A stretch of 64,000 nt of DNA from NCBI RefSeq assembly GCF_040796495.1, contig NZ_JBFNQN010000010.1:1-64000 (forward strand), read 5' to 3'. The translations under genes were made by a program, and so were the position numbers. Below are positions 1 to 64,000 of this stretch, piece after piece (position 1 is the first letter of the stretch; each line of letters starts with the position of its first letter). The notes under the pieces were generated by a model. That model had not been told where the DNA came from, ran no database searches, and saw only the letters and a list, made by a program, of their open reading frames with translations. Origin of the DNA: Kineococcus endophyticus. Its GTDB lineage: Bacteria; Actinomycetota; Actinomycetes; Actinomycetales; Kineococcaceae.

Positions 1-1
1 T

Positions 2-119
2 GGTCCGGTGGTCATAGCGGTGGGGAAACGCCCGGTCTCATTCCGAACCCGGAAGCTAAGCCCACCAGCGCCGATGGTACTGCTCGGGAGACTGGGTGGG
101 AGAGTAGGTCACCGCCGGC
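2..119 (+). rRNA. rrf: 5S ribosomal RNA
   Basis: This is the structural RNA of the large ribosomal subunit. The conserved core around positions 27-62 (GAAACGCCCGGTCTCATTCC and the GAACCCGGAAGCTAAG block) is present. The 5' end (near 5-12) pairs with the 3' end (near 111-118). The exact ends are uncertain by a few bases. 16S and 23S must lie upstream, outside the window. Confidence 0.95.
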
Positions 120-172
120 CACTCACATTCGTGAGTGATGGGGAGTGCCTCCTTCGGGAGGCGCTCCCCATC
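120..172 (+). terminator. Double hairpin ending the rrn operon
   Basis: A small 7-bp hairpin (120-126 with 131-137) is followed by a 16-bp stem (137-152 with 157-172, one G-T pair) closed by a TTCG tetraloop. No U-run follows, which is usual for very GC-rich actinobacterial terminators. It sits directly behind 5S rRNA. Confidence 0.8.
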
Positions 173-275
173 GTCATGTCCAGCCCGTGTGAGAGGCTGG
201 ACCGCTCGTTCGACGAGCATCAACGTGAAAAGCGACGAGGACATCCGCGCACAGCGCGGCGGTGGGGAGATCGGC

Positions 276-1991
276 ATGGCAGAGCAGGGTTCGCGCGGCG
301 GCGGGAACAACGAGCGTCGGCCGAGCGGCGGCGCACGTGGCGGCGCCGGCGGTTTCCGCTCCGGTGGTCCTCGTCGCTCCGACTCCTCGCAGCGTCCTGA
401 CCGCGACCGTCCTCGTCGTTCGAGCGCCGGTGACGACCAGCGTCCCAGTCGTCCCGTTCGTGACGGGGCCCGTCAGGGTGACCGCCCGCAGCGTTCCTAC
501 GGTGACCGTCCCCGTGACGACCGCCAGCGCGATGACCGTCAGGGCGACCGTCCGCAGCGTTCCTACGGCGACCGTCCCCGTGTCGACCGCCAGCGCGACG
601 AACGCCCCCAGCGTTCCTACGGTGACCGCCCCCGTGACGACCGCCAGCGTGACGACCGCCCCCAGCGCTCCTACGGTGACCGTCCCCGTGACGACCGCCA
701 GCGGGACGACCGTCCCCGTCGCACCGACCGTCCGTGGGAGGACCGCGGGCCCCGGACCGAGCGTCCGCGACGCGACGACGACCGTCCTCGTCGTGATGAG
801 CGACCCCGTCGCGACGACCGTCCGCGTCGTGACGACGACCGCCCCCGCTCCGACCGTCCGCAGCGCGACTCGTTCCGCAGCAACCAGTCTCGCGGGGACG
901 CTCGCGGTGAATCCCGCGGTGAATCTCGCGGTGAATCCCGCGGTGTAAGCCGCGGTGAGACCCGTGGCGGGTTCCGCAGCGGTGCCCGGCCCGACATGCG
1001 TTCCGGGGAGCGTCCCGGCGCTCGTGGTGGCGCCGGCCGTCCCGAGCGTGCCGGCCGCCCGGACCGCGGTGACCGCCCCTTCCGCGACCGTCCGCAGCGG
1101 GCGGACGAGCGTCCCCGTCGCACCGACCGCGGCCCGGTCCGCTCGGCCGGCGCCGACCGTGGCCGGGACAGCCGTCCGCCCCGTCCGACGGGCCCCCGCA
1201 TCCCGGACGGCGTGACCGGCAAGGAGCTGGCGCCCGACGTCCGTCGTGCGGTGCAGAGCCTGCCCAGCGAGAGCGCGGACGTCGTCGCCAAGCACCTCGT
1301 CGCCAGCGGCCAGCTCCTCGAGGTCGACCCCGAGGCGGCGTGGCAGCACGCGCTCGTGGCGCAGAAGCGCGGGGGACGCATCGCCGCCGTCCGTGAGGCC
1401 GCGGGCATCGCCGCCTACAAAGCGGGCCACTTCCGCGAGGCGCTGGCCGAGCTGCGCACCGTGCGCCGGATGACGGGCGACGACAGCTACCTGCCCCTCA
1501 TGGCGGACTGCGAGCGCGGTTTGGGCCGCCCGGAGCGCGCCCTGGACCTCGCGACCTCGCCCGAGGTCGCCGGCCTGGACACCCCGGCGAAGGTGGAGAT
1601 GCTCATCGTCGCGGCCGGGGCGCGCCACGACCTCGGTCAGCACGACGCGGCCGTCGTGTCCTTGCAGGTGCAGCAGCTGCGCACCAACAGCCGTGCGCCC
1701 TGGCGCGCGCGCCTCTGGTACGCCTACGCGGACGCGCTGATCTCCGTGGGCCGCACCGCCGAGGCGCGGGACTGGCTGGTCAAGGCCGCCGAGGCCGACG
1801 CCGACGGCGAGACCGACGCGGCCGAGCGCCTCGACGAGATCGACGGCATCGTCTTCGACGAGGTCTGGGACGACGAGGACGACGAGGCCGAGGACGACGA
1901 GGCCGAGGTCGGCGAGGTCGAGGAGGCCGAGGTCGAGGAGGCCGGTGACAGGGCCGGGCGTGACGAGGACGACGCCACGGACGGGCACTGA
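276..1991 (+). CDS. Arg-rich low-complexity protein with C-terminal TPR-like helices
   Basis: This 571-aa protein has two halves. Residues about 1-310 are an intrinsically disordered Arg/Asp/Gly-rich region with 18-residue repeats (RPQRSYGDRPRDDRQRD) and RGES tetrapeptide repeats. Residues about 310-535 form alternating amphipathic helices of TPR type (EAAWQHALVAQKRGG, YKAGHFREALAELRTV). The tail is almost pure Asp/Glu. The ATG at 276 was chosen because GGGGAGA (264-270) lies 5 nt upstream; an open frame back to 135 lacks such support. Similar proteins occur in many actinobacteria, but I know of no proven function. RNA or ribosome binding is only an inference from the basic RGG-like composition and the rrn neighbourhood. 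Confidence 0.85.
   Translation: MAEQGSRGGGNNERRPSGGARGGAGGFRSGGPRRSDSSQRPDRDRPRRSSAGDDQRPSRPVRDGARQGDRPQRSYGDRPRDDRQRDDRQGDRPQRSYGDRPRVDRQRDERPQRSYGDRPRDDRQRDDRPQRSYGDRPRDDRQRDDRPRRTDRPWEDRGPRTERPRRDDDRPRRDERPRRDDRPRRDDDRPRSDRPQRDSFRSNQSRGDARGESRGESRGESRGVSRGETRGGFRSGARPDMRSGERPGARGGAGRPERAGRPDRGDRPFRDRPQRADERPRRTDRGPVRSAGADRGRDSRPPRPTGPRIPDGVTGKELAPDVRRAVQSLPSESADVVAKHLVASGQLLEVDPEAAWQHALVAQKRGGRIAAVREAAGIAAYKAGHFREALAELRTVRRMTGDDSYLPLMADCERGLGRPERALDLATSPEVAGLDTPAKVEMLIVAAGARHDLGQHDAAVVSLQVQQLRTNSRAPWRARLWYAYADALISVGRTAEARDWLVKAAEADADGETDAAERLDEIDGIVFDEVWDDEDDEAEDDEAEVGEVEEAEVEEAGDRAGRDEDDATDGH
483..710 (+). repeat. 54-bp coding tandem repeat, about four copies
   Basis: Copies begin at 483, 549, 603 and 657. 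Each encodes RPQRSYGDRPRDDRQRD-like units; the first carries a 12-nt insertion (DRQG). High nucleotide identity between copies suggests recent slippage or recombination and likely length variation between strains. Confidence 0.85.
903..962 (+). repeat. 12-bp coding tandem repeat, five copies
   Basis: Units of CGCGGTGAATCC, degenerating in the last two copies, encode RGES/RGVS/RGET tetrapeptides inside the disordered half of the same protein. Confidence 0.8.
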
Positions 1992-1993
1992 CC

Positions 1994-2521
1994 GTGCGCG
2001 TCTACTGGCCGACGACCCTCGCGGCCCTCGCCCGCCTCGCCGACACCGCTGAGCTGGCGGCGGCGCCCGTCACCGTGCACGCCGTGACCCCCACCCTCCG
2101 GGACTACTACGCGGACGCCGATCCGCGCGACCTCGAGGAGGAGCTGGAGTACGTCGCGATGACGGACGCCGCGGGGGAGTCGGTGCGGATGCTCGCGGCG
2201 GAGGCCGCGGGCGGCGCCGCCCGCCGGGTGGTGCTCGCCCTCGACGTCCCCGACGCCGCCGTGGAGGTGGGACGCGCGGGGTGGGCCGCGCCCGAGCGCT
2301 CGCAGGTGCGCCTCACCGTCCCGTTGACGCTCGACGACCTCGCCAGCGTCCACGTCGACGACGGTGACGCCGAGGCGGACGTGCGGGCGGCGGTCGCCGC
2401 GCTGCCCGCGGCCGACGCCGGCGACGAGGACGCGCAGTTCACGGTCGAGGCGTGCGAAGGGCACGACCTCCTCTGGTACGACGCCGGCGAGCTGCCGATC
2501 CTGCTCAGCGTCGGTCCCTGA
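1994..2521 (+). CDS. DUF6912 family protein
   Basis: This 175-aa acidic soluble protein has no membrane segment. It opens with RVYWPTTLAALARLADTAEL and contains HAVTPTLRDYYADAD and LEYVAMTDAA, which I recognise as the actinobacterial DUF6912 pattern. Function is unknown. The GTG at 1994 is two bases behind the preceding stop, so the gene is probably co-transcribed with the Arg-rich/TPR gene. Confidence 0.8.
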   Translation: MRVYWPTTLAALARLADTAELAAAPVTVHAVTPTLRDYYADADPRDLEEELEYVAMTDAAGESVRMLAAEAAGGAARRVVLALDVPDAAVEVGRAGWAAPERSQVRLTVPLTLDDLASVHVDDGDAEADVRAAVAALPAADAGDEDAQFTVEACEGHDLLWYDAGELPILLSVGP

Positions 2522-2544
2522 GGCGGTCCCCCGGACCGCTCAGG
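2517..2544. terminator. Bidirectional terminator between convergent genes
   Basis: CCTGAGGCGGTCC pairs with GGACCGCTCAGG across a 3-nt loop with one bulged base. Both convergent stop codons (2519-2521 on plus, 2540-2542 on minus) lie within the hairpin. Confidence 0.7.
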
Positions 2545-3040
2545 CTCCTGCGGCCCACTCCTGCGCCAGGGCCGACTCCGAGCGGACGAGCTGGAGCAGG
2601 CCCGGCAGGGCGGCCCGCTCGACCTGGCCGCCCAGGAGTGGCACCCGGACCTCGAGCGTGCCGTCGAGGCGGTGGGAGCTGCCCGGACCGTCGGGCGCCA
2701 GGACCGAGGACGCCGTCAGCGTCACGGGCGCGTTCCGGATCGTCAGCGTCAGGTGCGACCGGCGGCTCCCGTCGGCAGCCGCCGGGTCCCACCGCTCGAC
2801 CTGCTCGACGACCGCGGTGGACCCGAGGAAGCGCGATGCCGCCGCCGGCAGGACGTCCGTGCTCACCGTGCGGGTGCTCGTCACCACGACGGCCTCGCCG
2901 TCCGCGGACACCGACTCGGTGTGCTCGAGCGCACCGGAGCGTTCGGCGCGGGCGCGCAGGAACGCCGGGTCGACGAGGACCGCGTGCACGGCGGTGGGGG
3001 GCGCGGTGAAGCGCGTCTGCTCGGAGAACGGGGTGGGCAC
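2540..3040 (-). CDS. DUF2505 family SRPBCC-like protein
   Basis: This 166-aa soluble protein begins MPTPFSEQTRFTAPPTAVHAVLVDPAFL, the usual opening of DUF2505, whose fold is predicted to be a START/SRPBCC-like helix-grip. It alternates beta-strand segments (VVVTSTRTVSTDVLP, HLTLTIRNAPVTLTASS) and ends with a long amphipathic helix. The ligand is unknown. The GTG start lies 6 nt behind a TAGAGT hexamer, which fits a leaderless mRNA. A second SRPBCC protein lies at 33318. Confidence 0.8.
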   Translation of the reverse strand: MPTPFSEQTRFTAPPTAVHAVLVDPAFLRARAERSGALEHTESVSADGEAVVVTSTRTVSTDVLPAAASRFLGSTAVVEQVERWDPAAADGSRRSHLTLTIRNAPVTLTASSVLAPDGPGSSHRLDGTLEVRVPLLGGQVERAALPGLLQLVRSESALAQEWAAGA

Positions 3041-3052
3041 GGCGTCACTCTA
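3041..3052 (-). promoter_or_regulatory. Leaderless -10 element, TAGAGT-N6-GTG
   Basis: On the minus strand TAGAGT (3052-3047) is followed by 6 nt and the GTG start at 3040. No Shine-Dalgarno sequence can fit. Confidence 0.6.
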
Positions 3053-3097
3053 GGTGCCGCCTCGCGCGTCCCCCTGCGGACCGGCCGTGATCACGAC

Positions 3098-3103
3098 TAG
3101 GCT
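3098..3103 (+). promoter_or_regulatory. -10 element TAGGCT for gdh
   Basis: TAGGCT would start transcription near 3110, leaving about 28 nt of leader that carries GGAG (3129-3132) 5 nt before the ATG at 3138. Confidence 0.5.
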
Positions 3104-3137
3104 GGCAGCGCGTATCCACCCGCGAACCGGAGCAGTG

Positions 3138-6100
3138 ATGCCCGCCTCGACCTCGGCCCCCGCCGGCAGCGTCCGTGAGCTCGTCCGAGCCGCCTCGACC
3201 GCCCGAGACGACCGCTGGGGGGAGGGGATGCCGCCGGCCCTGAGCTCCGGGACGGCCGTCGAGCGGCTGCTGCTGGACTACTTCGCCCACACCGCGCCCG
3301 ATGACCTCGCCGAGCGCGCTCCGGCGGAACTCCTGGCGGCCGTCGCCTCGCACGTGCGGTGCGGGGCGGTCCGCCGACCGGGCACCACCCTCGTCCGCAT
3401 CGTCGACGGCCCCACCTCGGGTGCGGGGGAGGGCCGGTCGACCGTCGAGGTCGTCACCGACGACATGTCCTTCCTCGTCGACAGCCTCACCGCAGCGCTG
3501 ACCCGCGCGGGGCGCGGCATCCACCTGCTCGTCCACCCGCGGCTCGCGGCGCGCCGTGCGGCCGACGGGACCCTGGAGGACCTCCACGACGTCGGCACCG
3601 CCCCGCCGTCGGAACCGGCCGAGTCCTGGATCCGCATCGAGATCGACACCGCGGGCGCTCCGGAGGCCGACGAGGAGCTGCTCACGAGCCTGCAGGGCGT
3701 CCTCGACGACGTCCGCGCCGCCGTGAACGGCTGGCAGCCCATGCGCGCCAAGGCGCTGCAGATCGCCGACGCCCTGCAGATCGATCCGCCCAAGGGGATC
3801 GCCGACGCGGAGCTGCGCACCGCCGAGCGGTTCCTGCGCTGGATGGCCGACGACCGCTTCACGTTCCTCGGCTACCGCGAGTACGACCTCGTGACCGCCC
3901 CCTGCGCGGACGGGGAGGCGGCCGAGGGGGACGAGGACGTCCTGCTCGTCGCCCGGTCCGGCACGGGTCTCGGTGTCCTCGCCGAGCGGCCCGGCCGGCG
4001 CGGGGGCCGGGAGCGCAAGCTCTCGGGCCCGGTGCGGGACAAGGCGACCGAGCCGCAGGTGCTCGTCGTGACGAAGGCCAACGCGCAGGCGACCGTGCAC
4101 CGGCCGGCGTTCCTCGACTACGTCGGCGTGAAGAAGTTCGACGCCGACGGCCGCGTCACCGGGGAGCTGCGGTTCCTCGGGTTGTTCACCTCGGTGGCCT
4201 ACACCGACTCCGTCAAGCGCGTCCCCGTCGTCGCCGAGAAGGTCACGGAGGTGCTGCAGCGCGCCGGGTTCGGCTCCGGGGGGCACTCGGCCAAGGACCT
4301 GCTGAGCATCCTCGAGACGTTCCCGCGCGACGAGCTGCTGCAGTCCGACGTCGAGACCGTCCTGCAGACGTCGCTGGCCGTCCTGCGCCTGCAGGAGCGA
4401 CGCCGGACGCGGGTGTTCCTGCGCCGCGACGACTACCGCCGCTTCATGTCCTGCCTCGTCTACATGCCGCGCGACCGCTACACGACGCGGGTGGGCGCGC
4501 GCATCGAGTCGCTCCTGCAGGACGCGTTCGACGGCGGGTCCGTCGAGCACACGCTGCGCGTCTCGGAGTCCGTGCTGGCCCGCCTGCACGTGGTCGTCCG
4601 CGCCCGCGCCGGGGAGGAGCTCACCGACGTCGACGTCTCCCAGCTCGAGGCCGACGTCGCCCGCGCCGCCCGGTCGTGGGAGGACGACGTCGTCGACGAC
4701 GCCCGGGAGCGGGCCGGGGACGCCGGCGCCGCCCTCGTGCGGCGCTGGGCCGGCGGCATCCCCAACGGCTACCGGGCGTCGGTGCCCGTCGAGCGGGCCG
4801 TCGCGGACCTGCAGCGGGCCGAGGAGCTGCTGGACCGCGCCGACGGCGAGCAGCGCGACCAGCCGCTCCTGGACCTGCGCGAGGACCCCGAGCAGCCGCG
4901 GTCGTGGCGGATGACGAGCTACCGGACGAGCCCGGTCACCCTCAGCGCGGTGCTGCCGGTCCTGTCCGACCTCGGCGTCGAGGTCACCGACGAACGCCCG
5001 CACCAGCTGACGCGCGAGGACGGCCGGCGGGTCTGGGTCGACGACGTGGGCCTGCGGCTGCCGGTCGACGTCTGGCACCTCGACGCCGACGCGGCCGCGG
5101 CACGCACCCGGTTCACCGAGGCCTTCGCGGCCGCCTGGTCGGGTCAGGCCGAGAGCGACAGCCTGGCCCGGCTCGTCCTGGCCGGCCAGCTCACGTGGCG
5201 GCAGGTCGCCGTCGTGCGCGCGCTCGTGCGCTACCTGCGGCAGGTGGGGCTGGCGTACTCGCTGGACTACGTCGCCAACTGCCTGCTGGGCGACGTCGGC
5301 ATCACCCGGCTCGTCGTCCGGTTGTTCGAGGCGCGGTTCGCGCCGACGCGGCCGGGCCACGAGGACGAGCGGGCCGAACTCGTCGACGCGCTCGCCGAGG
5401 AGACGCGCGGCGCGCTGGACGGCGTCGCGAGCCTGGACGCCGACCGGATCCTGCGGGCGCTGCTGTCCGTCGTGCAGGCCGTCGTGCGCACGAACGCCTA
5501 CCAGGACGGGCCGGACGGCAGGCCCCACCCGTACCTGTCGTTCAAGCTCTCGCCGCGGCTCGTGGCGGGGATGCCCGAACCCGCGCCGCACGCGGAGGTC
5601 TGGGTCTACTCCCCGCGGGTGGAGGGCGTGCACCTGCGGTTCGGCGAGGTCGCCCGCGGCGGTCTGCGCTGGTCGGACCGGCGCGAGGACTTCCGCACCG
5701 AGGTCCTGGGGCTGGTGAAGGCGCAGATCGTGAAGAACGCCGTCATCGTCCCGACGGGGGCCAAGGGGGGTTTCGTCGCCAAGCAGCTCCCGGACCCGTC
5801 GGTGGACCGGGACGCGTGGTGGGCCGAGGGGATCGCCTGCTACCGGACGTTCATCTCCGGCCTGCTCGACATCACCGACGACCTGCGGTTGGTCGACGGG
5901 GTGCGCACGACGGTGCCGCCCGTCGACGTCGTCCGCTACGACGGGGACGACTCCTACCTCGTCGTCGCGGCCGACAAGGGGACGGCGACGTTCTCCGACA
6001 TCGCCAACGAGATCGCGGTCTCGCGGGGTTTCTGGCTGGGCGACGCGTTCGCCTCCGGCGGATCCGTCGGGTACGACCACAAGGCCATGGGCATCACGGC

Positions 6101-8093
6101 CCGCGGGGCGTGGGAGAGCGTGCGCCGGCACTTCCGCGAACTCGGGCACGACACCCAGTCCGATCCGTTCACCGTCGTGGGCGTCGGGGACATGAGCGGT
6201 GACGTCTTCGGCAACGGGATGCTGCTGTCGCAGCAGATCCGGCTCGTGGCGGCGTTCGACCACCGGCACGTGTTCCTCGACCCCGACCCCGACCCGGCCG
6301 CCTCGCACGCCGAACGCGCGCGGTTGTTCGCCCTGCCGCGGTCGTCGTGGGCCGACTACGACACCTCCCTCGTCTCCGAGGGCGGGGGCGTCTACCCCCG
6401 CACGGCGAAGTCCGTACCCGTCAGTCCGCAGGTCGCCCAGCGCCTCGGCCTGGACCCGGCGACGCGGTCGATGTCGCCGGTCGACCTGCTCAAGGCGGTC
6501 CTGGCCGCGCCCGTCGACCTGTTCTGGAACGGCGGCATCGGGACCTACGTCAAGGCGTCGACCGAGTCGCACGCCGACGTGGGCGACAAGGCGAACGACG
6601 CCATCCGCATCGACGGCCGCGACCTGCGCGTCCGCGTCGTCGGGGAGGGCGGGAACCTCGGCCTCACCCAGCGCGGGCGCATCGAGGCGGCGCAGTCCGG
6701 CGGTCCGGGTGGCGAGGGCGTCAAGCTCAACACCGACGCCATCGACAACTCCGCCGGCGTCGACTGCAGCGACCACGAGGTCAACATCAAGATCCTGCTG
6801 GACCACCTCGTGACGCAGGGGCAGCTCGACCCGGCCGACCGGAACGAGACCCTGCTGCGGATGACCGACGAGGTCGGCCACCTCGTCCTGCGCGACAACT
6901 ACGACCAGAACGTCGTGCTGAGCGTCGAGGGGAGCTTCGCCTCAGGCCTGCTGCCGGCGCACCGGCGGTTCCTCGACGTCCTCGTGCGCGCCGGGGACGT
7001 CGACCGGCGGCTGGAGGCCCTGCCGTCGTCGGCCGAGCTCGACCGGCGCGCCCGCGAGGGCGGCGGGCTGACGATGCCCGAACTGTCGGTCCTCATCGCC
7101 CACGCCAAGATCACCCTCGGCCGCGCGGTGCTGGACAGCGCGCTGCCGGACGAGGAGTGGGTCGCGGCGACCCTGCGCGGGTACTTCCCCGCGGAACTGG
7201 GCGAGCGGTTCGGCGACCACCTCACCGACCACCCGCTGCGCCGGGAGATCGCGACCACGGTCCTGGTCAACCACGTCGTCGGGACCGGGGGGCTGACGTT
7301 CGCGTTCCGCGCCGCCGAGGAGACCGGGTCCGACCCCGCCGACGTCGTGCGGGCCTTCGTCGTCGCCTCCCAGGTGTTCGGGCTGCCCGAGCGGGCCGCG
7401 GCCGTCGAGGCCCTGGACGGGCAGGTGGAGGCGTACGCGCAGTCCCGCATGCGCCAGGCCCACCAGCGGCTGCTGGACCGCTCGGTGCGCTGGCTCCTGC
7501 ACACCCGGCCCGAGGGGATCGACGTCCCCGCCGAGATCGCCCGGTTCGCCCCGGCCGTCGCCCGGCTGGCGCCCTCGATCGTCGACCTCGACGACGCGGC
7601 GACGCTGCAGGCCGAGGCGGAGTGGTTCACCGAGCGCGGGGTCCCCGCGGACGAGGCGCTGCGGACGGTGGCCCTGCTGTCCCTGTTCCCGCTGCTGGAC
7701 GTCGTGGAGGTCGCCGACGCGAGCGGCCGCACCGTCGAGGAGATCGCGGCGGTCTGGTACGAGCTGTCCCGCCGCTACGCCATCACCACGGTGCTGGAGG
7801 GGATCGCCGCGCTCCCGCGCGGGGACCGCTGGCAGTCCCTGGCCCGGGCGGCGCTGCGCGACGACCTGTACTCGGCCGTGCGGGACTTCACGGCCGCCGT
7901 GGTCGCCGAGGTGCCCGCGGGTGCCCCGGTCGACGCGGCGGACGCCGTGCAGGCGTGGGAGACCGCGCACGCCCCGGCCGTGCGGCGGGCGCAGCAGACG
8001 ATGACGGACCTGGAGGGCGAACCGGGCGCCGGGGACCTCGCGGCGCTGTCCGTGGGACTGCGGGCGCTGCGCACCGTCCTGCGCGCGGGCTGA
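3138..8093 (+). CDS. gdh: NAD-dependent glutamate dehydrogenase, large 180-kDa type
   Basis: It catalyses oxidative deamination of L-glutamate to 2-oxoglutarate and ammonia with NAD+, a cytosolic catabolic step. At 1651 aa it matches the L_180 class known from Streptomyces and mycobacteria. The N-terminal regulatory region includes MADDRFTFLGYREYDL. The central dehydrogenase part has VRFGEV-like LRFGEVARGGLRWSDRREDF and the lysine-rich KAQIVKNAVIVPTGAKGGF near residues 858-878, then GDMSGDVFGNGML and NGGIGTYVKAS of the nucleotide-binding domain. ATG 3138 was preferred to GTG 3135 because GGAG lies 5 nt upstream. Intact, no frameshift. Confidence 0.95.
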   Translation: MPASTSAPAGSVRELVRAASTARDDRWGEGMPPALSSGTAVERLLLDYFAHTAPDDLAERAPAELLAAVASHVRCGAVRRPGTTLVRIVDGPTSGAGEGRSTVEVVTDDMSFLVDSLTAALTRAGRGIHLLVHPRLAARRAADGTLEDLHDVGTAPPSEPAESWIRIEIDTAGAPEADEELLTSLQGVLDDVRAAVNGWQPMRAKALQIADALQIDPPKGIADAELRTAERFLRWMADDRFTFLGYREYDLVTAPCADGEAAEGDEDVLLVARSGTGLGVLAERPGRRGGRERKLSGPVRDKATEPQVLVVTKANAQATVHRPAFLDYVGVKKFDADGRVTGELRFLGLFTSVAYTDSVKRVPVVAEKVTEVLQRAGFGSGGHSAKDLLSILETFPRDELLQSDVETVLQTSLAVLRLQERRRTRVFLRRDDYRRFMSCLVYMPRDRYTTRVGARIESLLQDAFDGGSVEHTLRVSESVLARLHVVVRARAGEELTDVDVSQLEADVARAARSWEDDVVDDARERAGDAGAALVRRWAGGIPNGYRASVPVERAVADLQRAEELLDRADGEQRDQPLLDLREDPEQPRSWRMTSYRTSPVTLSAVLPVLSDLGVEVTDERPHQLTREDGRRVWVDDVGLRLPVDVWHLDADAAAARTRFTEAFAAAWSGQAESDSLARLVLAGQLTWRQVAVVRALVRYLRQVGLAYSLDYVANCLLGDVGITRLVVRLFEARFAPTRPGHEDERAELVDALAEETRGALDGVASLDADRILRALLSVVQAVVRTNAYQDGPDGRPHPYLSFKLSPRLVAGMPEPAPHAEVWVYSPRVEGVHLRFGEVARGGLRWSDRREDFRTEVLGLVKAQIVKNAVIVPTGAKGGFVAKQLPDPSVDRDAWWAEGIACYRTFISGLLDITDDLRLVDGVRTTVPPVDVVRYDGDDSYLVVAADKGTATFSDIANEIAVSRGFWLGDAFASGGSVGYDHKAMGITARGAWESVRRHFRELGHDTQSDPFTVVGVGDMSGDVFGNGMLLSQQIRLVAAFDHRHVFLDPDPDPAASHAERARLFALPRSSWADYDTSLVSEGGGVYPRTAKSVPVSPQVAQRLGLDPATRSMSPVDLLKAVLAAPVDLFWNGGIGTYVKASTESHADVGDKANDAIRIDGRDLRVRVVGEGGNLGLTQRGRIEAAQSGGPGGEGVKLNTDAIDNSAGVDCSDHEVNIKILLDHLVTQGQLDPADRNETLLRMTDEVGHLVLRDNYDQNVVLSVEGSFASGLLPAHRRFLDVLVRAGDVDRRLEALPSSAELDRRAREGGGLTMPELSVLIAHAKITLGRAVLDSALPDEEWVAATLRGYFPAELGERFGDHLTDHPLRREIATTVLVNHVVGTGGLTFAFRAAEETGSDPADVVRAFVVASQVFGLPERAAAVEALDGQVEAYAQSRMRQAHQRLLDRSVRWLLHTRPEGIDVPAEIARFAPAVARLAPSIVDLDDAATLQAEAEWFTERGVPADEALRTVALLSLFPLLDVVEVADASGRTVEEIAAVWYELSRRYAITTVLEGIAALPRGDRWQSLARAALRDDLYSAVRDFTAAVVAEVPAGAPVDAADAVQAWETAHAPAVRRAQQTMTDLEGEPGAGDLAALSVGLRALRTVLRAG

Positions 8094-8118
8094 GCGGAGG
8101 TCCGGCGTGGTCGGCCCG

Positions 8119-8124
8119 TACGCT
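8119..8124 (+). promoter_or_regulatory. Leaderless -10 element, TACGCT-N6-GTG
   Basis: TACGCT is followed by 6 nt and GTG 8131. A GGAGG at 8096-8100 would instead serve an upstream GTG at 8107, so two start modes are possible. Confidence 0.55.
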
Positions 8125-8130
8125 CGTGCG

Positions 8131-9642
8131 GTGCCCACCATGTCGGACCTGCTGCACTCCCAGACCGCGATCTCGGGCGCGGAGGCGGAGTGGTTGCGGT
8201 TGCTCGTCGGCGACTGGCAGCTCATCTCCGACCTGTCGTTCGCCGACCTCGTCCTGTGGGTCCCGACGGCCGACCGTCAGCACTTCGTCGCGGTCGCGCA
8301 CTGCCGTCCCACCACCGGCCCGACGGTGCACTACGACGACGTCGTCGGGGCCGTGCTCGAACGCGGTCGCCGTCCGCAGGTGGACACGACGTTCGACGAG
8401 GCGCGCAGCCTGCGCGGTCGCGACCCGGAGTGGGACGACGACGTCCCCGTGCGCGAGGAGACCATCCCCGTCGTCCGGGAGGGCGTCGTCCTCGGCGTCC
8501 TGGCCCGGCACACCAACCTGGCGACGTCGCGGACGCCCAGCCGCCTGGAGCTGAACTACGTCAAGTGCGCCGACGACCTCACCCGCATGATCGCCGCGGG
8601 GGAGTTCCCGCAGACGGCGGCGCCGACGGGCCCGCGCCGCGGCGCCCCCCGCGTCGGGGACGGGATGCTCCGTCTCGACGCCGACGGGGTCGTCACCTAC
8701 GCCAGCCCCAACGCGCTGTCCGCGTTCCACCGCGCCGGCCTCATCGGCGAACTGGTCGGGGCCAACCTCGCCGAGATCTCCAGTTCGCTGGCCGCCTCCC
8801 ACCTGCCGGTCGACGAGTCGCTGCCCCTGGTCGTCACCGGCCGGGCACCCTGGCGCACCGACCTCGAGACGGACGCGGCGACCCTGTCGATGCGGGCGAT
8901 CCCGTTGACGCGCAAGGAGAACGGCGCGGCGGTGCGCACCGCGGCGCTGCTGCTCGTGCGCGACGTGTCCGAACTGCGCCGTCGTGAGCGCGAACTCATG
9001 ACGAAGGACGCGACGATCCGCGAGGTGCACCACCGGGTCAAGAACAACCTGCAGACGGTGGCTGCGCTGCTGCGGCTGCAGTCGCGGCGCATCGGCTCGG
9101 AGGAGGGGCGCTCGGCGCTGCAGGAGGCGATGCGGCGGGTCGCCACCATCGCCACCGTCCACGAGACGCTGTCGCAGGGCATCGACGAGAACGTCGACTT
9201 CGACCAGGTCCTCGACCGCTGCCTCATGATGGCCGCCGAGGTCGCGATGGAGAACGCCGAACGCGTCCGCACCGTGCGCGAGGGCCGGTTCGGCGAGCTG
9301 CGGCAGGAGGACGCGACGGCGCTCGCGCTCGTCCTGACCGAGCTGGTGACGAACGCCGTCGAGCACGGCTTCGGGTCCGACAAGGCCGGGACCGTGGTGG
9401 TCAAGGTCGAGCACACCGCCGACGACCGGATCGAGGTCGTCGTCAGCGACGACGGCGTCGGGTTGCCGGCGGACTTCCAGGTCGGCAGTTCCGGGCTCGG
9501 GACCCAGATCGTCCGCTCGCTCGTGGCGGGAGAACTGCGGGGGCGCATGGAGTTCGGCGCCAGCGAGTCCGGGGGGACGGAGGTCCGGCTGGACCTGCGC
9601 GTGCGGCGGGACGTCGCCCAGATCGGCAGCGTCCGCAACTGA
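8131..9642 (+). CDS. PdtaS-like sensor histidine kinase
   Basis: This soluble two-component kinase of 503 aa has an N-terminal GAF-like domain (LLVGDWQLISDLSFADLVLWVP, closely matching M. tuberculosis PdtaS), a PAS domain (about 175-275) and a HisKA_2 dimerisation helix with REVHHRVKNNLQTVAALLRLQSRR. A HATPase domain follows (ELVTNAVEHGF N-box, VSDDGVGLP G1 box). PdtaS signals to the RNA-binding antiterminator PdtaR; no pdtaR is in the window. GTG 8131 aligns with the known N-terminus and has a leaderless promoter. GTG 8107 and ATG 8140 are alternatives. Confidence 0.88.
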   Translation: MPTMSDLLHSQTAISGAEAEWLRLLVGDWQLISDLSFADLVLWVPTADRQHFVAVAHCRPTTGPTVHYDDVVGAVLERGRRPQVDTTFDEARSLRGRDPEWDDDVPVREETIPVVREGVVLGVLARHTNLATSRTPSRLELNYVKCADDLTRMIAAGEFPQTAAPTGPRRGAPRVGDGMLRLDADGVVTYASPNALSAFHRAGLIGELVGANLAEISSSLAASHLPVDESLPLVVTGRAPWRTDLETDAATLSMRAIPLTRKENGAAVRTAALLLVRDVSELRRRERELMTKDATIREVHHRVKNNLQTVAALLRLQSRRIGSEEGRSALQEAMRRVATIATVHETLSQGIDENVDFDQVLDRCLMMAAEVAMENAERVRTVREGRFGELRQEDATALALVLTELVTNAVEHGFGSDKAGTVVVKVEHTADDRIEVVVSDDGVGLPADFQVGSSGLGTQIVRSLVAGELRGRMEFGASESGGTEVRLDLRVRRDVAQIGSVRN

Positions 9643-9657
9643 GCGGGTCACGACGTC

Positions 9658-9691
9658 AGCGAGGCCCCCGACCGGAGTCGGGGGCCTCGCT
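9658..9691. terminator. Strong bidirectional terminator
   Basis: A perfect 15-bp stem (9658-9672 with 9677-9691) with a CGGA loop lies between the convergent kinase and whiB genes. Confidence 0.85.
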
Positions 9692-9716
9692 CAGTGTCGT
9701 GCTGGTGCGGCGGGTG

Positions 9717-9965
9717 TCAGCTCGCGCGGCGGGCGCGGGCGGCGCGGCGCTTGAGGGCGCGACGCTCGTCCTCGCTCATGCCGCCCCACACGCCCGCGTC
9801 CTGGCCGGTCTCCAGCGCCCACTTCAGGCAGGAGTCGACGACGTCGCAGCGGCGGCAGACGGCCTTGGCCTCTTCGATCTGCAGGATCGCGGGGCCCGTG
9901 TTCCCGATGGGGAAGAACAGCTCGGGGTCTTCGTCGAGGCAGGCGGCATTGTGGCGCCAGTCCAT
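9717..9965 (-). CDS. whiB1: WhiB1-type iron-sulfur transcriptional regulator
   Basis: This 82-aa Wbl protein carries a [4Fe-4S] cluster on four cysteines: C8 in NAACLDEDPELFF and three in CRRCDVVDSC. It has the GVWGG turn and a basic C-terminus (SEDERRALKRRAARARR) for DNA or sigma-factor binding. The sequence MDWRHNAACLDEDPELFFPIGNTG is that of WhiB1/WblE, usually essential and nitric-oxide sensitive in mycobacteria. AAGGAG lies about 10 nt before the ATG at 9965; an in-frame GTG further upstream would add 14 residues not present in the family. Confidence 0.93.
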   Translation of the reverse strand: MDWRHNAACLDEDPELFFPIGNTGPAILQIEEAKAVCRRCDVVDSCLKWALETGQDAGVWGGMSEDERRALKRRAARARRAS

Positions 9966-10359
9966 GGGGGTTCCACTCCTTCTCGCGTGTTCGGTCTCAG
10001 GACACACGTGTCAACCTCGCGGAAACGAGCTGGACACGCGGGATCCCTGAGCACCGGCAACGCCGGCGGTGCCAGGACACATGCTCCTCACCTGCAACTT
10101 CCCAGGTGACGACGTGTGTCGGGGATCGCGTCGGGATCCAGAGTCACACCTCGTGCGCGCTTTCACAAGAGGTGGGACCAGGTCGATCGTGAGGAACGCA
10201 TGTCGAGTACGTCACACGGTCGTAACACAGCAGACCCCTCCCGGTAATCCGTGGTCTCCCGGCGCGCCCGGTTCGACACGCCGAGTCATGACCCTCGCTG
10301 GGGGGACGCGCCGCTACGGACCGGGGGAGGCCCCCGACGTGCTGCCGTACCGTGCTCCC
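9966..10359. other. Long intergenic region upstream of whiB1
   Basis: About 390 bp without a supported gene, between divergent whiB1 and a small membrane-protein gene. It holds the whiB1 leader, a TTGACA on the minus strand (10014-10009) overlapping the palindrome ACACGTGT, and two TGTGA pentamers on the minus strand near 10145 and 10165. No clear TANNNT -10 could be placed for whiB1. Confidence 0.4.
10348..10353 (+). promoter_or_regulatory. Leaderless -10 element, TACCGT-N6-GTG
   Basis: TACCGT lies 6 nt before GTG 10360 and is the main reason for choosing that start. Confidence 0.55.
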
Positions 10360-10767
10360 GTGCCGTCCGTCCCCGCGCCCAAGGCTGCGACACATCGCCC
10401 CCGCCCGCCACTGCTGACGGCCATCGCCGTGGTCGTCGGCGTCGAGGTCCTCCTCCTGCTGGCCGGGGCCGCCTACCTCGTGCACGGTCTGGTCGTCGAG
10501 GGGTCGCGTGCTCCGCTGGCCGGGCTGTCGGTCGTCCTGCTCGCCGTCGTGTTCGCCGCGGGCCTGGCGTTCTGCGCCCGCGGCCTGCTCCAGCGGGCGA
10601 CGTGGGCGCGCTCGCCGCTCGTCGTGTGGCAGGTCCTGCAGATCGCGGCCGGCCTGCCCGCGTTCACCGGGGGGTCGCCGTGGCTCGGGGCGCTCCTCGT
10701 CGTGCCCGCCCTCGCCGTCGGCGTCGGCCTCTTCCTGCCGTCGGTCTCCGACGAGGTCGGTCGCTGA
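10360..10767 (+). CDS. Small four-helix membrane protein, unknown function
   Basis: This 135-aa protein consists of a short Pro-rich N-terminus and about four hydrophobic segments (TAIAVVVGVEVLLLLAGAAYLV, LAGLSVVLLAVVFAAGLAFCA, LVVWQVLQIAAGLPAF, LGALLVVPALAVGVGLFL). Comparable small integral membrane proteins are common in actinobacteria, but I cannot assign a function. GTG 10360 fits a leaderless mRNA; the frame is open much further upstream but that part is basic and unstructured. Confidence 0.7.
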   Translation: MPSVPAPKAATHRPRPPLLTAIAVVVGVEVLLLLAGAAYLVHGLVVEGSRAPLAGLSVVLLAVVFAAGLAFCARGLLQRATWARSPLVVWQVLQIAAGLPAFTGGSPWLGALLVVPALAVGVGLFLPSVSDEVGR

Positions 10768-10788
10768 CGGTCGGTCGCCGACCGTCAG
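10764..10788. terminator. Bidirectional terminator over two stop codons
   Basis: CTGACGGTCGG pairs perfectly with CCGACCGTCAG around a TCG loop. It includes the stop codons of both convergent genes. Confidence 0.75.
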
Positions 10789-11579
10789 TCGACGTCGCCG
10801 AGGCCGTCGCGCAGCTGGGCCAGCGTCCGGGTGAGCAGCCGGGACACGTGCATCTGCGAGATGCCGACCTCGGCCGCGATCTGCGACTGGGACATGCCGC
10901 GGACGAAGCGCAGCACGAGGATCCGCCGTTCCCGCACGGGCAGGGCCGCCAGCAGCGGGCGCAGCGCCTCGCGGTTCTCGACGTTCTCCAGCGCAGCGTC
11001 GTCCTCGCCGAGCGCGAGGGCCGGGGACGTGGGGGAACCCGTGTCCAGCGGGACGGTCGAGTAGGCGTTCGCGGCCTCGAGCACCTCGACGACGTCGTCG
11101 GCCTCGTGGCCGGTGCGCTCGGCCAGCTCGGCCACCGTCGGGGCGCGGCCCAGCTCCTGGGTGAGGACCTCCCGGGTGTCGGCGAGCAAGCGGCCCGCCT
11201 CCTGGACCCGGCGCGGCACCCGCATCGCCCAGCCGCGGTCGCGGAAGTGCCGCTTGATCTCGCCCAGCATCGTCGGTACGGCGTACGCCCCGAACGGCAC
11301 GCCGCGGGTGGGGTCGAAGCGGTCGAGGGCCTTGAGCAGCCCGATGGTCGCGACCTGGGCGAGGTCGTCCTGCGGCTCGCCGCGGCCTGAGAAGCGGGCG
11401 GCCAGGTGCTCGGCCAACGGCAGGTGGCGGCGCGTCAGCTGCTCGCGCAGGTGGAGCCGCTCGGGGTCGTCGGGTGCGAGGGAGGCCATGCGCTCCAGGA
11501 GTGGGGCGTCCGCGTCGTGCTCGCCCTCGCGTGCCGCCGGCACGTCCCGCGCCGGCGAGCGGTGCGACGTCCCGTTCAC
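10785..11579 (-). CDS. RNA polymerase sigma factor, SigB/SigF/SigG family
   Basis: This 264-aa group 3 sigma factor directs RNA polymerase to stress or developmental promoters. Region 2 reads DDLAQVATIGLLKALDRFDPTRGVPFGAYAVPTM (split here), region 3 follows GWAMRVPRRVQE, and region 4 has a helix-turn-helix (SQSQIAAEVGISQMHVSRLL). The GTG at 11579 overlaps the stop of the upstream rsbW-like gene by 4 nt (GTGA), so regulator and sigma factor are translationally coupled, as in many sigF operons. Confidence 0.9.
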   Translation of the reverse strand: MNGTSHRSPARDVPAAREGEHDADAPLLERMASLAPDDPERLHLREQLTRRHLPLAEHLAARFSGRGEPQDDLAQVATIGLLKALDRFDPTRGVPFGAYAVPTMLGEIKRHFRDRGWAMRVPRRVQEAGRLLADTREVLTQELGRAPTVAELAERTGHEADDVVEVLEAANAYSTVPLDTGSPTSPALALGEDDAALENVENREALRPLLAALPVRERRILVLRFVRGMSQSQIAAEVGISQMHVSRLLTRTLAQLRDGLGDVD

Positions 11580-12022
11580 CCGACCCCCGCGGCCACGCTG
11601 GCGGCCGCCCCCGACGTCTTGCTGTGCCGCAGCACGATCCACGCCCCGGTGGCCGAGGTGCCGGTGAAGACCTCGCCGACGAGGGCCTCGAGCACCGCCC
11701 ACGCGAAGCTCGAACGTTCGGGCAGTTCGCGCGCCGGGCCGCGCACCTCGACCTCGAGGGACCCGTCGCCGAGGCGGAAGGTCGCCACCAGCTCGGCGTC
11801 CGACGGCGAGGGCCCGAGCAGCAGCGTGCACGCCTCGTCGACGGCGATGCGCAGGTCCTCGATCTCGTCGAGCGTCAGGTCCAGCCGCGCGGCCAGTCCG
11901 GCGCTCGCGGTGCGCACGACCGTCAGGTACGCCGGGTCGGCCGGGACCCGCAGCTCCACCAGGTCGGTGGAGGCGTCCGCGACCGGATCGCCGGCCGGTT
12001 CACCGGTCGTGGAGGTCGACAC
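11576..12022 (-). CDS. RsbW-like anti-sigma factor (HATPase fold)
   Basis: This 148-aa protein has the GHKL ATPase core of anti-sigma kinases: VRTASAGLAARLDLTLDEIEDLRIAVDEACTLLL, then beta strands. It should bind the sigma factor encoded directly downstream and release it through an anti-anti-sigma partner, which is not in this window. The N-box position that is Asn in SpoIIAB reads Leu (EACTLLLG), and no clear GxGxG lid is visible, so kinase activity is uncertain. GTG 12022 was chosen for the AAAGGAC 9 nt upstream; a TTG at 12070 is less likely. Confidence 0.85.
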   Translation of the reverse strand: MSTSTTGEPAGDPVADASTDLVELRVPADPAYLTVVRTASAGLAARLDLTLDEIEDLRIAVDEACTLLLGPSPSDAELVATFRLGDGSLEVEVRGPARELPERSSFAWAVLEALVGEVFTGTSATGAWIVLRHSKTSGAAASVAAGVG

Positions 12023-12078
12023 GTGGCTGGGTCCTTTCGGGGCCGGGTACAGCGCGGAGCTGCTGCTCAACGTACAAG

Positions 12079-12098
12079 CGTGACCACGTTAGGTCACG
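12079..12098. promoter_or_regulatory. Inverted repeat at the end of the GNAT gene, before rsbW
   Basis: CGTGACC-N6-GGTCACG, a perfect 7-bp inverted repeat, spans the TAA stop of the GNAT gene. It may be a weak terminator or an operator for the rsbW-sigF operon, whose possible -10 TACGTT lies just downstream on the minus strand. Confidence 0.4.
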
Positions 12099-12613
12099 GC
12101 CGGGGCCGGGGTGTCACCACCGAGCGTCGCCAGCTGCTCGCCGTCCAGCCGCCAGACCGTCCACTCGTCCTCCGGCCGCGCCCCGAGGGCCCGGTAGAAG
12201 GCGTGCGCGGAGGTGTTCCAGTCCAGGACCCAGAACTCCAGCCGACCGAAACCCCGCTCGGTGCAGATGCGCCCGAGCTCGGCGAAGAAGGCCGACCCGA
12301 TGCCGCCGCGCCGGTGCTCGGGACGGACGTAGAGGTCCTCGAGCCACATGCCCTGCCGGCCGAGCCACGTCGAGAACGTCGTGTACCACAGGGCCATGCC
12401 GACCACCTCGGGACGGCCGTCCACCTCGACCTCCGCCACCACGCAGCCGATCCCCGTACCCGGCTGCAGGGCGCGGGCGAAGTCCTGGGCGCTCGCCGTC
12501 GCGGCCTCCGGCTCGCGCTCGTACTCGGCCAGTTCCCGGACCAGGCCCGCGATGGCCGCGCCGTCCTCGGGGGTGGCGGTGCGCAGGGTCGCCCACGGGG
12601 CTGGGGTGCTCAC
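12089..12613 (-). CDS. GNAT family N-acetyltransferase
   Basis: This 174-aa acetyl-CoA-dependent transferase resembles diamine (spermidine/spermine) acetyltransferases in layout: an N-terminal RTATPEDGAAIAGLVRELAEYERE helix pair, the WLEDLYVRPEHRRGGIGSAFF acetyl-CoA loop (R/QxxGxG as RRGGIG) and the C-terminal LDWNTSAHAFYRALGA segment. The substrate is not determined. Its GTG overlaps the stop of the upstream FtsK-type gene by 4 nt, and it also has its own leaderless promoter inside that gene. Confidence 0.88.
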   Translation of the reverse strand: MSTPAPWATLRTATPEDGAAIAGLVRELAEYEREPEAATASAQDFARALQPGTGIGCVVAEVEVDGRPEVVGMALWYTTFSTWLGRQGMWLEDLYVRPEHRRGGIGSAFFAELGRICTERGFGRLEFWVLDWNTSAHAFYRALGARPEDEWTVWRLDGEQLATLGGDTPAPAVT

Positions 12614-15600
12614 GGAGCCACGGTAGGGCAGTCGGTGGCGCCCACCCGCACGCTGGTCCAGACCCCGTCGCGCACCACGAAGCCCGCGCCGGGTCCGGGA
12701 CCGGGCGCGGGGACCGGACGGCGGCCGACGAGCTCGGCCGGCACGCGGTCCGAACGGCCCAGCAGCACCGTCGTGCGGGCCGTCGTGCGGGCCAGCGCCG
12801 CGACCCCGCGGAAGCTGCCCGTCAGCTCCTGCCCCTCACCGGCGACGACGACGCGGACCGGCTCGCCGCCCTGCAGGGCCGCGACCAGCGCGTCCTCGAC
12901 GTCCGGGGGCAGCGGCCGGACCGCGTCGTCCACCAGCACCAGCCGGCCCGCCGCCAGCGCTGCCCGCACGGCCGGTCCGCCGGCCGTCCGTGCCCAGACG
13001 CTGCCCGGCTCCTGGGCCGCGAGCGTCCGCAGCGCGGTGGTGCGTCCGCTGCCGGCCGGGCCGGCCACGAGGAGCACGGGGTCCGCCGTGACCACGACAG
13101 CCCCCGCGTCGTCCCCGCCCCGGCCCAGGACGAGACCACCCGGGGCGGCTGCGGGGACCGGGCAGCGGCGCGGGAGGGGGGCCACCGGCCACCGGCACGC
13201 GCGCGGCGCGGCGGGGTCCCGGGGGAGGGCGACCTGCACCTCGGTGGCCCGGCCGTCCACGACGAGCAGGCCGCGGCCGGGGACCGCGGCCCGCGGGACC
13301 TCGGCGGGTCGCACGCCGAGCAGGCTCGCGTCCCCGCGGTCGGCCGTCCGCAGGAGCACGACCTGCCCCGCGGTCGCCGAGACGGCGCCCGTGAGGCACT
13401 GCCGGTCGCCGGCCACCACGACCCGCAGCCCGGCCCCGGAGCCCTCCCGCAGCAACCGCAGCAGCGGGTCGGTGCCCGCGACCGGGTCCGCTGCCGCCAG
13501 GGCCGCCGACCAGGACTCCCAGCCGTCGACGACGAGCAGCAGGTGGTCCGTGGCGGGAGCCCCGGCTCGGCGGGCCTCCACCTCGGCCTGCAGCCGTTCC
13601 AGGACCCGGCCGGCGCGCCACACCTCGTCCCGGGCGACGACCGAGGCGGTGCCCCCGGTGCCGGCCAGGTCGCGCAGCCCGCCCCCGCCGTCGAGGACGT
13701 GGACCTCGACGTCCGGTCGGGCGCCCGCCTCCACGGCCAGCCGGCGCAGCAGGGTCGTCCGGCCGCTGCGCACCCCGCCGACGACGAGCAGGTGCGAGCC
13801 GGCGTCCAGGTCCCAGCGGGCCTCGGCGCGGTCCTGCTGGTCGGGCAGGTCGACCAGACCCCACCCGAGGGTGCGGTCCGCCGTGCGCGGGACCTCCTCC
13901 GCCCCGACGACCGCGGGCAGCGGCGGCAGCCACGGGGGCGCGGGACGGGGCCGGTCGGCGGCGGCGCGGACGGTCTCGACGAGACCGGGCAGGTCGTCCA
14001 CCTCCGGCCGCGGGGGGCCTGCGGGCGCCAGCGGGTCGACGGCCTCGACGCTCACGGCGCCCCGCACCGGACCGCGCAGCCGGGCGGTCTGGAACGAGCG
14101 TGCTCCGGTGCTGCTCGAGCGCAGGAGCGCCCGTCCGGGCACGGTGAACGTCGCCGGTCGCGGGTCGCCGACGACGTCCTCGGCGTCGGCGCGGTCCTGC
14201 ACCCGCAGCGCGAGGCGCAGGTCGGTGTTGGCGCGGATCTCCGGGCTCACCACGCCGGCGGGGCGCTGGGTCGCCAGCACGAGGTGGATCCCGAGCGAGC
14301 GCCCGACGGCGGCGAGCCGCACGAGGCCGTCGACGAACTCGGGCACCTCCTGGGACAGGACGCGGAACTCGTCCACGACCACGACGAGCCGCGGCAGGAC
14401 GCCGGGCGGCAGGGCGGCCACGTCGGCCGCCCCGGCGTCGGCCAGCACCCGTTCGCGGCGGCGCACCTCGGCCCGCAGGCTGCGCAGGACGCGTGCGGCG
14501 AGCTGGTCGTCGAGGTCGGTGACGAGCCCGGCGACGTGGGGGAGCCCGGTGACGCCGCCGAAGGCAGCGCCGCCCTTGTAGTCCACGAGGACGAACTGCA
14601 GCCCGTCCGGGGGCGTGCGCAGGGCCAGGGCGAGCACGAGGGTGGTGAGCAGGACGGACTTGCCCGCGCCCGTCGTGCCCGCCAGCAGCGTGTGGGGGCC
14701 GTCGCGCACCAGGTCCACGGTGACGGGGCCGGCCGCGTCCGCCCCGACCACGGCCGGCAGACCGGGAGCGGGGTCGGCCCACGTCCGTCGCACGCTCTCG
14801 GGGCCGGGGCGACCCACGAGGTCCAGCAGGTGGACGTCGGTGGGCAGCACGTCGACCGACGTCGTCCCGGCGGCCAGCAGCGGGGCGCAGGCCCTGGCCA
14901 GTCCGGCGGCCCAGTCCTCACCGACGCCGTCGGGGCGGAACGCCTGGTCGCCGTCGGCCGTGCGCACGACGGGGACCGTGGAGCCCAGGTCGACGACCGT
15001 CCGGCAGGCCGGGGGCAGCTCCGCCGGACCGGCGCCCACGCAGACGGTGTGCACCCTGACCGCGGGACCGTCGGTCAGCAGTTCGGTGAGCCGCGCGTCG
15101 GCGTGCCACCACGCGACCGGGTCCAGCAGGACCACGAGAGCGGGACCCGGCGCGGGACCGGACGTGGCGCGGGCGCGGACCTGGTCCACGGCCGCCGCCA
15201 GCACGTCGCCGTCGGCGGGCGGGCCCGCGTGGTGGGGGAACCACCCGGCCCACTCCTCCTCCGCGGCGGTGAGGATCCGGACGTCCGCGGGTGCCTGCCA
15301 CGCCGCCAGTTGCGCCACCCACCAGCGCACCGCCGCGGACGCGTGCTCGCCCCGTCCGCAGACCCCGACCGCGCCGGCCCCGAGGTCGACGACGACCGGG
15401 ACGTCGCGGAGCCGGGACAGGGGCCCCTCGCCGTCGCGCAGCGTGGCCGTCGCGGCGGGCAGCTCGCCGAGGCCGACGCGGACGGTGAGGTGGTCGGGAT
15501 CGTCCGGGCGCCGGCGGAACAACCGGTCACCCCGCCCGACCACCTCGGCGTGCACCTCGTCGGCGCCGGGGTGCCGTTCGCGTCGCCCGGCGGTCTCCCG

Positions 15601-16464
15601 CTGGAGCGCGTCGCCGTGCTCGCGGCGGACGACGTCCCGCGCGGACGTGAGCTCGGCCGCCGCCCGGGCGGTCACGCGCCGGTGCCGACGCCGCTGCCCC
15701 CACCACTGGCCTCCGGCGACCACGGGGGAGGCCAGCCCGAGCAGCAGTGACAGCGGCGTCCAGACGAGGGCGAGCACGACGGCGACCGCCAGCGGCACGA
15801 ACAGCCCCAGCCAGGGCGGTCCCGGCGCCTCGGCCTCCGGCGCGGGGGAGGGCCAGCGCCACGTGCGCGGCCCGGGGGTGGCCAACAGGCGCGGTGGCCG
15901 GTTCACCAGGAGGTGGCCCTGTCCGTCGGGTCGGGCGACGGCCGCACCCACGGGCACCGGCCCGCGGCGCAGGACGGTGTCGCCGACCGCGAACAGGGCT
16001 CCGGCCAGCAGGGAGGTGTCGTCGCCGGCGAGGTCGCCGTCGTCCATCCGCAGCAACCGCGTGCCGTTGAGCGAGCCGAGGTCACGGACCGTCGACATCG
16101 ACGCCTCGACGCGCAGTTCCGCGTGCCGCCGCGAGACCGAGGGGTCGGTGAGCGCGACCGTCGCGCCGGCCTCGTCCCGGCCGACCACGTGCCGCCCCGG
16201 CGCGAGCGGGAACCGCGTTCCGGCGTCGGGTCCGGCCGCGACCACGAGTTCCACGCCGTCGACCCCCGCAGGTGCGGGGACGGGCGGCCAGACGGTTCCC
16301 GCCAGCAACGGCGGGAACCCGAGGACGGCCCCGGGGTCCAGGCCCCACGTCGGCGCCCAGTCCTGCGGCCAGGGCCCGGTCACCTCCTCGAACTGCTCCC
16401 GGGCAGCGGCCAGCGTCGTCCCGGCGGGAACCTCCACCAGCACGTCCACCCCCAGCACGGTCAT
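12610..16464 (-). CDS. FHA-domain FtsK/SpoIIIE-type ATPase, EssC-like architecture
   Basis: A 1284-aa membrane ATPase. In order: a 90-residue N-terminal domain; an FHA domain (about 92-140, with GRDE, SVSRRHAEL, LGSLNGT); two adjacent membrane helices (about 217-253); then three P-loop ATPase modules. The first Walker A is canonical (GTTGAGKS, K about 602) with VVVVDEF; the second and third (GGVRSGRTT near 900, GPAGSGRTT near 1136) have Arg instead of Lys. FHA, two TM helices and three tandem ATPase domains is the plan of EssC/YukB of type VII secretion. No WXG100 or other ESX gene is nearby. ATG 16464 has no good ribosome site; GTG 16476 is an alternative. Confidence 0.85.
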   Translation of the reverse strand: MTVLGVDVLVEVPAGTTLAAAREQFEEVTGPWPQDWAPTWGLDPGAVLGFPPLLAGTVWPPVPAPAGVDGVELVVAAGPDAGTRFPLAPGRHVVGRDEAGATVALTDPSVSRRHAELRVEASMSTVRDLGSLNGTRLLRMDDGDLAGDDTSLLAGALFAVGDTVLRRGPVPVGAAVARPDGQGHLLVNRPPRLLATPGPRTWRWPSPAPEAEAPGPPWLGLFVPLAVAVVLALVWTPLSLLLGLASPVVAGGQWWGQRRRHRRVTARAAAELTSARDVVRREHGDALQRETAGRRERHPGADEVHAEVVGRGDRLFRRRPDDPDHLTVRVGLGELPAATATLRDGEGPLSRLRDVPVVVDLGAGAVGVCGRGEHASAAVRWWVAQLAAWQAPADVRILTAAEEEWAGWFPHHAGPPADGDVLAAAVDQVRARATSGPAPGPALVVLLDPVAWWHADARLTELLTDGPAVRVHTVCVGAGPAELPPACRTVVDLGSTVPVVRTADGDQAFRPDGVGEDWAAGLARACAPLLAAGTTSVDVLPTDVHLLDLVGRPGPESVRRTWADPAPGLPAVVGADAAGPVTVDLVRDGPHTLLAGTTGAGKSVLLTTLVLALALRTPPDGLQFVLVDYKGGAAFGGVTGLPHVAGLVTDLDDQLAARVLRSLRAEVRRRERVLADAGAADVAALPPGVLPRLVVVVDEFRVLSQEVPEFVDGLVRLAAVGRSLGIHLVLATQRPAGVVSPEIRANTDLRLALRVQDRADAEDVVGDPRPATFTVPGRALLRSSSTGARSFQTARLRGPVRGAVSVEAVDPLAPAGPPRPEVDDLPGLVETVRAAADRPRPAPPWLPPLPAVVGAEEVPRTADRTLGWGLVDLPDQQDRAEARWDLDAGSHLLVVGGVRSGRTTLLRRLAVEAGARPDVEVHVLDGGGGLRDLAGTGGTASVVARDEVWRAGRVLERLQAEVEARRAGAPATDHLLLVVDGWESWSAALAAADPVAGTDPLLRLLREGSGAGLRVVVAGDRQCLTGAVSATAGQVVLLRTADRGDASLLGVRPAEVPRAAVPGRGLLVVDGRATEVQVALPRDPAAPRACRWPVAPLPRRCPVPAAAPGGLVLGRGGDDAGAVVVTADPVLLVAGPAGSGRTTALRTLAAQEPGSVWARTAGGPAVRAALAAGRLVLVDDAVRPLPPDVEDALVAALQGGEPVRVVVAGEGQELTGSFRGVAALARTTARTTVLLGRSDRVPAELVGRRPVPAPGPGPGAGFVVRDGVWTSVRVGATDCPTVAP
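12614..12625 (-). promoter_or_regulatory. Leaderless -10 element, TACCGT-N6-GTG
   Basis: TACCGT (12625-12620, minus strand) followed by 6 nt and GTG 12613 lies within the last codons of the upstream gene, giving the GNAT gene an internal promoter. Confidence 0.55.
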
Positions 16465-16515
16465 CCGGAACGGCACCGGCGGAGCCTCGCACGGAGCACC
16501 GACAGGGCCCGCCAG

Positions 16516-16561
16516 TCGTCCACAGGGCGGAGTTGTCCACACCATCCAGACGTTGTCCACA
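16516..16561 (+). promoter_or_regulatory. Cluster of three DnaA-box-like 9-mers
   Basis: TTGTCCACA occurs at 16533-16541 and 16553-16561, and TCGTCCACA (one mismatch) at 16516-16524, all in the same orientation with starts 17 and 20 bp apart. TTGTCCACA is the high-GC actinobacterial DnaA box consensus. They lie between the divergent FtsK-type gene and the Tad operon. Confidence 0.6.
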
Positions 16562-16591
16562 TCACCCGAATGCCGATCGCCGGTTTTCCCC

Positions 16592-16597
16592 TACGGT
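16592..16597 (+). promoter_or_regulatory. -10 element TACGGT for the Tad operon
   Basis: TACGGT would give a start near 16604 and a leader of about 23 nt containing AGGGGGAGG before GTG 16627. It lies 30 bp behind the last DnaA-like box. Confidence 0.5.
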
Positions 16598-16626
16598 TCT
16601 CCGAGCCGAGTGAGGGGGAGGTGCGC

Positions 16627-17859
16627 GTGGACGCGGTGCGGCTGGTGGAGGACGAGGTGCGGGCGCAGGTGCGCCGCCGCATCGCGGCCGGGAGTTTCCG
16701 GGGGGACGCGGCCGAACTGCGCTCCCTCGTGGACTCCGTCGTCCTCGACTACGACCTGCGGTCCCTCGACGGTTCCCTGCCCGGTCTGCCCGACCGGCAG
16801 GACGCGGCTCGCGAGGTCGTCGCGGCGGTCTCGGGTTTCGGTCCGCTGCAACGGTACTTCGACGACCCCGACGTCGAGGAGATCTGGATCAACGAACCCG
16901 GCAAGGTGTTCGTGGCGCGCGGTGGGGTCGCCGAACTCACGACCACCATCCTCGACGAGGAGACCGTCGCCGAACTCGTGGAACGGATGCTCGCCACGAG
17001 CGGTCGTCGGGTGGACCTGTCCTCGCCGTTCGTCGACGCGTCGCTGCCCGACGGGTCGCGGGTGCACGTCGTCATCCCGGACGTGACGCGCCGGCACTGG
17101 GCCGTGAACGTCCGCCGGTTCGTCGTCCGTGCCCGCCGCCTCGACGACCTCGTGGGGTTGGGTTCCCTCACCGCACCCGCCGCCCGGTTCCTGTCCGCCG
17201 CCGTCGCGGCCGGGTTGAACGTCCTGGTCTCCGGCGGGACCCAGGCCGGCAAGACGACGCTCCTGAACTGCCTGCTCGCCGCCGTTCCCGCGCACCAGCG
17301 CATCGTGACGTGCGAGGAGGTGTTCGAGCTGCAGCTGCAGAACCGCGACGTCGTCGCGATGCAGTGCCGGCAGCCGAACCTCGAGGGCCGCGGGGAAATC
17401 CCGCTGCGCCGCCTCGTCAAGGAGGCGCTGCGGATGCGCCCGGACCGCCTCGTCGTCGGTGAGGTGCGGCAGGCCGAGAGCCTGGACCTGCTCATCGCCC
17501 TGAACTCCGGACTGCCCGGCGCCGCGACCGTCCACGCGAACTCCGCCGCCGACGCCGTCGCGAAGATGTGCACCCTGCCGCTCCTGGCGGGCGAGAACGT
17601 CACGAGCGGTTTCGTCGTCCCGGCGGTCGCGGCGAGCCTCGACCTCGTCGTCCACGCCGGGCTCGACACCACGGGTCGCCGTCGCGTGCGCGAGGTGCTC
17701 GCCGTCCCGGGCCGGGTGGAGGGCGGCGTCGTCGAGACCGCCGAACTGTTCACCACGCGCGGCGGGGAACTCGTCCGCGGGACGGGCTGGCCCCCGCACC
17801 GGGACCGCTTCGAGCGCGCGGGTTTCGACCTCGCCGACCTGCTCGGGACCTCCGGGTGA
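16627..17859 (+). CDS. cpaF: Tad/Flp pilus assembly ATPase (CpaF/TadA)
   Basis: This 410-aa hexameric ATPase of the type IV/II secretion superfamily powers Flp pilus assembly at the inner membrane face. Motifs: DDPDVEEIWINEPGKVFV of the N-terminal domain, Walker A GGTQAGKTT near 203-212, the Asp box ERIVTCEEVFELQL-like segment, and MRPDRLVVGEVRQAE with GAATVHANSAADA (Walker B/His box). GTG 16627 follows AGGGGGAGG at a 6-nt distance; an ATG at 16570 would lie upstream of the proposed transcription start. First gene of a run of GTGA-overlapping genes. Confidence 0.92.
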   Translation: MDAVRLVEDEVRAQVRRRIAAGSFRGDAAELRSLVDSVVLDYDLRSLDGSLPGLPDRQDAAREVVAAVSGFGPLQRYFDDPDVEEIWINEPGKVFVARGGVAELTTTILDEETVAELVERMLATSGRRVDLSSPFVDASLPDGSRVHVVIPDVTRRHWAVNVRRFVVRARRLDDLVGLGSLTAPAARFLSAAVAAGLNVLVSGGTQAGKTTLLNCLLAAVPAHQRIVTCEEVFELQLQNRDVVAMQCRQPNLEGRGEIPLRRLVKEALRMRPDRLVVGEVRQAESLDLLIALNSGLPGAATVHANSAADAVAKMCTLPLLAGENVTSGFVVPAVAASLDLVVHAGLDTTGRRRVREVLAVPGRVEGGVVETAELFTTRGGELVRGTGWPPHRDRFERAGFDLADLLGTSG

Positions 17860-18719
17860 ACGGGTCGATGGACGGGGTGCGGGTCGGGGCGTTGCTGGGC
17901 CTCGGCGTCTTCTGCGTGTGGTGGGCGTGCTGGACCCGCCCGCCGCGGGTGCGGCGGCCGCGTCGTCGCGTCCGCGCGCTGCTCGACGCCGCGGGCTGGC
18001 CGGAGGTCCCCACCGCCGCCCTTCCGTTCGTCTGCCTCGTGGCCGGCACCGGCGCGGGGGTCCTGGTGCTCGCCGTCAGCGCGGTGCCCGTGCTCGGGTT
18101 CGGGGCCTGCGCCGCGGCCGCGTGGGCGCCGGTCGTCCTCGCCCGGTCGCGGGCCCGCCGCCGGGAGCAGGACGCCGCCGCGCAGTGGCCCGACGCCGTC
18201 GACGCCATGACGGCGTCCGTCCGCGCAGGCGCCACGCTGCCGGAGGCGGTGGCCGGGCTCGCCGTGCGCGGTCCGTCGGGGTTCCGACCGGCCTTCGCGC
18301 GGTTCGCCGCCGCCCACCGGGCCAGCGGGTCCTTCGACGCCGAGCTGGAACGGCTGCGCGACGACCTCGCCGACCCCGTCTTCGACCGGCTCGCGGCGAC
18401 GGTGCGCATGACGCGGCAGGTCGGCGGCAGCGACCTCGGCGCCACGCTGCGGACGTTCTCCGGCTACCTGCGCGAGGACGCCCGCACCCGCGGCGAACTC
18501 CAGGCCCGGCAGAGCTGGACGGTCTCGGCGGCCCGCCTCGCGGTCGCCGCGCCGTGGATCGTGCTGGCGCTGCTCGCCACCCGCCCGGGGACCCTCGCGG
18601 CGTTCGCCGACACGACGGGTGCCCTCGTCCTCGCCGGCGGGGCCGCGCTGACGGCCGGGTCCTACCGGCTCATGCTGCGGCTCGGTCGGCTGCCCACGCC
18701 ACGGCGGGTGCTGACGTGA
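17856..18719 (+). CDS. tadB: Tad pilus inner-membrane protein TadB (T2SSF domain)
   Basis: This 287-aa membrane platform protein has two N-terminal helices near 5-20 and 48-85 (LPFVCLVAGTGAGVLVLAV), the cytoplasmic T2SSF helical domain (WPDAVDAMTASVRAGATLPEAVAGLA, RMTRQVGGSDLGATLRTFSGYLREDARTRGELQARQ, split) and two C-terminal helices. It should pair with the TadC product and CpaF. GTG 17856 overlaps the cpaF stop (GTGA); ATG 17868 is a possible alternative. Confidence 0.88.
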   Translation: MNGSMDGVRVGALLGLGVFCVWWACWTRPPRVRRPRRRVRALLDAAGWPEVPTAALPFVCLVAGTGAGVLVLAVSAVPVLGFGACAAAAWAPVVLARSRARRREQDAAAQWPDAVDAMTASVRAGATLPEAVAGLAVRGPSGFRPAFARFAAAHRASGSFDAELERLRDDLADPVFDRLAATVRMTRQVGGSDLGATLRTFSGYLREDARTRGELQARQSWTVSAARLAVAAPWIVLALLATRPGTLAAFADTTGALVLAGGAALTAGSYRLMLRLGRLPTPRRVLT

Positions 18720-19582
18720 CCGGCGCGCTGCTCGGGCTCCTCGCCGGTCTGGGCCTGCTCCTCGTGCTCACCGGTGTCCCGCTGGGGCGTCGCGTCGCCC
18801 TGGAGGCGCGCGTGCTGCCGTACCTCGGGCACGGGACCACGTCGGCGCAGGACCGGGTCCGGTCGCTGGCCGCGGCCGTCGGTCAGCGGCTCGGTGGCGG
18901 TCGCACCGTGGCCGGCCGTCTCGCCGTCCTGGACCCCGGGACCGACGGCTCCGACCGCTCCCCGGGCCACCGTGCCGAGCAGGTCCTGTGGGCCTGCGCT
19001 GCCACGGTCCTGGCGCTCGTCGTCGCCGTCGCCGCGGCAGGCGGCGACCCGCTGGCGGTGCTCGCCGCGATGGCCGTCGGAGCTTGCGCGGGGGTGCTCG
19101 CCCGCGACGCCGTCCTGGACCGCGCGGTCCGGCGGCGCCGGGCCGAGCTCGTCGCGGAACTGCCCGCGGTGGCCGAACTGCTCGCGTTGTCCGTCGCGGC
19201 GGGGGAGAACGTCACCGCGGCCCTCGAACGGGTCGCCGCCGGCCGCGGGCCCCTGTGCGACGGGTTGCGCGGGGCCCTGGCCCGCGTGCGGACGGGCACC
19301 CCGCTGCTGGAGGCCCTGACGACGCTCGCCGGCCGGTGGCAGGTGCCCCCGTTCACCCGCTTCGTCGACGCGGTCTGCGTCGCCGTCGAGGCGGGCAGCC
19401 CGCTGGCGGAGGTGCTGCGCGCCCAGGCGGCCGACGCCCGCGACGCCGAGCACCGCCGGCTGACGGAGGCCGGGGGCCGCGCCGAGGTGCGGATGCTCGT
19501 GCCGGTCGTCTTCGGGATCCTCCCGACCGTCGTCGTCTTCGCCGTCTACCCCGGGCTGGCCCAGCTCCAGCTCGACCACTGA
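18716..19582 (+). CDS. tadC: Tad pilus inner-membrane protein TadC (T2SSF domain)
   Basis: This 288-aa second platform protein has hydrophobic segments at residues about 1-20 and 85-125 and at the C-terminus (LVPVVFGILPTVVVFAVYP), around a T2SSF domain containing LPAVAELLALSVAAGENVTAALERVA and VEAGSPLAEVLRAQAADARDAEHRRLTEAGGRAEVRM (split). Its GTG overlaps the tadB stop by 4 nt. TadB and TadC normally form the heteromeric membrane core of the Flp machine. Confidence 0.88.
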   Translation: MTGALLGLLAGLGLLLVLTGVPLGRRVALEARVLPYLGHGTTSAQDRVRSLAAAVGQRLGGGRTVAGRLAVLDPGTDGSDRSPGHRAEQVLWACAATVLALVVAVAAAGGDPLAVLAAMAVGACAGVLARDAVLDRAVRRRRAELVAELPAVAELLALSVAAGENVTAALERVAAGRGPLCDGLRGALARVRTGTPLLEALTTLAGRWQVPPFTRFVDAVCVAVEAGSPLAEVLRAQAADARDAEHRRLTEAGGRAEVRMLVPVVFGILPTVVVFAVYPGLAQLQLDH

Positions 19583-19611
19583 GCGGACCCACCGCAGAGA
19601 AGAGGAACACC

Positions 19612-19797
19612 GTGCTCCACCAGTTGCTGACCGCCCTCGGGGACAGGATCGAGAACGACGACCGGGGCGACGTGCCCGGCTGGGTGCTCGTCACGATCAT
19701 GACCGCCGGCCTGGTGGTCGGGCTGTGGGCCGTCGCCGGTCCGCGCCTGGCCGCCCTGTTCACCACCGCGATGGACGCGGTCGTGACCCAGTTGTGA
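19612..19797 (+). CDS. Flp/DUF4244-position small pilin-like membrane peptide
   Basis: This 61-aa protein lies where the Flp pilin sits in other actinobacterial Tad loci. It has a charged N-terminus ending in DDRGDVPG and one hydrophobic helix (WVLVTIMTAGLVVGLWAVAG). A prepilin-peptidase site after a Gly is conceivable, but the usual Glu at mature position 5 is absent. AGAGGA lies 5 nt before GTG 19612. It is the only non-overlapping start of the operon, with its own ribosome site, consistent with a need for more product. Confidence 0.75.
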   Translation: MLHQLLTALGDRIENDDRGDVPGWVLVTIMTAGLVVGLWAVAGPRLAALFTTAMDAVVTQL

Positions 19798-20180
19798 GGG
19801 CCCCGCACCGCGGGGACGAGGGGTCGGCCGTCGCGGAGTTCGCCGCCGTGGCCGGGCTGCTGTCCCTGCTCTTCGTCGCCGTCGTGCAGCTCGCCGTCGT
19901 CCAGCACGTGCGGGCGACCGCCGCCGACTGCGCGGGGGAGGGCGCCCGCTTCGGGGCGCTGCGCGGACACTCCCCGGCCGACGGGGCCCGGCGCACCCGC
20001 GAGCTCCTCGCCGCGTCCCTGTCACCGGCCTACGCCCGTGACGTCACCGCGGGCGTCGTCCGCGTCGGTGCGCAGCCCGTCGTCGAGGTGCAGGTCGCGG
20101 CCCCGCTCCCGGTGCTCGGGCTGCTCGGGCCGGGACGCGGGCTCACCGTCCGAGGCCACGCCCTGCAGGAGGGGTCGTGA
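19794..20180 (+). CDS. TadE-like pseudopilin
   Basis: This 128-aa protein has the TadE signature DEGSAVAEFAAVAGLLSLLFVAVVQLAVV: a short charged leader, Glu, then one hydrophobic helix, followed by an extracytoplasmic domain. TadE proteins are minor pseudopilins matured by the prepilin peptidase. Its GTG overlaps the preceding stop by 4 nt. Confidence 0.85.
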   Translation: MRAPHRGDEGSAVAEFAAVAGLLSLLFVAVVQLAVVQHVRATAADCAGEGARFGALRGHSPADGARRTRELLAASLSPAYARDVTAGVVRVGAQPVVEVQVAAPLPVLGLLGPGRGLTVRGHALQEGS

Positions 20181-20587
20181 CGCGCGACGAGGGCAGCGCC
20201 ACCGTCGAGTTCCTCGCCGTCGGGATCCTGCTCCTGGTCCCGCTGGTCTACCTCGTCCTGACGCTGGGCCGGGTGCAGGCGGCGACGTTCGCGGCCGGGT
20301 CCGGCGCGAGCGAGGCCGCCCGCCTGACCGCCGCCGGCGCACCCCCGGCCGACGCCGAGGCGGCGGTGGCGCTCGCGGTCACCGACCAGGCGCTGCCGGC
20401 GCGGACCGCGCGCCTGGCCGTCGCCTGCGCCGCCGACCCCTGCCGCACCCCCGAGGCGGAGGTGGCCGCGACCGTCCGCGTCGACGTGCCGCTGCCGCTC
20501 GTGCCGGCCTTCGCCCGCGACGTGCTGCCCCTGCAGGTCCCGGTGAGCGTCCGTCGCGTCGCCGTCGTCGACCGGTTCGCGCCGTGA
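20177..20587 (+). CDS. TadE/TadG-like pseudopilin
   Basis: This 136-aa protein opens with TRDEGSATVEFLAVGILLLVPLVYLVL, again a TadE-type prepilin leader and helix, and has two Cys in CAADPCRTPE that could form a disulfide outside the membrane. Its GTG overlaps the upstream stop. It probably forms a minor pilus complex with its two neighbours. Confidence 0.83.
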   Translation: MTRDEGSATVEFLAVGILLLVPLVYLVLTLGRVQAATFAAGSGASEAARLTAAGAPPADAEAAVALAVTDQALPARTARLAVACAADPCRTPEAEVAATVRVDVPLPLVPAFARDVLPLQVPVSVRRVAVVDRFAP

Positions 20588-21027
20588 GCAGTCCGAAGAC
20601 TCCGACGGGTGACGAGGGCCGGATCACGCTGCTGGCCCTGGCCTTCGGCCTGCTCGCCACGGTCCTGGTCCTCGTCGTCACGTCGGCGTCCGCGGTGCAC
20701 CTGCAGCGCAAGGAGCTGTACGCCCTGTCCGACGCCGCGGCCCGCGACGCCGCCGACGCCCTCGACGAGGACCGCTACTACGCGGGCGGACGCGCCGGTG
20801 ACCCGCTGCTGCTGACCCGCGCCTCGGTCCGGGACAGCGTCGAGGCCTACGTCGCCGCGCACGCGGCGGGCGTCGCGGTCGGCGCGGGCACCGGCACGCC
20901 GGACGGGCGGACGGCCCGCGTCGAACTCGTCCGGGTGACGACCCCGCCCTTCGCGTCCTTCGTCCCGGCGCAGTTCGTCCGGGTCCGCCTCGTAGCGCGG
21001 TCGAGCGCGGTGGCCGACCTGCGGTGA
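20584..21027 (+). CDS. TadG-like / Rv3654c-like pilus-locus protein
   Basis: This 147-aa protein has the leader SSPKTPTGDEGRITLLALAFGLLATVLVLVVTSASAVHLQRKELYALSDAAA (split), typical of the last Tad-locus gene of actinobacteria: one membrane helix then a domain starting with a LYALSDAAARDAADALDE helix. Its GTG overlaps the preceding stop by 4 nt. It ends the operon; no terminator hairpin is evident. Confidence 0.8.
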   Translation: MSSPKTPTGDEGRITLLALAFGLLATVLVLVVTSASAVHLQRKELYALSDAAARDAADALDEDRYYAGGRAGDPLLLTRASVRDSVEAYVAAHAAGVAVGAGTGTPDGRTARVELVRVTTPPFASFVPAQFVRVRLVARSSAVADLR

Positions 21028-21046
21028 GCGTGCCAGCGTGTGCGCC

Positions 21047-21718
21047 GTGGAGCTTCGAGACGCAGGAGTCCTGGTCACGGGTGCGGGCGGCGGGCTGGGC
21101 CGTCCCCTGGTGGAGGGGCTGCTGGCCGCCGGCGCCCGGGTCGTGGTGAGCGGACGGACGGCGCCGCAGATCGACGGCACGCACGCCGTCGCCGCCGACC
21201 TGCGGTTGCCGGGGGAGCCCGAGCGCCTCGTGGAGGAGGCCGTCGCCCACCTCGGCCGCCTGGACGGCCTCGTCCACGCCGCCGGGGTCGTCGCGTTCGG
21301 CAAGGGCGTCGACGCCGACGACGACCTCCTCGACGAGCTGTTCCTCGCCGACGCCATCGGCCCGATCCGGTTGCTGCGAGCCGCGGTCCCGCACCTGCGC
21401 GAGGGGAACGACGCGTTCGCGGCCGTCGTGACCGCCGTCGTCGCGGAGAAGCCGCAGGCCGGGATGGCCCCGTACTCCGCGGCCAAGGCCGCCCTGTCGT
21501 CCTTCGTCACGGCCCTGGCCCGGGAGGAGCGCTCGCGGGTCCGGGTCCTCGACGTCCGCCCGCCGCACACCGAGACCGGCCTGGCGACGCGGCCCGTCGC
21601 CGGGTCCGCGCCGAAGCTGCCGCAGGGCCTGGAGCCGCGGGCCGTGGCCGACCGCATCCTGCGCGGCATCACCGAGGGTGAGCGGGAGCTGCCGTCGGAG
21701 GCGTTCGCGCAGACGTAG
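21047..21718 (+). CDS. SDR family oxidoreductase
   Basis: This 223-aa classical short-chain dehydrogenase has [23 protein letters not shown] (TGxxxGxG cofactor loop) and the catalytic YSAAK ([12 protein letters not shown]). The usual catalytic Ser region reads [12 protein letters not shown], with Thr in place of Ser, so catalysis by the classical triad is uncertain. Substrate unknown. GTG 21047 gives the usual short lead before the first strand; GTG 21038 is an alternative. Its TAG stop is also the first half of the presumed prfB -10 hexamer. Confidence 0.85.
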
Positions 21719-21721
21719 ACT
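21716..21721 (+). promoter_or_regulatory. -10 element TAGACT for prfB, starting with the SDR stop codon
   Basis: TAGACT begins with the TAG stop of the upstream gene and lies 8 nt before GTG 21730, implying a transcript with a leader of no more than 1-2 nt. Confidence 0.6.
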
Positions 21722-21729
21722 CGTCGGTC

Positions 21730-22833
21730 GTGGCCATCGACTTCCCCGCCGAGATCTCCGCCCTCCGCATGACGTACGCGTCCATCCGGGAGGTGTCGGA
21801 CCTCGAGGGCCTGCGCAAGGAGCTGGCCGACCTCAACGAGCAGGCCGCCGCGCCGGACCTGTGGGACGACCCCGAGACCGCCCAGGGCGTGACGAGCCGG
21901 CTGTCCTCGATCCAGGCCGAGCTGGAGCGCATCGAGAAGATGGGCGGGCGCATCGACGACCTCGAGGTGCTCGTCGAGCTGGCCGAGTCCGAGCACGACG
22001 CCGACTCCCTGGCCGAGGCCGAGGAGGAGCTCGCGGGCATCCGCAAGTCCCTCGAGGAGCTCGAGGTCCGCACGCTGCTGTCCGGGGAGTACGACCCGCG
22101 CGAGGCGCTCGTGACGATCCGCGCCGAGGCCGGGGGCGTCGACGCCGCCGACTTCGCGCAGATGCTCATGCGCATGTACCTGCGCTGGGCCGAGCGCCAC
22201 GGGTACAAGAGCGAGGTCTACGACACCTCCTACGCCGAGGAGGCGGGCATCAAGTCGGCGACGTTCAAGGTCGCCGCGCCCTACGCCTACGGCACCCTGA
22301 GCGTCGAGCAGGGCACCCACCGCCTCGTGCGCATCTCGCCCTTCGACAACCAGGGCCGTCGCCAGACGTCGTTCGCCGGCGTCGAGGTGCTGCCCGTCGT
22401 GGCCGAGACCGACCACATCGAGATCCCGGAGAACGAGGTCCGCGTCGACGTCTACCGCTCGTCCGGCCCGGGTGGTCAGTCGGTCAACACGACCGACTCC
22501 GCGGTCCGCCTGACGCACCTGCCGACCGGCATCGTCGTCACCTGCCAGAACGAGAAGTCGCAGCTGCAGAACAAGGCGGCCGCCATGCGCGTCCTGCAGG
22601 CCAAGCTGCTGGAGAAGGCGCGTCAGGACCGGCAGGCAGAGCTCGACGCGCTCAAGGGCGAGGACTCCGGCTCGTGGGGCAACCAGATGCGGTCCTACGT
22701 CCTGCAGCCCTACAAGATGGTCAAGGACCTGCGCACGAACTTCGAGGTCGGCAACACCGACGGCGTCTTCGACGGGGAGATCGACAGCTTCCTCGACGCG
22801 GGCATCCGCTGGCGGCGGCAGCGCGAGGCCTGA
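21730..22833 (+). CDS. prfB: Peptide chain release factor 2
   Basis: Class I release factor that reads UGA and UAA and triggers peptidyl-tRNA hydrolysis at the ribosome. It has 367 aa with the codon-recognition tripeptide SPF ([12 protein letters not shown]) and the catalytic GGQ ([16 protein letters not shown]). The coding frame is continuous, so the autoregulatory UGA frameshift found in E. coli prfB is absent, as usual in actinobacteria. GTG start; ftsE follows closely. Confidence 0.96.
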
Positions 22834-22862
22834 GCCCGGCGCTCACGCTGAGCCACAGACCA

Positions 22863-22868
22863 TAGGGT
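22863..22868 (+). promoter_or_regulatory. Leaderless -10 element, TAGGGT-N7-ATG
   Basis: TAGGGT lies 7 nt before ATG 22876 and only 4 nt before GTG 22873, which supports the ATG as the ftsE start. Confidence 0.55.
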
Positions 22869-22875
22869 GGGAGTG

Positions 22876-23565
22876 ATGATCACCTTCGAGCACGTCAGCA
22901 AGTCCTACGGCGAGGGGCACCGCCCCGCGCTCGCCGAGGTGACCCTCCAGATCGACAAGGGCGACTTCGTCTTCCTCGTCGGCCCCTCGGGATCGGGCAA
23001 GTCCACCTTCCTGCGGCTGGTGCTGAAGGAGGAGAAGGCCAGCTCCGGCTCGGTCCAGGTCAACGGTCGTGACGTCGGCCGGCTGCGCTCCTGGAAGGTG
23101 CCGCAGCTGCGCCGCCAGATCGGGGTCGTGTTCCAGGACTTCCGGCTCCTGGCCGACAAGTCCGTCTACGAGAACGTCGCCTTCGCCCTGCAGGTGCTGG
23201 GCAAGCCGCGTCACGTCATCGCCCAGACCGTCCCGGAGACGCTGGGACTGGTGGGCCTGGCCGGCAAGGAGAAGCGCCGCCCGCACGAGCTGTCCGGGGG
23301 TGAGCAGCAGCGCGTGGCGATCGCGCGCGCGTTCGTCAACCGGCCGGCGATCCTGCTGGCCGACGAGCCCACCGGGAACCTCGACCCCGAGACGAGCGTC
23401 GGGATCATGAAGCTGCTGGACCGCATCAACCGCACGGGGACCACGATTCTCATGGCCACGCACGACGACGACATCGTCGACCAGATGCGCAAGCGCGTCG
23501 TCGAGCTGCGCGACGGTCGCGTCGTGCGCGACGAGGACCGCGGCGTCTACGGATCGGGCCGCTGA
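22876..23565 (+). CDS. ftsE: Cell division ATP-binding protein FtsE
   Basis: This 229-aa ABC ATPase drives the FtsX membrane protein, which activates peptidoglycan hydrolases at the septum. Walker [12 protein letters not shown]-loop VFQDFRLL, signature [14 protein letters not shown] and Walker [13 protein letters not shown] are all present. The start [12 protein letters not shown] is the family norm. Its stop and the ftsX start overlap by one base (TGATG). Confidence 0.95.
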
Positions 23566-24470
23566 TGCGCCTGGGGTTCGTGCTGGGCGAGATGGCCACC
23601 GGCCTGCGCCGCAACTTCACGATGTCGGTCGCCGTCGTGCTCGTGACGATGGTGTCCCTGTTCTTCTTCGGGACCGGGCTGCTCGTGCAGAAGCAGGTCG
23701 GGATCCTCAAGGGCGAGTGGTACGACCGCGTCCAGGTCTCGGTCTTCCTCTGCGGTGACACCTCCCCGACCGACCGCTGCCCGAGCGGAGCGATCACCGA
23801 CGCCCAGCGCACCGCGCTGCGCGAGCAGCTGCAGGCGGACCCGCGCGTGGAGCGCGTCTACTACGAGTCCCAGCAGCAGGCCCTGGACAACTTCAAGGAG
23901 CAGTCCACTCCGGCGGTCACGGACAACCTGACGGCCGACCAGCTGCCGGAGTCCTTCCGCATCCGCCTCAACGACCCCCAGCAGTACAAGGAGGTCAGCG
24001 CGGACTACGAGACCGCCGTCGGGGTGGAGGACGTGCCCGACCAGCGCGCCATCCTGCAGCCGCTGTTCACGGTGCTGGACGTCGCGACGAACATCGCGCT
24101 GGGCCTGGCGGCGCTCATGCTGCTGTGCTCGATGATGCTCGTGTCCACGACGATCCGGCTCACGGCGTTCAGCCGCCGCCGCGAGACGACGATCATGCGG
24201 CTGGTCGGGGCGTCGCGTGCGCTCATCCAGTTGCCGTTCGTCCTCGAGGGCGTCGTGGCCAGCCTCATCGGGGGCGTGCTCGCCTCCGGGGCGCTGTGGG
24301 CGATGGTGAACTTCGGCGTCTCCCGCCTGCAGAACCGTCCGGGGTTCACGACGCGGCTCATCGACACGTCCGACGTGCTGACCCAGACGGGGCCGGTCAT
24401 CATCGGCGTCGGCGTCGTGTTCGCGGTCATCGCCTCCCTGTTCAGCCTGCGCCGCTGGCTCAAGGTCTAG
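23565..24470 (+). CDS. ftsX: Cell division membrane protein FtsX
   Basis: This 301-aa four-helix membrane protein has a first helix near 20-45 ([20 protein letters not shown]), an extracytoplasmic domain of about 120 residues with a Cys pair ([12 protein letters not shown]), and three C-terminal helices with the FtsX loop RREEI-type segment [24 protein letters not shown] (split). It works with FtsE in septal wall hydrolysis. The extracytoplasmic domain would bind a RipC-like or NlpC/P60 hydrolase, not in this window. Confidence 0.94.
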
Positions 24471-24473
24471 ACT
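24468..24473 (+). promoter_or_regulatory. -10 element TAGACT for smpB, starting with the ftsX stop codon
   Basis: TAGACT begins with the TAG stop of ftsX. Transcription near 24480 would give a leader of about 38 nt containing AGGAGGG. Confidence 0.5.
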
Positions 24474-24517
24474 GGAGGGCTCACGACCCGCAGAGCCAGA
24501 ACACCAGGAGGGACGAC

Positions 24518-24988
24518 GTGCCGCGCGAAACCGGGCGCAAGGTCATCGCCAGCAACCGCAAGGCGCGCCACGACTACTTCATCGACGACGTCTACGAGGC
24601 CGGCGTCAGCCTCATGGGCACCGAGGTGAAGGCCCTGCGGATGGGGCGGGCCTCCCTCGTCGACGGCTTCGCCCACATCGACCGGGGCGAGATGTGGCTC
24701 GAGGGCGTCCACATCCCCGAGTACGTCCAGGGGACCTGGACCAACCACACGCCGCGTCGCAAGCGGAAGCTCCTGCTGCACCGTGCCGAGATCGACAAGT
24801 GGGCGGGCAAGGTCCGCGAGTCCGGGCTGACGATCGTGCCGCTGGCGCTGTACTTCGTCGACGGGCGGGTCAAGGTCGAGATCGGCCTCGCGCGCGGCAA
24901 GAAGAACTACGACAAGCGGCACGCCCTGCGCGAGCGGCAGGACCGCCGCGAGGCCGAACGCGCGATGTCCTACCGGCAGAACCGCTGA
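24518..24988 (+). CDS. smpB: SsrA-binding protein SmpB
   Basis: This 156-aa tmRNA partner delivers ssrA to stalled ribosomes. It has an OB-fold core ([39 protein letters not shown], split), [29 protein letters not shown], and a basic tail that becomes helical in the ribosome. GTG 24518 has AGGAGGG 5 nt upstream. Its RNA partner ssrA lies 1.8 kb downstream on the same strand. Confidence 0.96.
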
Positions 24989-25004
24989 CGCGGGGTTCGA
25001 CACC

Positions 25005-26702
25005 GTGCCCGTGCGCACCGCCCTGCTCGGCGTCGTCGGCGCGGTCCTGCTCGTCGCCGGCCCGCTGGCGCTCCCGGCGGCCGCCGACGACGACGAGCGC
25101 ATCGACCTCCTGAGCACCGAGCTCACGCTGGCCCGCGACGGTTCCCTGGCCGTGCGCGAGGAGATCACGTACGACTTCGGGTCCGACGGCCACCACGGCC
25201 TCGAACGCGTCCTGCCCGTGCGGGCGCGGTACGACCAGACGCACGACCGCAGCTACCCCGTCCGCGACCTGCGGGTGAGCAGTCCCACCGGCGCGGCGAC
25301 GCAGGTGCAGAGCGAGCGCGACGGCGACTCGCTCGACGTCAGGATCGGCGACCCGGACCGCGACGACGTCACCGGTCGTCAGACGTACGTCCTCACCTAC
25401 ACCGTCCCCGCGGTGGCCGACCGGCGGTCCGACGGGTCGGTGCAGATCGCCTGGGACGCCGTCGGCACGGGGTGGCAGGTGCCGATCACCCGTGCCGACG
25501 TCGTCCTGCGGGCACCCGGCGACCTGCAGGACGTCCGCTGCTTCCGGGGGTCGCAGGGCAGCACCACCCCGTGCGAGGTGCGGGCCGCAGGCGCCGAGGC
25601 GACGGCCACCGTGCAGGGTCTGGACGCCGAGGAGGGCGTCACCGTCTCCGCGGTCCCGCCCTCCGGTGCGGTCGACCCGGCGCCCCCGCTGCTGGTCGAC
25701 ACCTTCAGCCCGGTGCAGGCCTTCGCCGCCACGCCCGCGAGCCTCGGCGGGGCCGGCGCGGTCCTCCTGGCCGGTCTCGCGGTGGCCCTCGGCCTGCGTC
25801 GCCGGACCCTGCCCACGGGGTCCGCGACGGCCGACGTCACGAGCCTGCCCCCGGGGGTCGTCGGGGCCGTGGTCCACGGCCACGCCCGGGACGAGGACGT
25901 CGTGGCGACCCTGCTGCACCTGGCCGAGCGCGGGCACCTGACCCTCACCGAGGTGCCCGGCGACGACCCGGACGGGGCGACTGCCGACTGGGCGCTGGAG
26001 CGACGGACGACGACCGACGAGCCCTCCCGCGCTGAGCAGCGCCTGCTCGACACCGTCTTCAGCGAGGGGGCCACGTCGACGACGCTGTCGGCCGTCCGCA
26101 CCACCGCCCGGGCCGGCACCCAGCTCACCAAGGAGTTCCTCGAGGACGACGCGGTGTCCCGCGGCCTCTTCACGGCCCGCCCGTCGCGGGTGGTCCTGCG
26201 GCGCCTCGGGGCGGGGCTCGCCGTCGCGCTGGCGGGCGTGCTCGTCACCGTGGCGCTCGCGGTCTGGACGTCGGCGGCGCTCGTCGGGCTCGCGGTCGTG
26301 GCCGTCGGTGTCCTCCTCGCCGTCGTCGCCACCGCCACGGCCGAACCGCGGACCGCGGCCGGCCGGGCCGTGCGGGCGCGGGCGGCGGACTTCCGGGACG
26401 CGCTCGCCGGCGGCGGCGGCGACCGCTCGACCCGGCTCCTGCCGTACGCCGTGGCCCTCGGCGCGACGCAGCGCTGGGCCGACGGTCTCCGCGAGGCGCC
26501 GCCGCCGGCGCCCGCCTGGTACGCGGGGTCGGCGGCGAGCAGCTCCACCTTCAACGTCGCCCTCTTCGCCGGGACGATGGGCGGGTTCTCCGCCAGCACC
26601 TCCGACGCGCTGAGCGCCGCGACGCCCTCGACGGCGAGCACGTCCGGCGGGGCCTCCTACTCCGGCGGCGCCGCGGGCGGTGGCGGTGGCGGTTCCTGGT
26701 GA
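25005..26702 (+). CDS. DUF2207 domain membrane protein
   Basis: This 565-aa protein has a signal peptide (TALLGVVGAVLLVAGPLALPAAA), a DUF2207 extracytoplasmic beta-rich domain (about 30-235), one helix (SLGGAGAVLLAGLAVALGL), a cytoplasmic segment with a winged-helix-like stretch (EDVVATLLHLAERGHLTLTEV), two further helices near 405-450 and a Gly/Ser-rich tail ending GGGGGGSW. That tail is typical of the family (often SGGGGGGGSW). Function unknown. It is inserted between smpB and ssrA. Confidence 0.88.
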   Translation: MPVRTALLGVVGAVLLVAGPLALPAAADDDERIDLLSTELTLARDGSLAVREEITYDFGSDGHHGLERVLPVRARYDQTHDRSYPVRDLRVSSPTGAATQVQSERDGDSLDVRIGDPDRDDVTGRQTYVLTYTVPAVADRRSDGSVQIAWDAVGTGWQVPITRADVVLRAPGDLQDVRCFRGSQGSTTPCEVRAAGAEATATVQGLDAEEGVTVSAVPPSGAVDPAPPLLVDTFSPVQAFAATPASLGGAGAVLLAGLAVALGLRRRTLPTGSATADVTSLPPGVVGAVVHGHARDEDVVATLLHLAERGHLTLTEVPGDDPDGATADWALERRTTTDEPSRAEQRLLDTVFSEGATSTTLSAVRTTARAGTQLTKEFLEDDAVSRGLFTARPSRVVLRRLGAGLAVALAGVLVTVALAVWTSAALVGLAVVAVGVLLAVVATATAEPRTAAGRAVRARAADFRDALAGGGGDRSTRLLPYAVALGATQRWADGLREAPPPAPAWYAGSAASSSTFNVALFAGTMGGFSASTSDALSAATPSTASTSGGASYSGGAAGGGGGGSW

Positions 26703-26740
26703 GGGGCGGAATGCGTGCGACGGTCCCGCCGTTTGCACGG

Positions 26741-26746
26741 TAAGCT
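26741..26746 (+). promoter_or_regulatory. -10 element TAAGCT for ssrA
   Basis: TAAGCT lies 18 nt upstream of the mature tmRNA 5' end, consistent with a short precursor trimmed by RNase P. No convincing -35 was found. Confidence 0.5.
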
Positions 26747-26764
26747 GGACGCACAACTCAACAT

Positions 26765-27130
26765 GGGGATGACAGGTTTCGACGTTGGTCGTCGAGCCAG
26801 GGGAAGCGGGTCGAGGATGCATGGTCATCTCGTCAACGATCCATGCAAACCAATAGGTGCCGATTCCAAGCGCACCGAGTTCGCCCTCGCCGCCTGAGCG
26901 AGTGCGACTCTGTCAGCCCGGGTGTGCTCCCGCCCCGGGTCCTGGCATCAGCTAGGGGGCTCACCTCTCACGGAGGTCGCGTACGTGAGAGGGACAATCA
27001 ACGCGGCTGGGCCCGGCGATGACATGCCTGTGTGAGCATCGGGGCCGAGCAGACCGCTGAACAGGATGCACCCGGAGAAGCCCTGGTACCACGCTGACGG
27101 ACGCGGGTTCGATTCCCGCCATCTCCACCA
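26765..27130 (+). ncRNA. ssrA: Transfer-messenger RNA
   Basis: The RNA rescues stalled ribosomes. The 5' end GGGGATGACAGGTTTCGAC pairs with the 3' end CATCTCC-ACCA as an alanyl acceptor stem, and the T-arm GGTTCGATTCC is present. The tag reading frame 26859-26897 encodes ADSKRTEFALAA then TGA, ending in the ALAA degron recognised by ClpXP. The CCA is encoded. Length is 366 nt. Confidence 0.96.
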
Positions 27131-27136
27131 CACCAC

Positions 27137-27164
27137 CCGCCCGGGGGCCTACGCCCCCGGGCGG
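27137..27164 (+). terminator. Terminator behind ssrA
   Basis: A perfect 12-bp GC stem (27137-27148 with 27153-27164) with a CTAC loop begins 6 nt behind the CCA end. Confidence 0.85.
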
Positions 27165-27232
27165 ACGTGCGTCCGGCGGGTTCCGCCCGCGCTCCGACGC
27201 GGCGCAGGGGCCCCGCGCGACAGGCTCGAGCC

Positions 27233-27934
27233 ATGGACATCCTCACCGCCCGCGGTCTCGTCATGACCTACGGCTCCACCCGCGCCCTCGACGGGGTCGA
27301 CGTCCGCGTCGGCGCGGGGGAATCGGTCGCCGTCATGGGCCCCTCCGGATCGGGCAAGACCACCCTCCTGCACGTCCTCGCCGGCATCCTGCGCCCCATG
27401 GCCGGGGCCGTCGACCTCGCGGGCACCGATCTGCTCACCCTCTCCGACGCCGAGCGCACCAAGCTGCGGCGCAACGACTTCGGCTTCGTCTTCCAGTCCG
27501 GTCAGCTCCTCTCGGAGCTCCCGGCCGAGGAGAACGCCGCCCTGCCGCTACTGCTGTCGGGGGCTTCGCGCGCCGCCGCGACCGAGCGGGCCGGTGGGCT
27601 CCTGCGCCGTCTCGGCCTGGCCGGGATGGAGCGGCGCCGGCCGGGGGAGCTGTCCGGCGGGCAGGCGCAGCGGGTGGCCATCGCGCGCGCCCTCGTGGGC
27701 AGCCCCATGGTCGTCTTCGCCGACGAACCGACCGGTGCGCTCGACCAGGCCACCGGCCGGGAGGTGCTGGACCTGCTGACGGCGGCGACCCGCGAGCACG
27801 GGGCCGCGCTCGTCGTCGTCACGCACGACGCGGGCGTCGCCCGCTGGTGCGACCGGACCATCGCCATGCGCGACGGCCGGGTGGTCTCCGAGTTCACCGC
27901 CCCCGCCACGTCCGCGGCGGGGGTGGCCCGGTGA
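27233..27934 (+). CDS. ABC transporter ATP-binding protein (MacB/LolD type)
   Basis: This 233-aa ATPase has Walker A GPSGSGKTTLL, Q-loop VFQSGQLL, signature [14 protein letters not shown] and Walker B VVFADEPTGALD. With the FtsX-type permease downstream (GTGA overlap) it forms an MacB-like exporter or mechanotransmission pair; the substrate is unknown. ATG 27233 lies 6 nt behind CAGGCT, a degenerate leaderless -10. Confidence 0.9.
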   Translation: MDILTARGLVMTYGSTRALDGVDVRVGAGESVAVMGPSGSGKTTLLHVLAGILRPMAGAVDLAGTDLLTLSDAERTKLRRNDFGFVFQSGQLLSELPAEENAALPLLLSGASRAAATERAGGLLRRLGLAGMERRRPGELSGGQAQRVAIARALVGSPMVVFADEPTGALDQATGREVLDLLTAATREHGAALVVVTHDAGVARWCDRTIAMRDGRVVSEFTAPATSAAGVAR

Positions 27935-29247
27935 GCGCCGTCCGCCTCTGGTGGTCCCTGGCCCGGCACACGCACGCCGAGACCCGGCTGCCCACCGTGC
28001 TCGCGGTCACGGCCTTCGGCGTCACGACGTGGGCGGTGCTCACCGTCGCCGGCGGGGTGCAGGCGTTCCAGGCGCGCGCCGAGGTGCCGGGCGCCGACCC
28101 GACGTACCCCTTTCTGTCGTGGGTCGCGGTGGCGCTGCTCGTCGTGCCGACCGCCACGCTCGGGGCCGCGGCTGCCCGCCTCACCATCGCGCGCCGCGAC
28201 GAGCGCCTGTCCCGTCTGCGGCTGGCGGGCGCCACCAGCGCGCAGACCACCCTCGTCGCCCTCCTGGACGCCGGGGCACAGGCCCTCTCCGGGGCGGTCG
28301 CCGGGGTCGCGCTCGCCCTGGCGACCCTCCCGGCCGCGGCCCAGCTGCGGTTCCAGGGCCGGACGTTCGACGTCGCGGAGCTGCGCCTGGGCGTCGTGCC
28401 GGTGCTCGCGACGGTCGCCGCGGTGCTCGCCGTCGCGCTGCTGTCCTGCCTCGTCAGCCTGCGACGCGTCGTCGTCACGCCGCTGGGCGTGGCGCAGCGG
28501 GTGCCGCAGAAAGGGCTCAGCTGGGTCCGCGTGCTGCCGGTCCTGGCCCTCGGGGCCGGCTTCGTCGCCGCCTTCAACGCGAGCAGCGTCCTGTTCGGGC
28601 TGGGCGCGGCCGTCGGGGTCCTCGTCCTCGTCGGGCTGCTGGCGGGCGCGTTCGCGCTCTTCAACCTCGTCGGACCGCTGTTCGTCTCGCTGCTGGGACG
28701 TGTCCTGGCCGCCCGGGCGCGCAGCGTCGAGACGCTGCTGGCCGCGCGGCGCATGGCCGAGGACCCCAAGTCGGTGTGGCGCAGCGTGGGGGGCATCTCG
28801 CTGGTCACCTTCGTGGCGGGCTGCCTCAGCGTCGTCCCGGGTCTGACCCAGGGGGAGGACGCGGCGGACCGCCTCGCCGTCGACATCGGGACCGGGGCGG
28901 CGGTCACGCTCGTCATCTCCGCCGTGCTGGCGGCCGTCTCGACGGGCGTGACGCAGGCCTCCCGGGTGCTGGACTCCCGGTCCCGCTACCGGATGCTGCA
29001 CCTGGCCGGCACCGACCTCGGCGTCCTGCACAGCGCGCGGGCCCGGGAGACGTGGATCCCGCTCGTGGTGACGATGGGCGGTGCGGCCGCGCTCTCGCTC
29101 CTCGTGGTCTCCCCGGTGCTGGGCCTGCTGCAGGCCGCGCCGGTGGGGGTGCTGTGGTTCCTCGGGTGCGCCGTCGTCGGCGCGGTGCTGGTGCTGCTGG
29201 CCGCGCGCGCCAGCCGGCCGCTCGTCGCGTCCTGCGCCTCTCGCTGA
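27931..29247 (+). CDS. FtsX-like ABC permease
   Basis: This 438-aa integral membrane protein has about eight to ten hydrophobic helices and two FtsX-like cytoplasmic loops (TIARRDERLSRLRLAGATSAQ and VLDSRSRYRMLHLAGTDLGVL). It is the membrane partner of the preceding ATPase. The GTG overlaps the ATPase stop by 4 nt. Confidence 0.85.
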   Translation: MSAVRLWWSLARHTHAETRLPTVLAVTAFGVTTWAVLTVAGGVQAFQARAEVPGADPTYPFLSWVAVALLVVPTATLGAAAARLTIARRDERLSRLRLAGATSAQTTLVALLDAGAQALSGAVAGVALALATLPAAAQLRFQGRTFDVAELRLGVVPVLATVAAVLAVALLSCLVSLRRVVVTPLGVAQRVPQKGLSWVRVLPVLALGAGFVAAFNASSVLFGLGAAVGVLVLVGLLAGAFALFNLVGPLFVSLLGRVLAARARSVETLLAARRMAEDPKSVWRSVGGISLVTFVAGCLSVVPGLTQGEDAADRLAVDIGTGAAVTLVISAVLAAVSTGVTQASRVLDSRSRYRMLHLAGTDLGVLHSARARETWIPLVVTMGGAAALSLLVVSPVLGLLQAAPVGVLWFLGCAVVGAVLVLLAARASRPLVASCASR

Positions 29248-29255
29248 GTCACCAT

Positions 29256-29282
29256 CGGACACGCTGCGTCGCAGCGTGTCCG
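29256..29282 (+). terminator. Terminator behind the ABC pair
   Basis: A perfect 12-bp stem (29256-29267 with 29271-29282) with a 3-nt GTC loop. Confidence 0.75.
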
Positions 29283-29333
29283 CCGTGTCGGCGATGATCC
29301 GGTACTCGGGCCGCACCGTGTGCTCGCGCCTCG

Positions 29334-29339
29334 TACGGT
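29334..29339 (+). promoter_or_regulatory. -10 element TACGGT for the PAS-GGDEF gene
   Basis: TACGGT lies 52 bp before GTG 29386; the leader contains GAGGGGGAA 5 nt before the start. Confidence 0.45.
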
Positions 29340-29385
29340 CTGGGGACACCGGCCGTCCGGGCCGGGGACGCGAGGGGGAACCGCA

Positions 29386-30225
29386 GTGCAGGACGCCGAC
29401 TACCGGCGCCTCGTGGAGGACTCGCCGCTGGCGACGGTCCTGGTCGACCGCGGACCCTCGGGGTGGCGCGCCGCGTGGGCCAACCGCGCCGCGACGGACC
29501 TCTTCGACGGCCTGCTGGACCGGCCGCTGGCCGAGGTCGTGCACCCCGAGGACCTCGCCGACGTCGTCGCGACCCTGGACCGGGGGGCCCGGGACGACCG
29601 CACGGCCCACGAGTGGCGCTGGCGGGGCGCGGACGGCCGCGACGTCACGGTCGAGGTGCTCGTCGGCGGCGGGACGCCCGACGGGGTGCTCAGCCTGTCG
29701 TGCTGGGACGTCACCCAGCACGTCGAGCGGACGCGCGACCTCGCCCACCGGGCCACGCACGACCGGCTGACGGGTCTGCCCACGCGGGAGCTGTTCGAGG
29801 ACCGGTGGGAGCTCGCCCGGTCCCGGGCGCGGCGCAGCGGGGACGTCCCCGTCGTCGCCTTCTGCGACGTCGACGACCTCAAGCAGCTGAACGACGAGCA
29901 CGGTCACCTCGTCGGCGACCAGGCCCTCGTCCGCATCGCCGGTCGCCTGGCCGGCACGTCGCGCGCAGGGGACACCGTGGCGCGCTTCGGCGGCGACGAG
30001 TTCGTGGTGCTCGTCGAGGCCGGCGACGTCGACCCGGCAGCCCTGGGCCGGCGGCTGCGCGAGGCCGTCGCCGACGTCCCCCTCGAGGTGCCCGGCCACC
30101 GCGCCGTGCCCGTGCGCTGCAGCGTGGGCCTCGTCCAGGACGACCTCACGCGCTCGACGGCCGAGGTCCTCGCGAGCGCCGACCGTCGCATGTACGAGGA
30201 GAAGCGGCGCCACCGCCACGCGTGA
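29386..30225 (+). CDS. PAS-GGDEF diguanylate cyclase
   Basis: This 279-aa soluble protein has an N-terminal PAS-like sensor (about 1-115, ending LSCWDVTQHVERTRDL) and a GGDEF domain that makes cyclic di-GMP from two GTP. The active-site loop reads FGGDEF, and RAGD five residues before it is an intact RxxD inhibitory site, so product inhibition is expected. GTG 29386 is preceded by GAGGGGGAA. Its 3' end overlaps an antisense gene by 80 bp. Confidence 0.9.
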   Translation: MQDADYRRLVEDSPLATVLVDRGPSGWRAAWANRAATDLFDGLLDRPLAEVVHPEDLADVVATLDRGARDDRTAHEWRWRGADGRDVTVEVLVGGGTPDGVLSLSCWDVTQHVERTRDLAHRATHDRLTGLPTRELFEDRWELARSRARRSGDVPVVAFCDVDDLKQLNDEHGHLVGDQALVRIAGRLAGTSRAGDTVARFGGDEFVVLVEAGDVDPAALGRRLREAVADVPLEVPGHRAVPVRCSVGLVQDDLTRSTAEVLASADRRMYEEKRRHRHA

Positions 30226-30499
30226 GGCGCGTCCGCAGCCGCCGGTGCCCGAGGACGAGGCCGAGCTCGTGCAGGCGGCCGAGCCGGACGTGCTCGACGA
30301 GCGTCTGCACCTCGGCGGCGGTGAAGCCCCCGCCGTACCAGAGCAGCGTGCCGTCCGTGGCCAGCCCGAGCTGGGCGCCGGCCACCGGGGGAGGGCTGTC
30401 GAGCGCCACGAGCACGCCGTCGGGGGTGCGTCGGACGGCGGGTCGGAGCCGGGCGAGCAGGCCGACCTCCTCGGCGGGGACCAGCAGCCAGGTGTTCAC
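30146..30499 (-). CDS. Hypothetical protein with Fur-like box in its promoter
   Basis: I do not recognise this 117-aa protein. It begins VNTWLLVPAEEVGLLARLRPAVRRTPDGVLVALDSPPPVAG (split), has GTLLWYGGGFTAAEVQTLVEHVRLGRLHELGL and ends in a basic tail. It has no membrane segment. The gene is supported by a textbook leaderless start (TACAGT-N6-GTG) and by a palindromic box just upstream of that -10. Its last 80 bp run antisense to the diguanylate cyclase gene. Confidence 0.65.
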   Translation of the reverse strand: MNTWLLVPAEEVGLLARLRPAVRRTPDGVLVALDSPPPVAGAQLGLATDGTLLWYGGGFTAAEVQTLVEHVRLGRLHELGLVLGHRRLRTRLTRGGGAASPRTCDGRRSRGPRPSSA

Positions 30500-30505
30500 G
30501 CCCCG

Positions 30506-30525
30506 ACTGTAGAGAACGATTCTCA
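30506..30525 (-). promoter_or_regulatory. Leaderless -10 TACAGT with adjoining Fur/Zur-like palindrome
   Basis: On the minus strand TACAGT (30511-30506) is 6 nt before GTG 30499. AGAGAACGATTCTCA at 30511-30525 contains the perfect palindrome GAGAA-CGA-TTCTC and matches the TGANAANNNTTNTCA Fur-family pattern apart from its first base. It fills the space between -10 and -35. Confidence 0.5.
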
Positions 30526-30566
30526 CTACGCCAAGGCGGGTGGTGCCCCGGTGCCATGATGAACGG

Positions 30567-31145
30567 GTGAGCGAGACCGCGAGCCTGACGGGGCGCCTGC
30601 TGCTGGCGACCCCGTCGCTGAGCGACCCCAACTTCTCCCGCTCGGTGGTCCTCGTCCTCAACCACGACGAGGACGGCGCCCTCGGGGTCGTCGTCAACCG
30701 CCCGCTCGACGTCGACGTCGCCGTCGTCCTGCCGAGCTGGCAGCCCTTCGCCACCGCCCCCGGCAAGCTCTTCCAGGGCGGGCCCGTCGCGCTGGACTCC
30801 GCCCTCGGCCTGGTCGCCGTCCCCGGCGACCGACCCGACCCCGCCGGTGTCCGGCGCGTCTTCGGCTCCGTCGGCCTCGGCTCGGTGGGCCTGGTCGACC
30901 TCGACACGCCGCCGGAGACGATCGTCGACGAGCTGGCCGGGCTGCGGATCTTCGCGGGCTACGCCGGGTGGAGCGCGGCGCAGCTCGAGGGCGAGATCGC
31001 CGAGGGGGCCTGGTTCGTGCTGCCCGCCGAGGCCCGCGACGCGTTCTGCGACGCCCCGGAGGCCCTGTGGGGGGACGTCCTGCGCCGCCAGGGCGGCGAC
31101 CTGGCCCTCGTCGCGAGCTTCCCGCGCGACGTGTCCATGAACTGA
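30567..31145 (+). CDS. YqgE/AlgH family protein
   Basis: This 192-aa soluble protein opens TASLTGRLLLATPSLSDPNFSRSVVLVLNH, and continues with GALGVVVNRPLD and GYAGWSAAQLEGEIAEGAWF, all hallmark YqgE/AlgH segments. The family fold is known but its molecular function is not settled. GTG 30567 sits 6 nt behind CATGAT, a degenerate -10. It diverges from the hypothetical gene at 30499, so the Fur-like box lies in the shared region. Confidence 0.9.
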   Translation: MSETASLTGRLLLATPSLSDPNFSRSVVLVLNHDEDGALGVVVNRPLDVDVAVVLPSWQPFATAPGKLFQGGPVALDSALGLVAVPGDRPDPAGVRRVFGSVGLGSVGLVDLDTPPETIVDELAGLRIFAGYAGWSAAQLEGEIAEGAWFVLPAEARDAFCDAPEALWGDVLRRQGGDLALVASFPRDVSMN

Positions 31146-31164
31146 GCCCCCCACCTTCGACAAG

Positions 31165-31170
31165 TACGCT
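31165..31170 (+). promoter_or_regulatory. Leaderless -10 element, TACGCT-N7-ATG
   Basis: TACGCT lies 7 nt before ATG 31178. Confidence 0.6.
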
Positions 31171-31177
31171 TGCGGGC

Positions 31178-31489
31178 ATGAGCTCGCCGACCGACGACCC
31201 GTTCCAGACCCAGCCCACGGCGCCCGCGGCCCCGTCGCGCACCGCGGTGCTGGACCGCGAGGAGCAGGTCGAGGAGCAGGCGTCCCCGGGGGACCACGAG
31301 CGCTTCGCCCACTACGTCAAGAAGGAGAAGATCATGGAGTCCGCCCTCTCGGGCGACCCCGTGATCGCGTTGTGCGGCAAGGTGTGGGTGCCCGGCCGCG
31401 ACCCCAAGCGGTTCCCCGTCTGCCCCACCTGCAAGGAGATCTACGAGTCCCTCTCCGGTGGCGGCAAGGGCGGCGACGACAAGTCCTGA
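31178..31489 (+). CDS. DUF3039 domain protein
   Basis: This 103-aa protein has a disordered acidic N-terminus and the DUF3039 core: RFAHYVKKEKIMESALSGDPVIALCGKVWVPGRDPKRFPVCPTCKEIYE (split). Cys in LCGK and CPTCKE suggest a small metal site of zinc-ribbon type. Function unknown. The next gene, a helicase, starts one base behind its stop, so the two are likely co-transcribed, as is common in actinobacteria. Confidence 0.88.
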   Translation: MSSPTDDPFQTQPTAPAAPSRTAVLDREEQVEEQASPGDHERFAHYVKKEKIMESALSGDPVIALCGKVWVPGRDPKRFPVCPTCKEIYESLSGGGKGGDDKS

Positions 31490-31490
31490 C

Positions 31491-33308
31491 GTGAGCACGA
31501 CCGACCACGAACCCCAGCTCGCCCTCTCCGACACCGTCCCCGGTCCCGTCGTCGACGCCCCCGGCGTCCCGGCGGCCCGCCCCCTGCGGGCGTGGCAGAA
31601 CGCGGCGCTGGAGAAGTACTTCGACCCCCAGCGCGAGGAACCGGCCGACTACCTGGTCACCGCGACGCCGGGCGCGGGGAAGACGACGTTCGCCCTGGCC
31701 CTCGCGCGGCGGCTGCTCGACACCCGTCGCGTCGACCGCGTCGTGGTCGTCGCCCCGACCGACCACCTGCGCACCCAGTGGGCCGAGGCCGCCCACCGCG
31801 CCGGCATCGAGCTCGACCCGACGATGACGAACGCCGTCGGGCCCGTGCGGCCGGACATGAAGGGCTACGTCACGACGTACGCCCAGGTCGCGGGCCACCC
31901 GATGCTGCACCGCGCCCGGGCCACCGCCAAGCGCTCCCTCGTCGTCATGGACGAGATCCACCACGCCGGCGACGGGCTGTCGTGGGGTGACGCCGTCTTC
32001 GAGGCCTTCGGCGACGCGCGCCGCCGGCTGTCGCTGACGGGGACCCCGTTCCGCACCAAGGTCGACGAGCGCATCCCGTTCGTGGCGTACGTCGAGGACG
32101 ACTCGGTGGAGTCCGAGGGCGGGCTGAAGAGCGTCGCCGACTTCACCTACGGCTACAAGGACGCCCTCGCCGACGGCGTCGTGCGGCCCGTCGTGTTCGC
32201 GGCCTACACCGGGGTCTCGCGGTGGCGGAACTCCGCCGGCGAGGTCGTCGCCGCCTCGCTGTCCGACGCCACGACGAAGTCGGTGGAGTCGCTGGCGTGG
32301 AAGACGGCTCTGGACCCGCGCGGGGACTGGGTCCCGCACGTCATCGCCGCGATGGACGAGCGCCTGAACCACCTGCGCGAGCACGGCATGCACGACGCCG
32401 CGGGCCTGGTGCTGGCCTCGGACCAGGACGACGCCCGCGCCTACGCCAAGATCGTCCAGCGGGTCACGGGCGAGAAGCCGGTGCTCGTCCTGTCCGACGA
32501 CCCGAAGGCATCGCAGAAGATCTCCGAGTTCGCCGAGTCCGACCAGCGCTTCGTCGTCTGCGTCCGGATGATCTCCGAGGGCGTCGACGTCCCGCGCGCC
32601 GCGTGCCTGGCGTGGATGACGTCGTACCGGACCCCGCTCTTCTTCGCCCAGGCCGTCGGCCGCGTGGTCCGCTCCCGTGCGCCGGGGGAGTCCGCGACCG
32701 TCTTCCTGCCCGCCGTCCGCCCGCTGCTGGCCCTGGCGGCGGAGATGGAGAGCGACCGCAACCACGTCATCCCGCCGCCGGCGTCGGTCTCCTCCGACGA
32801 GGTCGACGAGGGTGGGCTGGACCTGCTGCCCCCGCCCGAGCGCGAGCCGGGGGAGAAGAAGGAGTACGAGGCCCTCGAGGCGCAGGCCGAGTTCGCCCAC
32901 GTCCTGCACGGCGGGAAGGCGCTCACGGGCGGGGACCTGCCGCCCGTCAGCGTCGAGGAGGAGGACTTCCTCGGGCTGCCCGGGCTGCTCTCGCCGGAGC
33001 AGACCGCCGCGCTCCTGGCCCAGCGCGACGCCGAGATCCGCAAGCGCACGGCCCGTCCCGTCGAGGAGGCCCAGGCCGAGGGGGACGCCGGTCCTGCCGA
33101 ACCGGAGCAGGAGGACGCCACCTGGCACACGGCGGCGCTGCTGCGCAAGGAGATCCACGGACTGGTCGGCCGGGTCGCCGCGGGCCGGGCCATGCCGCAC
33201 GCCTCGGTGTACTCCAAGCTGCGCTCCGCCGTGCCCGGACCGCCGTCCGCGTCGGCCTCCGTCGACGTCCTGCGCCGACGCCGGGACCACCTGCTGTCCA
33301 TGGTCTAG
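31491..33308 (+). CDS. DEAD/DEAH-box superfamily 2 helicase
   Basis: This 605-aa protein has motif I TPGAGKTT (about 58-66), motif II DEIH (about 153), motif III SLTGTPFR, motif V ISEGVDVPRA and motif VI QAVGRVVRSR. A C-terminal extension of about 190 residues carries acidic linkers and a helical module (LLRKEIHGLVGRVAAG, HASVYSKLR). It is an ATP-dependent translocase of the RecG/XPB-like group with unknown nucleic-acid substrate. Its TAG stop forms the first half of the next gene's -10 hexamer. Confidence 0.9.
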   Translation: MSTTDHEPQLALSDTVPGPVVDAPGVPAARPLRAWQNAALEKYFDPQREEPADYLVTATPGAGKTTFALALARRLLDTRRVDRVVVVAPTDHLRTQWAEAAHRAGIELDPTMTNAVGPVRPDMKGYVTTYAQVAGHPMLHRARATAKRSLVVMDEIHHAGDGLSWGDAVFEAFGDARRRLSLTGTPFRTKVDERIPFVAYVEDDSVESEGGLKSVADFTYGYKDALADGVVRPVVFAAYTGVSRWRNSAGEVVAASLSDATTKSVESLAWKTALDPRGDWVPHVIAAMDERLNHLREHGMHDAAGLVLASDQDDARAYAKIVQRVTGEKPVLVLSDDPKASQKISEFAESDQRFVVCVRMISEGVDVPRAACLAWMTSYRTPLFFAQAVGRVVRSRAPGESATVFLPAVRPLLALAAEMESDRNHVIPPPASVSSDEVDEGGLDLLPPPEREPGEKKEYEALEAQAEFAHVLHGGKALTGGDLPPVSVEEEDFLGLPGLLSPEQTAALLAQRDAEIRKRTARPVEEAQAEGDAGPAEPEQEDATWHTAALLRKEIHGLVGRVAAGRAMPHASVYSKLRSAVPGPPSASASVDVLRRRRDHLLSMV

Positions 33309-33311
33309 GTT
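33306..33311 (+). promoter_or_regulatory. Leaderless -10 TAGGTT, starting with the helicase stop codon
   Basis: TAGGTT begins with the TAG stop of the helicase gene and lies exactly 6 nt before GTG 33318. Confidence 0.6.
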
Positions 33312-33317
33312 GCTGAG

Positions 33318-33773
33318 GTGCCCGAGATCGTCCAGCGGACCATGGTCCGAGCCCCCCTCGCCGAGGTCTTCGAGATGTCCCTCGACCTGGACGTCGAGCG
33401 GGTGGCGGGCCGCCGCTTCAAGGTCCGGGCGGTCGAGGGGGCGGGCCGGACGAGCGGCCGGATCGCGCTGGGGGAGAAGGTCCAGTGGCGGTTGCGGATC
33501 CTCGGCCTCCCCGTGACGCACACCTCGCACATCACCGAGCTCGAGCGGCCCCGGCGGTTCGTCGACGAGATGGCCTCGGGCGCGTTCTCGCGCTTCCGGC
33601 ACGAGCACACGTTCGAGGTCGAGGGCCCGGGCATGACGATCATGACCGACCGGATGTCCTGGAGCTCCCCGTTCGGGCCGCTCGGCCGGGTGGCCGACGT
33701 CCTGTTCGTGCGGCGGACCCTGCGCCAGCTGCTGGCCGACCGCAACTCCGAGATCGTCCGCCGCTTCAGCTGA
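33318..33773 (+). CDS. SRPBCC (polyketide-cyclase-like) family protein
   Basis: This 151-aa soluble protein begins VPEIVQRTMVRAPLAEVFEMSLDLDVE and has the alternating strands and C-terminal helix (FVRRTLRQLLADRNSEIVRRF) of a helix-grip ligand-binding fold. Ligand and role are unknown. A leaderless promoter supports GTG 33318. Confidence 0.8.
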   Translation: MPEIVQRTMVRAPLAEVFEMSLDLDVERVAGRRFKVRAVEGAGRTSGRIALGEKVQWRLRILGLPVTHTSHITELERPRRFVDEMASGAFSRFRHEHTFEVEGPGMTIMTDRMSWSSPFGPLGRVADVLFVRRTLRQLLADRNSEIVRRFS

Positions 33774-33809
33774 GCGGAACCGCCCGCGCGCGGTGTCCGT
33801 TGCCCCGGC

Positions 33810-34268
33810 ATGGGATTCCTGGACAACCTGAAGAGCAAGGGCCTCCTGGCGGGCGACCAGCTCAAGACCAAGGTCGGTCAGTTCAAGAGCAAGGACTTCG
33901 CCGAGGCGAGCATGGCGACCTGCGCGCTCATCGCGGCCGCCGACGGCAGCATCGAGCCGGAGGAGCGCCAGAAGACGGCGGCGTTCATCGGCAGCAACGA
34001 CGTCCTGTCCGTCTTCAACGCCGGTGACCTGCGCGAGTCCTTCGACAAGTGGTGCGGCAAGCTCAGCGCCGACTACGACTTCGGCAAGATCGAGGCGCTG
34101 CAGGCCGTCGGCAAGCTGCGCAGCAAGCCCGACCAGGCCCGCGCCGTCGTCCAGGTCGGCGTCGTCATCGGCGGCGCCGACGGCGACTTCGACCCCACCG
34201 AGCAGAAGGCGGTCCGCGAGATCTGCCAGGCCGTGGGCATCGACCCGGCCGAGTTCGGCGTGGCCTGA
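33810..34268 (+). CDS. TerB family protein
   Basis: This 152-aa all-alpha protein contains two acidic EF-hand-like turns characteristic of TerB: IAAADGSIEPEERQ and IGGADGDFDPTEQKA. The family is linked to tellurite resistance and to membrane-associated stress complexes; this single copy without other ter genes is more likely a general TerB-like protein. ATG 33810 was used; no strong ribosome site is visible. Confidence 0.87.
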   Translation: MGFLDNLKSKGLLAGDQLKTKVGQFKSKDFAEASMATCALIAAADGSIEPEERQKTAAFIGSNDVLSVFNAGDLRESFDKWCGKLSADYDFGKIEALQAVGKLRSKPDQARAVVQVGVVIGGADGDFDPTEQKAVREICQAVGIDPAEFGVA

Positions 34269-34289
34269 GCACCTGGCAGGCTTCCTCCC

Positions 34290-35006
34290 ATGAGCACGCC
34301 CCCCGGGTGGTACCCCGACCCGTCCGACCCGCGCAGCACCGACCTGCGCTGGTGGGACGGGTCGCGGTGGACCGACCACGTCCACGCCCAGCAGCAGGCC
34401 CCGTCGCTGACGAAGGCGCCCACGAACCCCTACGCCGGCCCGCAGCAGCACTACCCCGAGTACCCGCCGTCGCAGTACCCGGCGCCCGGGGTCAAGGCCA
34501 TCGCGACGCCGGACGGTCAGGCCCTGGGAGGGCTGGGGTGGCGGCTGCTGGCGCGGATCGTGGACTACGTCCTCGTCTCGATCATCGCCACGATCGCCGG
34601 CTGGGCCCCGCTGCAGACGCTGACGGGCCTCATGGACACCGCGGTGCAGTCCCTCATGGCGGGCAACACGCAGGCCTACGTCGACCAGGTCGGCCTGGCG
34701 ACGCAGAGCAGCGCCCTGCGCACCTTCACGTTCGTGTACCTCGCGGTCAGCGCGGTCTACACGGTCCTGACCCTGCGCTTCTACGGCGCGACGCCGGGCA
34801 AGGCGCTGTTCCGCCTGCGGGTTCGGGACTGGAACCGCCCCGGTCACCCGGGGTGGCTGCAGTGCATCTCGCGCTGGGTCGGCTGCGACATGCTCGGCCA
34901 GATCATCCCGCTGTACCTGCTGCTGGACTTCCTCTGGCCGTGCTGGGACCAGCGCAAGCAGGCCCTGCACGACAAGCTGGCCCGCACGGTGGTCGTGCGG
35001 CGCTGA
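34290..35006 (+). CDS. DUF2510 + RDD family membrane protein
   Basis: This 238-aa protein has an N-terminal DUF2510 (PPGWYPDPSDPRSTDLRWWDGSRWTDH, split by Pro-rich linker to about residue 70) and an RDD domain with R-D-D signature GGLGWRLLARIVDYVLVS, two further helices and the family-typical GATPGKALFRLRV and ALHDKLARTVVV. RDD proteins are proposed ion transporters. It converges on pncA. Confidence 0.88.
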   Translation: MSTPPGWYPDPSDPRSTDLRWWDGSRWTDHVHAQQQAPSLTKAPTNPYAGPQQHYPEYPPSQYPAPGVKAIATPDGQALGGLGWRLLARIVDYVLVSIIATIAGWAPLQTLTGLMDTAVQSLMAGNTQAYVDQVGLATQSSALRTFTFVYLAVSAVYTVLTLRFYGATPGKALFRLRVRDWNRPGHPGWLQCISRWVGCDMLGQIIPLYLLLDFLWPCWDQRKQALHDKLARTVVVRR

Positions 35007-35020
35007 CGGCGCGGCGCTGA

Positions 35021-35638
35021 TCAGCCCTCGAGCACGGGGTCCCCGACGAGGACGACCCCGTGCTCGCTCATTTCGGCCAGGGCCGCCTGCACGGTGGGGG
35101 CCGAGATCCCGGCCGTCAGCCCGAGCAGGACGGTCGTGCGGAACCCGGCGCGGGCCGCGTCCAGCGCGGTGGCGCGCACGCAGTGGTCGGTCGCCAGGCC
35201 CACGACGTGGACGTCGTCCACCCCCTTGCCGCGCAACCAGTCCGCGAGGCCGGTGTCGAGTTCCCCGCCCTCCGTGGTCACGGTGGTGGACACCCCCTCG
35301 AACCCCGAGTAGGCCGCCGCGTACTGCCCCTTGCGGAACACGGCCTCCACCCGGGAGGTGTCGAGGTCGTCGTGCAGCAGCGCGCCGGTCGACCCGACCC
35401 GGCAGTGCGGCGGCCAGGAGTCGACGAAGTCGGGGGTGTCGGAGAAGTGCGCCCCGGGGTCGATGTGGAAGTCCTGCGTCGCGACGACGTGGTCGTAGGC
35501 GATGCCCCGGCCGTCGCCGGTGTCCCGGGCCAGCAGCTGGCTGATCGCGCGGGCGACCTCGTCGCCACCCGCGACGGCGAGCGCCCCACCGGGGCAGAAG
35601 TCGTTCTGGACGTCGACGACGACGAGCGCGCGGGTCAC
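35021..35638 (-). CDS. pncA: Nicotinamidase (isochorismatase family)
   Basis: It hydrolyses nicotinamide to nicotinate and ammonia in NAD salvage and is the family that activates pyrazinamide in mycobacteria. The catalytic triad D9 ([13 protein letters not shown]), K103 (FRKGQY) and C153 (ATDHCVRA) is intact, as are metal ligands in [10 protein letters not shown]. Length 205 aa. GTG 35638 overlaps the pncB stop by 4 nt, so both salvage enzymes form one operon. Confidence 0.95.
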
Positions 35639-36927
35639 CGGGCCACCTCCCGCTCCGAGGCCAGGACGGTGGTCGGGATGGCCGGGTCGCCCTTGGACAG
35701 CGCGAGCCCGTCCCAGGGCAGCGTGACCAGCGCCCGGCGCAGGTGCTCGCGGGAGGCCTGCAGGTCCGGCAGGTCCTCGACCCGTTCGCCGCCGGAGACC
35801 ATCGGCACCTGCAGCGGCCGGTCGTTCGGCTCGCGCGGCGGGGTGAAGCCGACGCCGAGGACCTCGTCGGTCGCGGTGCCCGTCGGACGGTGGCGGCGGA
35901 CGGCGGTCTTGCGCCCGCCCTGGGTCACCTTCGACGTCGAGCGCTTGGCGACGGGGCGGCCGTCGACCTCGACGAGCTTGTAGACCAGGCCCGCGGTCGG
36001 TGCCCCCGACCCCGTGACGAGCGAGGTGCCCACGCCGTACCCGTCGACGGGCGCGGCGCGCAGGGCGGCGAGGGCGTACTCGTCGAGGTCGCCGGAGACG
36101 ACGATGCGGGTCGCGGTGGCGCCCAGGGAGTCCAGCTGTGCGCGGGCCTGGACGGCGAGCACCTCCAGGTCGCCGGAGTCGATGCGCACGGCGCCGAGCT
36201 GCGGTCCGGCGACCTCGACGGCCGTGGCGATGCCGGCGGTGATGTCGTACGTGTCCACGAGCAGGGTGGTCCCGACGCCGAGCGCGTCGACCTGGGCGCG
36301 GAACGCCTCGGCCTCGGTGTCGTGCAGCAGCGTGAAGGCGTGCGCGGACGTCCCCGACGTCGGGATCCCGTAGGACGCCCCGGCCTGCAGGTTGGAGGTG
36401 GACGTGAACCCCGCGAGGTAGGCCGCGCGGGAGGCGGCGACGGCGGCGTGCTCGTGGGTGCGGCGCGAGCCCATCTCGATGAGCGGGCGGTCCCCGGCGG
36501 CCTGCGCCATCCGGGACGCGGCGGCGGCGATGGCGCAGTCGTGGTTGAGGATCGACAGCACGACGGTCTCGAGCACGACCGCCTCGGCGAAGGTCCCGGT
36601 GACGGTGAGGATCGGGGAGCCGGGGAACCACAGCTCGCCCTCGACGTACCCCTCGATGGACCCCGAGAAGCGGTAGCGGGCCAGCCAGTCGAGCGTCCGG
36701 TCGTCCAGGACGCCGCGCAGCCCGGTCAGCAGGTCGGGGTCGAAGGTGAAGTCGCGCACCGCGTCCAGGACGCGGGCGGTGCCGGCGACGACGCCGTACC
36801 GCCGTCCCTCCGGCAGTCGCCGGCCGAAGACCTCGAACGTGCAGGCCCGGTCGCCGGTCCCGTCCGACAGCGCGGCCTGCAGCATCGTCAGCTCGTAGTG
36901 GTCCGTCAGCAGGGCGGTGCTCACCAT
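35635..36927 (-). CDS. pncB: Nicotinate phosphoribosyltransferase
   Basis: It converts nicotinate, PRPP and ATP to nicotinate mononucleotide, the next step after PncA. The 430-aa sequence has the N-terminal [15 protein letters not shown], the [10 protein letters not shown] segment of the active site, and the PRPP-binding region ([28 protein letters not shown]). ATG 36927 has a leaderless -10 TAGATT 6 nt upstream. Confidence 0.95.
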
Positions 36928-36967
36928 GCAGCGAATCTAGCCACGTCCGGTTGCCTAGACTGCACGG
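36928..36967. promoter_or_regulatory. Back-to-back leaderless promoters of pncB and clpS
   Basis: Only 40 bp separate the two starts. Minus strand: TAGATT (36939-36934) then 6 nt, then ATG of pncB. Plus strand: TAGACT (36956-36961) then 6 nt, then GTG of clpS. The upstream promoter parts must overlap. Confidence 0.65.
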
Positions 36968-37267
36968 GTGTCCGTCGTCCTGACCGCTCCCACCGAGCTC
37001 GAGCGTCCGGAAGCCGACCTCACCACCAGCCCGGACACCCCGTGGGTCACCCTCGTCTGGAACGACCCGGTCAACCTGATGTCCTACGTGACCTACGTCT
37101 TCCGCACCCACTTCGGGTACTCCGAGGCCAAGGCGGAGGCGCTCATGATGGACGTGCACCAGAAGGGCCGTGCCGTGGTGAGCTCTGGCACGCGCGAGTC
37201 CATGGAACGCGACGTCGAGGCGATGCACGGCTACGGCCTGTGGGCGACCTTGCAGAAGGACGAGTGA
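36968..37267 (+). CDS. clpS: ATP-dependent Clp protease adaptor ClpS
   Basis: This 99-aa N-end-rule adaptor delivers substrates to ClpC/ClpA. It has a disordered N-terminus and a core with [16 protein letters not shown], the MxxVHQKG pocket ([14 protein letters not shown]) and the final LWATLQKDE. It directly precedes DUF2017, its usual actinobacterial partner gene. Confidence 0.94.
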
Positions 37268-37861
37268 GTGGCCACCTTCCGACGGTCCCGGCACGGACTG
37301 TTCTCCCTCACGCTGCACGTCTCCGAGGCCGACCTCCTCGCCTCCCTGGCGCGCGAGGTCGTCGAGCTGCTCGAGGTGCCCGAGCCCCCGGTGCGCCGGG
37401 TCGACCCCCTGGCGGCCGAGCTCGGGCTCGAGGACCTGCCCCGGTTCGAGGACGTCCCCGACCTCGGTGCCGACGGCCCGACGACGGCGCCGGAGGACGA
37501 GGTCCTGCAGCGGCTGCTGCCCAACGCCTACGCCGCCGACGACCCGCAGGCCTCGGCGGACTTCCGCCGGTTCACCGAGCGCGGGCTGCGCGAGCGCAAG
37601 GCCGCCGCCGCGCGGGCCATGCTCGCCACGCTGGACCCCGTCGTGGGGCAGGGCGGGCGCGTCCAGCTCGACGCCGACGGCGCCCGGACGTGGCTCGTGG
37701 CGCTCAACGACATCCGGCTCGCCCTCGGCACGCGGCTGGGGGTCAGCGACGAGCGCGACGCCTACGAGGACCTGGCCGAGGACGACCCCGCGCGCTGGGC
37801 GTGGGCCGTGTACGACTTCACCACCCACCTCCAGGAGACGCTCGTGAGGTCCCTCTCGTGA
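37268..37861 (+). CDS. DUF2017 family protein
   Basis: This 197-aa helical acidic protein conserved next to clpS in actinobacteria has [20 protein letters not shown], a central [21 protein letters not shown] and the C-terminal [16 protein letters not shown] with [12 protein letters not shown]. Function unknown; the constant clpS linkage suggests a role in Clp-dependent proteolysis. GTG 37268 directly follows the clpS stop, and its own stop overlaps murI. Confidence 0.9.
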
Positions 37862-38709
37862 CCGGTGTCGTGACGGGCAGCGGCAGGGAACTGCCCATCG
37901 GGATCTTCGACTCCGGGGTGGGCGGGTTGACCGTGGCCCGCGCGGTGCTGGACCAGCTGCCGCACGAGTCGGTGCACTACGTGGGGGACACCGCGCACGC
38001 CCCCTACGGCCCCAAGCCGATCGCCGAGGTGCGCCGGTTGGCGCTCGACGTCCTCGACCGGCTCGTGGAGTCGGGCGTGAAGATGCTCGTCATCGCCTGC
38101 AACTCCGCCTCGGCGGCGATGCTGCGCGACGCCCGCGAGCGCTACGACGTGCCCGTCGTCGAGGTGATCCAGCCGGCCGTGCGCCGGGCCGTGCGCGCCA
38201 CCCGCAACGGCCGCGTCGGGGTCATCGGCACCCGGGCGACGATCTCCTCGCGCGCCTACGAGGACGCCTTCGCCGCCGCGCCGCACCTGGCGCTGACGAC
38301 GGCCGCGTGCCCGGCCTTCGTCGAGTTCGTCGAGCGCGGGGTGACGAGCGGTCCGGAGCTGCTGACGGCGGCCCGGGAGTACCTGGCCCCGGCCATCGCG
38401 GCCGACGTCGACACGCTCGTCCTGGGCTGCACGCACTACCCCCTGCTGATGGCGGTGCTGCGCAGCGTCGTCGGCGACGACGTCACCCTCGTCTCGAGCG
38501 CGGAGGAGACGGCGTTCGACGTCTACCGCGAGCTCGCGGCGCGCGAGCTGCTGCGCCCCGACGACCTGCCGCAGCCGCGGCACCGGTTCACCTCGACGGG
38601 CGACGCCCGCGCGTTCCGCCTGCTGGCGCAGCGCTTCCTGGGGCCCCAGCTGGGACCTCAGCTGGTCGACGTCGACGAGACCGGTCCGCTCTACCTCGGC
38701 GCACTCTGA
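37858..38709 (+). CDS. murI: Glutamate racemase
   Basis: It interconverts L- and D-glutamate for peptidoglycan. Both catalytic cysteines are present: C81 in [10 protein letters not shown] and C191 in LGCTHYPLL; the N-terminus shows [17 protein letters not shown]. Length 283 aa. GTG 37858 overlaps the DUF2017 stop; an internal GTG at 37870 would remove four residues. Third gene of the clpS operon. Confidence 0.95.
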
Positions 38710-38977
38710 GCATCGGCGCCCCCTCGCGGGGCGCCGGCGCCACGGTCCAGCGCGCCGAGGCCGCGACGGCCTGGCTGCGGGCGCCGTCGGTGAACTCCAG
38801 GACGACGCGGCGGCGCAGGGGCCCGGTGCGGTGCACCGCGGCGACCTCGCGGACGACCGTGCGGGACAGCGGCCGGGGGCTCCACCGCAGCGGACGCAGG
38901 GCCACACCCTCGTGGTCGGCCGGGCCGGTGACGACGCGGTCACCCGGCTGCAGTGCCGCCGTCGAACGTCGAGACAT
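38588..38977 (-). CDS. Possible small basic protein antisense to the murI end
   Basis: An open frame of 129 aa on the minus strand fills the gap between murI and rph. It starts [27 protein letters not shown] and has a beta-like stretch ([20 protein letters not shown]); the last 40 residues, antisense to murI, are Arg/Pro/Ala-rich and look like frame shadow. ATG 38977 lies 7 nt behind CATGCT, a degenerate leaderless -10. I do not recognise it and it may be truncated in reality. Confidence 0.45.
38714..38736 (+). terminator. Terminator behind murI
   Basis: A 9-bp GC stem (38714-38722 with 38728-38736) and a 5-nt loop directly follow the murI stop. Confidence 0.65.
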
Positions 38978-39091
38978 GGGGCACAGCATGGACCTCCGCG
39001 GGCCCGTGTGGGACCACGTTCACCGAACGACCATGCATTGCGACGCAGCGTGTTCCGGGCGCGACGTCCAGTGATCGGTCACACTGGGGGA

Positions 39092-39832
39092 GTGACCCAG
39101 CAGACCCCCTCCCGCGCCGACGGCCGCGCCGCCGACGAGCTGCGCCCCGTGACCATCACCCGCAACTGGCTCGACCACGCCGAGGGCAGCGTCCTCGTGG
39201 AGTTCGGGCGCACCCGGGTCCTGTGCGCGGCCTCCTTCACCGAGGGCGTCCCGCGCTGGCGCAAGGGGTCGGGGCAGGGGTGGGTGACCGCGGAGTACGC
39301 GATGCTCCCGCGCTCGACCAACACCCGCAGCGACCGAGAGTCGGTCAAGGGCAGGATCGGCGGCCGCACCCACGAGATCTCCCGCCTCGTCGGCCGGTCC
39401 CTGCGGGCCGTCGTCGACACCGCGCAGCTGGGGGAGAACACGATCGTCCTGGACTGCGACGTCCTGCAGGCCGACGGCGGCACCCGCACGGCCGCCATCA
39501 CGGGCGCCTACGTGGCGCTCGCCGACGCGATCTCCTGGGCCCGCGGCCAGGGCATCGTCAAGGCCTCGAAGCAGCCGCTCACCGGCTCGGTCTCGGCCAT
39601 CAGCGTCGGGGTCGTCGACGGGGTGCCCGTCCTGGACCTGCCGTACGTCGAGGACGTGCGCGCCGAGACCGACATGAACGTCGTCGTGACCGGCGACGGG
39701 AAGTTCGTCGAGGTGCAGGGCACCGCCGAGGGCGCGCCCTTCGACCGGTCCGAGCTCGACGCCCTCCTCGACCTCGCGCTCACGGGGACGACACGACTCG
39801 CTGCGCTGCAGGCGGAGGCGCTCGCCCGATGA
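39092..39832 (+). CDS. rph: Ribonuclease PH
   Basis: It is a phosphorolytic 3'-to-5' exoribonuclease that trims tRNA 3' ends. The 246-aa sequence has [28 protein letters not shown] (split), [31 protein letters not shown] and the phosphate-binding [21 protein letters not shown] 39092 is 6 nt behind CACACT. rdgB overlaps its stop by 4 nt (ATGA). Confidence 0.95.
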
Positions 39833-40473
39833 GCGCTCGCGTCGTGCTCGCCACCCGCAACGCGCACAAGGTGGGGGAGCTGCGGGCCGTCCTCGCCCCG
39901 CTGCTGCCCGACGTCGAGGTGCTGACCGTCGACGCCTTCGAGGACGTGCCCGAGGTCGCCGAGACGGAGGTGACCTTCGCGGGCAACGCGCTCCTGAAGG
40001 CGCGCGCGGTCGCGGCCGCCACCGGCCTGCCCGCGATCGCCGACGACTCCGGCATCGCCGTCGACGTCCTGGGCGGCTCGCCGGGGATCTTCTCGGCGCG
40101 CTGGGCCGGCCGGCACGGCGACGACGTCGCGAACCTGCACCTGCTGCTGGCCCAGATCGCGGACGTCCCCGCGCAGCACCGCGGCGGCGCCTTCGTCTGC
40201 GCCGCCGCCCTGGCCCTGCCCGACGGGACGAGCGCGGTCCGGGAGGGGCGCTCGCGCGGGACCGTCACGACGGCCCCCGCCGGGGGCGGCGGCTTCGGCT
40301 ACGACCCGTGCTTCGTGCCCGAGGGGTCGGACCGCACGCTCGCCGAGCACACGGCCGAGGAGAAGAACGCGATCAGCCACCGCGGGAAGGCCTTCCGCGC
40401 CCTGGCCCCGGTCGTCGTGGACGCGTTGGCCGGTCGACCCATCCAGGACGCGTCCGGCTCCGAAGGGGAGTGA
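39829..40473 (+). CDS. rdgB: XTP/dITP pyrophosphatase (RdgB/Ham1)
   Basis: It hydrolyses non-canonical purine nucleotides (XTP, ITP, dITP) to monophosphates and so cleans the nucleotide pool. The 214-aa protein has [24 protein letters not shown], the catalytic ADDSGIAVD and [13 protein letters not shown] plus [11 protein letters not shown]. It is translationally coupled to rph, the common bacterial arrangement. Confidence 0.95.
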
Positions 40474-40474
40474 C

Positions 40475-42028
40475 GTGGGGGCCGACGGGACACCGCGGGC
40501 GGACGAGCCGGAGGGGAACGTCCGGGCCGGGCGGCTGCTGGCCGCCTGGTCCGGGGTGCTCGCCGCCGCCCTCACCCTCGGCGTGGGGCAGCTGGTCGCG
40601 GGGATCGTCTCCCCGTCGGCCGCTCCCCTTGTCGTCGTGGGCGACGCCGTCGTCGACCGCGTGCCGGCCCCGGTCAAGGAGTGGGCGATCCGGTCGTTCG
40701 GCACGTCCGACAAGACCGTCCTGCTCGCCGGCACCGCCGTGCTGCTCGCCCTGCTCGCCGCCGGCGCGGGGCTGCTCGCCCGGCGCCGCCTGCGGGCCGG
40801 GGTGGCCGTCGTCGCCGCGCTCGGCGCCGTCGGGGTCGTCGCCGCGGCGACCCGCCCCGACGCCACCGTCCTGACCCCGCTGCCTTCGCTGCTCGGCACC
40901 CTCGCAGGCGCCTCCGCGCTCACGCTCCTCGTCCGACGGGTGCCGGCCACCCCCGACCCCGCCCGTCGCGCCCTGCTGCTCGGCGGCACCGGCGCCGCGG
41001 CCGCCCTCACCGGGGGCGGCGGTCAGGTCCTCGTGTCCGCCCGCAGCGCCGAGCTCTCCCGCGACGGCGTCGTGCTGCCGGCCCCCGCCGACCCCGCGCC
41101 CGCCCTGCCCGCCGGGCTCGACCCGGCCGCGGAGGTCGCCGACGGCCTGACCCGCTACGCCACCCGCACCGCGGACTTCTACCGGATCGACACCGCCCTC
41201 GTCGTCCCGGACCTGCGGGCCGAGGACTGGTCGCTGCGCGTGCACGGGATGGTCGACCGGGAGCTCACGCTGGACTTCGCCTCGCTGCTGGCCAAACCGC
41301 TGCGCGAGCGCTGGGTGACCCTCACCTGCGTGAGCAACGAGGTCGGCGGGGACTACGTCGGCAACGCCCGCTGGCTCGGCTACCCCGTCGCCGACCTGCT
41401 GGCCGAGGTCGGCGTCCGCGCGGGCGCCGACATGGTCTACGCGACGAGCACCGACGGGTTCACGCTGTCCGCGCCCCTGGCCGAGCTCACCGACGGCCGG
41501 GACGCGCTGCTGGCGGTCGGGATGAACGGCGCACCGTTGCCGCGCGAGCACGGGTTCCCGGTCCGCCTCGTCGTCCCGGGCCTCTACGGCTACGTCTCGG
41601 CCTGCAAGTGGGTCGTCGACCTCGAGCTGACGACGTTCGCGGCGAAGACCGCGTACTGGACCGACCGCGGCTGGGCCGAACGCGGGCCGGTCAAGACGGC
41701 CTCGCGCATCGACGTCCCGCGGGGTTCGGCGACGGTCCGGCGCGGCCGCGTCCCCGTCGCGGGGGTCGCGTGGGCGCAGCACCGCGGCATCTCGCGCGTC
41801 GAGGTGCGCGTCGACGAGGGGGAGTGGCAGCCGGCGCGCGTCCTGCCCTCGGCGTCGGCGGACACCTGGTGCCAGTGGGTCTTCGACTGGGACGCGCAGG
41901 AGACCGGGACGCACACGCTGCAGGTCCGCGCGACCGACGGGACGGGGACGCCGCAGACCGACGTCGTGGCCGCGCCCATCCCGGACGGCGCCAGCGGACA
42001 CCCCTCCGTGAGCGTCGTCGTGCAGTGA
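40475..42028 (+). CDS. Membrane-anchored sulfite-oxidase-family molybdoprotein
   Basis: This 517-aa protein has an N-terminal membrane part of about four helices (residues 20-160), then an oxidoreductase molybdopterin domain with Mo-ligand C285 (LTCVSNEVGGDYVGNARW) and a C-terminal Mo-cofactor dimerisation domain (VAGVAWAQHRGISRVEVRVD). The catalytic part should face outside. The physiological substrate is not established. GTG 40475 follows rdgB by one base. It directly precedes sigK-rskA. Confidence 0.9.
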   Translation: MGADGTPRADEPEGNVRAGRLLAAWSGVLAAALTLGVGQLVAGIVSPSAAPLVVVGDAVVDRVPAPVKEWAIRSFGTSDKTVLLAGTAVLLALLAAGAGLLARRRLRAGVAVVAALGAVGVVAAATRPDATVLTPLPSLLGTLAGASALTLLVRRVPATPDPARRALLLGGTGAAAALTGGGGQVLVSARSAELSRDGVVLPAPADPAPALPAGLDPAAEVADGLTRYATRTADFYRIDTALVVPDLRAEDWSLRVHGMVDRELTLDFASLLAKPLRERWVTLTCVSNEVGGDYVGNARWLGYPVADLLAEVGVRAGADMVYATSTDGFTLSAPLAELTDGRDALLAVGMNGAPLPREHGFPVRLVVPGLYGYVSACKWVVDLELTTFAAKTAYWTDRGWAERGPVKTASRIDVPRGSATVRRGRVPVAGVAWAQHRGISRVEVRVDEGEWQPARVLPSASADTWCQWVFDWDAQETGTHTLQVRATDGTGTPQTDVVAAPIPDGASGHPSVSVVVQ

Positions 42029-42111
42029 GGTGGAGTGAGGCGCGTCACACATCCACCGGGCCTGCCGCCACGAACTCCTCCTGACAGGCGGAGCGGAGGG
42101 GGTGTGCCATC

Positions 42112-42666
42112 GTGACCACGATGACCACCACCACCGAGGACGCACTGGTGGCCGCCTCCCGCGGCGACCAGCAGGCGTTCGCGTCGTTCTACGACGCCAC
42201 CGCGGGGGCGGTCCACGGCACGGTGCTCAAGGTCCTGCGCGATCCCGCGCAGTCCGAGGAGGTCGTGCAGGAGGTCTTCCTGGAGGCGTGGCGGACGGCC
42301 TCCCGCTTCGACCCGGACCGCGGCACGGCCCGCGGGTGGGTCGTCACCATGGCCCACCGCCGGGCCGTGGACCGGGTGCGGTCGGCCCAGGCCAGCACCC
42401 TGCGGGACGAGAAGGCGGGGCTCCGCGAGGTGCCCCCGTACGACAGCGTGAGCGAGGAGGTGGAGAACGTGCTGGAAGCCGACGAGGTGCGCCGTGCGCT
42501 GACCTCCCTCACGCCGGTGCAGCGCCAGGCCATCGACCTCGCCTACTACGGCGGGCGCACCCACCGCCAGATCGCCGAGGACCTCCAGCTGCCGCTGGGC
42601 ACCGTCAAGACCCGCCTGCGGGACGGCCTCATCCGGTTGCGCGACGCGCTCGGGAGTGACCGGTGA
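42112..42666 (+). CDS. sigK: ECF sigma factor SigK
   Basis: This 184-aa group 4 sigma factor has region 2 (QQAFASFYDATAGAVHGTVLKVLRDPAQSEEVVQEVFLEAWRTA, split) and region 4 with VQRQAIDLAYYGGRTHRQIAEDL and LPLGTVKTRLRDGLIRLRDAL. The sequence and the downstream RskA anti-sigma gene (4-nt overlap) identify the SigK group. GTG 42112 has GGAGGGGG 9 nt upstream; ATG 42121 is a possible second start. Confidence 0.9.
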   Translation: MTTMTTTTEDALVAASRGDQQAFASFYDATAGAVHGTVLKVLRDPAQSEEVVQEVFLEAWRTASRFDPDRGTARGWVVTMAHRRAVDRVRSAQASTLRDEKAGLREVPPYDSVSEEVENVLEADEVRRALTSLTPVQRQAIDLAYYGGRTHRQIAEDLQLPLGTVKTRLRDGLIRLRDALGSDR

Positions 42667-43418
42667 ACCCCCGGGACCGGCGCGACGACCCGCTGCTGTC
42701 CGCTGCCTGGGCCCTCGACGCTCTCGACGACGACGAACGCGCCGCCTACGAGGAGCGCCTGCGGACCCACCCGGACGAACGGGCCGACGCCGACGCGTTG
42801 CGCGAGACGGCGTCCCGGTTGTCCGTGGCGACGACCCCGCCCCCGCACCTGCGCGCGGCCGTGCTCGCGGCGGTGGCCGGCACCCCCCAGGAACCCCGGG
42901 AGGAGCTCGTGGCGCCGGTCGTCGACCTGCGCACCGAACGCGTGCGCCGCCGCGGCCCCTCGCGCTGGAGCGCCCTCGTCGCGGCCGCCGGCATCGTCGT
43001 CGGTGCGGCCGGCGTCGGGGTCGGCGTGGGCGTCGCGAACCGTTCCGGCGACACCGTCGCCAGCGCGGACCAGGTGGCGCGCCAACGCATCACCGACCTG
43101 CTCGCCACCCCCGGCGCGCGCGTCGCGACCGTCGCCGCGACCGACGGCGGGACGGCCACGCTCGTCCAGGCCGACGGCCGCATCGGCGTCCTGACCGCGG
43201 GGCTGCCCGCCGCCGGAGGTGGCCGGGACTACCAGTTGTGGCTGGCGCAGGGCGACGCCCTGACGTCGGCCGGGATGCTCCACGTGACGTCCGCGGGGGG
43301 TTCGGCGGTGGTCGTGGCGGCCGGGTCGGCGACCGGCGTCGGGATCTCGCTCGAACCCGCCCGGGGCTCGGCGCAACCGACGACCACCCCGGTCGTGTTC
43401 ACGCCCCTGACCGCCTGA
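42663..43418 (+). CDS. rskA: Anti-sigma-K factor RskA
   Basis: This 251-aa single-pass membrane protein has an N-terminal cytoplasmic sigma-binding domain (LLSAAWALDALDDDERAAYEERL), one helix near 102-125 (SALVAAAGIVVGAAGVGVGVGV) and an extracytoplasmic RskA domain (GRDYQLWLAQGDALTSAGML, GVGISLEPARGSAQPT). It holds SigK at the membrane until proteolysis. Translationally coupled to sigK. Confidence 0.9.
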   Translation: MNPRDRRDDPLLSAAWALDALDDDERAAYEERLRTHPDERADADALRETASRLSVATTPPPHLRAAVLAAVAGTPQEPREELVAPVVDLRTERVRRRGPSRWSALVAAAGIVVGAAGVGVGVGVANRSGDTVASADQVARQRITDLLATPGARVATVAATDGGTATLVQADGRIGVLTAGLPAAGGGRDYQLWLAQGDALTSAGMLHVTSAGGSAVVVAAGSATGVGISLEPARGSAQPTTTPVVFTPLTA

Positions 43419-43431
43419 GGGACGGTGCGAG

Positions 43432-43513
43432 TGCGGGAGAAGGGACTCGAACCCTCACGCCCGGAGGCACAGGAACCTAAATCCTGCGTGGCTGCCAGTT
43501 ACACCACTCCCGC
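43432..43513 (-). tRNA. tRNA-Leu (anticodon UAG)
   Basis: An 82-nt class II tRNA. The acceptor stem GCGGGAG pairs with CTCCCGC, the anticodon loop is TTTAGGT with UAG at 43479-43477, a long variable arm is present (TGTGCCTCCGGGCGTGAGG region), and the T-arm is GGTTCGAGTCC. CCA is not encoded. It reads CUA and other CUN codons. Confidence 0.95.
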
Positions 43514-43525
43514 TCGGGCGCCAGA

Positions 43526-44002
43526 CTACTGGTCGAGCCCGAGGTCCTTGCGGAGCTTGGCGACGTGACCCGTGGCGCGGACGTTGTACTGCGCCAGCTC
43601 CACGGCGCCGTGGGAGTCCACCACGACCGTCGAACGGATCGTGCCGACCGACGTCCGGCCGTAGTTCGTCTTCTCGCCCCACGCGCCGTAGGCCTCGAGC
43701 ACCGCGTGGTCGGGGTCGGACAGCAGCGGGAACGTGATGCCGTCCCGGTCGGCGAACGCGGCGAGCTTGTCGACGCCGTCCTTGGAGATCCCCACCACGG
43801 TGAAACCCGACGCGGCCAGCGCGTCGAGGGAGTCGCGGAAGTCGCACGCCTGGGTCGTGCAGCCCGGCGTCATCGCGGCGGGGTAGAAGTACACGACGAC
43901 GTGCCGGCCGGCGGCCCGCAGGTCCGTCAGCGACACCGTCGAGGAGTCGTGCGCGGTCAGCGTGAAGTCGGGGGCGGGGTCTCCGGGCACCAGACGCGTC
44001 AT
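43526..44002 (-). CDS. bcp: Thioredoxin-dependent peroxiredoxin (Bcp/PrxQ)
   Basis: It reduces peroxides with thioredoxin-supplied electrons in the cytosol. The 158-aa protein has PGDPAPDFTL, the peroxidatic Cys in YPAAMTPGCTTQACDFRD and a resolving Cys five residues later (CxxxxC type). ATG 44002 is 8 nt behind TAGGGT on the minus strand. It diverges from a DUF3618 gene. Confidence 0.94.
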   Translation of the reverse strand: MTRLVPGDPAPDFTLTAHDSSTVSLTDLRAAGRHVVVYFYPAAMTPGCTTQACDFRDSLDALAASGFTVVGISKDGVDKLAAFADRDGITFPLLSDPDHAVLEAYGAWGEKTNYGRTSVGTIRSTVVVDSHGAVELAQYNVRATGHVAKLRKDLGLDQ

Positions 44003-44010
44003 GGTCCGGG

Positions 44011-44016
44011 ACCCTA
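44011..44016 (-). promoter_or_regulatory. -10 element TAGGGT for bcp
   Basis: TAGGGT lies 8 nt before ATG 44002 on the minus strand, so the leader is 1-2 nt at most. Confidence 0.5.
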
Positions 44017-44063
44017 GCCCCCGCGCCCGCGAGCCCCCGCAGGAGAGGCCGCTCCTTCTCCGG

Positions 44064-44069
44064 TACGGT
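44064..44069 (+). promoter_or_regulatory. -10 element TACGGT for the DUF3618 gene
   Basis: TACGGT gives a start near 44076 and a leader containing AGGAGG (44093-44098) 5 nt before GTG 44104. Confidence 0.5.
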
Positions 44070-44103
44070 TCCGGGGACGTCCAGAGGAACACAGGAGGTG
44101 GCC

Positions 44104-44394
44104 GTGGCGGCCAGCGACGGCAAGGCCGAGATCACGACCAACGACCCGCGCGCCCTCGAGCGCGAGGTGGAGGCACGTCGGGCCGCGCTCGCGGGCACGA
44201 TCGACGAGCTCACCGACCGGCTCGCGCCGAAGACGATCGCCCAGCGCACGGTGGCCGACGTCCGGGGACGGGTGCACTCCTTCGCCTTCGACCACCGCGG
44301 GGGCCTGCGCGTCGAGCGCGTCGCCGCCGTCGGTGTCGCGGTCCTCGGTGTCACGACGTTCGTCGTGGTCCGCGCGGTGCGCAAGCGCCGCTGA
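44104..44394 (+). CDS. DUF3618 domain protein
   Basis: This 96-aa protein has the DUF3618 helix RALEREVEARRAALAGTIDELTDRLAPKTIAQ and a C-terminal membrane helix (VAAVGVAVLGVTTFVVVRAV) ending in basic residues. The family is a small membrane-anchored coiled-coil type with unknown role. GTG 44104 is favoured over 44098 because AGGAGG has ideal spacing to it. Confidence 0.88.
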   Translation: MAASDGKAEITTNDPRALEREVEARRAALAGTIDELTDRLAPKTIAQRTVADVRGRVHSFAFDHRGGLRVERVAAVGVAVLGVTTFVVVRAVRKRR

Positions 44395-44399
44395 GCCCC

Positions 44400-44723
44400 G
44401 TGAGCACCCCCGACCAGATGCCCGTCCGGATGCTGCACGACCGCGTCCTCGTCCTGCCGGACGACGCCGCGGAGCGCAAGTCCTCGGCGGGCATCCTCAT
44501 CCCGGCCACGGCCGCCGTCGGCAAGCGGTTGTCGTGGGCGGCGGTGGTGGCCGTCGGCCCGCACGTCCGCCAGGTCGCCACGGGCGACAAGGTCCTGTTC
44601 GACCCCGAGGACAAGGCCGAGGTCGAGCTGCACGGCAAGGGGTACGTCCTGCTGCGCGAACGCGACCTGCACGCCGTCGCCGCCCCGGGCGAGGACGCCG
44701 GCCGCACCGGTCTCTACCTGTAG
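44400..44723 (+). CDS. GroES-family co-chaperonin-like protein
   Basis: This 107-aa protein with the Cpn10 fold has LHDRVLVLPDDAAERKSSAGILIPATA (mobile loop region), VVAVGPHVRQVATGDKVLFDPEDKAEVELHGKGYVLLRERD (split). It is not beside a groEL gene and diverges from true GroES (no GGI VL loop exactly as in GroES), so it is an accessory homologue. GTG 44400 is five bases behind the DUF3618 stop. Confidence 0.85.
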   Translation: MSTPDQMPVRMLHDRVLVLPDDAAERKSSAGILIPATAAVGKRLSWAAVVAVGPHVRQVATGDKVLFDPEDKAEVELHGKGYVLLRERDLHAVAAPGEDAGRTGLYL

Positions 44724-44781
44724 GTCCGGACCTCTGAACCGGTACTCCCCGCTCGACGTCGGCGGGCCCTCCCCGCTCGAC

Positions 44782-46059
44782 ATGGTCCGTGCGGTCCCGC
44801 GCATCCTGCGGGCCCCGCACCTCTTCCTCACCGAGGTCACCGCCCGGCACGGCGCGGCCGCCGCGATCCCGCTGCCGCGCACGCCGGTCCTCGTCCTGGC
44901 CGATCCCGCCGGCGTCCGCCGCGTCCTCGTGGAGAACGCCCGCGCGTACGGCAAGGCGACCATCCAGTACAACGCCCTGGCCACCGTCACCGGGCCCGGG
45001 TTGCTGGCCGGCGACGGGCAGCGCTGGCGCACCCACCGCCGCGTGGTCCAGCCCGCGTTCCACCACGCCGGCCTGCGCGAGGTCGCCGCGCACGCGGTCC
45101 ACGCCGGGCGCCGGCTCGCCGCCGAGGCGGACGCGCTGGCCCCCGGACAGCCGCTGGAGGTCCTCGACGCGACGTCCCGCGCCGGGCTGGAGGTCGTCGG
45201 CCACACCCTCGCCGCGGCCGACCTGTCGAACGACGCACCCCTGCTCGTCGAGGCCGTCGGCCGGGCCCTCGAACTGGTCGTCCGGCGCGCCGCCAGCCCC
45301 GTCCCGGGGACCTGGCCCACGCCGTCGCGCGCACGCCTGGCCCGCGAGGTGGCCGCGATCGACGACGTCTGCGCCCGCATCCTCGCCGACCGCGCGCGCC
45401 GCCCCCTCGACGACCCGCGCGACCTCGTCGGGCTGATGCTCGCCGCCGGCATGGACGACCGGCAGGTCCGCGACGAGCTCGTGACGTTCGTCGTGGCCGG
45501 TCACGAGACCGTCGCCAGCTCCCTCACGTGGACTCTGGACCTGCTGTCCCGCAACCCCTCCGCCCTCGCCCGCGTCCACGACGAGGTCGCCGCGCTCGAC
45601 GTGGCGCCCGGCTGGGACGACGTGCCGCGGCTGCCGTTCCTGCGCGCCGCGGTCGACGAGGCCCTGCGCCTGTACCCGCCCGCGTGGGTCATCACCCGGC
45701 AGGCGCTCGCCGACGACGTCGTCGCCGGGGTCGACGTGCCCGCCGGCACGCTCGTCATCGTCTGCACGTGGGCGCTGCACCGCGACCCCGCGCTGTGGGA
45801 CGACCCGACCGCGTTCCGGCCCGACCGCTTCGCCGAGCCGGCCCGCCGCGACCACTACGTCCCCTTCGGCGCCGGGCCGCGCCTGTGCATCGGCCGCGAC
45901 CTCGCCCTCGTCGAGGAGGTGCTCGTGCTGGCCGAGCTCCTGCGCACCCACACCGTCCGCCCCGCCGGTCCGCCGCGGCCCGTCGACGCGCTCGTCACGC
46001 TCCGACCGCGCGGCGGGCTGCCCCTGCACGTCGAGCGCCTGCCAGGCTCACGGCCATGA
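44782..46059 (+). CDS. Cytochrome P450
   Basis: This 425-aa soluble monooxygenase has the I-helix oxygen motif VVAGHETVASSLTW, the K-helix ExxR (EALRLYPPAW), the PERF-like FRPDRFAEP and the heme-binding FGAGPRLCIGRDLA with C369. It resembles CYP102/CYP4-like bacterial fatty-acid-type P450s; no ferredoxin or reductase is adjacent. Substrate unknown. ATG 44782 has no obvious ribosome site. Its stop overlaps RidA (ATGA). Confidence 0.92.
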   Translation: MVRAVPRILRAPHLFLTEVTARHGAAAAIPLPRTPVLVLADPAGVRRVLVENARAYGKATIQYNALATVTGPGLLAGDGQRWRTHRRVVQPAFHHAGLREVAAHAVHAGRRLAAEADALAPGQPLEVLDATSRAGLEVVGHTLAAADLSNDAPLLVEAVGRALELVVRRAASPVPGTWPTPSRARLAREVAAIDDVCARILADRARRPLDDPRDLVGLMLAAGMDDRQVRDELVTFVVAGHETVASSLTWTLDLLSRNPSALARVHDEVAALDVAPGWDDVPRLPFLRAAVDEALRLYPPAWVITRQALADDVVAGVDVPAGTLVIVCTWALHRDPALWDDPTAFRPDRFAEPARRDHYVPFGAGPRLCIGRDLALVEEVLVLAELLRTHTVRPAGPPRPVDALVTLRPRGGLPLHVERLPGSRP

Positions 46060-46454
46060 GCAGCCGCAAGGAGACGTTCGTGTTCAGCCCCGACGACGGG
46101 GTGCCCCCGCAGGTCGGCCCGTTCGCCCACGCGACGCGGCTCGGGGACCTCGTGTTCGTCACCGGGCAGATGCCCACCGACCCCGCCACGGGTCAGCTCG
46201 TCGAGGGCGGGGTCGTCGAGCAGGCCGAGCAGGTCCGGGCCAACCTCGTCGCCGTCCTGGGCCGGCTCGGCCTCACCCTCGACGACGCGCTGCAGGTCCG
46301 CGTCTACCTGACGGACTTCGAGGCGGACTTCGCCGCCTTCAACGAGCGGTACCGCACGTGGTTCGACGGGCCGCTGCCCGCCCGCACGACCGTCGGCGTC
46401 ACCGGCCTGGCCGTCGGAGCCCTCGTGGAGATCGACCTCATCGCCGGACGCTAG
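46056..46454 (+). CDS. RidA family protein
   Basis: This 132-aa protein of the Rid/YjgF superfamily, whose RidA members hydrolyse reactive enamine/imine intermediates, has GPFAHATRLGDLVFVTGQMPTDPATGQL, VRVYLTDFEADFAAFNERYRTWF and PARTTVGVTGLAVGALVEIDLIA with the key Arg. It is translationally coupled to the P450 gene. CAGGCT lies 7 nt upstream of its ATG and could also give separate leaderless expression. Confidence 0.88.
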   Translation: MSSRKETFVFSPDDGVPPQVGPFAHATRLGDLVFVTGQMPTDPATGQLVEGGVVEQAEQVRANLVAVLGRLGLTLDDALQVRVYLTDFEADFAAFNERYRTWFDGPLPARTTVGVTGLAVGALVEIDLIAGR

Positions 46455-46471
46455 GTGCCGATGGGACGGGT

Positions 46472-47863
46472 GTGACGCGCACCCGTCCCGCCGCCGTCCT
46501 GGCGGTCGCCGGCCTCGTGCTCGTCGACGGCTGGGGGCCTCCGGTCGCCCAGGCGGTGGCCGCCGTCGGACCCGCCGTCGTGGCCGGCGCCGTCGCCGCG
46601 TCCCGCCTGCGCCGCCGCCCGGTCGCCCTGCGCGCCGCCTGGCTCGTGCAGCTGGCCGGCGTCCTCGTCCTCGCCGTCGGCTACACCGTCTTCCAGCTCA
46701 CGCTGCTCCTCGGCGGGACCCCCGGGTACGCGCTGCCGGCCGACCCGTTCTTCCTGGCCGGCTCCGCCCTGGTCACCGCGTGGTTGCTCCTGCTCAACCG
46801 CGGCACCCGCGACCGGGCCGCCACCGTCGACGCCGGCATCGCCGTCACGGGGCTCGGGGTCGCCGTCACCGCTCTGCTGCTGCGTCCCGCGCTGGCGGGC
46901 GACCCCGACCCGGTCGACGTGGCGTTCACCGCGGTCTACCCGGTGCTCGACCTCCTCGGGCTCGGCCTGCTGCTGCGGTTGCGCCTGGCGGGCCGCGCCC
47001 CGACCCGCCCGGCCAACCTCCTCGCCGCGTCCTGGGGCTGCCTCCTGTTCGGGGACAGCGCCTTCGGTGCGCTGGTCGCCGTCCTCCCCGTCGACGTGCG
47101 GCCCTGGCTGGGCCTTCCGTTCCAGCTCGCCCTGCTGCTGCAGGCCGCCGCGCTGGCGCACGCGCGCTCGGACGACCTGGGGACGGGCATCCCGCGCACG
47201 CGCGCCTGGTCCCGCACCCACTGGGTCGTCGTCGGCGGAGCCGCGTGCCTGCCGCCCGCCGTGCTGCTGGCCCAGGGGTTCGCGGGCGTCACCGTCGACT
47301 GGCTCGTCACGGGCGCCGGGTCGCTCCTGCTGTCGGCGCTCGCCGTCAGCCGCGTCCACCACGCGGTGCTCAGCGTCCAGGGGCAGGCCGACCTGCAGGG
47401 ACGGCTGGCCCGCACCGACGAGCTGACGGGGCTGCCGAACCGCCGCAGCTGGGACGCCGAACTGCGCCGGGCGGCCGAGGGCGGTGGTCCCGTCGCCGTC
47501 GCGCTGCTCGACCTCGACCACTTCAAGCGGCTCAACGACAGCCAGGGCCACGCCGCGGGCGACCTGCTGCTGCGGGCCGCGGCCGACGCGTGGCGGTCCG
47601 CGCTGCCCCCGGACGCGGTGCTGGCCCGGCACGGCGGGGAGGAGTTCGCGCTGCTGCTGCAGGGGGACCTGGTGGCCGTCGCCGACGTCCTGGCCGACCG
47701 CCTGCGGCGGGTGTGCCCGGCGCCGCAGACGGTGTCGGTGGGGCTGGCCGTCCGGCGACCGGGGGAGCACCCGGCGGCGCTGCTGGCCCGCGTGGACGCC
47801 GCGCTCTACCGGGCCAAGGCCGAGGGCCGGGACCGGGTCTGCACCGCTGCTCCGACCGGGTGA
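46472..47863 (+). CDS. Membrane-bound GGDEF diguanylate cyclase
   Basis: This 463-aa protein has eight or more N-terminal hydrophobic helices (residues 5-300) and a C-terminal GGDEF domain (DELTGLPNRRSWDAEL, LLDLDHFKRLNDSQGHAAGDLLL, active loop HGGEEFALLL). Unlike the cyclase at 29386 it lacks an RxxD inhibitory motif at the expected position. The stimulus sensed by the membrane part is unknown. GTG 46472 chosen; evidence for the exact start is weak. Confidence 0.88.
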   Translation: MTRTRPAAVLAVAGLVLVDGWGPPVAQAVAAVGPAVVAGAVAASRLRRRPVALRAAWLVQLAGVLVLAVGYTVFQLTLLLGGTPGYALPADPFFLAGSALVTAWLLLLNRGTRDRAATVDAGIAVTGLGVAVTALLLRPALAGDPDPVDVAFTAVYPVLDLLGLGLLLRLRLAGRAPTRPANLLAASWGCLLFGDSAFGALVAVLPVDVRPWLGLPFQLALLLQAAALAHARSDDLGTGIPRTRAWSRTHWVVVGGAACLPPAVLLAQGFAGVTVDWLVTGAGSLLLSALAVSRVHHAVLSVQGQADLQGRLARTDELTGLPNRRSWDAELRRAAEGGGPVAVALLDLDHFKRLNDSQGHAAGDLLLRAAADAWRSALPPDAVLARHGGEEFALLLQGDLVAVADVLADRLRRVCPAPQTVSVGLAVRRPGEHPAALLARVDAALYRAKAEGRDRVCTAAPTG

Positions 47864-47880
47864 TCTAGAAGAAAGGTGCG

Positions 47881-47900
47881 CGCCGGGGCTCAGCCCGGCG
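47881..47900 (+). terminator. Hairpin behind the GGDEF gene
   Basis: CGCCGGG pairs with CCCGGCG around a 6-nt loop, 17 bp behind the GGDEF stop codon. Confidence 0.6.
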
Positions 47901-47967
47901 CCGGCGGCGACCGATCGATGTCCCACGACCCGCTCCGGGTCGCGCTCCATGGGTCGAGGAGGAAGCC

Positions 47968-48321
47968 GTGAAGCCGTTGCACCAGGTCCTGCGGGACCTC
48001 GAGTTCGCCGCCCACCAGGGGACGCTGACGCCGTCGTTCCTGGATTCGTACGCCCGCCGGAACGGGGAGAAGGTGCTGGCGCTCTACAGCCTCGCCGCCC
48101 GGCACCAGCTGACCGTCGCCCACGAGGAGGGTCGCAACGACCACCTCGCGGTCGAGAAGGAGTGGCACTCCGTCGTGGACGCCACCGCTGTCGAACGGGA
48201 GCTGGACGCCCACAGCGCCGAGGTCGTCCGCCGGGTCCGGGACGCCGCCGACGACGGCCGTCCCGCCTGCCTGCGCAAGCGCAGCCGCACGTCCTTCTTC
48301 CCGCTCAGGACGGCGGTCTGA
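47968..48321 (+). CDS. Hypothetical protein, small helical
   Basis: I do not recognise this 117-aa protein. It begins VKPLHQVLRDLEFAAHQGTLTPSFLDSYARRNGEKVLALYSLAARHQL (split) and ends in a basic segment (CLRKRSRTSFFPLRTAV). It is predicted soluble and mostly helical. GTG 47968 follows GAGGAGGAAG at good spacing. Its stop abuts that of the convergent gene inside a TGATCA palindrome. Confidence 0.7.
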   Translation: MKPLHQVLRDLEFAAHQGTLTPSFLDSYARRNGEKVLALYSLAARHQLTVAHEEGRNDHLAVEKEWHSVVDATAVERELDAHSAEVVRRVRDAADDGRPACLRKRSRTSFFPLRTAV

Positions 48322-48792
48322 TCAGGGCATCTCCATCGTCTCGGCGCGGCGGACCTCCGCCAGCGCCGCGTCGAGGGCCCGCCGCAGGGGGCGTCCCGGG
48401 CCGGTCGCCAGGTCGTGCACGAGCAGCACGGAGTGCTGCAGCACGAGCGCGTGACCGAGCCGGGGCACCTCCTCGGGATCGGGATGCTCCCCGAGCGCGG
48501 CGACCAGGACGACGACGAGGATGCGCGGGTCGAGCCCGCCGAACCACGCGGCACCGCGGGCCGTCGCGGCCATCGCGGCGCGCACGTCGTCGGCGTCGAG
48601 GCCGTCGGGGTGCTGCTCCTCGAGGGCCTGGCGCAGCACCCAGCCGAGGACGACGCGCGCCTGTTCGGCGTCGAACGCCGCCAGGTCCGTCGTCGCCGCG
48701 GTGAAGTCCGCAGCGTCGCCCCGGTGGGCCGCCTCGACGGCACGGGTGACGTGGCGGGTCAGCAGGGTCGGATCGGTCGGCGCGGGGCTCAC
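48322..48792 (-). CDS. Hypothetical protein, helical
   Basis: This 156-aa protein of unknown function has mostly Ala-rich helices (RHVTRAVEAAHRGDAADFTAATTDLAAFDAEQARVVLGWVLRQAL, split) and GLDPRILVVVLVAALGEHPDPEEVPRLGHALVLQHSVLLVHDL. GTG 48792 is 6 nt behind CAGGGT on the minus strand and only 18 bp from the divergent LysR start, which suggests the LysR protein may control it. Confidence 0.7.
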   Translation of the reverse strand: MSPAPTDPTLLTRHVTRAVEAAHRGDAADFTAATTDLAAFDAEQARVVLGWVLRQALEEQHPDGLDADDVRAAMAATARGAAWFGGLDPRILVVVLVAALGEHPDPEEVPRLGHALVLQHSVLLVHDLATGPGRPLRRALDAALAEVRRAETMEMP

Positions 48793-48810
48793 CCGCCTAC
48801 CCTGCCCGAC
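48793..48810. promoter_or_regulatory. Shared bidirectional leaderless promoter
   Basis: Only 18 bp separate divergent start codons. The plus -10 TACCCT (48798-48803) and the minus -10 CAGGGT (48804-48799) overlap in five bases; the spacers to the GTG codons are 7 and 6 nt. Confidence 0.6.
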
Positions 48811-49740
48811 GTGCCCCTCGACCGTGTGCCCGACCTGACCTCGTTGCGCCTGCTCGTCGCGGTCGTGGAGACGGGGTCCATCGGCCGGGGCGCCCGGCGG
48901 GTCGGGCTGACCCAGCAGGCCGCGTCGGAACGGTTGCGCGCCGTGGAGTCCCAGGTCGGGGTCGCCCTCCTGCACCGCAGCCGCCAGGGCTCGCGTCCCA
49001 CCGAGGCGGGCACGCTCCTGACCGGCTGGGCCACCCGGCTGCTCGAGGTCGCCGAGGAGGTGGCCGAGGGCATCGGCACCCTGCGTGCCGACCGGACGTC
49101 GCCGTTGCGGGTGGCGTCCAGCATGACGGTCGCCGAGCACCTGGTGCCCCGGTGGCTGCTGGTCCTGCGGCAGCGGTCCGAGGCCGGGGGAGCGACGCCG
49201 CAGCCGGTGGAACTCCTGGCCACCAACTCCGTGCGGGTGCTCGCCGCCCTGGCCGACGGGGCGGCCGACCTCGGCTTCGTCGAGGGCCCCGACGTCCCGC
49301 GCGGGTTCCGCAGCCGGGAGCTCCTCGAGGACCACCTCGTCGTCGTGGTCGCCCCCGGCCACCCCTGGACGCGGCGCCGTCGCCCGGTGAGGGCCGCGGA
49401 ACTCGCCGCGACCCCGCTGGTCTCCCGCGAACAGGGGTCGGGGACGCGGGACGTCCTCGAACGGGCCCTCGCCGCCGCGGGCCTGACGCCGGTGCCACCC
49501 GCCGTCGAACTCACGACGGCGACGAGCGTGCGCGAGGCCGTGCGTGCCGGTACCGGCGTCGCCGTCCTGAGCCGGCTCGCCGTCGCCGACGACGTCGACG
49601 CGGGGCGGCTGCGCACCGTGGCGGTGGAGGGCCTGGACCTGGGGCGGACGTTGCGTGCGGTGTGGACCGGTGCCGCCCGGATGGCCCCCGGTCCGGCCCG
49701 TGAACTCCTCGGGATCGCGGCGGGGACCGCACACTCCTGA
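48811..49740 (+). CDS. LysR family transcriptional regulator
   Basis: This 309-aa regulator has an N-terminal winged helix (LTSLRLLVAVVETGSIGRGARRVGLTQQAASERLRAVESQVG, split), linker helix and an effector-binding domain of two lobes (RVASSMTVAEHLVPRWLLVL, ADLGFVEGPDVPRGF, SVREAVRAGTGVAVLSRLAV). The effector is unknown. The divergent hypothetical gene and shared promoter make that gene the likely target, and autoregulation likely. Confidence 0.9.
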   Translation: MPLDRVPDLTSLRLLVAVVETGSIGRGARRVGLTQQAASERLRAVESQVGVALLHRSRQGSRPTEAGTLLTGWATRLLEVAEEVAEGIGTLRADRTSPLRVASSMTVAEHLVPRWLLVLRQRSEAGGATPQPVELLATNSVRVLAALADGAADLGFVEGPDVPRGFRSRELLEDHLVVVVAPGHPWTRRRRPVRAAELAATPLVSREQGSGTRDVLERALAAAGLTPVPPAVELTTATSVREAVRAGTGVAVLSRLAVADDVDAGRLRTVAVEGLDLGRTLRAVWTGAARMAPGPARELLGIAAGTAHS

Positions 49741-49749
49741 CCCTTCGTC

Positions 49750-49771
49750 TATTCTTTGCGCATGGACGCAA
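49750..49771 (+). promoter_or_regulatory. Leaderless ArsR promoter with operator over the start codon
   Basis: TATTCT (49750-49755) is 6 nt before ATG 49762. The inverted repeat TTGCG-N6-CGCAA (49756-49760 with 49767-49771) spans the presumed transcription start and start codon, a suitable site for the ArsR dimer. Confidence 0.6.
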
Positions 49772-50145
49772 GTAGTTCGTGCCGTCGCACGCTGCCGGCC
49801 GACCAGGTCGACCTGGCTGTCGAGGTGTTCCGCATGCTGGCCGACGCCACCCGCGTGCACCTGCTGTGGGCCCTCATCGGGCGGGAACTGCCCGTCGGTG
49901 AACTCGCCTCGCACGTCGGCAAACCCGTGCCGTCGGTCTCGCAGCACCTCGCCAAGCTGCGCATGGCCCGCCTCGTCGCGACGCGTCGCGAGGGGGTCCA
50001 GATCTTCTACCGGCTGGAGAACGACCACGTCGCGCAGTTGGTCACGGACGCCGTGCACAACGCCGAGCACGCCGGACCGGGAGTTCCCGGCCACCACCGC
50101 AGCGACCGCGAACTGCGGGCGCTGCACACGGAGGCCGGCGCGTGA
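49762..50145 (+). CDS. ArsR/SmtB family metal-responsive repressor
   Basis: This 127-aa winged-helix repressor has FRMLADATRVHLLWALIGRELPVGELA, and the recognition helix SVSQHLAKLRMARLV. Helix alpha-5 reads NDHVAQLVTDAVHNAEH, which aligns with the CzrA/SmtB metal site (His at 86, 96 and 100 of CzrA numbering, Asn in place of Asp84), and is followed by GHH. Zinc or a related ion (Co, Ni) is the likely signal, supported by the coupled CDF exporter. Its stop overlaps the exporter start (GTGA). Confidence 0.9.
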   Translation: MDASSSCRRTLPADQVDLAVEVFRMLADATRVHLLWALIGRELPVGELASHVGKPVPSVSQHLAKLRMARLVATRREGVQIFYRLENDHVAQLVTDAVHNAEHAGPGVPGHHRSDRELRALHTEAGA

Positions 50146-51068
50146 GCGGCCACGGACACGGCCACGGACACGGCCACGGACACGCCGAGTCCCTCGACGA
50201 CGCTCTCACAGCGAGTTCCGCCGGGATCCGCGCGGTGAAGCTGAGCCTCGTGGGTCTCGCGGTCACCGCTGCGCTGCAGGCCGTCGTGGCGGTCGCGTCG
50301 GGGTCGGTCGCCCTGTTCGCCGACACCGTGCACAACGCCGCCGACGCGCTGACGGCCGTCCCGCTGTGGATCGCCTTCGCGCTGGGACGTCGGGCGGCCA
50401 CCCGGCGGTTCACCTACGGGTACGGCCGGGCCGAGGACCTGGCCGGGCTGTTCGTCGTGGTGGTCATCGCGGCGTCCGCGCTGGTCGCCGGTGTCGAGGC
50501 GGTGCGGCGCCTGCTCGACCCCGCGCCGGTCGAGCACCTGGGCTGGGTGGCGCTGGCCGGTCTGGTGGGTTTCGCCGGGAACGAGGCGGTCGCCCGGCTC
50601 CGCATCCGCACCGGCCGGCGCATCGGTTCCGCCGCCCTCGTCGCGGACGGTCTGCACGCGCGCACCGACGGGTTCACGTCCCTCGCCGTCCTCGTCGGCG
50701 CCGGCGGGGTGGCTGTGGGGTTACCGCTGGCCGACCCGCTCGTGGGGCTGGTCATCACCGTGGCGATCCTGGCCGTCCTGCGCACCGCGGCGCGTGACGT
50801 GTTCGCCCGCCTCATGGACGGGGTGGACCCCGAACTCGTCCACACGGCGGAGGTCACCCTCGCCGCCCAGTCCGGGGTGCTGGCGGTGCGGACGGTCCGG
50901 TTGCGCTGGACTGGCCACCGGTTGCTCGCCGACGCCGAACTCGACGTGGACCCCACCAGCTCCCTCGCGGAGGCGCACGACCTCGCGCACCGTGCCGAAA
51001 CGGCTCTGACGCAAGCGGTCCCGAGGCTCGACCGGGCATTGGTCCACGCGTACCCCGGGCACCCCTAG
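50142..51068 (+). CDS. CDF family divalent metal cation exporter
   Basis: This 308-aa proton-coupled exporter has an N-terminal GHGHGHGHGHGH metal-binding tail, six helices, and the two HxxxD metal sites in helices 2 and 5 (FADTVHNAADAL, DGLHARTDGF). A C-terminal cytoplasmic domain follows. With HxxxD in both helices, zinc is the likeliest substrate. Co-expressed with the ArsR sensor. Its TAG stop shares CTAG with the convergent HNH gene. Confidence 0.92.
   Translation: MSGHGHGHGHGHGHAESLDDALTASSAGIRAVKLSLVGLAVTAALQAVVAVASGSVALFADTVHNAADALTAVPLWIAFALGRRAATRRFTYGYGRAEDLAGLFVVVVIAASALVAGVEAVRRLLDPAPVEHLGWVALAGLVGFAGNEAVARLRIRTGRRIGSAALVADGLHARTDGFTSLAVLVGAGGVAVGLPLADPLVGLVITVAILAVLRTAARDVFARLMDGVDPELVHTAEVTLAAQSGVLAVRTVRLRWTGHRLLADAELDVDPTSSLAEAHDLAHRAETALTQAVPRLDRALVHAYPGHP
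50148..50183 (+). repeat. Three 12-bp repeats coding the His-rich tail
   Basis: GGCCACGGACAC is repeated three times without mismatch, encoding GHGH units; length may vary by slippage. Confidence 0.8.
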
Positions 51069-52567
51069 AACGGTGGCGGGTCGTCGTCGGGGGCAGCGCG
51101 CAGCACCGCGACTCGTGCGGCGCGGTCGTCGACGTGCTCCCACACGAACTGGGTCTTGAACCGGTGGTGTGTCCGGCACAACGCCTGCAGGTTCTCGGCG
51201 GTGGTGGGGCCTTCGGGCCAGGGGACGACGTGGTCCAGGTCGCAGTCCGCGGCCGGTCGCACGCACCCCGGGCCGCGGCACGTCTCGTCGCGGGCGACGA
51301 TGAACCGGCGCAACGCCGCGGAGGGGCGGTAGACGTCGGCGGCGACGTCGATCACCTCGCGGGTGCCGGGGGCGGTGACGACCTTGCGCCAGGTGGCGTC
51401 GGGGTCGGCGGCCAATTCACGCGCCGTCTCGATGGACACCGGGCCGAGGCCGTCCACCCAGGCCGAGTTCTCGGGAAGTTCCCCGCCGTTGTCCTCGTCG
51501 GTGCCGAAGAGGGTGGTCGCGTCGACGCGCAGCAGGACGTGGACGCTGGTCGCGGGCCGGTGACTGCGCCCGGTGGTGACGGGGTGGTCCTCGTCGGCCG
51601 GTTGCTGGTGCTGCTCGTCGGAGGTGGCGGGGGTCCAGCGGGTGAGGCCGTCGCGCAGGACGTCGACGAGGGCGTCGTTGACCCTGGTGGCGTGGTCGCG
51701 GGTGTCGTGCAGGCCGTGGGTCTTGGTGTGGTCGGTGGTGGCGTCGGCGCAGGCGGTGGCGAACGTCATCAACCGCCGTCCCAGGCCCAGGGGGAGCTCC
51801 AGGGACAGGTGGGCGGTGGCGCCGTCCTCGCAGTCGGTCAGAACCGCTTCGCGGCCGGGTTGGCGTCGGTGGCGGGTGATCTGGCGGTGGTGGGGGGTCT
51901 TGCGTTCGACGAGGCGGAAGCAGCGTCCGCGGAGGGCATCGCCGACGTGACCGGCGCGGGCGAAGGTGAGAGCGGCGTCGTAGAAGGTGTCACGGGCCGC
52001 GGTGAGGGCGTCGCCGCTGAGCAGGGCGGCTCCTTCGACGATCTGCTCGACGCCGTTCTCGTCGGTGCTGATCGTGCCGGTGAGGCAGCTCAGGCGCCAG
52101 GCCTGGGAGGTGATGGTCTTGGCCTGGCGCATGGTGATGGAGCCGTCGGCGACGGCGGTCCACAGGCGCCGCTCCGTGGTGCCGGTGTCGTGGGCCCAGG
52201 TGGTGTGCAGGACGGCGGCCTGCAGGTCCATGCCGTGGGCGCGGGAATAGTGCAGGGCGACGAGTTCGAGGGCGCACCGCAGCGGGGTCATGACCCGGCC
52301 GGTGGCCCACTGGGGCAGGCGGCTGCTCCGCTCGACCTGGTCGGTGGCGATGGCGCGTTGGTCGGGGGCGGGGTGGTGGCGCAGGTGTTCGACGAGGTCG
52401 GCCAGGGCGAGCAGTTCGGCCGCTTCGGCCTGGTCCTTGGTACGACGCAGTCCGGCGAGGTGGGCCGTGAGGTCGAGGTCGGTGAACCCGTCGGCGTCGA
52501 GGGGGAACCGGGTCGGCAGCACGGAGCGCGTGGGGTGTCCCGCGTGCTCCAGAACCGCTGCCGTCAT
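51065..52567 (-). CDS. DUF222 / HNH endonuclease domain protein (13E12-type)
   Basis: This 500-aa protein has an N-terminal DUF222 helical region (AEAAELLALADLVEHLRHH, RCALELVALHYSRAHGMD) and a C-terminal HNH nuclease (RDETCRGPGCVRPAADCDLDHVVPWPEGPTTAENLQALCRTHHRFK, split) with Cys ligands and DLDHV. Such REP13E12-like genes are numerous in actinobacterial genomes and behave like dispersed repeats; function is unknown. ATG 52567 is 6 nt behind TAGGAT. Confidence 0.9.
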   Translation of the reverse strand: MTAAVLEHAGHPTRSVLPTRFPLDADGFTDLDLTAHLAGLRRTKDQAEAAELLALADLVEHLRHHPAPDQRAIATDQVERSSRLPQWATGRVMTPLRCALELVALHYSRAHGMDLQAAVLHTTWAHDTGTTERRLWTAVADGSITMRQAKTITSQAWRLSCLTGTISTDENGVEQIVEGAALLSGDALTAARDTFYDAALTFARAGHVGDALRGRCFRLVERKTPHHRQITRHRRQPGREAVLTDCEDGATAHLSLELPLGLGRRLMTFATACADATTDHTKTHGLHDTRDHATRVNDALVDVLRDGLTRWTPATSDEQHQQPADEDHPVTTGRSHRPATSVHVLLRVDATTLFGTDEDNGGELPENSAWVDGLGPVSIETARELAADPDATWRKVVTAPGTREVIDVAADVYRPSAALRRFIVARDETCRGPGCVRPAADCDLDHVVPWPEGPTTAENLQALCRTHHRFKTQFVWEHVDDRAARVAVLRAAPDDDPPPF

Positions 52568-52579
52568 GCCCTGATCCTA
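52568..52579 (-). promoter_or_regulatory. Leaderless -10 element, TAGGAT-N6-ATG
   Basis: Minus-strand TAGGAT (52579-52574) lies 6 nt before ATG 52567. Confidence 0.55.
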
Positions 52580-52650
52580 CCGTCCAGGATCCGTTCGAAC
52601 AAGGCGAACACGCTGTGCAGCAGCGACTTCGGAGAGTCGACGGCCTGATC

Positions 52651-53541
52651 TCATCGCCGCGCGATCCACCGCTCCGCGGGCACCGGCGGGAGTTCCCCGG
52701 CGATCTGCCAGGGCCTCCCGAGGACCTCGGGCGGGTCGACGTAGAGGCGCGTCGTCCGGTGCAGGACAGCCCCCGGAGCCGGGTGCCCCACGACGGTCCA
52801 GGCACCCGGGTCGCGACGGAACTCCGCCACCTGCGCGCCCGTCGCGGGGTGCGTGAGCAGGAGGACCCAGAACTCGTCGTCGGTCATCGAGTGAATCCCC
52901 GGTCCGTCGACGACGGCGGCGGACCAGTTCCGGACGAGTCCCGTGGCGACCACGTTGGCGGGGGAGGACTGCGACCAGGCCTCGTCGACGACGAGGTCGG
53001 AGAGGACCCGCGCCGTCGCGGGGGAACACGTCACGGCGCCGTCGACCCACGAGCACCCAGCGAGGAGTTCCGCCGGGTCCACCGGGCGGCCGCGCACCCG
53101 GGCGCTGCGGGCGTAGGAGTCGAGGTGGTCCAGCGTCATGAGGCCCGGACGGCGGGGTTCGACGGGGACGACCCCGTGCCGGTCGAGGACGGGCCGCAGT
53201 TTCGCGCGCCGACGTCGTCCGAGCTCGTGGTGGTCGAGCCCGCCCAGCCCCTCGAACGTGTGGCTCAGCGGCAGGTGCCCGATGTCGTGCAGCAGCGCCC
53301 CCGCCCTCGCCGCGTGGTCGTCGGGTGCGACGTGCGCGGTGAGGGCGAGGACGCCGAGGGAGTGCTCGAGCCGGGAGTACGACTGCGTGGTCACCGCGGC
53401 CGCGGCGCCGGCGTGCGCGACGAACTGCAGGCGGCGCACCCACCACGACCGCAGGAGCTCCCGCTCCAGCGGGGTGAGGACGACCGTGACGCCCCACAGC
53501 GGGTCGCGGTAGGTCCCGTCGAGGGCGAGGGTGTCGCTCAC
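52651..53541 (-). CDS. HD domain phosphohydrolase
   Basis: This 296-aa metal-dependent phosphohydrolase of SAMHD1/dGTPase-like kind has YSRLEHSLGVLAL (first His), LLHDIGHLPLSHTFEGL (HD pair) and a downstream Asp in TLDHLDSYARSARVRG. Likely substrates are nucleotides or phosphorylated metabolites, but none can be assigned. GTG 53541 lies 6 nt behind CAGACT, a degenerate leaderless -10. It follows aztC on the same strand. Confidence 0.85.
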   Translation of the reverse strand: MSDTLALDGTYRDPLWGVTVVLTPLERELLRSWWVRRLQFVAHAGAAAAVTTQSYSRLEHSLGVLALTAHVAPDDHAARAGALLHDIGHLPLSHTFEGLGGLDHHELGRRRRAKLRPVLDRHGVVPVEPRRPGLMTLDHLDSYARSARVRGRPVDPAELLAGCSWVDGAVTCSPATARVLSDLVVDEAWSQSSPANVVATGLVRNWSAAVVDGPGIHSMTDDEFWVLLLTHPATGAQVAEFRRDPGAWTVVGHPAPGAVLHRTTRLYVDPPEVLGRPWQIAGELPPVPAERWIARR

Positions 53542-53575
53542 CGGCCCAGTCTGGACCCGGTTCGGGTCTCGGTCG

Positions 53576-54436
53576 TCAGGCCGAGCAGTTCAGCCCGGTC
53601 CGCAGGGCCTCGAGGTTCTCGCGCATCAACGACAGGTAGTCCTGGCCCTCGTCGACGCGTTCGACGGGGTGCAGCACCGCGGTCTCCACGCCGAGGTCGC
53701 GGGCGAGCTTGTCCGCGACCGCGGGGTTGGCCGTCTCCTCGAAGAAGACCGTGGTGACCGAGTTCTCCCGGGCCACCTCCATCACGTCGCGGACGCGGGC
53801 GGGGGAGGGTTCCACCTCGGGGTCGACCCCGGCGATGCCGATCTGCCGCAACCCGTACCGCTGCGCGAGGTAGCCGAACGCCTCGTGCGAGGTGACGAGC
53901 GCGGCGTCCCGGCACCCGGCGAGCGCCGAGGCGTAGTCGGCGTCGAGGCGCTCCATCTCGCCGGCGAACCGGTCGGCCCCCGCGCGGTACGCCTCGGAAC
54001 CGTCGGGGTCGACCTCGGCGAGCTCGCCGGCCACGTCGCGACCGAGCGAGGCCATCCGGACCGGGTCGAGCCAGAAGTGCGGGTCGCGGTCGTCGTCGGC
54101 GTACTGCGCGGCGTCGACGAGGTGCCGCGGCGGCCGGGCGTCGAGGGCGTCGTCGATCGCGGGTTGCAGCCCGCTGAGGTGGACGACGACGTCCGCGTCC
54201 ACCATCTCGGCCACCTGCCGGGTCGTGACCTCGGTGCCGTGGCTGTCGTCCCCGGCGGCCAGGACGCTCGTCACCACCGCCCGGTCCCCGGCCACGGCCT
54301 CGGCCGTGAACTGCAGGGGGTGGGACGTGGTCACCACGCTCACCCCGTCCTCCCCGCCGGTCTGCGGGTCCGGTGACCCGCAGGCGGCGAGGAGGGCGAG
54401 GGCCAGCGCGCCGCCGGCCAGCGGCGCGGACCTCAC
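53576..54436 (-). CDS. aztC: Zinc ABC transporter substrate-binding lipoprotein AztC-like
   Basis: This 286-aa cluster A-I metal-binding protein has a lipoprotein signal with lipobox LLAAC, then putative ligands in TTSHPLQF, DDSHGTEV, RDPHFWLDP, VTSHEAFGYL and an acidic FFEETANP. It would capture zinc outside the membrane for an AztAB permease. The GTG overlaps the aztD stop by 4 nt. No permease or ATPase gene follows; the next gene is an HD hydrolase. Confidence 0.88.
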   Translation of the reverse strand: MRSAPLAGGALALALLAACGSPDPQTGGEDGVSVVTTSHPLQFTAEAVAGDRAVVTSVLAAGDDSHGTEVTTRQVAEMVDADVVVHLSGLQPAIDDALDARPPRHLVDAAQYADDDRDPHFWLDPVRMASLGRDVAGELAEVDPDGSEAYRAGADRFAGEMERLDADYASALAGCRDAALVTSHEAFGYLAQRYGLRQIGIAGVDPEVEPSPARVRDVMEVARENSVTTVFFEETANPAVADKLARDLGVETAVLHPVERVDEGQDYLSLMRENLEALRTGLNCSA

Positions 54437-55692
54437 TCGGTGACCTCACCGGGGACGGCGGTCAGCTCGTTCGGGGTGACCTCCAGCGTGCCGCTGGCGT
54501 ACACCTCACCGGTCTCGATGTCGACCGCGTGGATCTCCTTCGTCGCCGGCTCGGTGATGAAGGCGGTGCCGTCCATCGTGAAGACCTGCGGCTGCGGCGC
54601 CTGCCAGTCCTCCTGGACCTCCCACGGCGCCACGACGGGCGTGGAGCGCGTCACGGTCCCGGCGACGGGGTCGATGAGGTGCAGCTGCCCGTCGGTGCCG
54701 AGCACGACGCCCTCGCCGTTCTCGCCGCGTCCCAGCGACCGGTACCAGTAGGAGGTGCCGCCGGGCAGCTCCACCAGGCGCAGGGTGGCGTTCGTGGTGT
54801 CGATGAGCGAGACGCGCGTGGTGAGGTCGACCTCCGCGTCGGGGTTCGACTTGTAGTCGCCGAGGACGACCGGGGACTCGTCGGTGCCCCACTGGTTGCC
54901 GATGCGGCCGTAGGCGTCGGGGCTCTGGACCTTGGTGATCTCGGTGCCCTTGACGACGAGGACGCCGTCGCTGCAGCCGATGACGACGGTCTCGTCGGCC
55001 GCGACGGTCTCGCCGTGGGTGTTGGGGCACTGGTCGTTCGCGGCGATCTGCTGGTCCTGCGCGTCGAGGACGCGGATGCCGGTGCGGGCCTCTTCCGTCC
55101 CCTCGGTGACGACGAGCGACCCGTCGCTGCGCTCGACCGCGACGCCGTGGTGCGCGGACGGGGTCCTGTACTCGCGCGCCTCGCCTTCCTCCACGGCGTC
55201 GTGGGCGACGTGCTCGGAGTCGAAGGACACGACCTCGCCGGTGCCGTCGTCGAAGAGCGTCGTCCTGCCGGCGTGCCGGACGACGTGGCCCGGCTTCTCC
55301 GCGGCGTAGACGACGTCGGTCTCGTGGGGCTTCGCCGTGTAGTAGTGCGAGTGGTCGCCGTGCGGCTCGCTCCAGGCGCCGGCGTCCAGGACGTGGAAGC
55401 CACCGGCGGCGGACACCATCACGTGGCGACCGTCCCCGGCCGGGTTGAGCCGGGTGAAGCCGTCGTAGGGCACGTCGGCGAGCACCTCGAAGGTGGAGGC
55501 GTCGAGCACCTGCACGCCGCCGTCGTAGGTGACGGCGACCCGGGCCTTGGCGGCACCGACCTCGGTGGCCTCGGGGGCGGCCGAGGTGCTGGGTGGGGCG
55601 GCGGGTGTCTCGGAAACGCCACCACCGCAGGCGGTCAGCAGCGTCAGGGAGAGGGGGAGGGCGGTCAGGGACAGCAGGGGGCTGCGGCGCAC
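54433..55692 (-). CDS. aztD: Zinc metallochaperone AztD-like lipoprotein
   Basis: This 419-aa beta-propeller-like secreted protein has a lipoprotein signal (LLTAC) and repeated strands ([34 protein letters not shown]). The His-rich site [18 protein letters not shown] is typical of AztD, which passes zinc to AztC. GTG 55692 gives a normal signal peptide. A Fur/Zur-type palindrome at 55745-55759 precedes it, so zinc-starvation control is expected. Confidence 0.87.
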
Positions 55693-55731
55693 GGGAGACG
55701 TCCAACCTGGTCGGGAGCTGTGAACGTCGGA

Positions 55732-55759
55732 ACCGTAACACGAGTGAGAACCGTTATCG
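55732..55759 (-). promoter_or_regulatory. aztDC promoter with Zur-like box
   Basis: Minus-strand -10 TACGGT (55737-55732) would give a leader of about 33 nt. TGAGAACCGTTATCG at 55745-55759 fits the TGANAANNNTTNTCA Fur-family pattern except for its last base and covers the -35 to -10 region, so a bound repressor would block polymerase. Confidence 0.6.
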
Positions 55760-55817
55760 ACATGCCCTCCGCGATCTCCGGTCGAGAAGCGGGCCGGTCT
55801 GTGGTGGGGTGAGGTCC

Positions 55818-58133
55818 GTGGACGACGACACCGACACCGCCATCGACACACCCGAGGTCGAGACGGACACCGCAGAGGTCGAGCTGGTCGAGCACGAGCC
55901 GAGCGAGATCACGTACGACGAGCAGCGCTACCCGGCCCGCCCGCGGGCCCTGCGCCGTCCCCGCCCGCAGGCGCGGTTGCGCGGCACCGACGCGCCGCCC
56001 CGGCCCGAGGCGGGGGAGGGCCCGGCCGACGGGTCGAACCCGGAGTACGTGCGGTGGCTCCTCGTGCAGTCGATGCTCGCCGACGCGGAGAAGATCAGCC
56101 GCCAGTTCTCCGGCAAGGCGAGCATGTGGCAGAACCCGTACGCCAAGCCCGACCCGCGCCGAGCCGTCGACACGGCCGCGGTGTGGTTCACGGCGTACCC
56201 CATCTCCCTCGTGACGCGCGCCGGCCGGTCGTTCCTCGGCTCCCTGGGCGACCCGGACCTGTGGCAGGCGTTCCAGCGCATCGGCATCGACGCCGTGCAC
56301 ACCGGCCCGGTGAAGGCCGCCGGCGGGCTCGACGGCTGGCGCCAGACCCCCAGCGTCGACGGCCACTTCGACCGGATCTCCACCGAGATCGACCCGATGT
56401 TCGGGACCGAGGGGGAGTTCCGCCACCTGTGCGAGGTGGCGGCCGACCACGACGGCAGCGTCATCGACGACATCGTCCCCGGGCACACCGGCAAGGGTGC
56501 GGACTTCCGCCTGGCCGAGATGGCCTACGAGGACTACCCCGGGATCTACCACATGGTGGAGATCCCGCAGGAGCACTGGGAACTGCTGCCCGACGTCCCG
56601 CCCGGGCACGACGCCGCGAACCTGGACGCCGGTTCCGAGGCGGCGCTGTCCGAGCTCGGGTTCATCATCGGCCAGCTGCAGCGCGTCATCTTCTACGCGC
56701 CCGGCATCAAGGAGACGAACTGGTCGGCGACCCGCGAGGTCGTCGGCGTCGACGGTGTCACGCGGCGCTGGGTCTACCTGCACTACTTCAAGCAGGGCCA
56801 GCCGTCGGTGAACTGGCTCGACCCCTCCTTCGCGGGGATGAAGCTGGTCATCGGTGACGCGCTGCACTCCCTGGGCGACCTCGGGACGAGCGCACTCCGC
56901 CTGGACGCCAACGGTTTCCTGGGGGTGGAGAAGAGCGTCGAAGGCCCGGCCTGGTCCGAGGGGCACCCGTTGTCCGAGGCGGCGAACCACCTCATCGCGG
57001 GGATGGTCCGCAAGGTCGGGGGGTTCACGTTCCAGGAGCTGAACCTGACGATCGAGGACATCCGCGACACCTCCGAGGTCGGCGCGGACCTGTCGTACGA
57101 CTTCATCACCCGTCCCGGCTGCCAGCACGCGGTCGCGACCGGCGACACGGAGTTCCTGCGGCTGTGCCTGCGCCAGGCGCTCGAACTGGGCGTCGACCCC
57201 GCCTCCCTCGTGCACGCGCTGCAGAACCACGACGAGCTGACGTACGAACTGGTCCACTGGGCCACCCGGCACTGCGAGGACGAGTACGAGTTCCGCGGGG
57301 CGACCGTCACGGGCGGGACGCTCGCCGAGACGATCCGGGCCGACCTCGTCGAACGCCTCACGGGGGACAACGGCCCCTACAACCTCGTCTTCACCACGAA
57401 CGGCATCGCCTGCACCAGCGCGAGCGTCATCGCCGCCAGCCGGGGCCACCGCGACCTCGACAGCCTCACCGAGGACGACGTCGAGCAGATCAAGCGGGCC
57501 CACCTGCTGATGGCGATGTTCAACGCCTGGCAGCCGGGGGTCTTCGCCCTGTCCGGCTGGGACCTGCTGGGCATGCTGCCGCTGCCGGTCGAGAGCGTGA
57601 AACCCCTCCTCACCTCGGGGGACACGCGCTGGATCGAGCGCGCCGGGCACGACCTCATGGGCGTCGCCCCCGAGGCGACGATGTCGGCCTCGGGCATCCC
57701 CGTCGGGCGCTCGCTCTACGGCACCATCCCCGAGCAGCTGCAGGACGACAACTCGTTCGCCAGCAAGCTGTCCCAGGTGCTCGCGGTCCGCCGCGACAAC
57801 CGCATCGCGACGGCCCGGCAGATCGACATCCCGCCGGTCGCCCACCCGAGCATGCTCGTCATGGTCCACGAGCTGGACCCGGCCGACCACGGCGGCCGCA
57901 CCGCCCTGCAGGTGACGGTCCTGAACTTCGGGTCCGAGACGATCGAGGGCTCGGTGCGCTCGGAGCACTTCACCCCGCGGGTGCCGGTCACGGACCTGTC
58001 CAACGGCGGCGAGATCGGCTGGGTCGACGACCTCAAGAGCTTCGGCGTCTGGCTCAAGCCCTACGCCGGGTTGTCGCTCCTGCTGCGGGAGAACGAGCCC
58101 GAGGACGACGTCAGGCGTCCTGAGGGACGTTGA
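55818..58133 (+). CDS. GH13 alpha-amylase-family enzyme, trehalose-synthase-like
   Basis: This 771-aa protein has an acidic disordered N-terminus (about 1-60) and a GH13 barrel: region [12 protein letters not shown], nucleophile Asp363 in LRLDANGF, acid/base Glu407 in TFQELNL and transition-state Asp472 in [12 protein letters not shown]. The NHDELTxE segment recalls trehalose synthase (maltose glucosyltransferase), but the RLDANG and QELN signatures and the VPGH region differ from standard TreS. Substrate uncertain. GTG 55818 was chosen; GTG 55809 is also possible. The last 23 bp overlap the convergent LacI gene. Confidence 0.82.
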
Positions 58134-59145
58134 ACGGCGTGACGATCTGCACGGCCGAGGCGCTGCCGGTCAGCTCCGTGCGGGTGTAGGGAGCCTGCAG
58201 GAGCATCCGGCAGGCCTGCCGGCAGTCCGCCCGCAGGTCGTGGTGCAGCACCGCCGTCAGGTCGCCGCGGCGCAGCAGGTCGGCGTTCTCCCCGTCGAGG
58301 TCGTGCGCGACGAAGGCCGCGGGCCTGCTGCCACGGCGTTCGAAGGCCCGCACGACGGCCCCGTTGCCCCCGGCTCCCGCGCACATCGAGTACACCGCGC
58401 GGAGGCCGGGCCGGCCGCCGAGGACGGCGAGCACGGACTCCTCGACGACGGCCGGGTCCTGGTCGTCGTCGACGACGGTGAGCACGGGCCGCACGGACCC
58501 CTCGAGCTGGGCGAGGGCGGCCTCGAAGCCGGCCCACCGCTCCCGGTCCCCGTCCTGCGGCTGCAGGCCCCGCACGACGAGGACGGGCTCGGAGGGGTCG
58601 GGGACCCACTGCGTCAGCAGGTAGGCGGCGGTGGCGCCGGCGCCGCGGTTGTCGGCGCCGACGTACCCGCGCCGCCGGCTGCCCGGCAGGTCGCTCGCGA
58701 GCGTCACGACGGGGACCTGGGCGGCGGCCAGCTGCTCGACGGCGGCGCGGACCACGGGCAGGTCCGGGGACTGCAGCATTACGCCGTGGGAGCCGGTGCG
58801 CCGCACGCGGTCCAGCTCGGCGGCCACCCAGTCCGCGGACGCCCCCGGCGCGGTGTGGAACCGGGCTCGCACCGTGGCGGGGTGCAGCGCGGGCAGTTCG
58901 GCCTCCAGGGCCGAGCGCACGGCGTCGGTGAAGCGGGTGGGGGAGGCCATGACGACGTCGACCACCACCGTGCGACCGCTGAGGCGCACCTGCGACCGCT
59001 GTCGCTCGAGGTCGGCGACGGCGCGGCGCACCTGCTCGACCGTCGCGGTGCGCACACCCGGCCGCTCGTGCAGGACGCGGTCCACGGTGGCCTCGGACAC
59101 CCCCGCCTGCAGGGCGATGTCCCGCACGCTGAACGTCCGCCTCAC
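58111..59145 (-). CDS. LacI family transcriptional regulator
   Basis: This 344-aa regulator has an N-terminal HTH and hinge ([39 protein letters not shown], split) and a periplasmic-binding-like effector domain ([52 protein letters not shown]). The effector is probably a sugar or polyol. It may control the adjoining GH13 or the mannose-related genes. GTG 59145; start moderately certain. Confidence 0.9.
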
Positions 59146-59164
59146 GGGCAGATGCTCCCACGCT

Positions 59165-59199
59165 CGTGCGCCAACAGTTCGCGCACGAACGGGTAGCCT
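59165..59199 (+). promoter_or_regulatory. Leaderless MarR promoter with inverted repeats
   Basis: TAGCCT (59194-59199) is 6 nt before GTG 59206. Upstream lie CGTGCG-N11-CGCACG (59165-59187) and GTTCG-N4-CGAAC (59077-type arrangement at 59177-59190), plausible operators for the MarR dimer between -35 and -10. Confidence 0.5.
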
Positions 59200-59205
59200 G
59201 CCCCC

Positions 59206-59676
59206 GTGACGACCGAGGACCCGCTGGCGCTGGAACGGCAGGTCTGCTTCGCCCTCGTGGTGGCGGCCCGGACGGTGCTGTCCGTGTACCGCCCCGTCCT
59301 GGAACCCCTGGGCCTGACCCACCCGCAGTACCTCGTGATGCTGGCGCTCTGGGGACGCGAGCCGATGTCCGTCAAGGACCTGTCCGAGGCCCTGCAGCTG
59401 GACCCGCCCACGTTGTCCCCGCTGCTCAAGCGGCTCGAGGCGCAGGGGTTGCTCGAACGTCGGCGGCTGCCGGAGGACCAGCGCAGCCTCGCCGTCACCC
59501 TCACCGAGCGGGGGAGGGCACTGCGCGAGGAGGCGCTGCGGGTGCCCGGGCAGGTCCTCGACCGCCTCGGGATGGACGTGGCCGAGCTCGAACGCCTGCG
59601 GGACGGGCTGACGCACGTCATCGACGCGGCCACGTCAGCCGGGGCCACGACCGCGGGCCTCAGTCGAGGTCGGTGA
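59206..59676 (+). CDS. MarR family regulator, OhrR-like
   Basis: This 156-aa winged-helix repressor has an N-terminal ALERQVCFALVVAARTVLSVYRPVLEPLGLTHPQYLVMLAL (split), where the Cys in QVCFAL matches the reactive, peroxide-sensing Cys of OhrR. HTH: MSVKDLSEALQLDPPTLSPLLKRLEAQGLLER and wing RRLPEDQRSLAVTLTERG. No ohr gene is adjacent; the nearest genes are LacI and GH125. Its last 17 bp overlap the convergent GH125 gene. Confidence 0.9.
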   Translation: MTTEDPLALERQVCFALVVAARTVLSVYRPVLEPLGLTHPQYLVMLALWGREPMSVKDLSEALQLDPPTLSPLLKRLEAQGLLERRRLPEDQRSLAVTLTERGRALREEALRVPGQVLDRLGMDVAELERLRDGLTHVIDAATSAGATTAGLSRGR

Positions 59677-60973
59677 CGCGCTTGCCCAGCAGGGACAGGG
59701 CGAGCTCGCAGAACGTGGAGTCGGCCCAGGAGAACCACTCGCGCGTCCACCGCGACGGGTCGTCGACGTGGAACCCCTCGTGGACGTGGCCGGTGTCGTC
59801 GTCGCAGTCGGCGACCAGGCGCAGGACCCGGACCGCCTCCTCCTCGTCCCCGCTGGTCAGGGCCTGCACGCACAGGGCGATCGGCCAGACGTAGCGGTCC
59901 GGCGTGTGGGGGCTGCCGATGCCCGTCGCGGCGGTCCCGCGGTGGAACCAGGGGTTCGTGTCGGACAGCACGAGCCCGCGCGTCGCGACGTACAGGGGGT
60001 CGTCGGCGCGGCAGGCGCCGAGCAGGGGCAGGGAGAGCAGGCTGGGCATGTTCGCGTCGTCGGCGAGCAGCGTGCTGCCCAGGCCGTCGACCTCGTAGGC
60101 CCAGACGCGGCCGTGCCCGGGGTGCTCCACGACGCCGTGGGCCTCGACGGCCGCACGCAGTTCGGCGGCCAGGGCCTCGGCGTCGGCGGCGAGACCCGCG
60201 TCGTCGAACACCTCGCGGGCGAAGGTGGCGACGTGGTCCAGGGCCCGGGCGGCGAAGAGGTTCGCCGGGACGTTGTAGCCGTACTCGCAGGCGTCGTCGC
60301 TGGGGCGGAACCCCGACCACGTCATGCCCGTGACCGCCACGGGCGTCCCGAGCCCGTCGCGGTCGAGCGTCTCGCTGCGCTCGTCCGTCGGCCGGACGAA
60401 CCGGTAGGGCGAGCGGCCCTCGTGGTCCTGCTCCAGCCGCCACAGGTCGACGATGCGCCGCATCGCCGGGTGCGCGTCGGGGCCGAGGAGGTCGTCGCGG
60501 CCGGCGGCGCGCCGCAGCCGGTGCGCCAGGAGCACGGGGAAGGCGAGGGAGTCGACCTCGTACTTGCGCTCCCACAGCCAGGGGTCGTCGCTGTTGTCAC
60601 CGGGTTCGTGGCAGCGACCGGTCGGGCCGTCGTTGAAGGCGTTGGCGTAGGCGTCGTGCCGGATGGAGGCGAACTGGGTCCGCAGCACCCCGGCGATGAC
60701 GTCGGTGAGGGCCGGCGCGCGGTCCAGCAGCAGCAGGTACGTCTGCCACTGCGCCGTGGAGTCGCGCAGCCACATGGCCGGGATGTCGCCCGTCACGACG
60801 AACACGGACCCGTCGGGCCGGACCGTCGGCGTGCGCTCGACGGTCTCCCGGAGGGCCCGGGCGACGATGCGCCCCACCCGTTCCCCGGCCCGCTGCGTGA
60901 CCTGCTCCGCCAGGTCGTCCACCAGCGCCGCCGGCAGCAGCTCGTCCACGTCCACCCTCGTCGTCGCGTCCAC
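59660..60973 (-). CDS. GH125 exo-alpha-1,6-mannosidase
   Basis: This 437-aa cytosolic metal-independent alpha-mannosidase has VFVVTGDIPAMWLRDSTAQWQTYL, NAFNDGPTGRCHEPGDNSDDPWLWERKYEVDSLAFPV (split), TGMTWSGFRPSDDACEYGYNVPAN and DDANMPSLLSLPLLGA, all family hallmarks. It would trim alpha-1,6-mannose ends, for instance from imported oligosaccharides. The GTG at 60973 lies 6 nt behind TACAGT. Confidence 0.9.
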   Translation of the reverse strand: MDATTRVDVDELLPAALVDDLAEQVTQRAGERVGRIVARALRETVERTPTVRPDGSVFVVTGDIPAMWLRDSTAQWQTYLLLLDRAPALTDVIAGVLRTQFASIRHDAYANAFNDGPTGRCHEPGDNSDDPWLWERKYEVDSLAFPVLLAHRLRRAAGRDDLLGPDAHPAMRRIVDLWRLEQDHEGRSPYRFVRPTDERSETLDRDGLGTPVAVTGMTWSGFRPSDDACEYGYNVPANLFAARALDHVATFAREVFDDAGLAADAEALAAELRAAVEAHGVVEHPGHGRVWAYEVDGLGSTLLADDANMPSLLSLPLLGACRADDPLYVATRGLVLSDTNPWFHRGTAATGIGSPHTPDRYVWPIALCVQALTSGDEEEAVRVLRLVADCDDDTGHVHEGFHVDDPSRWTREWFSWADSTFCELALSLLGKRVTDLD

Positions 60974-60985
60974 GGCGCCACTGTA
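60974..60985 (-). promoter_or_regulatory. Leaderless -10 element, TACAGT-N6-GTG
   Basis: Minus-strand TACAGT (60985-60980) precedes GTG 60973 by 6 nt. Confidence 0.6.
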
Positions 60986-61110
60986 GAGGCAGCCTGGGAA
61001 CGATCTCAGGAGAACGCCGGATCCGCGGGGGCGAAGTGTTCGCACGGCGTTCAGCCGACCTCCTCCCGCACGTGGCCGGACCGGGCGCGCGGCGCACCCA
61101 CTCTGGAGCC

Positions 61111-62205
61111 GTGCGAGTAGCGATCGTCACCGAGTCCTTCCTGCCCCAGGTCAACGGTGTGACCGGCTCCGTGCTCAAGGTCTGCGAGCACCTGCGCTCC
61201 GAGGGTCACGAGGCCCTCGTCGTCGCCCCCGGACCGGGCCCCTCCCGGCACGGTTCCGTCCCCGTCGTCCGCATCGCCTCGGCTCCGCTGCCCGGGTACG
61301 CCGAGCAGCGCGTCGCCTACCCGTCCTGGCGGCTCGCGCAGGCGCTGCGCGACTTCCGTCCCGACGTCGTCCACCTGGCCGCCCCCACGGTCCTCGGGGC
61401 GCAGGCCGCGACCCTCGCGCGCCGCGCCGGGGTGCCGGCCGTGGCGGTGTACCAGACCGACCTGCCCGGGTACGCCGCCCGGTACGGGTGGCGGGGTGCG
61501 TCGCAGGCGGTCTGGCGCTGGCTGCGGCGGGTCCACGAGATGGCGGCCCGCACCCTGGCGCCGAGCCGGCACGCGTGCGCCGAACTCGTGGCCCACGGGT
61601 TCCCGGACGTCTCGCGCTGGCCGCGCGGCGTCGACGTGCAGCGGTTCCACCCGCGGTTCCGCGACGAGGAGTTCCGCCGCGACCTCGCCCCGCGCGGGGA
61701 ACTGCTCGTCGGCTACGTCGGGCGGCTGGCCCGCGAGAAGGAGCTCGACCTCCTCCGCGAGGTGCACGGCGTGCCGGGCGTGCGTCTCGTCGTCGCCGGC
61801 GACGGACCGCAACGCGCCCACCTGCAACGGGTCCTGCCCCGGGCGCGGTTCCTGGGCATGGTGCACGGGGCGCAGGTCGCGCGCGTCTTCGCCTCGCTCG
61901 ACCTGTTCGTCCACACCGGCCGCCACGAGACGTTCTGCCAGACCGCCCAGGAGGCCCTGGCCAGCGGCGTCCCCGTCGTCGCACCCGCAGCCGGCGGGCT
62001 GCTGGACATCGTGGACCCGGGGGTCAACGGGGAGTTCTTCACCCCCGGCGACGGCGCCCAGCTGCAACGGGTCGTGGGCCACCTGCGCCAGGACACCGGC
62101 GCCCGGCTCGAACTCGCCGGCCGGGCCCGGACCTCCGTGGCCGGTCGCGACTGGACATCGGTCGGGCACGACCTCGTCGCGACCTACCGCGCGGTGTCCG
62201 TCTAG
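61111..62205 (+). CDS. GT4 glycosyltransferase, MgtA-like mannosyltransferase
   Basis: This 364-aa GT-B enzyme begins VRVAIVTESFLPQVNGVTGSVLKVCEHL, very close to the actinobacterial GDP-mannose-dependent MgtA group. The donor-binding E-x7-E is in HETFCQTAQEALASGVPVV, with PRGVDVQRFHP and VGYVGRLAREKELDLL. Expected role: alpha-mannosylation of a lipid anchor at the cytosolic membrane face. GTG 61111 is 6 nt behind CACTCT. Its TAG stop shares CTAG with the convergent gene. Confidence 0.9.
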   Translation: MRVAIVTESFLPQVNGVTGSVLKVCEHLRSEGHEALVVAPGPGPSRHGSVPVVRIASAPLPGYAEQRVAYPSWRLAQALRDFRPDVVHLAAPTVLGAQAATLARRAGVPAVAVYQTDLPGYAARYGWRGASQAVWRWLRRVHEMAARTLAPSRHACAELVAHGFPDVSRWPRGVDVQRFHPRFRDEEFRRDLAPRGELLVGYVGRLAREKELDLLREVHGVPGVRLVVAGDGPQRAHLQRVLPRARFLGMVHGAQVARVFASLDLFVHTGRHETFCQTAQEALASGVPVVAPAAGGLLDIVDPGVNGEFFTPGDGAQLQRVVGHLRQDTGARLELAGRARTSVAGRDWTSVGHDLVATYRAVSV

Positions 62206-63593
62206 GTGCCGGCCGGCTGGACGCCGACCGTCCCGAACCCCTCCGGGAGCCGGAACGGGCAGTACGGGCTCATCTGCGGCTCCACCCTGTCCTGGGCGCG
62301 CTGCAGGGCCTCCCGGGCCGGGGTGCGGCTGTAGAGCACGGCGTCCTTGGCGTCGACCGTCGCGTCCCACAGCACCTGCGCCGCGGGCAGCGGCGGCCGG
62401 GACGTGCTGTGCTGCAGCTCGTCGGCGAAGAACCGCAGCGACGGGTCCGAGGCGGAGGGGTCGGACAGCACGTCCACCCGGGTGGGCAGGCGCTTGAGCT
62501 CGCCGAGCAGGGTCCGCTGCCCGTCCGCCCCCGCGTAGCTCGTCATGAAGTCCCACACCTCCTTCGACCGGCTCGACCCCTTCGGCGTCGCCACCGCGAA
62601 ACCCCCCGACCACGTGTACGGCTGGTCACCGGGGGAGTTCACGGGCAGGTGCGTCACCCCGACGTCGAGGTCGGGTGCGTACTTGGCGAACTGCGACAGC
62701 CACCACGGCGTGGCCGTGACGAAGGCCCGCCGCCCGGTGAACATCGTGTTCGCCGACGGGGGACCGGACGCGGGCTGGTAGGTCGCGAGGAACAGGTCGA
62801 CCTTGGTGAAGTCCAGCCGGTCGCGCCACTCCTCGAGCTGCTCGTAGGCGTGCAGCACGGGGTCGGCGAGCAGGTCGACGCTGCAGCTGGTGTCGTCGAA
62901 GTACTTCGCCCCGCGGGCGAACGAGTACGTCATCGGCCACCCCTCGTCGCTCCAGGGGATCCAGCCGATGCGTTCGTAGTTCCCGCGGGCGTCCCGGCGG
63001 GTGACGGCGTCGGCCATCTCCAGCACCCGGTCGAACGTGACCGGTCCGTTGGCCGGGTCGAGCTCGTCCGGGTCCACCCCCGCCTCGCGCAGCAGCTGCT
63101 TGTTGTAGAACAGCGAGCGGCAGTCGGTCTCGGTGGGCAGCGCGTAGAGCTTGCCGTCGTAGCTGGCCTCGTCGGCCGCGAAGCGCAGCCACCCCGAGCG
63201 GAACTCCTCGACGCTGACCCCGCTGTGCTCCTCGACGAGCGGGTCGAGGGGCTCGAGCAGGCCGAGGGCCGCGTACTGCGCCGTCGTGAACCGGTCGAGC
63301 AGCCAGACGTCCGGGGCGGTGCCGCCCCGCACGGCCGTGATGATGCTGGCGCCGTAGTTCAGGGAACCCGCCGGCACCTGGCTGGCCGTGATGCGGGTGC
63401 CGGGGTTCGCCGCGGTCCAGGCGTCCAGGAACCGCGTCTGCGCCGGCAGGTCGTCACCGCCGGCTCCCCAGAAGGAGATGTCGCCGGCGGCGCGCGGACC
63501 GGAACCGCACCCGGCGAGTCCGGCCAGCCCCGTGAGGCCGGCCAGCCCACCTCCGAGGACCGTGCGACGGCTGGGGTTCTGCGTGCGGCTCAC
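62202..63593 (-). CDS. Sugar ABC transporter substrate-binding lipoprotein (Tat type)
   Basis: This 463-aa family 1 solute-binding protein has the signal RTQNPSRRTVLGGGLAGLTGLAGLAGC, a twin-Arg motif and a lipobox (LAGC). The mature part shows ISFWGAGGDDLPAQTRFLDAW, GTAPDVWLLDRF, YALPTETDCRSLFYNK and TPWWLSQF of oligosaccharide binders. GTG 63593 overlaps the upstream permease stop by 4 nt. Substrate probably a mono- or oligosaccharide; mannose-based sugars are plausible from the GH125 neighbour. Confidence 0.9.
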   Translation of the reverse strand: MSRTQNPSRRTVLGGGLAGLTGLAGLAGCGSGPRAAGDISFWGAGGDDLPAQTRFLDAWTAANPGTRITASQVPAGSLNYGASIITAVRGGTAPDVWLLDRFTTAQYAALGLLEPLDPLVEEHSGVSVEEFRSGWLRFAADEASYDGKLYALPTETDCRSLFYNKQLLREAGVDPDELDPANGPVTFDRVLEMADAVTRRDARGNYERIGWIPWSDEGWPMTYSFARGAKYFDDTSCSVDLLADPVLHAYEQLEEWRDRLDFTKVDLFLATYQPASGPPSANTMFTGRRAFVTATPWWLSQFAKYAPDLDVGVTHLPVNSPGDQPYTWSGGFAVATPKGSSRSKEVWDFMTSYAGADGQRTLLGELKRLPTRVDVLSDPSASDPSLRFFADELQHSTSRPPLPAAQVLWDATVDAKDAVLYSRTPAREALQRAQDRVEPQMSPYCPFRLPEGFGTVGVQPAGT

Positions 63594-64000
63594 TTGAAGC
63601 TCCCGACGGTCGCGCCACGGATGAAGTAGCGCTGGAAGAGGAAGAAGAGGACCACCAGCGGCAGGATCACCAGGAACGACACCGCCATCAGCTGGTTGTA
63701 CTGGAAGTCCTCGGTGGAGGCGGTCATCGTGTACGCCTGGATGCCGATGGACAGCGTCTGCACGTCCTGGTCCTGCAGGTACAGCAGCGGGCCCATGAAG
63801 TCGTTCCAGGACCCCACGGCGGCGAAGATGGCGACCGTGGCGAGGGCCGGCCGGGCCTGCGGGAAGACGACGGTCCACAGCGTCCGCCACGCGTTCGCCC
63901 CGTCGATCGCGGCGGCGTCCAGCACGTCGCGCGGGAACTGCAGCAGGAACTGCCGGATGAGGAAGACGTAGAACGCGGACGCGAACATCGACGGCACGAC
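63590..64000 (-). CDS. Sugar ABC transporter permease, MalG type (partial)
   Basis: This is the C-terminal 136 residues of a binding-protein-dependent permease; its start lies beyond the window. The EAA loop DVLDAAAIDGANAWRTLWTVVFPQARPAL is complete and is followed by three helices and the typical ending RYFIRGATVGSFK. It partners the substrate-binding protein downstream; another permease is expected beyond 64000. Confidence 0.92.
   Translation of the reverse strand, partial: VVPSMFASAFYVFLIRQFLLQFPRDVLDAAAIDGANAWRTLWTVVFPQARPALATVAIFAAVGSWNDFMGPLLYLQDQDVQTLSIGIQAYTMTASTEDFQYNQLMAVSFLVILPLVVLFFLFQRYFIRGATVGSFK

Follow-up and report, generated by a model that had tools for sequence, protein, structure and literature searches.

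Two divergent genes and the gap between them

Within the window, i.e. the 64,000-nt stretch of Kineococcus endophyticus DNA analysed here (GC content 73-79%), a gene for a LysR-family transcriptional regulator and a gene for a 156-aa protein of unassigned function face away from each other, with GTG start codons that are 19 positions apart and 18 bp (CCGCCTACCCTGCCCGAC) between them (Table 1). This is the distance that an earlier sequence-only reading had given, and the start codons confirm it. The LysR-type protein matched PF00126 (HTH) and PF03466 (substrate-binding) with E values of 7.6e-17 and 3.6e-40, respectively. Ten of 11 genomes of the genus encode a relative of the minus-strand protein, and so do 3 of 68 further genomes in the search; in a scan of named genomes, the matches listed included at least one relative, from Planosporangium. 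A single-sequence fold prediction of this protein was all-helical, at low confidence (mean pLDDT 54.9). Its C-terminus reads RRAET(M/V)EMP in the nine genus members read and AETMEMP in Planosporangium.

Table 1 Features of the divergent locus (window coordinates)
Feature	Position	Strand	Remarks
156-aa protein, function unassigned, probably leaderless	48322..48792 (GTG 48792-48790)	-	no Pfam or NCBIfam family at cut-off
Gap between the start codons	48793..48810		18/18 bases same in sister genome G006
Putative -10 hexamer of LysR, TACCCT	48798..48803	+	7 nt before GTG; in 7/7 genomes TANNNT precedes the GTG of the orthologue by 6 or 7 nt
Putative -10 hexamer of the minus gene, CAGGGT	48799..48804 (minus reading 48804-48799)	-	6 nt before GTG; A(-11) and T(-7) invariant in 9/9 genomes
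Shared ANNNT core	48799..48803		common to both hexamers; geometry of the kind given in PMC10268837
LysR-family transcriptional regulator, 309 aa, probably leaderless	48811..49740 (GTG 48811-48813)	+	PF00126, PF03466; GTG 48811 kept in 7/7 genomes

Beyond the LysR gene, five of six relatives carry, tail-to-tail with it, a gene for a ZnuA-type zinc-binding lipoprotein (PF01297; positions 53576-54436 on the minus strand of the window), with ~2.2 kb between the two in relative G001. In the genome studied here, the interval from 49762 to 53541 between them holds ArsR, cation-efflux (CDF), HNH-domain and HD-domain genes, and the ArsR gene also looks leaderless, with TATTCT 6 nt before its ATG (49750-49764).

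Inspection of the gap bore out the proposal that the candidate -10 hexamers on the two strands overlap in five of their six bases. Through these common bases, the A(-11) of each promoter is paired with the T(-7) of the opposite one, so that A48799 and T48803 serve both hexamers, as in a shared symmetric -10 element. The minus hexamer, which has neither T at -12 nor A at -8, makes a poor -10. As both transcripts are presumed to begin with G, where A would be usual, T at -18 is absent from either strand when counted from these starts; the plus strand has C (48793) and the minus strand G (48810) at this position. Consensus scans of positions 47500-50500 for sigma-70 promoters and terminators found neither, with models that depend on a -35 and are ill suited to this genome.

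Both promoters resemble those of leaderless genes

We profiled the spacing between TANNNT and 220 starts called on a 230-kb contig (C10) of the same genome by a rough gene caller, which in the window overlooked the ArsR gene in favour of an ORF on the opposite strand and put the LysR start at 48826. TANNNT lay 6 nt (12 starts) or 7 nt (5 starts) before the start in 17 of the 220, and at any other spacing from 0 to 29 in at most one start each. By this count, leaderless-type promoters are common in this genome. A published survey locates TANNNT signals ~12 bp upstream of start codons in bacteria and gives a share of more than twenty percent leaderless genes for Actinobacteria (PMC3160421), and mapped leaderless starts are reported for Mycobacterium tuberculosis (PMC3898074).

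Orthologues within the genus were then compared. For LysR, TANNNT lies 7 nt before the GTG in the window's species (G000), its sister G006 and G005, and 6 nt before it in G008, G001, G007 and G003, i.e. in all seven genomes. Among four more distant LysR matches, judged by eye, three (one in G010 and the second LysR copies of G000 and G001) have an in-frame GTG that TANNNT precedes by 6-7 nt; this is not so for the fourth, which has 31% identity. Upstream DNA of the minus gene was readable in nine of the 11 genomes (G002 gave no match and G004 was cut by a contig end), and all nine have A at -11 and T at -7. These are not the sole fixed columns before the minus gene, since the G residues at -14 and -9 are invariant as well. 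None of the nine hexamers has T at -12, and this element is therefore TANNNT-like rather than a full TANNNT.

Because orthologues keep both hexamers at these offsets, a chance origin is hard to credit. Taking a leaderless promoter to be a TANNNT-like -10 that lies 6-7 nt before the start and is kept in orthologues, LysR has one in full (TANNNT in 7/7) and the minus gene in part (A(-11) and T(-7) in 9/9, T(-12) in 0/9). Both the LysR gene and its 156-aa neighbour are thus probably leaderless, in keeping with what had been proposed for them; the fixed -10 offsets argue for this assignment on grounds of sequence.

The minus gene keeps A(-11) and T(-7) also in G009 and G010, where this LysR does not adjoin, and in G003, where LysR is ~1,120 bp away and another ORF lies in between, one that we take to resemble an S58-type peptidase. 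This conservation within the genus, also without LysR as a neighbour, points to two promoters that are independent of each other and probably old.

A probably lineage-specific fusion of the two -10 elements

Head-to-head arrangement of the two genes was found in six genomes, with gaps of 18 bp (G000), 18 bp (G006), 23 bp (G008), 38 bp (G005), 39 bp (G001) and 52 bp (G007), next to the interval of about 1,120 bp in G003. Overlap of the -10s by five bases is confined to G000 and G006 and absent in five of the seven genomes having both genes: in G008 the hexamers have one base in common, and in G005, G001, G007 and G003 they are separate. A seven-taxon tree, in which one of four inner branches is firmly supported, joins G000 with G006 (support 99/98), the other inner branches being weaker. 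Identity of all gap bases between these two genomes has a P of about 5e-4 at the four-fold rate and of 0.05 at the all-site rate; identical coding 18-mers number 47 of 883 and 53 of 451 in the two genes. These figures argue against any strong claim of selection on the gap, and its identity was not taken as a sign of selection.

Conservation of the 18-bp spacing in relatives had been put forward as a check on an extreme bidirectional promoter, and the spacing is poorly conserved. This leaves a conserved design poorly supported, the overlap being found in G000 and G006 only; the two-promoter reading is well supported, and the overlap geometry stands. Rather than a conserved device, the shared -10 appears to be the product of two older promoters that merged in one lineage. 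From the seven-taxon tree, the gap would appear to have shrunk in the G000/G006 lineage rather than to have grown elsewhere.

We consider it probable (roughly 0.8) that the locus comprises two independent leaderless promoters of the TANNNT kind, whose -10s coincide in the G000/G006 lineage to form one pseudo-symmetric bidirectional -10. Each promoter would be fixed 6-7 nt before its own GTG, facing away from the other, and in this lineage the start codons would have come so close that the -10s coincide and A(-11) and T(-7) are reciprocally shared. RNA polymerase with its presumed sigma factor would load in one orientation at a time and start no more than about 2 nt from each GTG, giving leaderless mRNAs. 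Since both promoters look weak (no -35 found, a GC-rich -10), the outcome may be two low, largely independent transcripts, with interference arising only if one direction were strongly activated.

Possible regulation by LysR, expected mutual exclusion and alternative starts

Control of this promoter by LysR is possible. In its classical divergent form, as proposed for LysG/lysE, LysR would bind across the gap, repress itself and activate its partner. The head-to-head arrangement in six genomes would suit such control, for which M. tuberculosis LysG/lysE, with overlapping -10 and -35 motifs, is a precedent (PMC5648196). However, a narrow scan for 13-bp T-N11-A dyads (at least four of five symmetric pairs, up to 140 bp from the LysR start in both directions) gave none in G000, G006, G008 and G001, and the single matches in G005, G007 and G003 lie at differing places inside the LysR gene, shuffled sequences giving ~0.15 per genome. 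Nor did the LysR 5′ coding region carry an operator signal in the form of excess synonymous conservation, with values of 0.59 and 0.54 there versus 0.55, 0.64 and 0.60 deeper within the gene (8-15 sites per bin, six genomes). Moreover, the minus gene keeps its promoter where LysR does not adjoin (G009 and G010). We therefore regard the classical form as rather unlikely. The assertion that the locus leaves no room for operators is too strong, because either coding region can hold them.

RNA polymerase has a footprint of about 75 bp, and at divergent promoters whose starts are separated by 20-55 bp the footprints are expected to collide. As they would also do so in the relatives with gaps of 23-52 bp, fusion of the -10s adds little to exclusion. 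At bidirectional promoters, a class defined by divergent transcription starts 7-25 bp apart, two polymerases are stated to be unable to bind at once (PMC12825309); the earlier claim that polymerase binds here one way or the other, and not both, is thus a supported expectation. A selected reciprocal switch, in which polymerase bound for LysR blocks the partner and vice versa so as to set the protein ratio, would draw on this steric exclusion and on the five-base overlap and identical gap of G000 and G006. Yet that overlap is missing in five of seven genomes with both genes, no functional link between LysR and the 156-aa protein was found in this analysis, and in PMC12825309 none of the five E. 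coli promoters tested had enough basal activity for competition, which could appear on activation. By analogy, the same low-competition behaviour would be expected at the promoter described here, and a selected switch appears very unlikely. Most improbable is that one or both starts are wrong, with LysR beginning at GTG 48826, where the rough caller had set it, or the mRNAs carrying short leaders, and with the -10 matches due to chance in either case, given that the upstream GTG is kept throughout (Table 1), that position 48826 reads GTC or GTT in four of six orthologues and that the -10 offsets are fixed in 9/9 and 7/7 genomes.

Overlapping -10 elements among divergent pairs

A search of 230 kb of this genome called 38 divergent pairs, five of them with both -10s in leaderless position within 150 bp, and 400 kb of G001 gave 73 pairs, eight of which were of this kind; the pair described here is the only one among these 13 with overlapping -10s, in a scan that used the rough caller, allowed alternative starts within 120 nt and required T(-12) on the plus side only, so that pairs may be missed. 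When the T(-12) requirement was dropped, four pairs within 60 bp were found in the 230 kb, again with this one alone overlapping.

Scanning the whole assembly (46 contigs) with a composite pattern, in which CAY and RTG flank one -10 with T(-12) on at least one strand and TTG starts are excluded, yielded 31 matches versus 10 for a reversed-pattern control. Coding-like ORFs on both sides were present at six of the 31, namely L063, L070 (this pair), L078, L081, L084 and L086, under thresholds that were set after seeing the tables (at least 80 aa; GC of at most 0.60 at second and at least 0.85 at third codon positions over the first 450 nt). Relatives were compared for L070 alone among these six; some start codons at the other five may be wrong, and the minus gene of L063 may begin at a later ATG. 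We dropped the idea that the excess of 31 over 10 marks a class of two-way leaderless promoters. Since 25 of the 31 fail the ORF thresholds on at least one side, the excess seems to consist mostly of ordinary one-way leaderless genes. At L084 (G000:C12:118818-118842), close divergent starts surround one TAGCGT, with coding-like ORFs of 208 aa and 197 aa.

Discussion

The pair appears to represent an extreme example of an already described type of bidirectional promoter in bacteria, and ties together two things already known, namely symmetric -10 elements and the leaderless genes of Actinobacteria. The gap series within one genus (18, 23, 38, 39, 52 and about 1,120 bp) presents the same leaderless promoters fused, touching or apart, a natural series that would allow the cost or gain of -10 sharing to be measured. 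A farther-reaching proposal is that a minimal two-way promoter of five shared bases drives two leaderless mRNAs, with polymerase orientation alone setting the ratio of regulator to neighbour, and with the promoter, both transcription starts and both start codons contained within 24 bp. We hold this to be distinctly unlikely. If it were true, divergent genes could, through leaderless initiation, be packed as tightly as the geometry of a bidirectional -10 permits, and each actinobacterial genome may contain a few pairs of this kind (six candidates among the pattern matches obtained here).

Among the titles and abstract openings listed in searches of open-access literature, none concerned two leaderless genes sharing one -10. 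The nearest likeness is to the shared symmetric -10 promoters of Warman, Grainger and colleagues, whose commonest form, as described in PMC10268837 and PMC12825309, has starts 18 bp apart and -7T and -11A reciprocally paired, and which load one polymerase at a time. Unlike in those promoters, both transcripts here would be leaderless, with starts presumed from the DNA itself, and the 18 bp lie between the start codons themselves; transcription would begin with G instead of A, and T(-18), where the other start's A usually lies opposite, is lacking, a base that PMC10268837 gives as usual but not required.

With the leaderless TANNNT promoters of Actinobacteria, as described in PMC3160421 and PMC3898074, the locus has in common a TANNNT about 12 bp before the start codon, the lack of a -35 and GTG starts. 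It differs from the typical ones in that two overlap head to head and the minus one is without T(-12). The M. tuberculosis genes Rv1129c/Rv1130 are a divergent leaderless regulator pair, and closely juxtaposed divergent promoters are called common in the same source (PMC3898074); in these passages, unlike for the pair here, no five-base -10 overlap is stated. Finally, lysG/lysE of M. tuberculosis likewise combines a divergent LysR-family gene with overlapping promoter motifs and one leaderless transcript, but has 108 bp between its genes, with an inverted repeat to which LysG binds, as described in PMC5648196, whereas the gap here is 18 bp and no such repeat was found.
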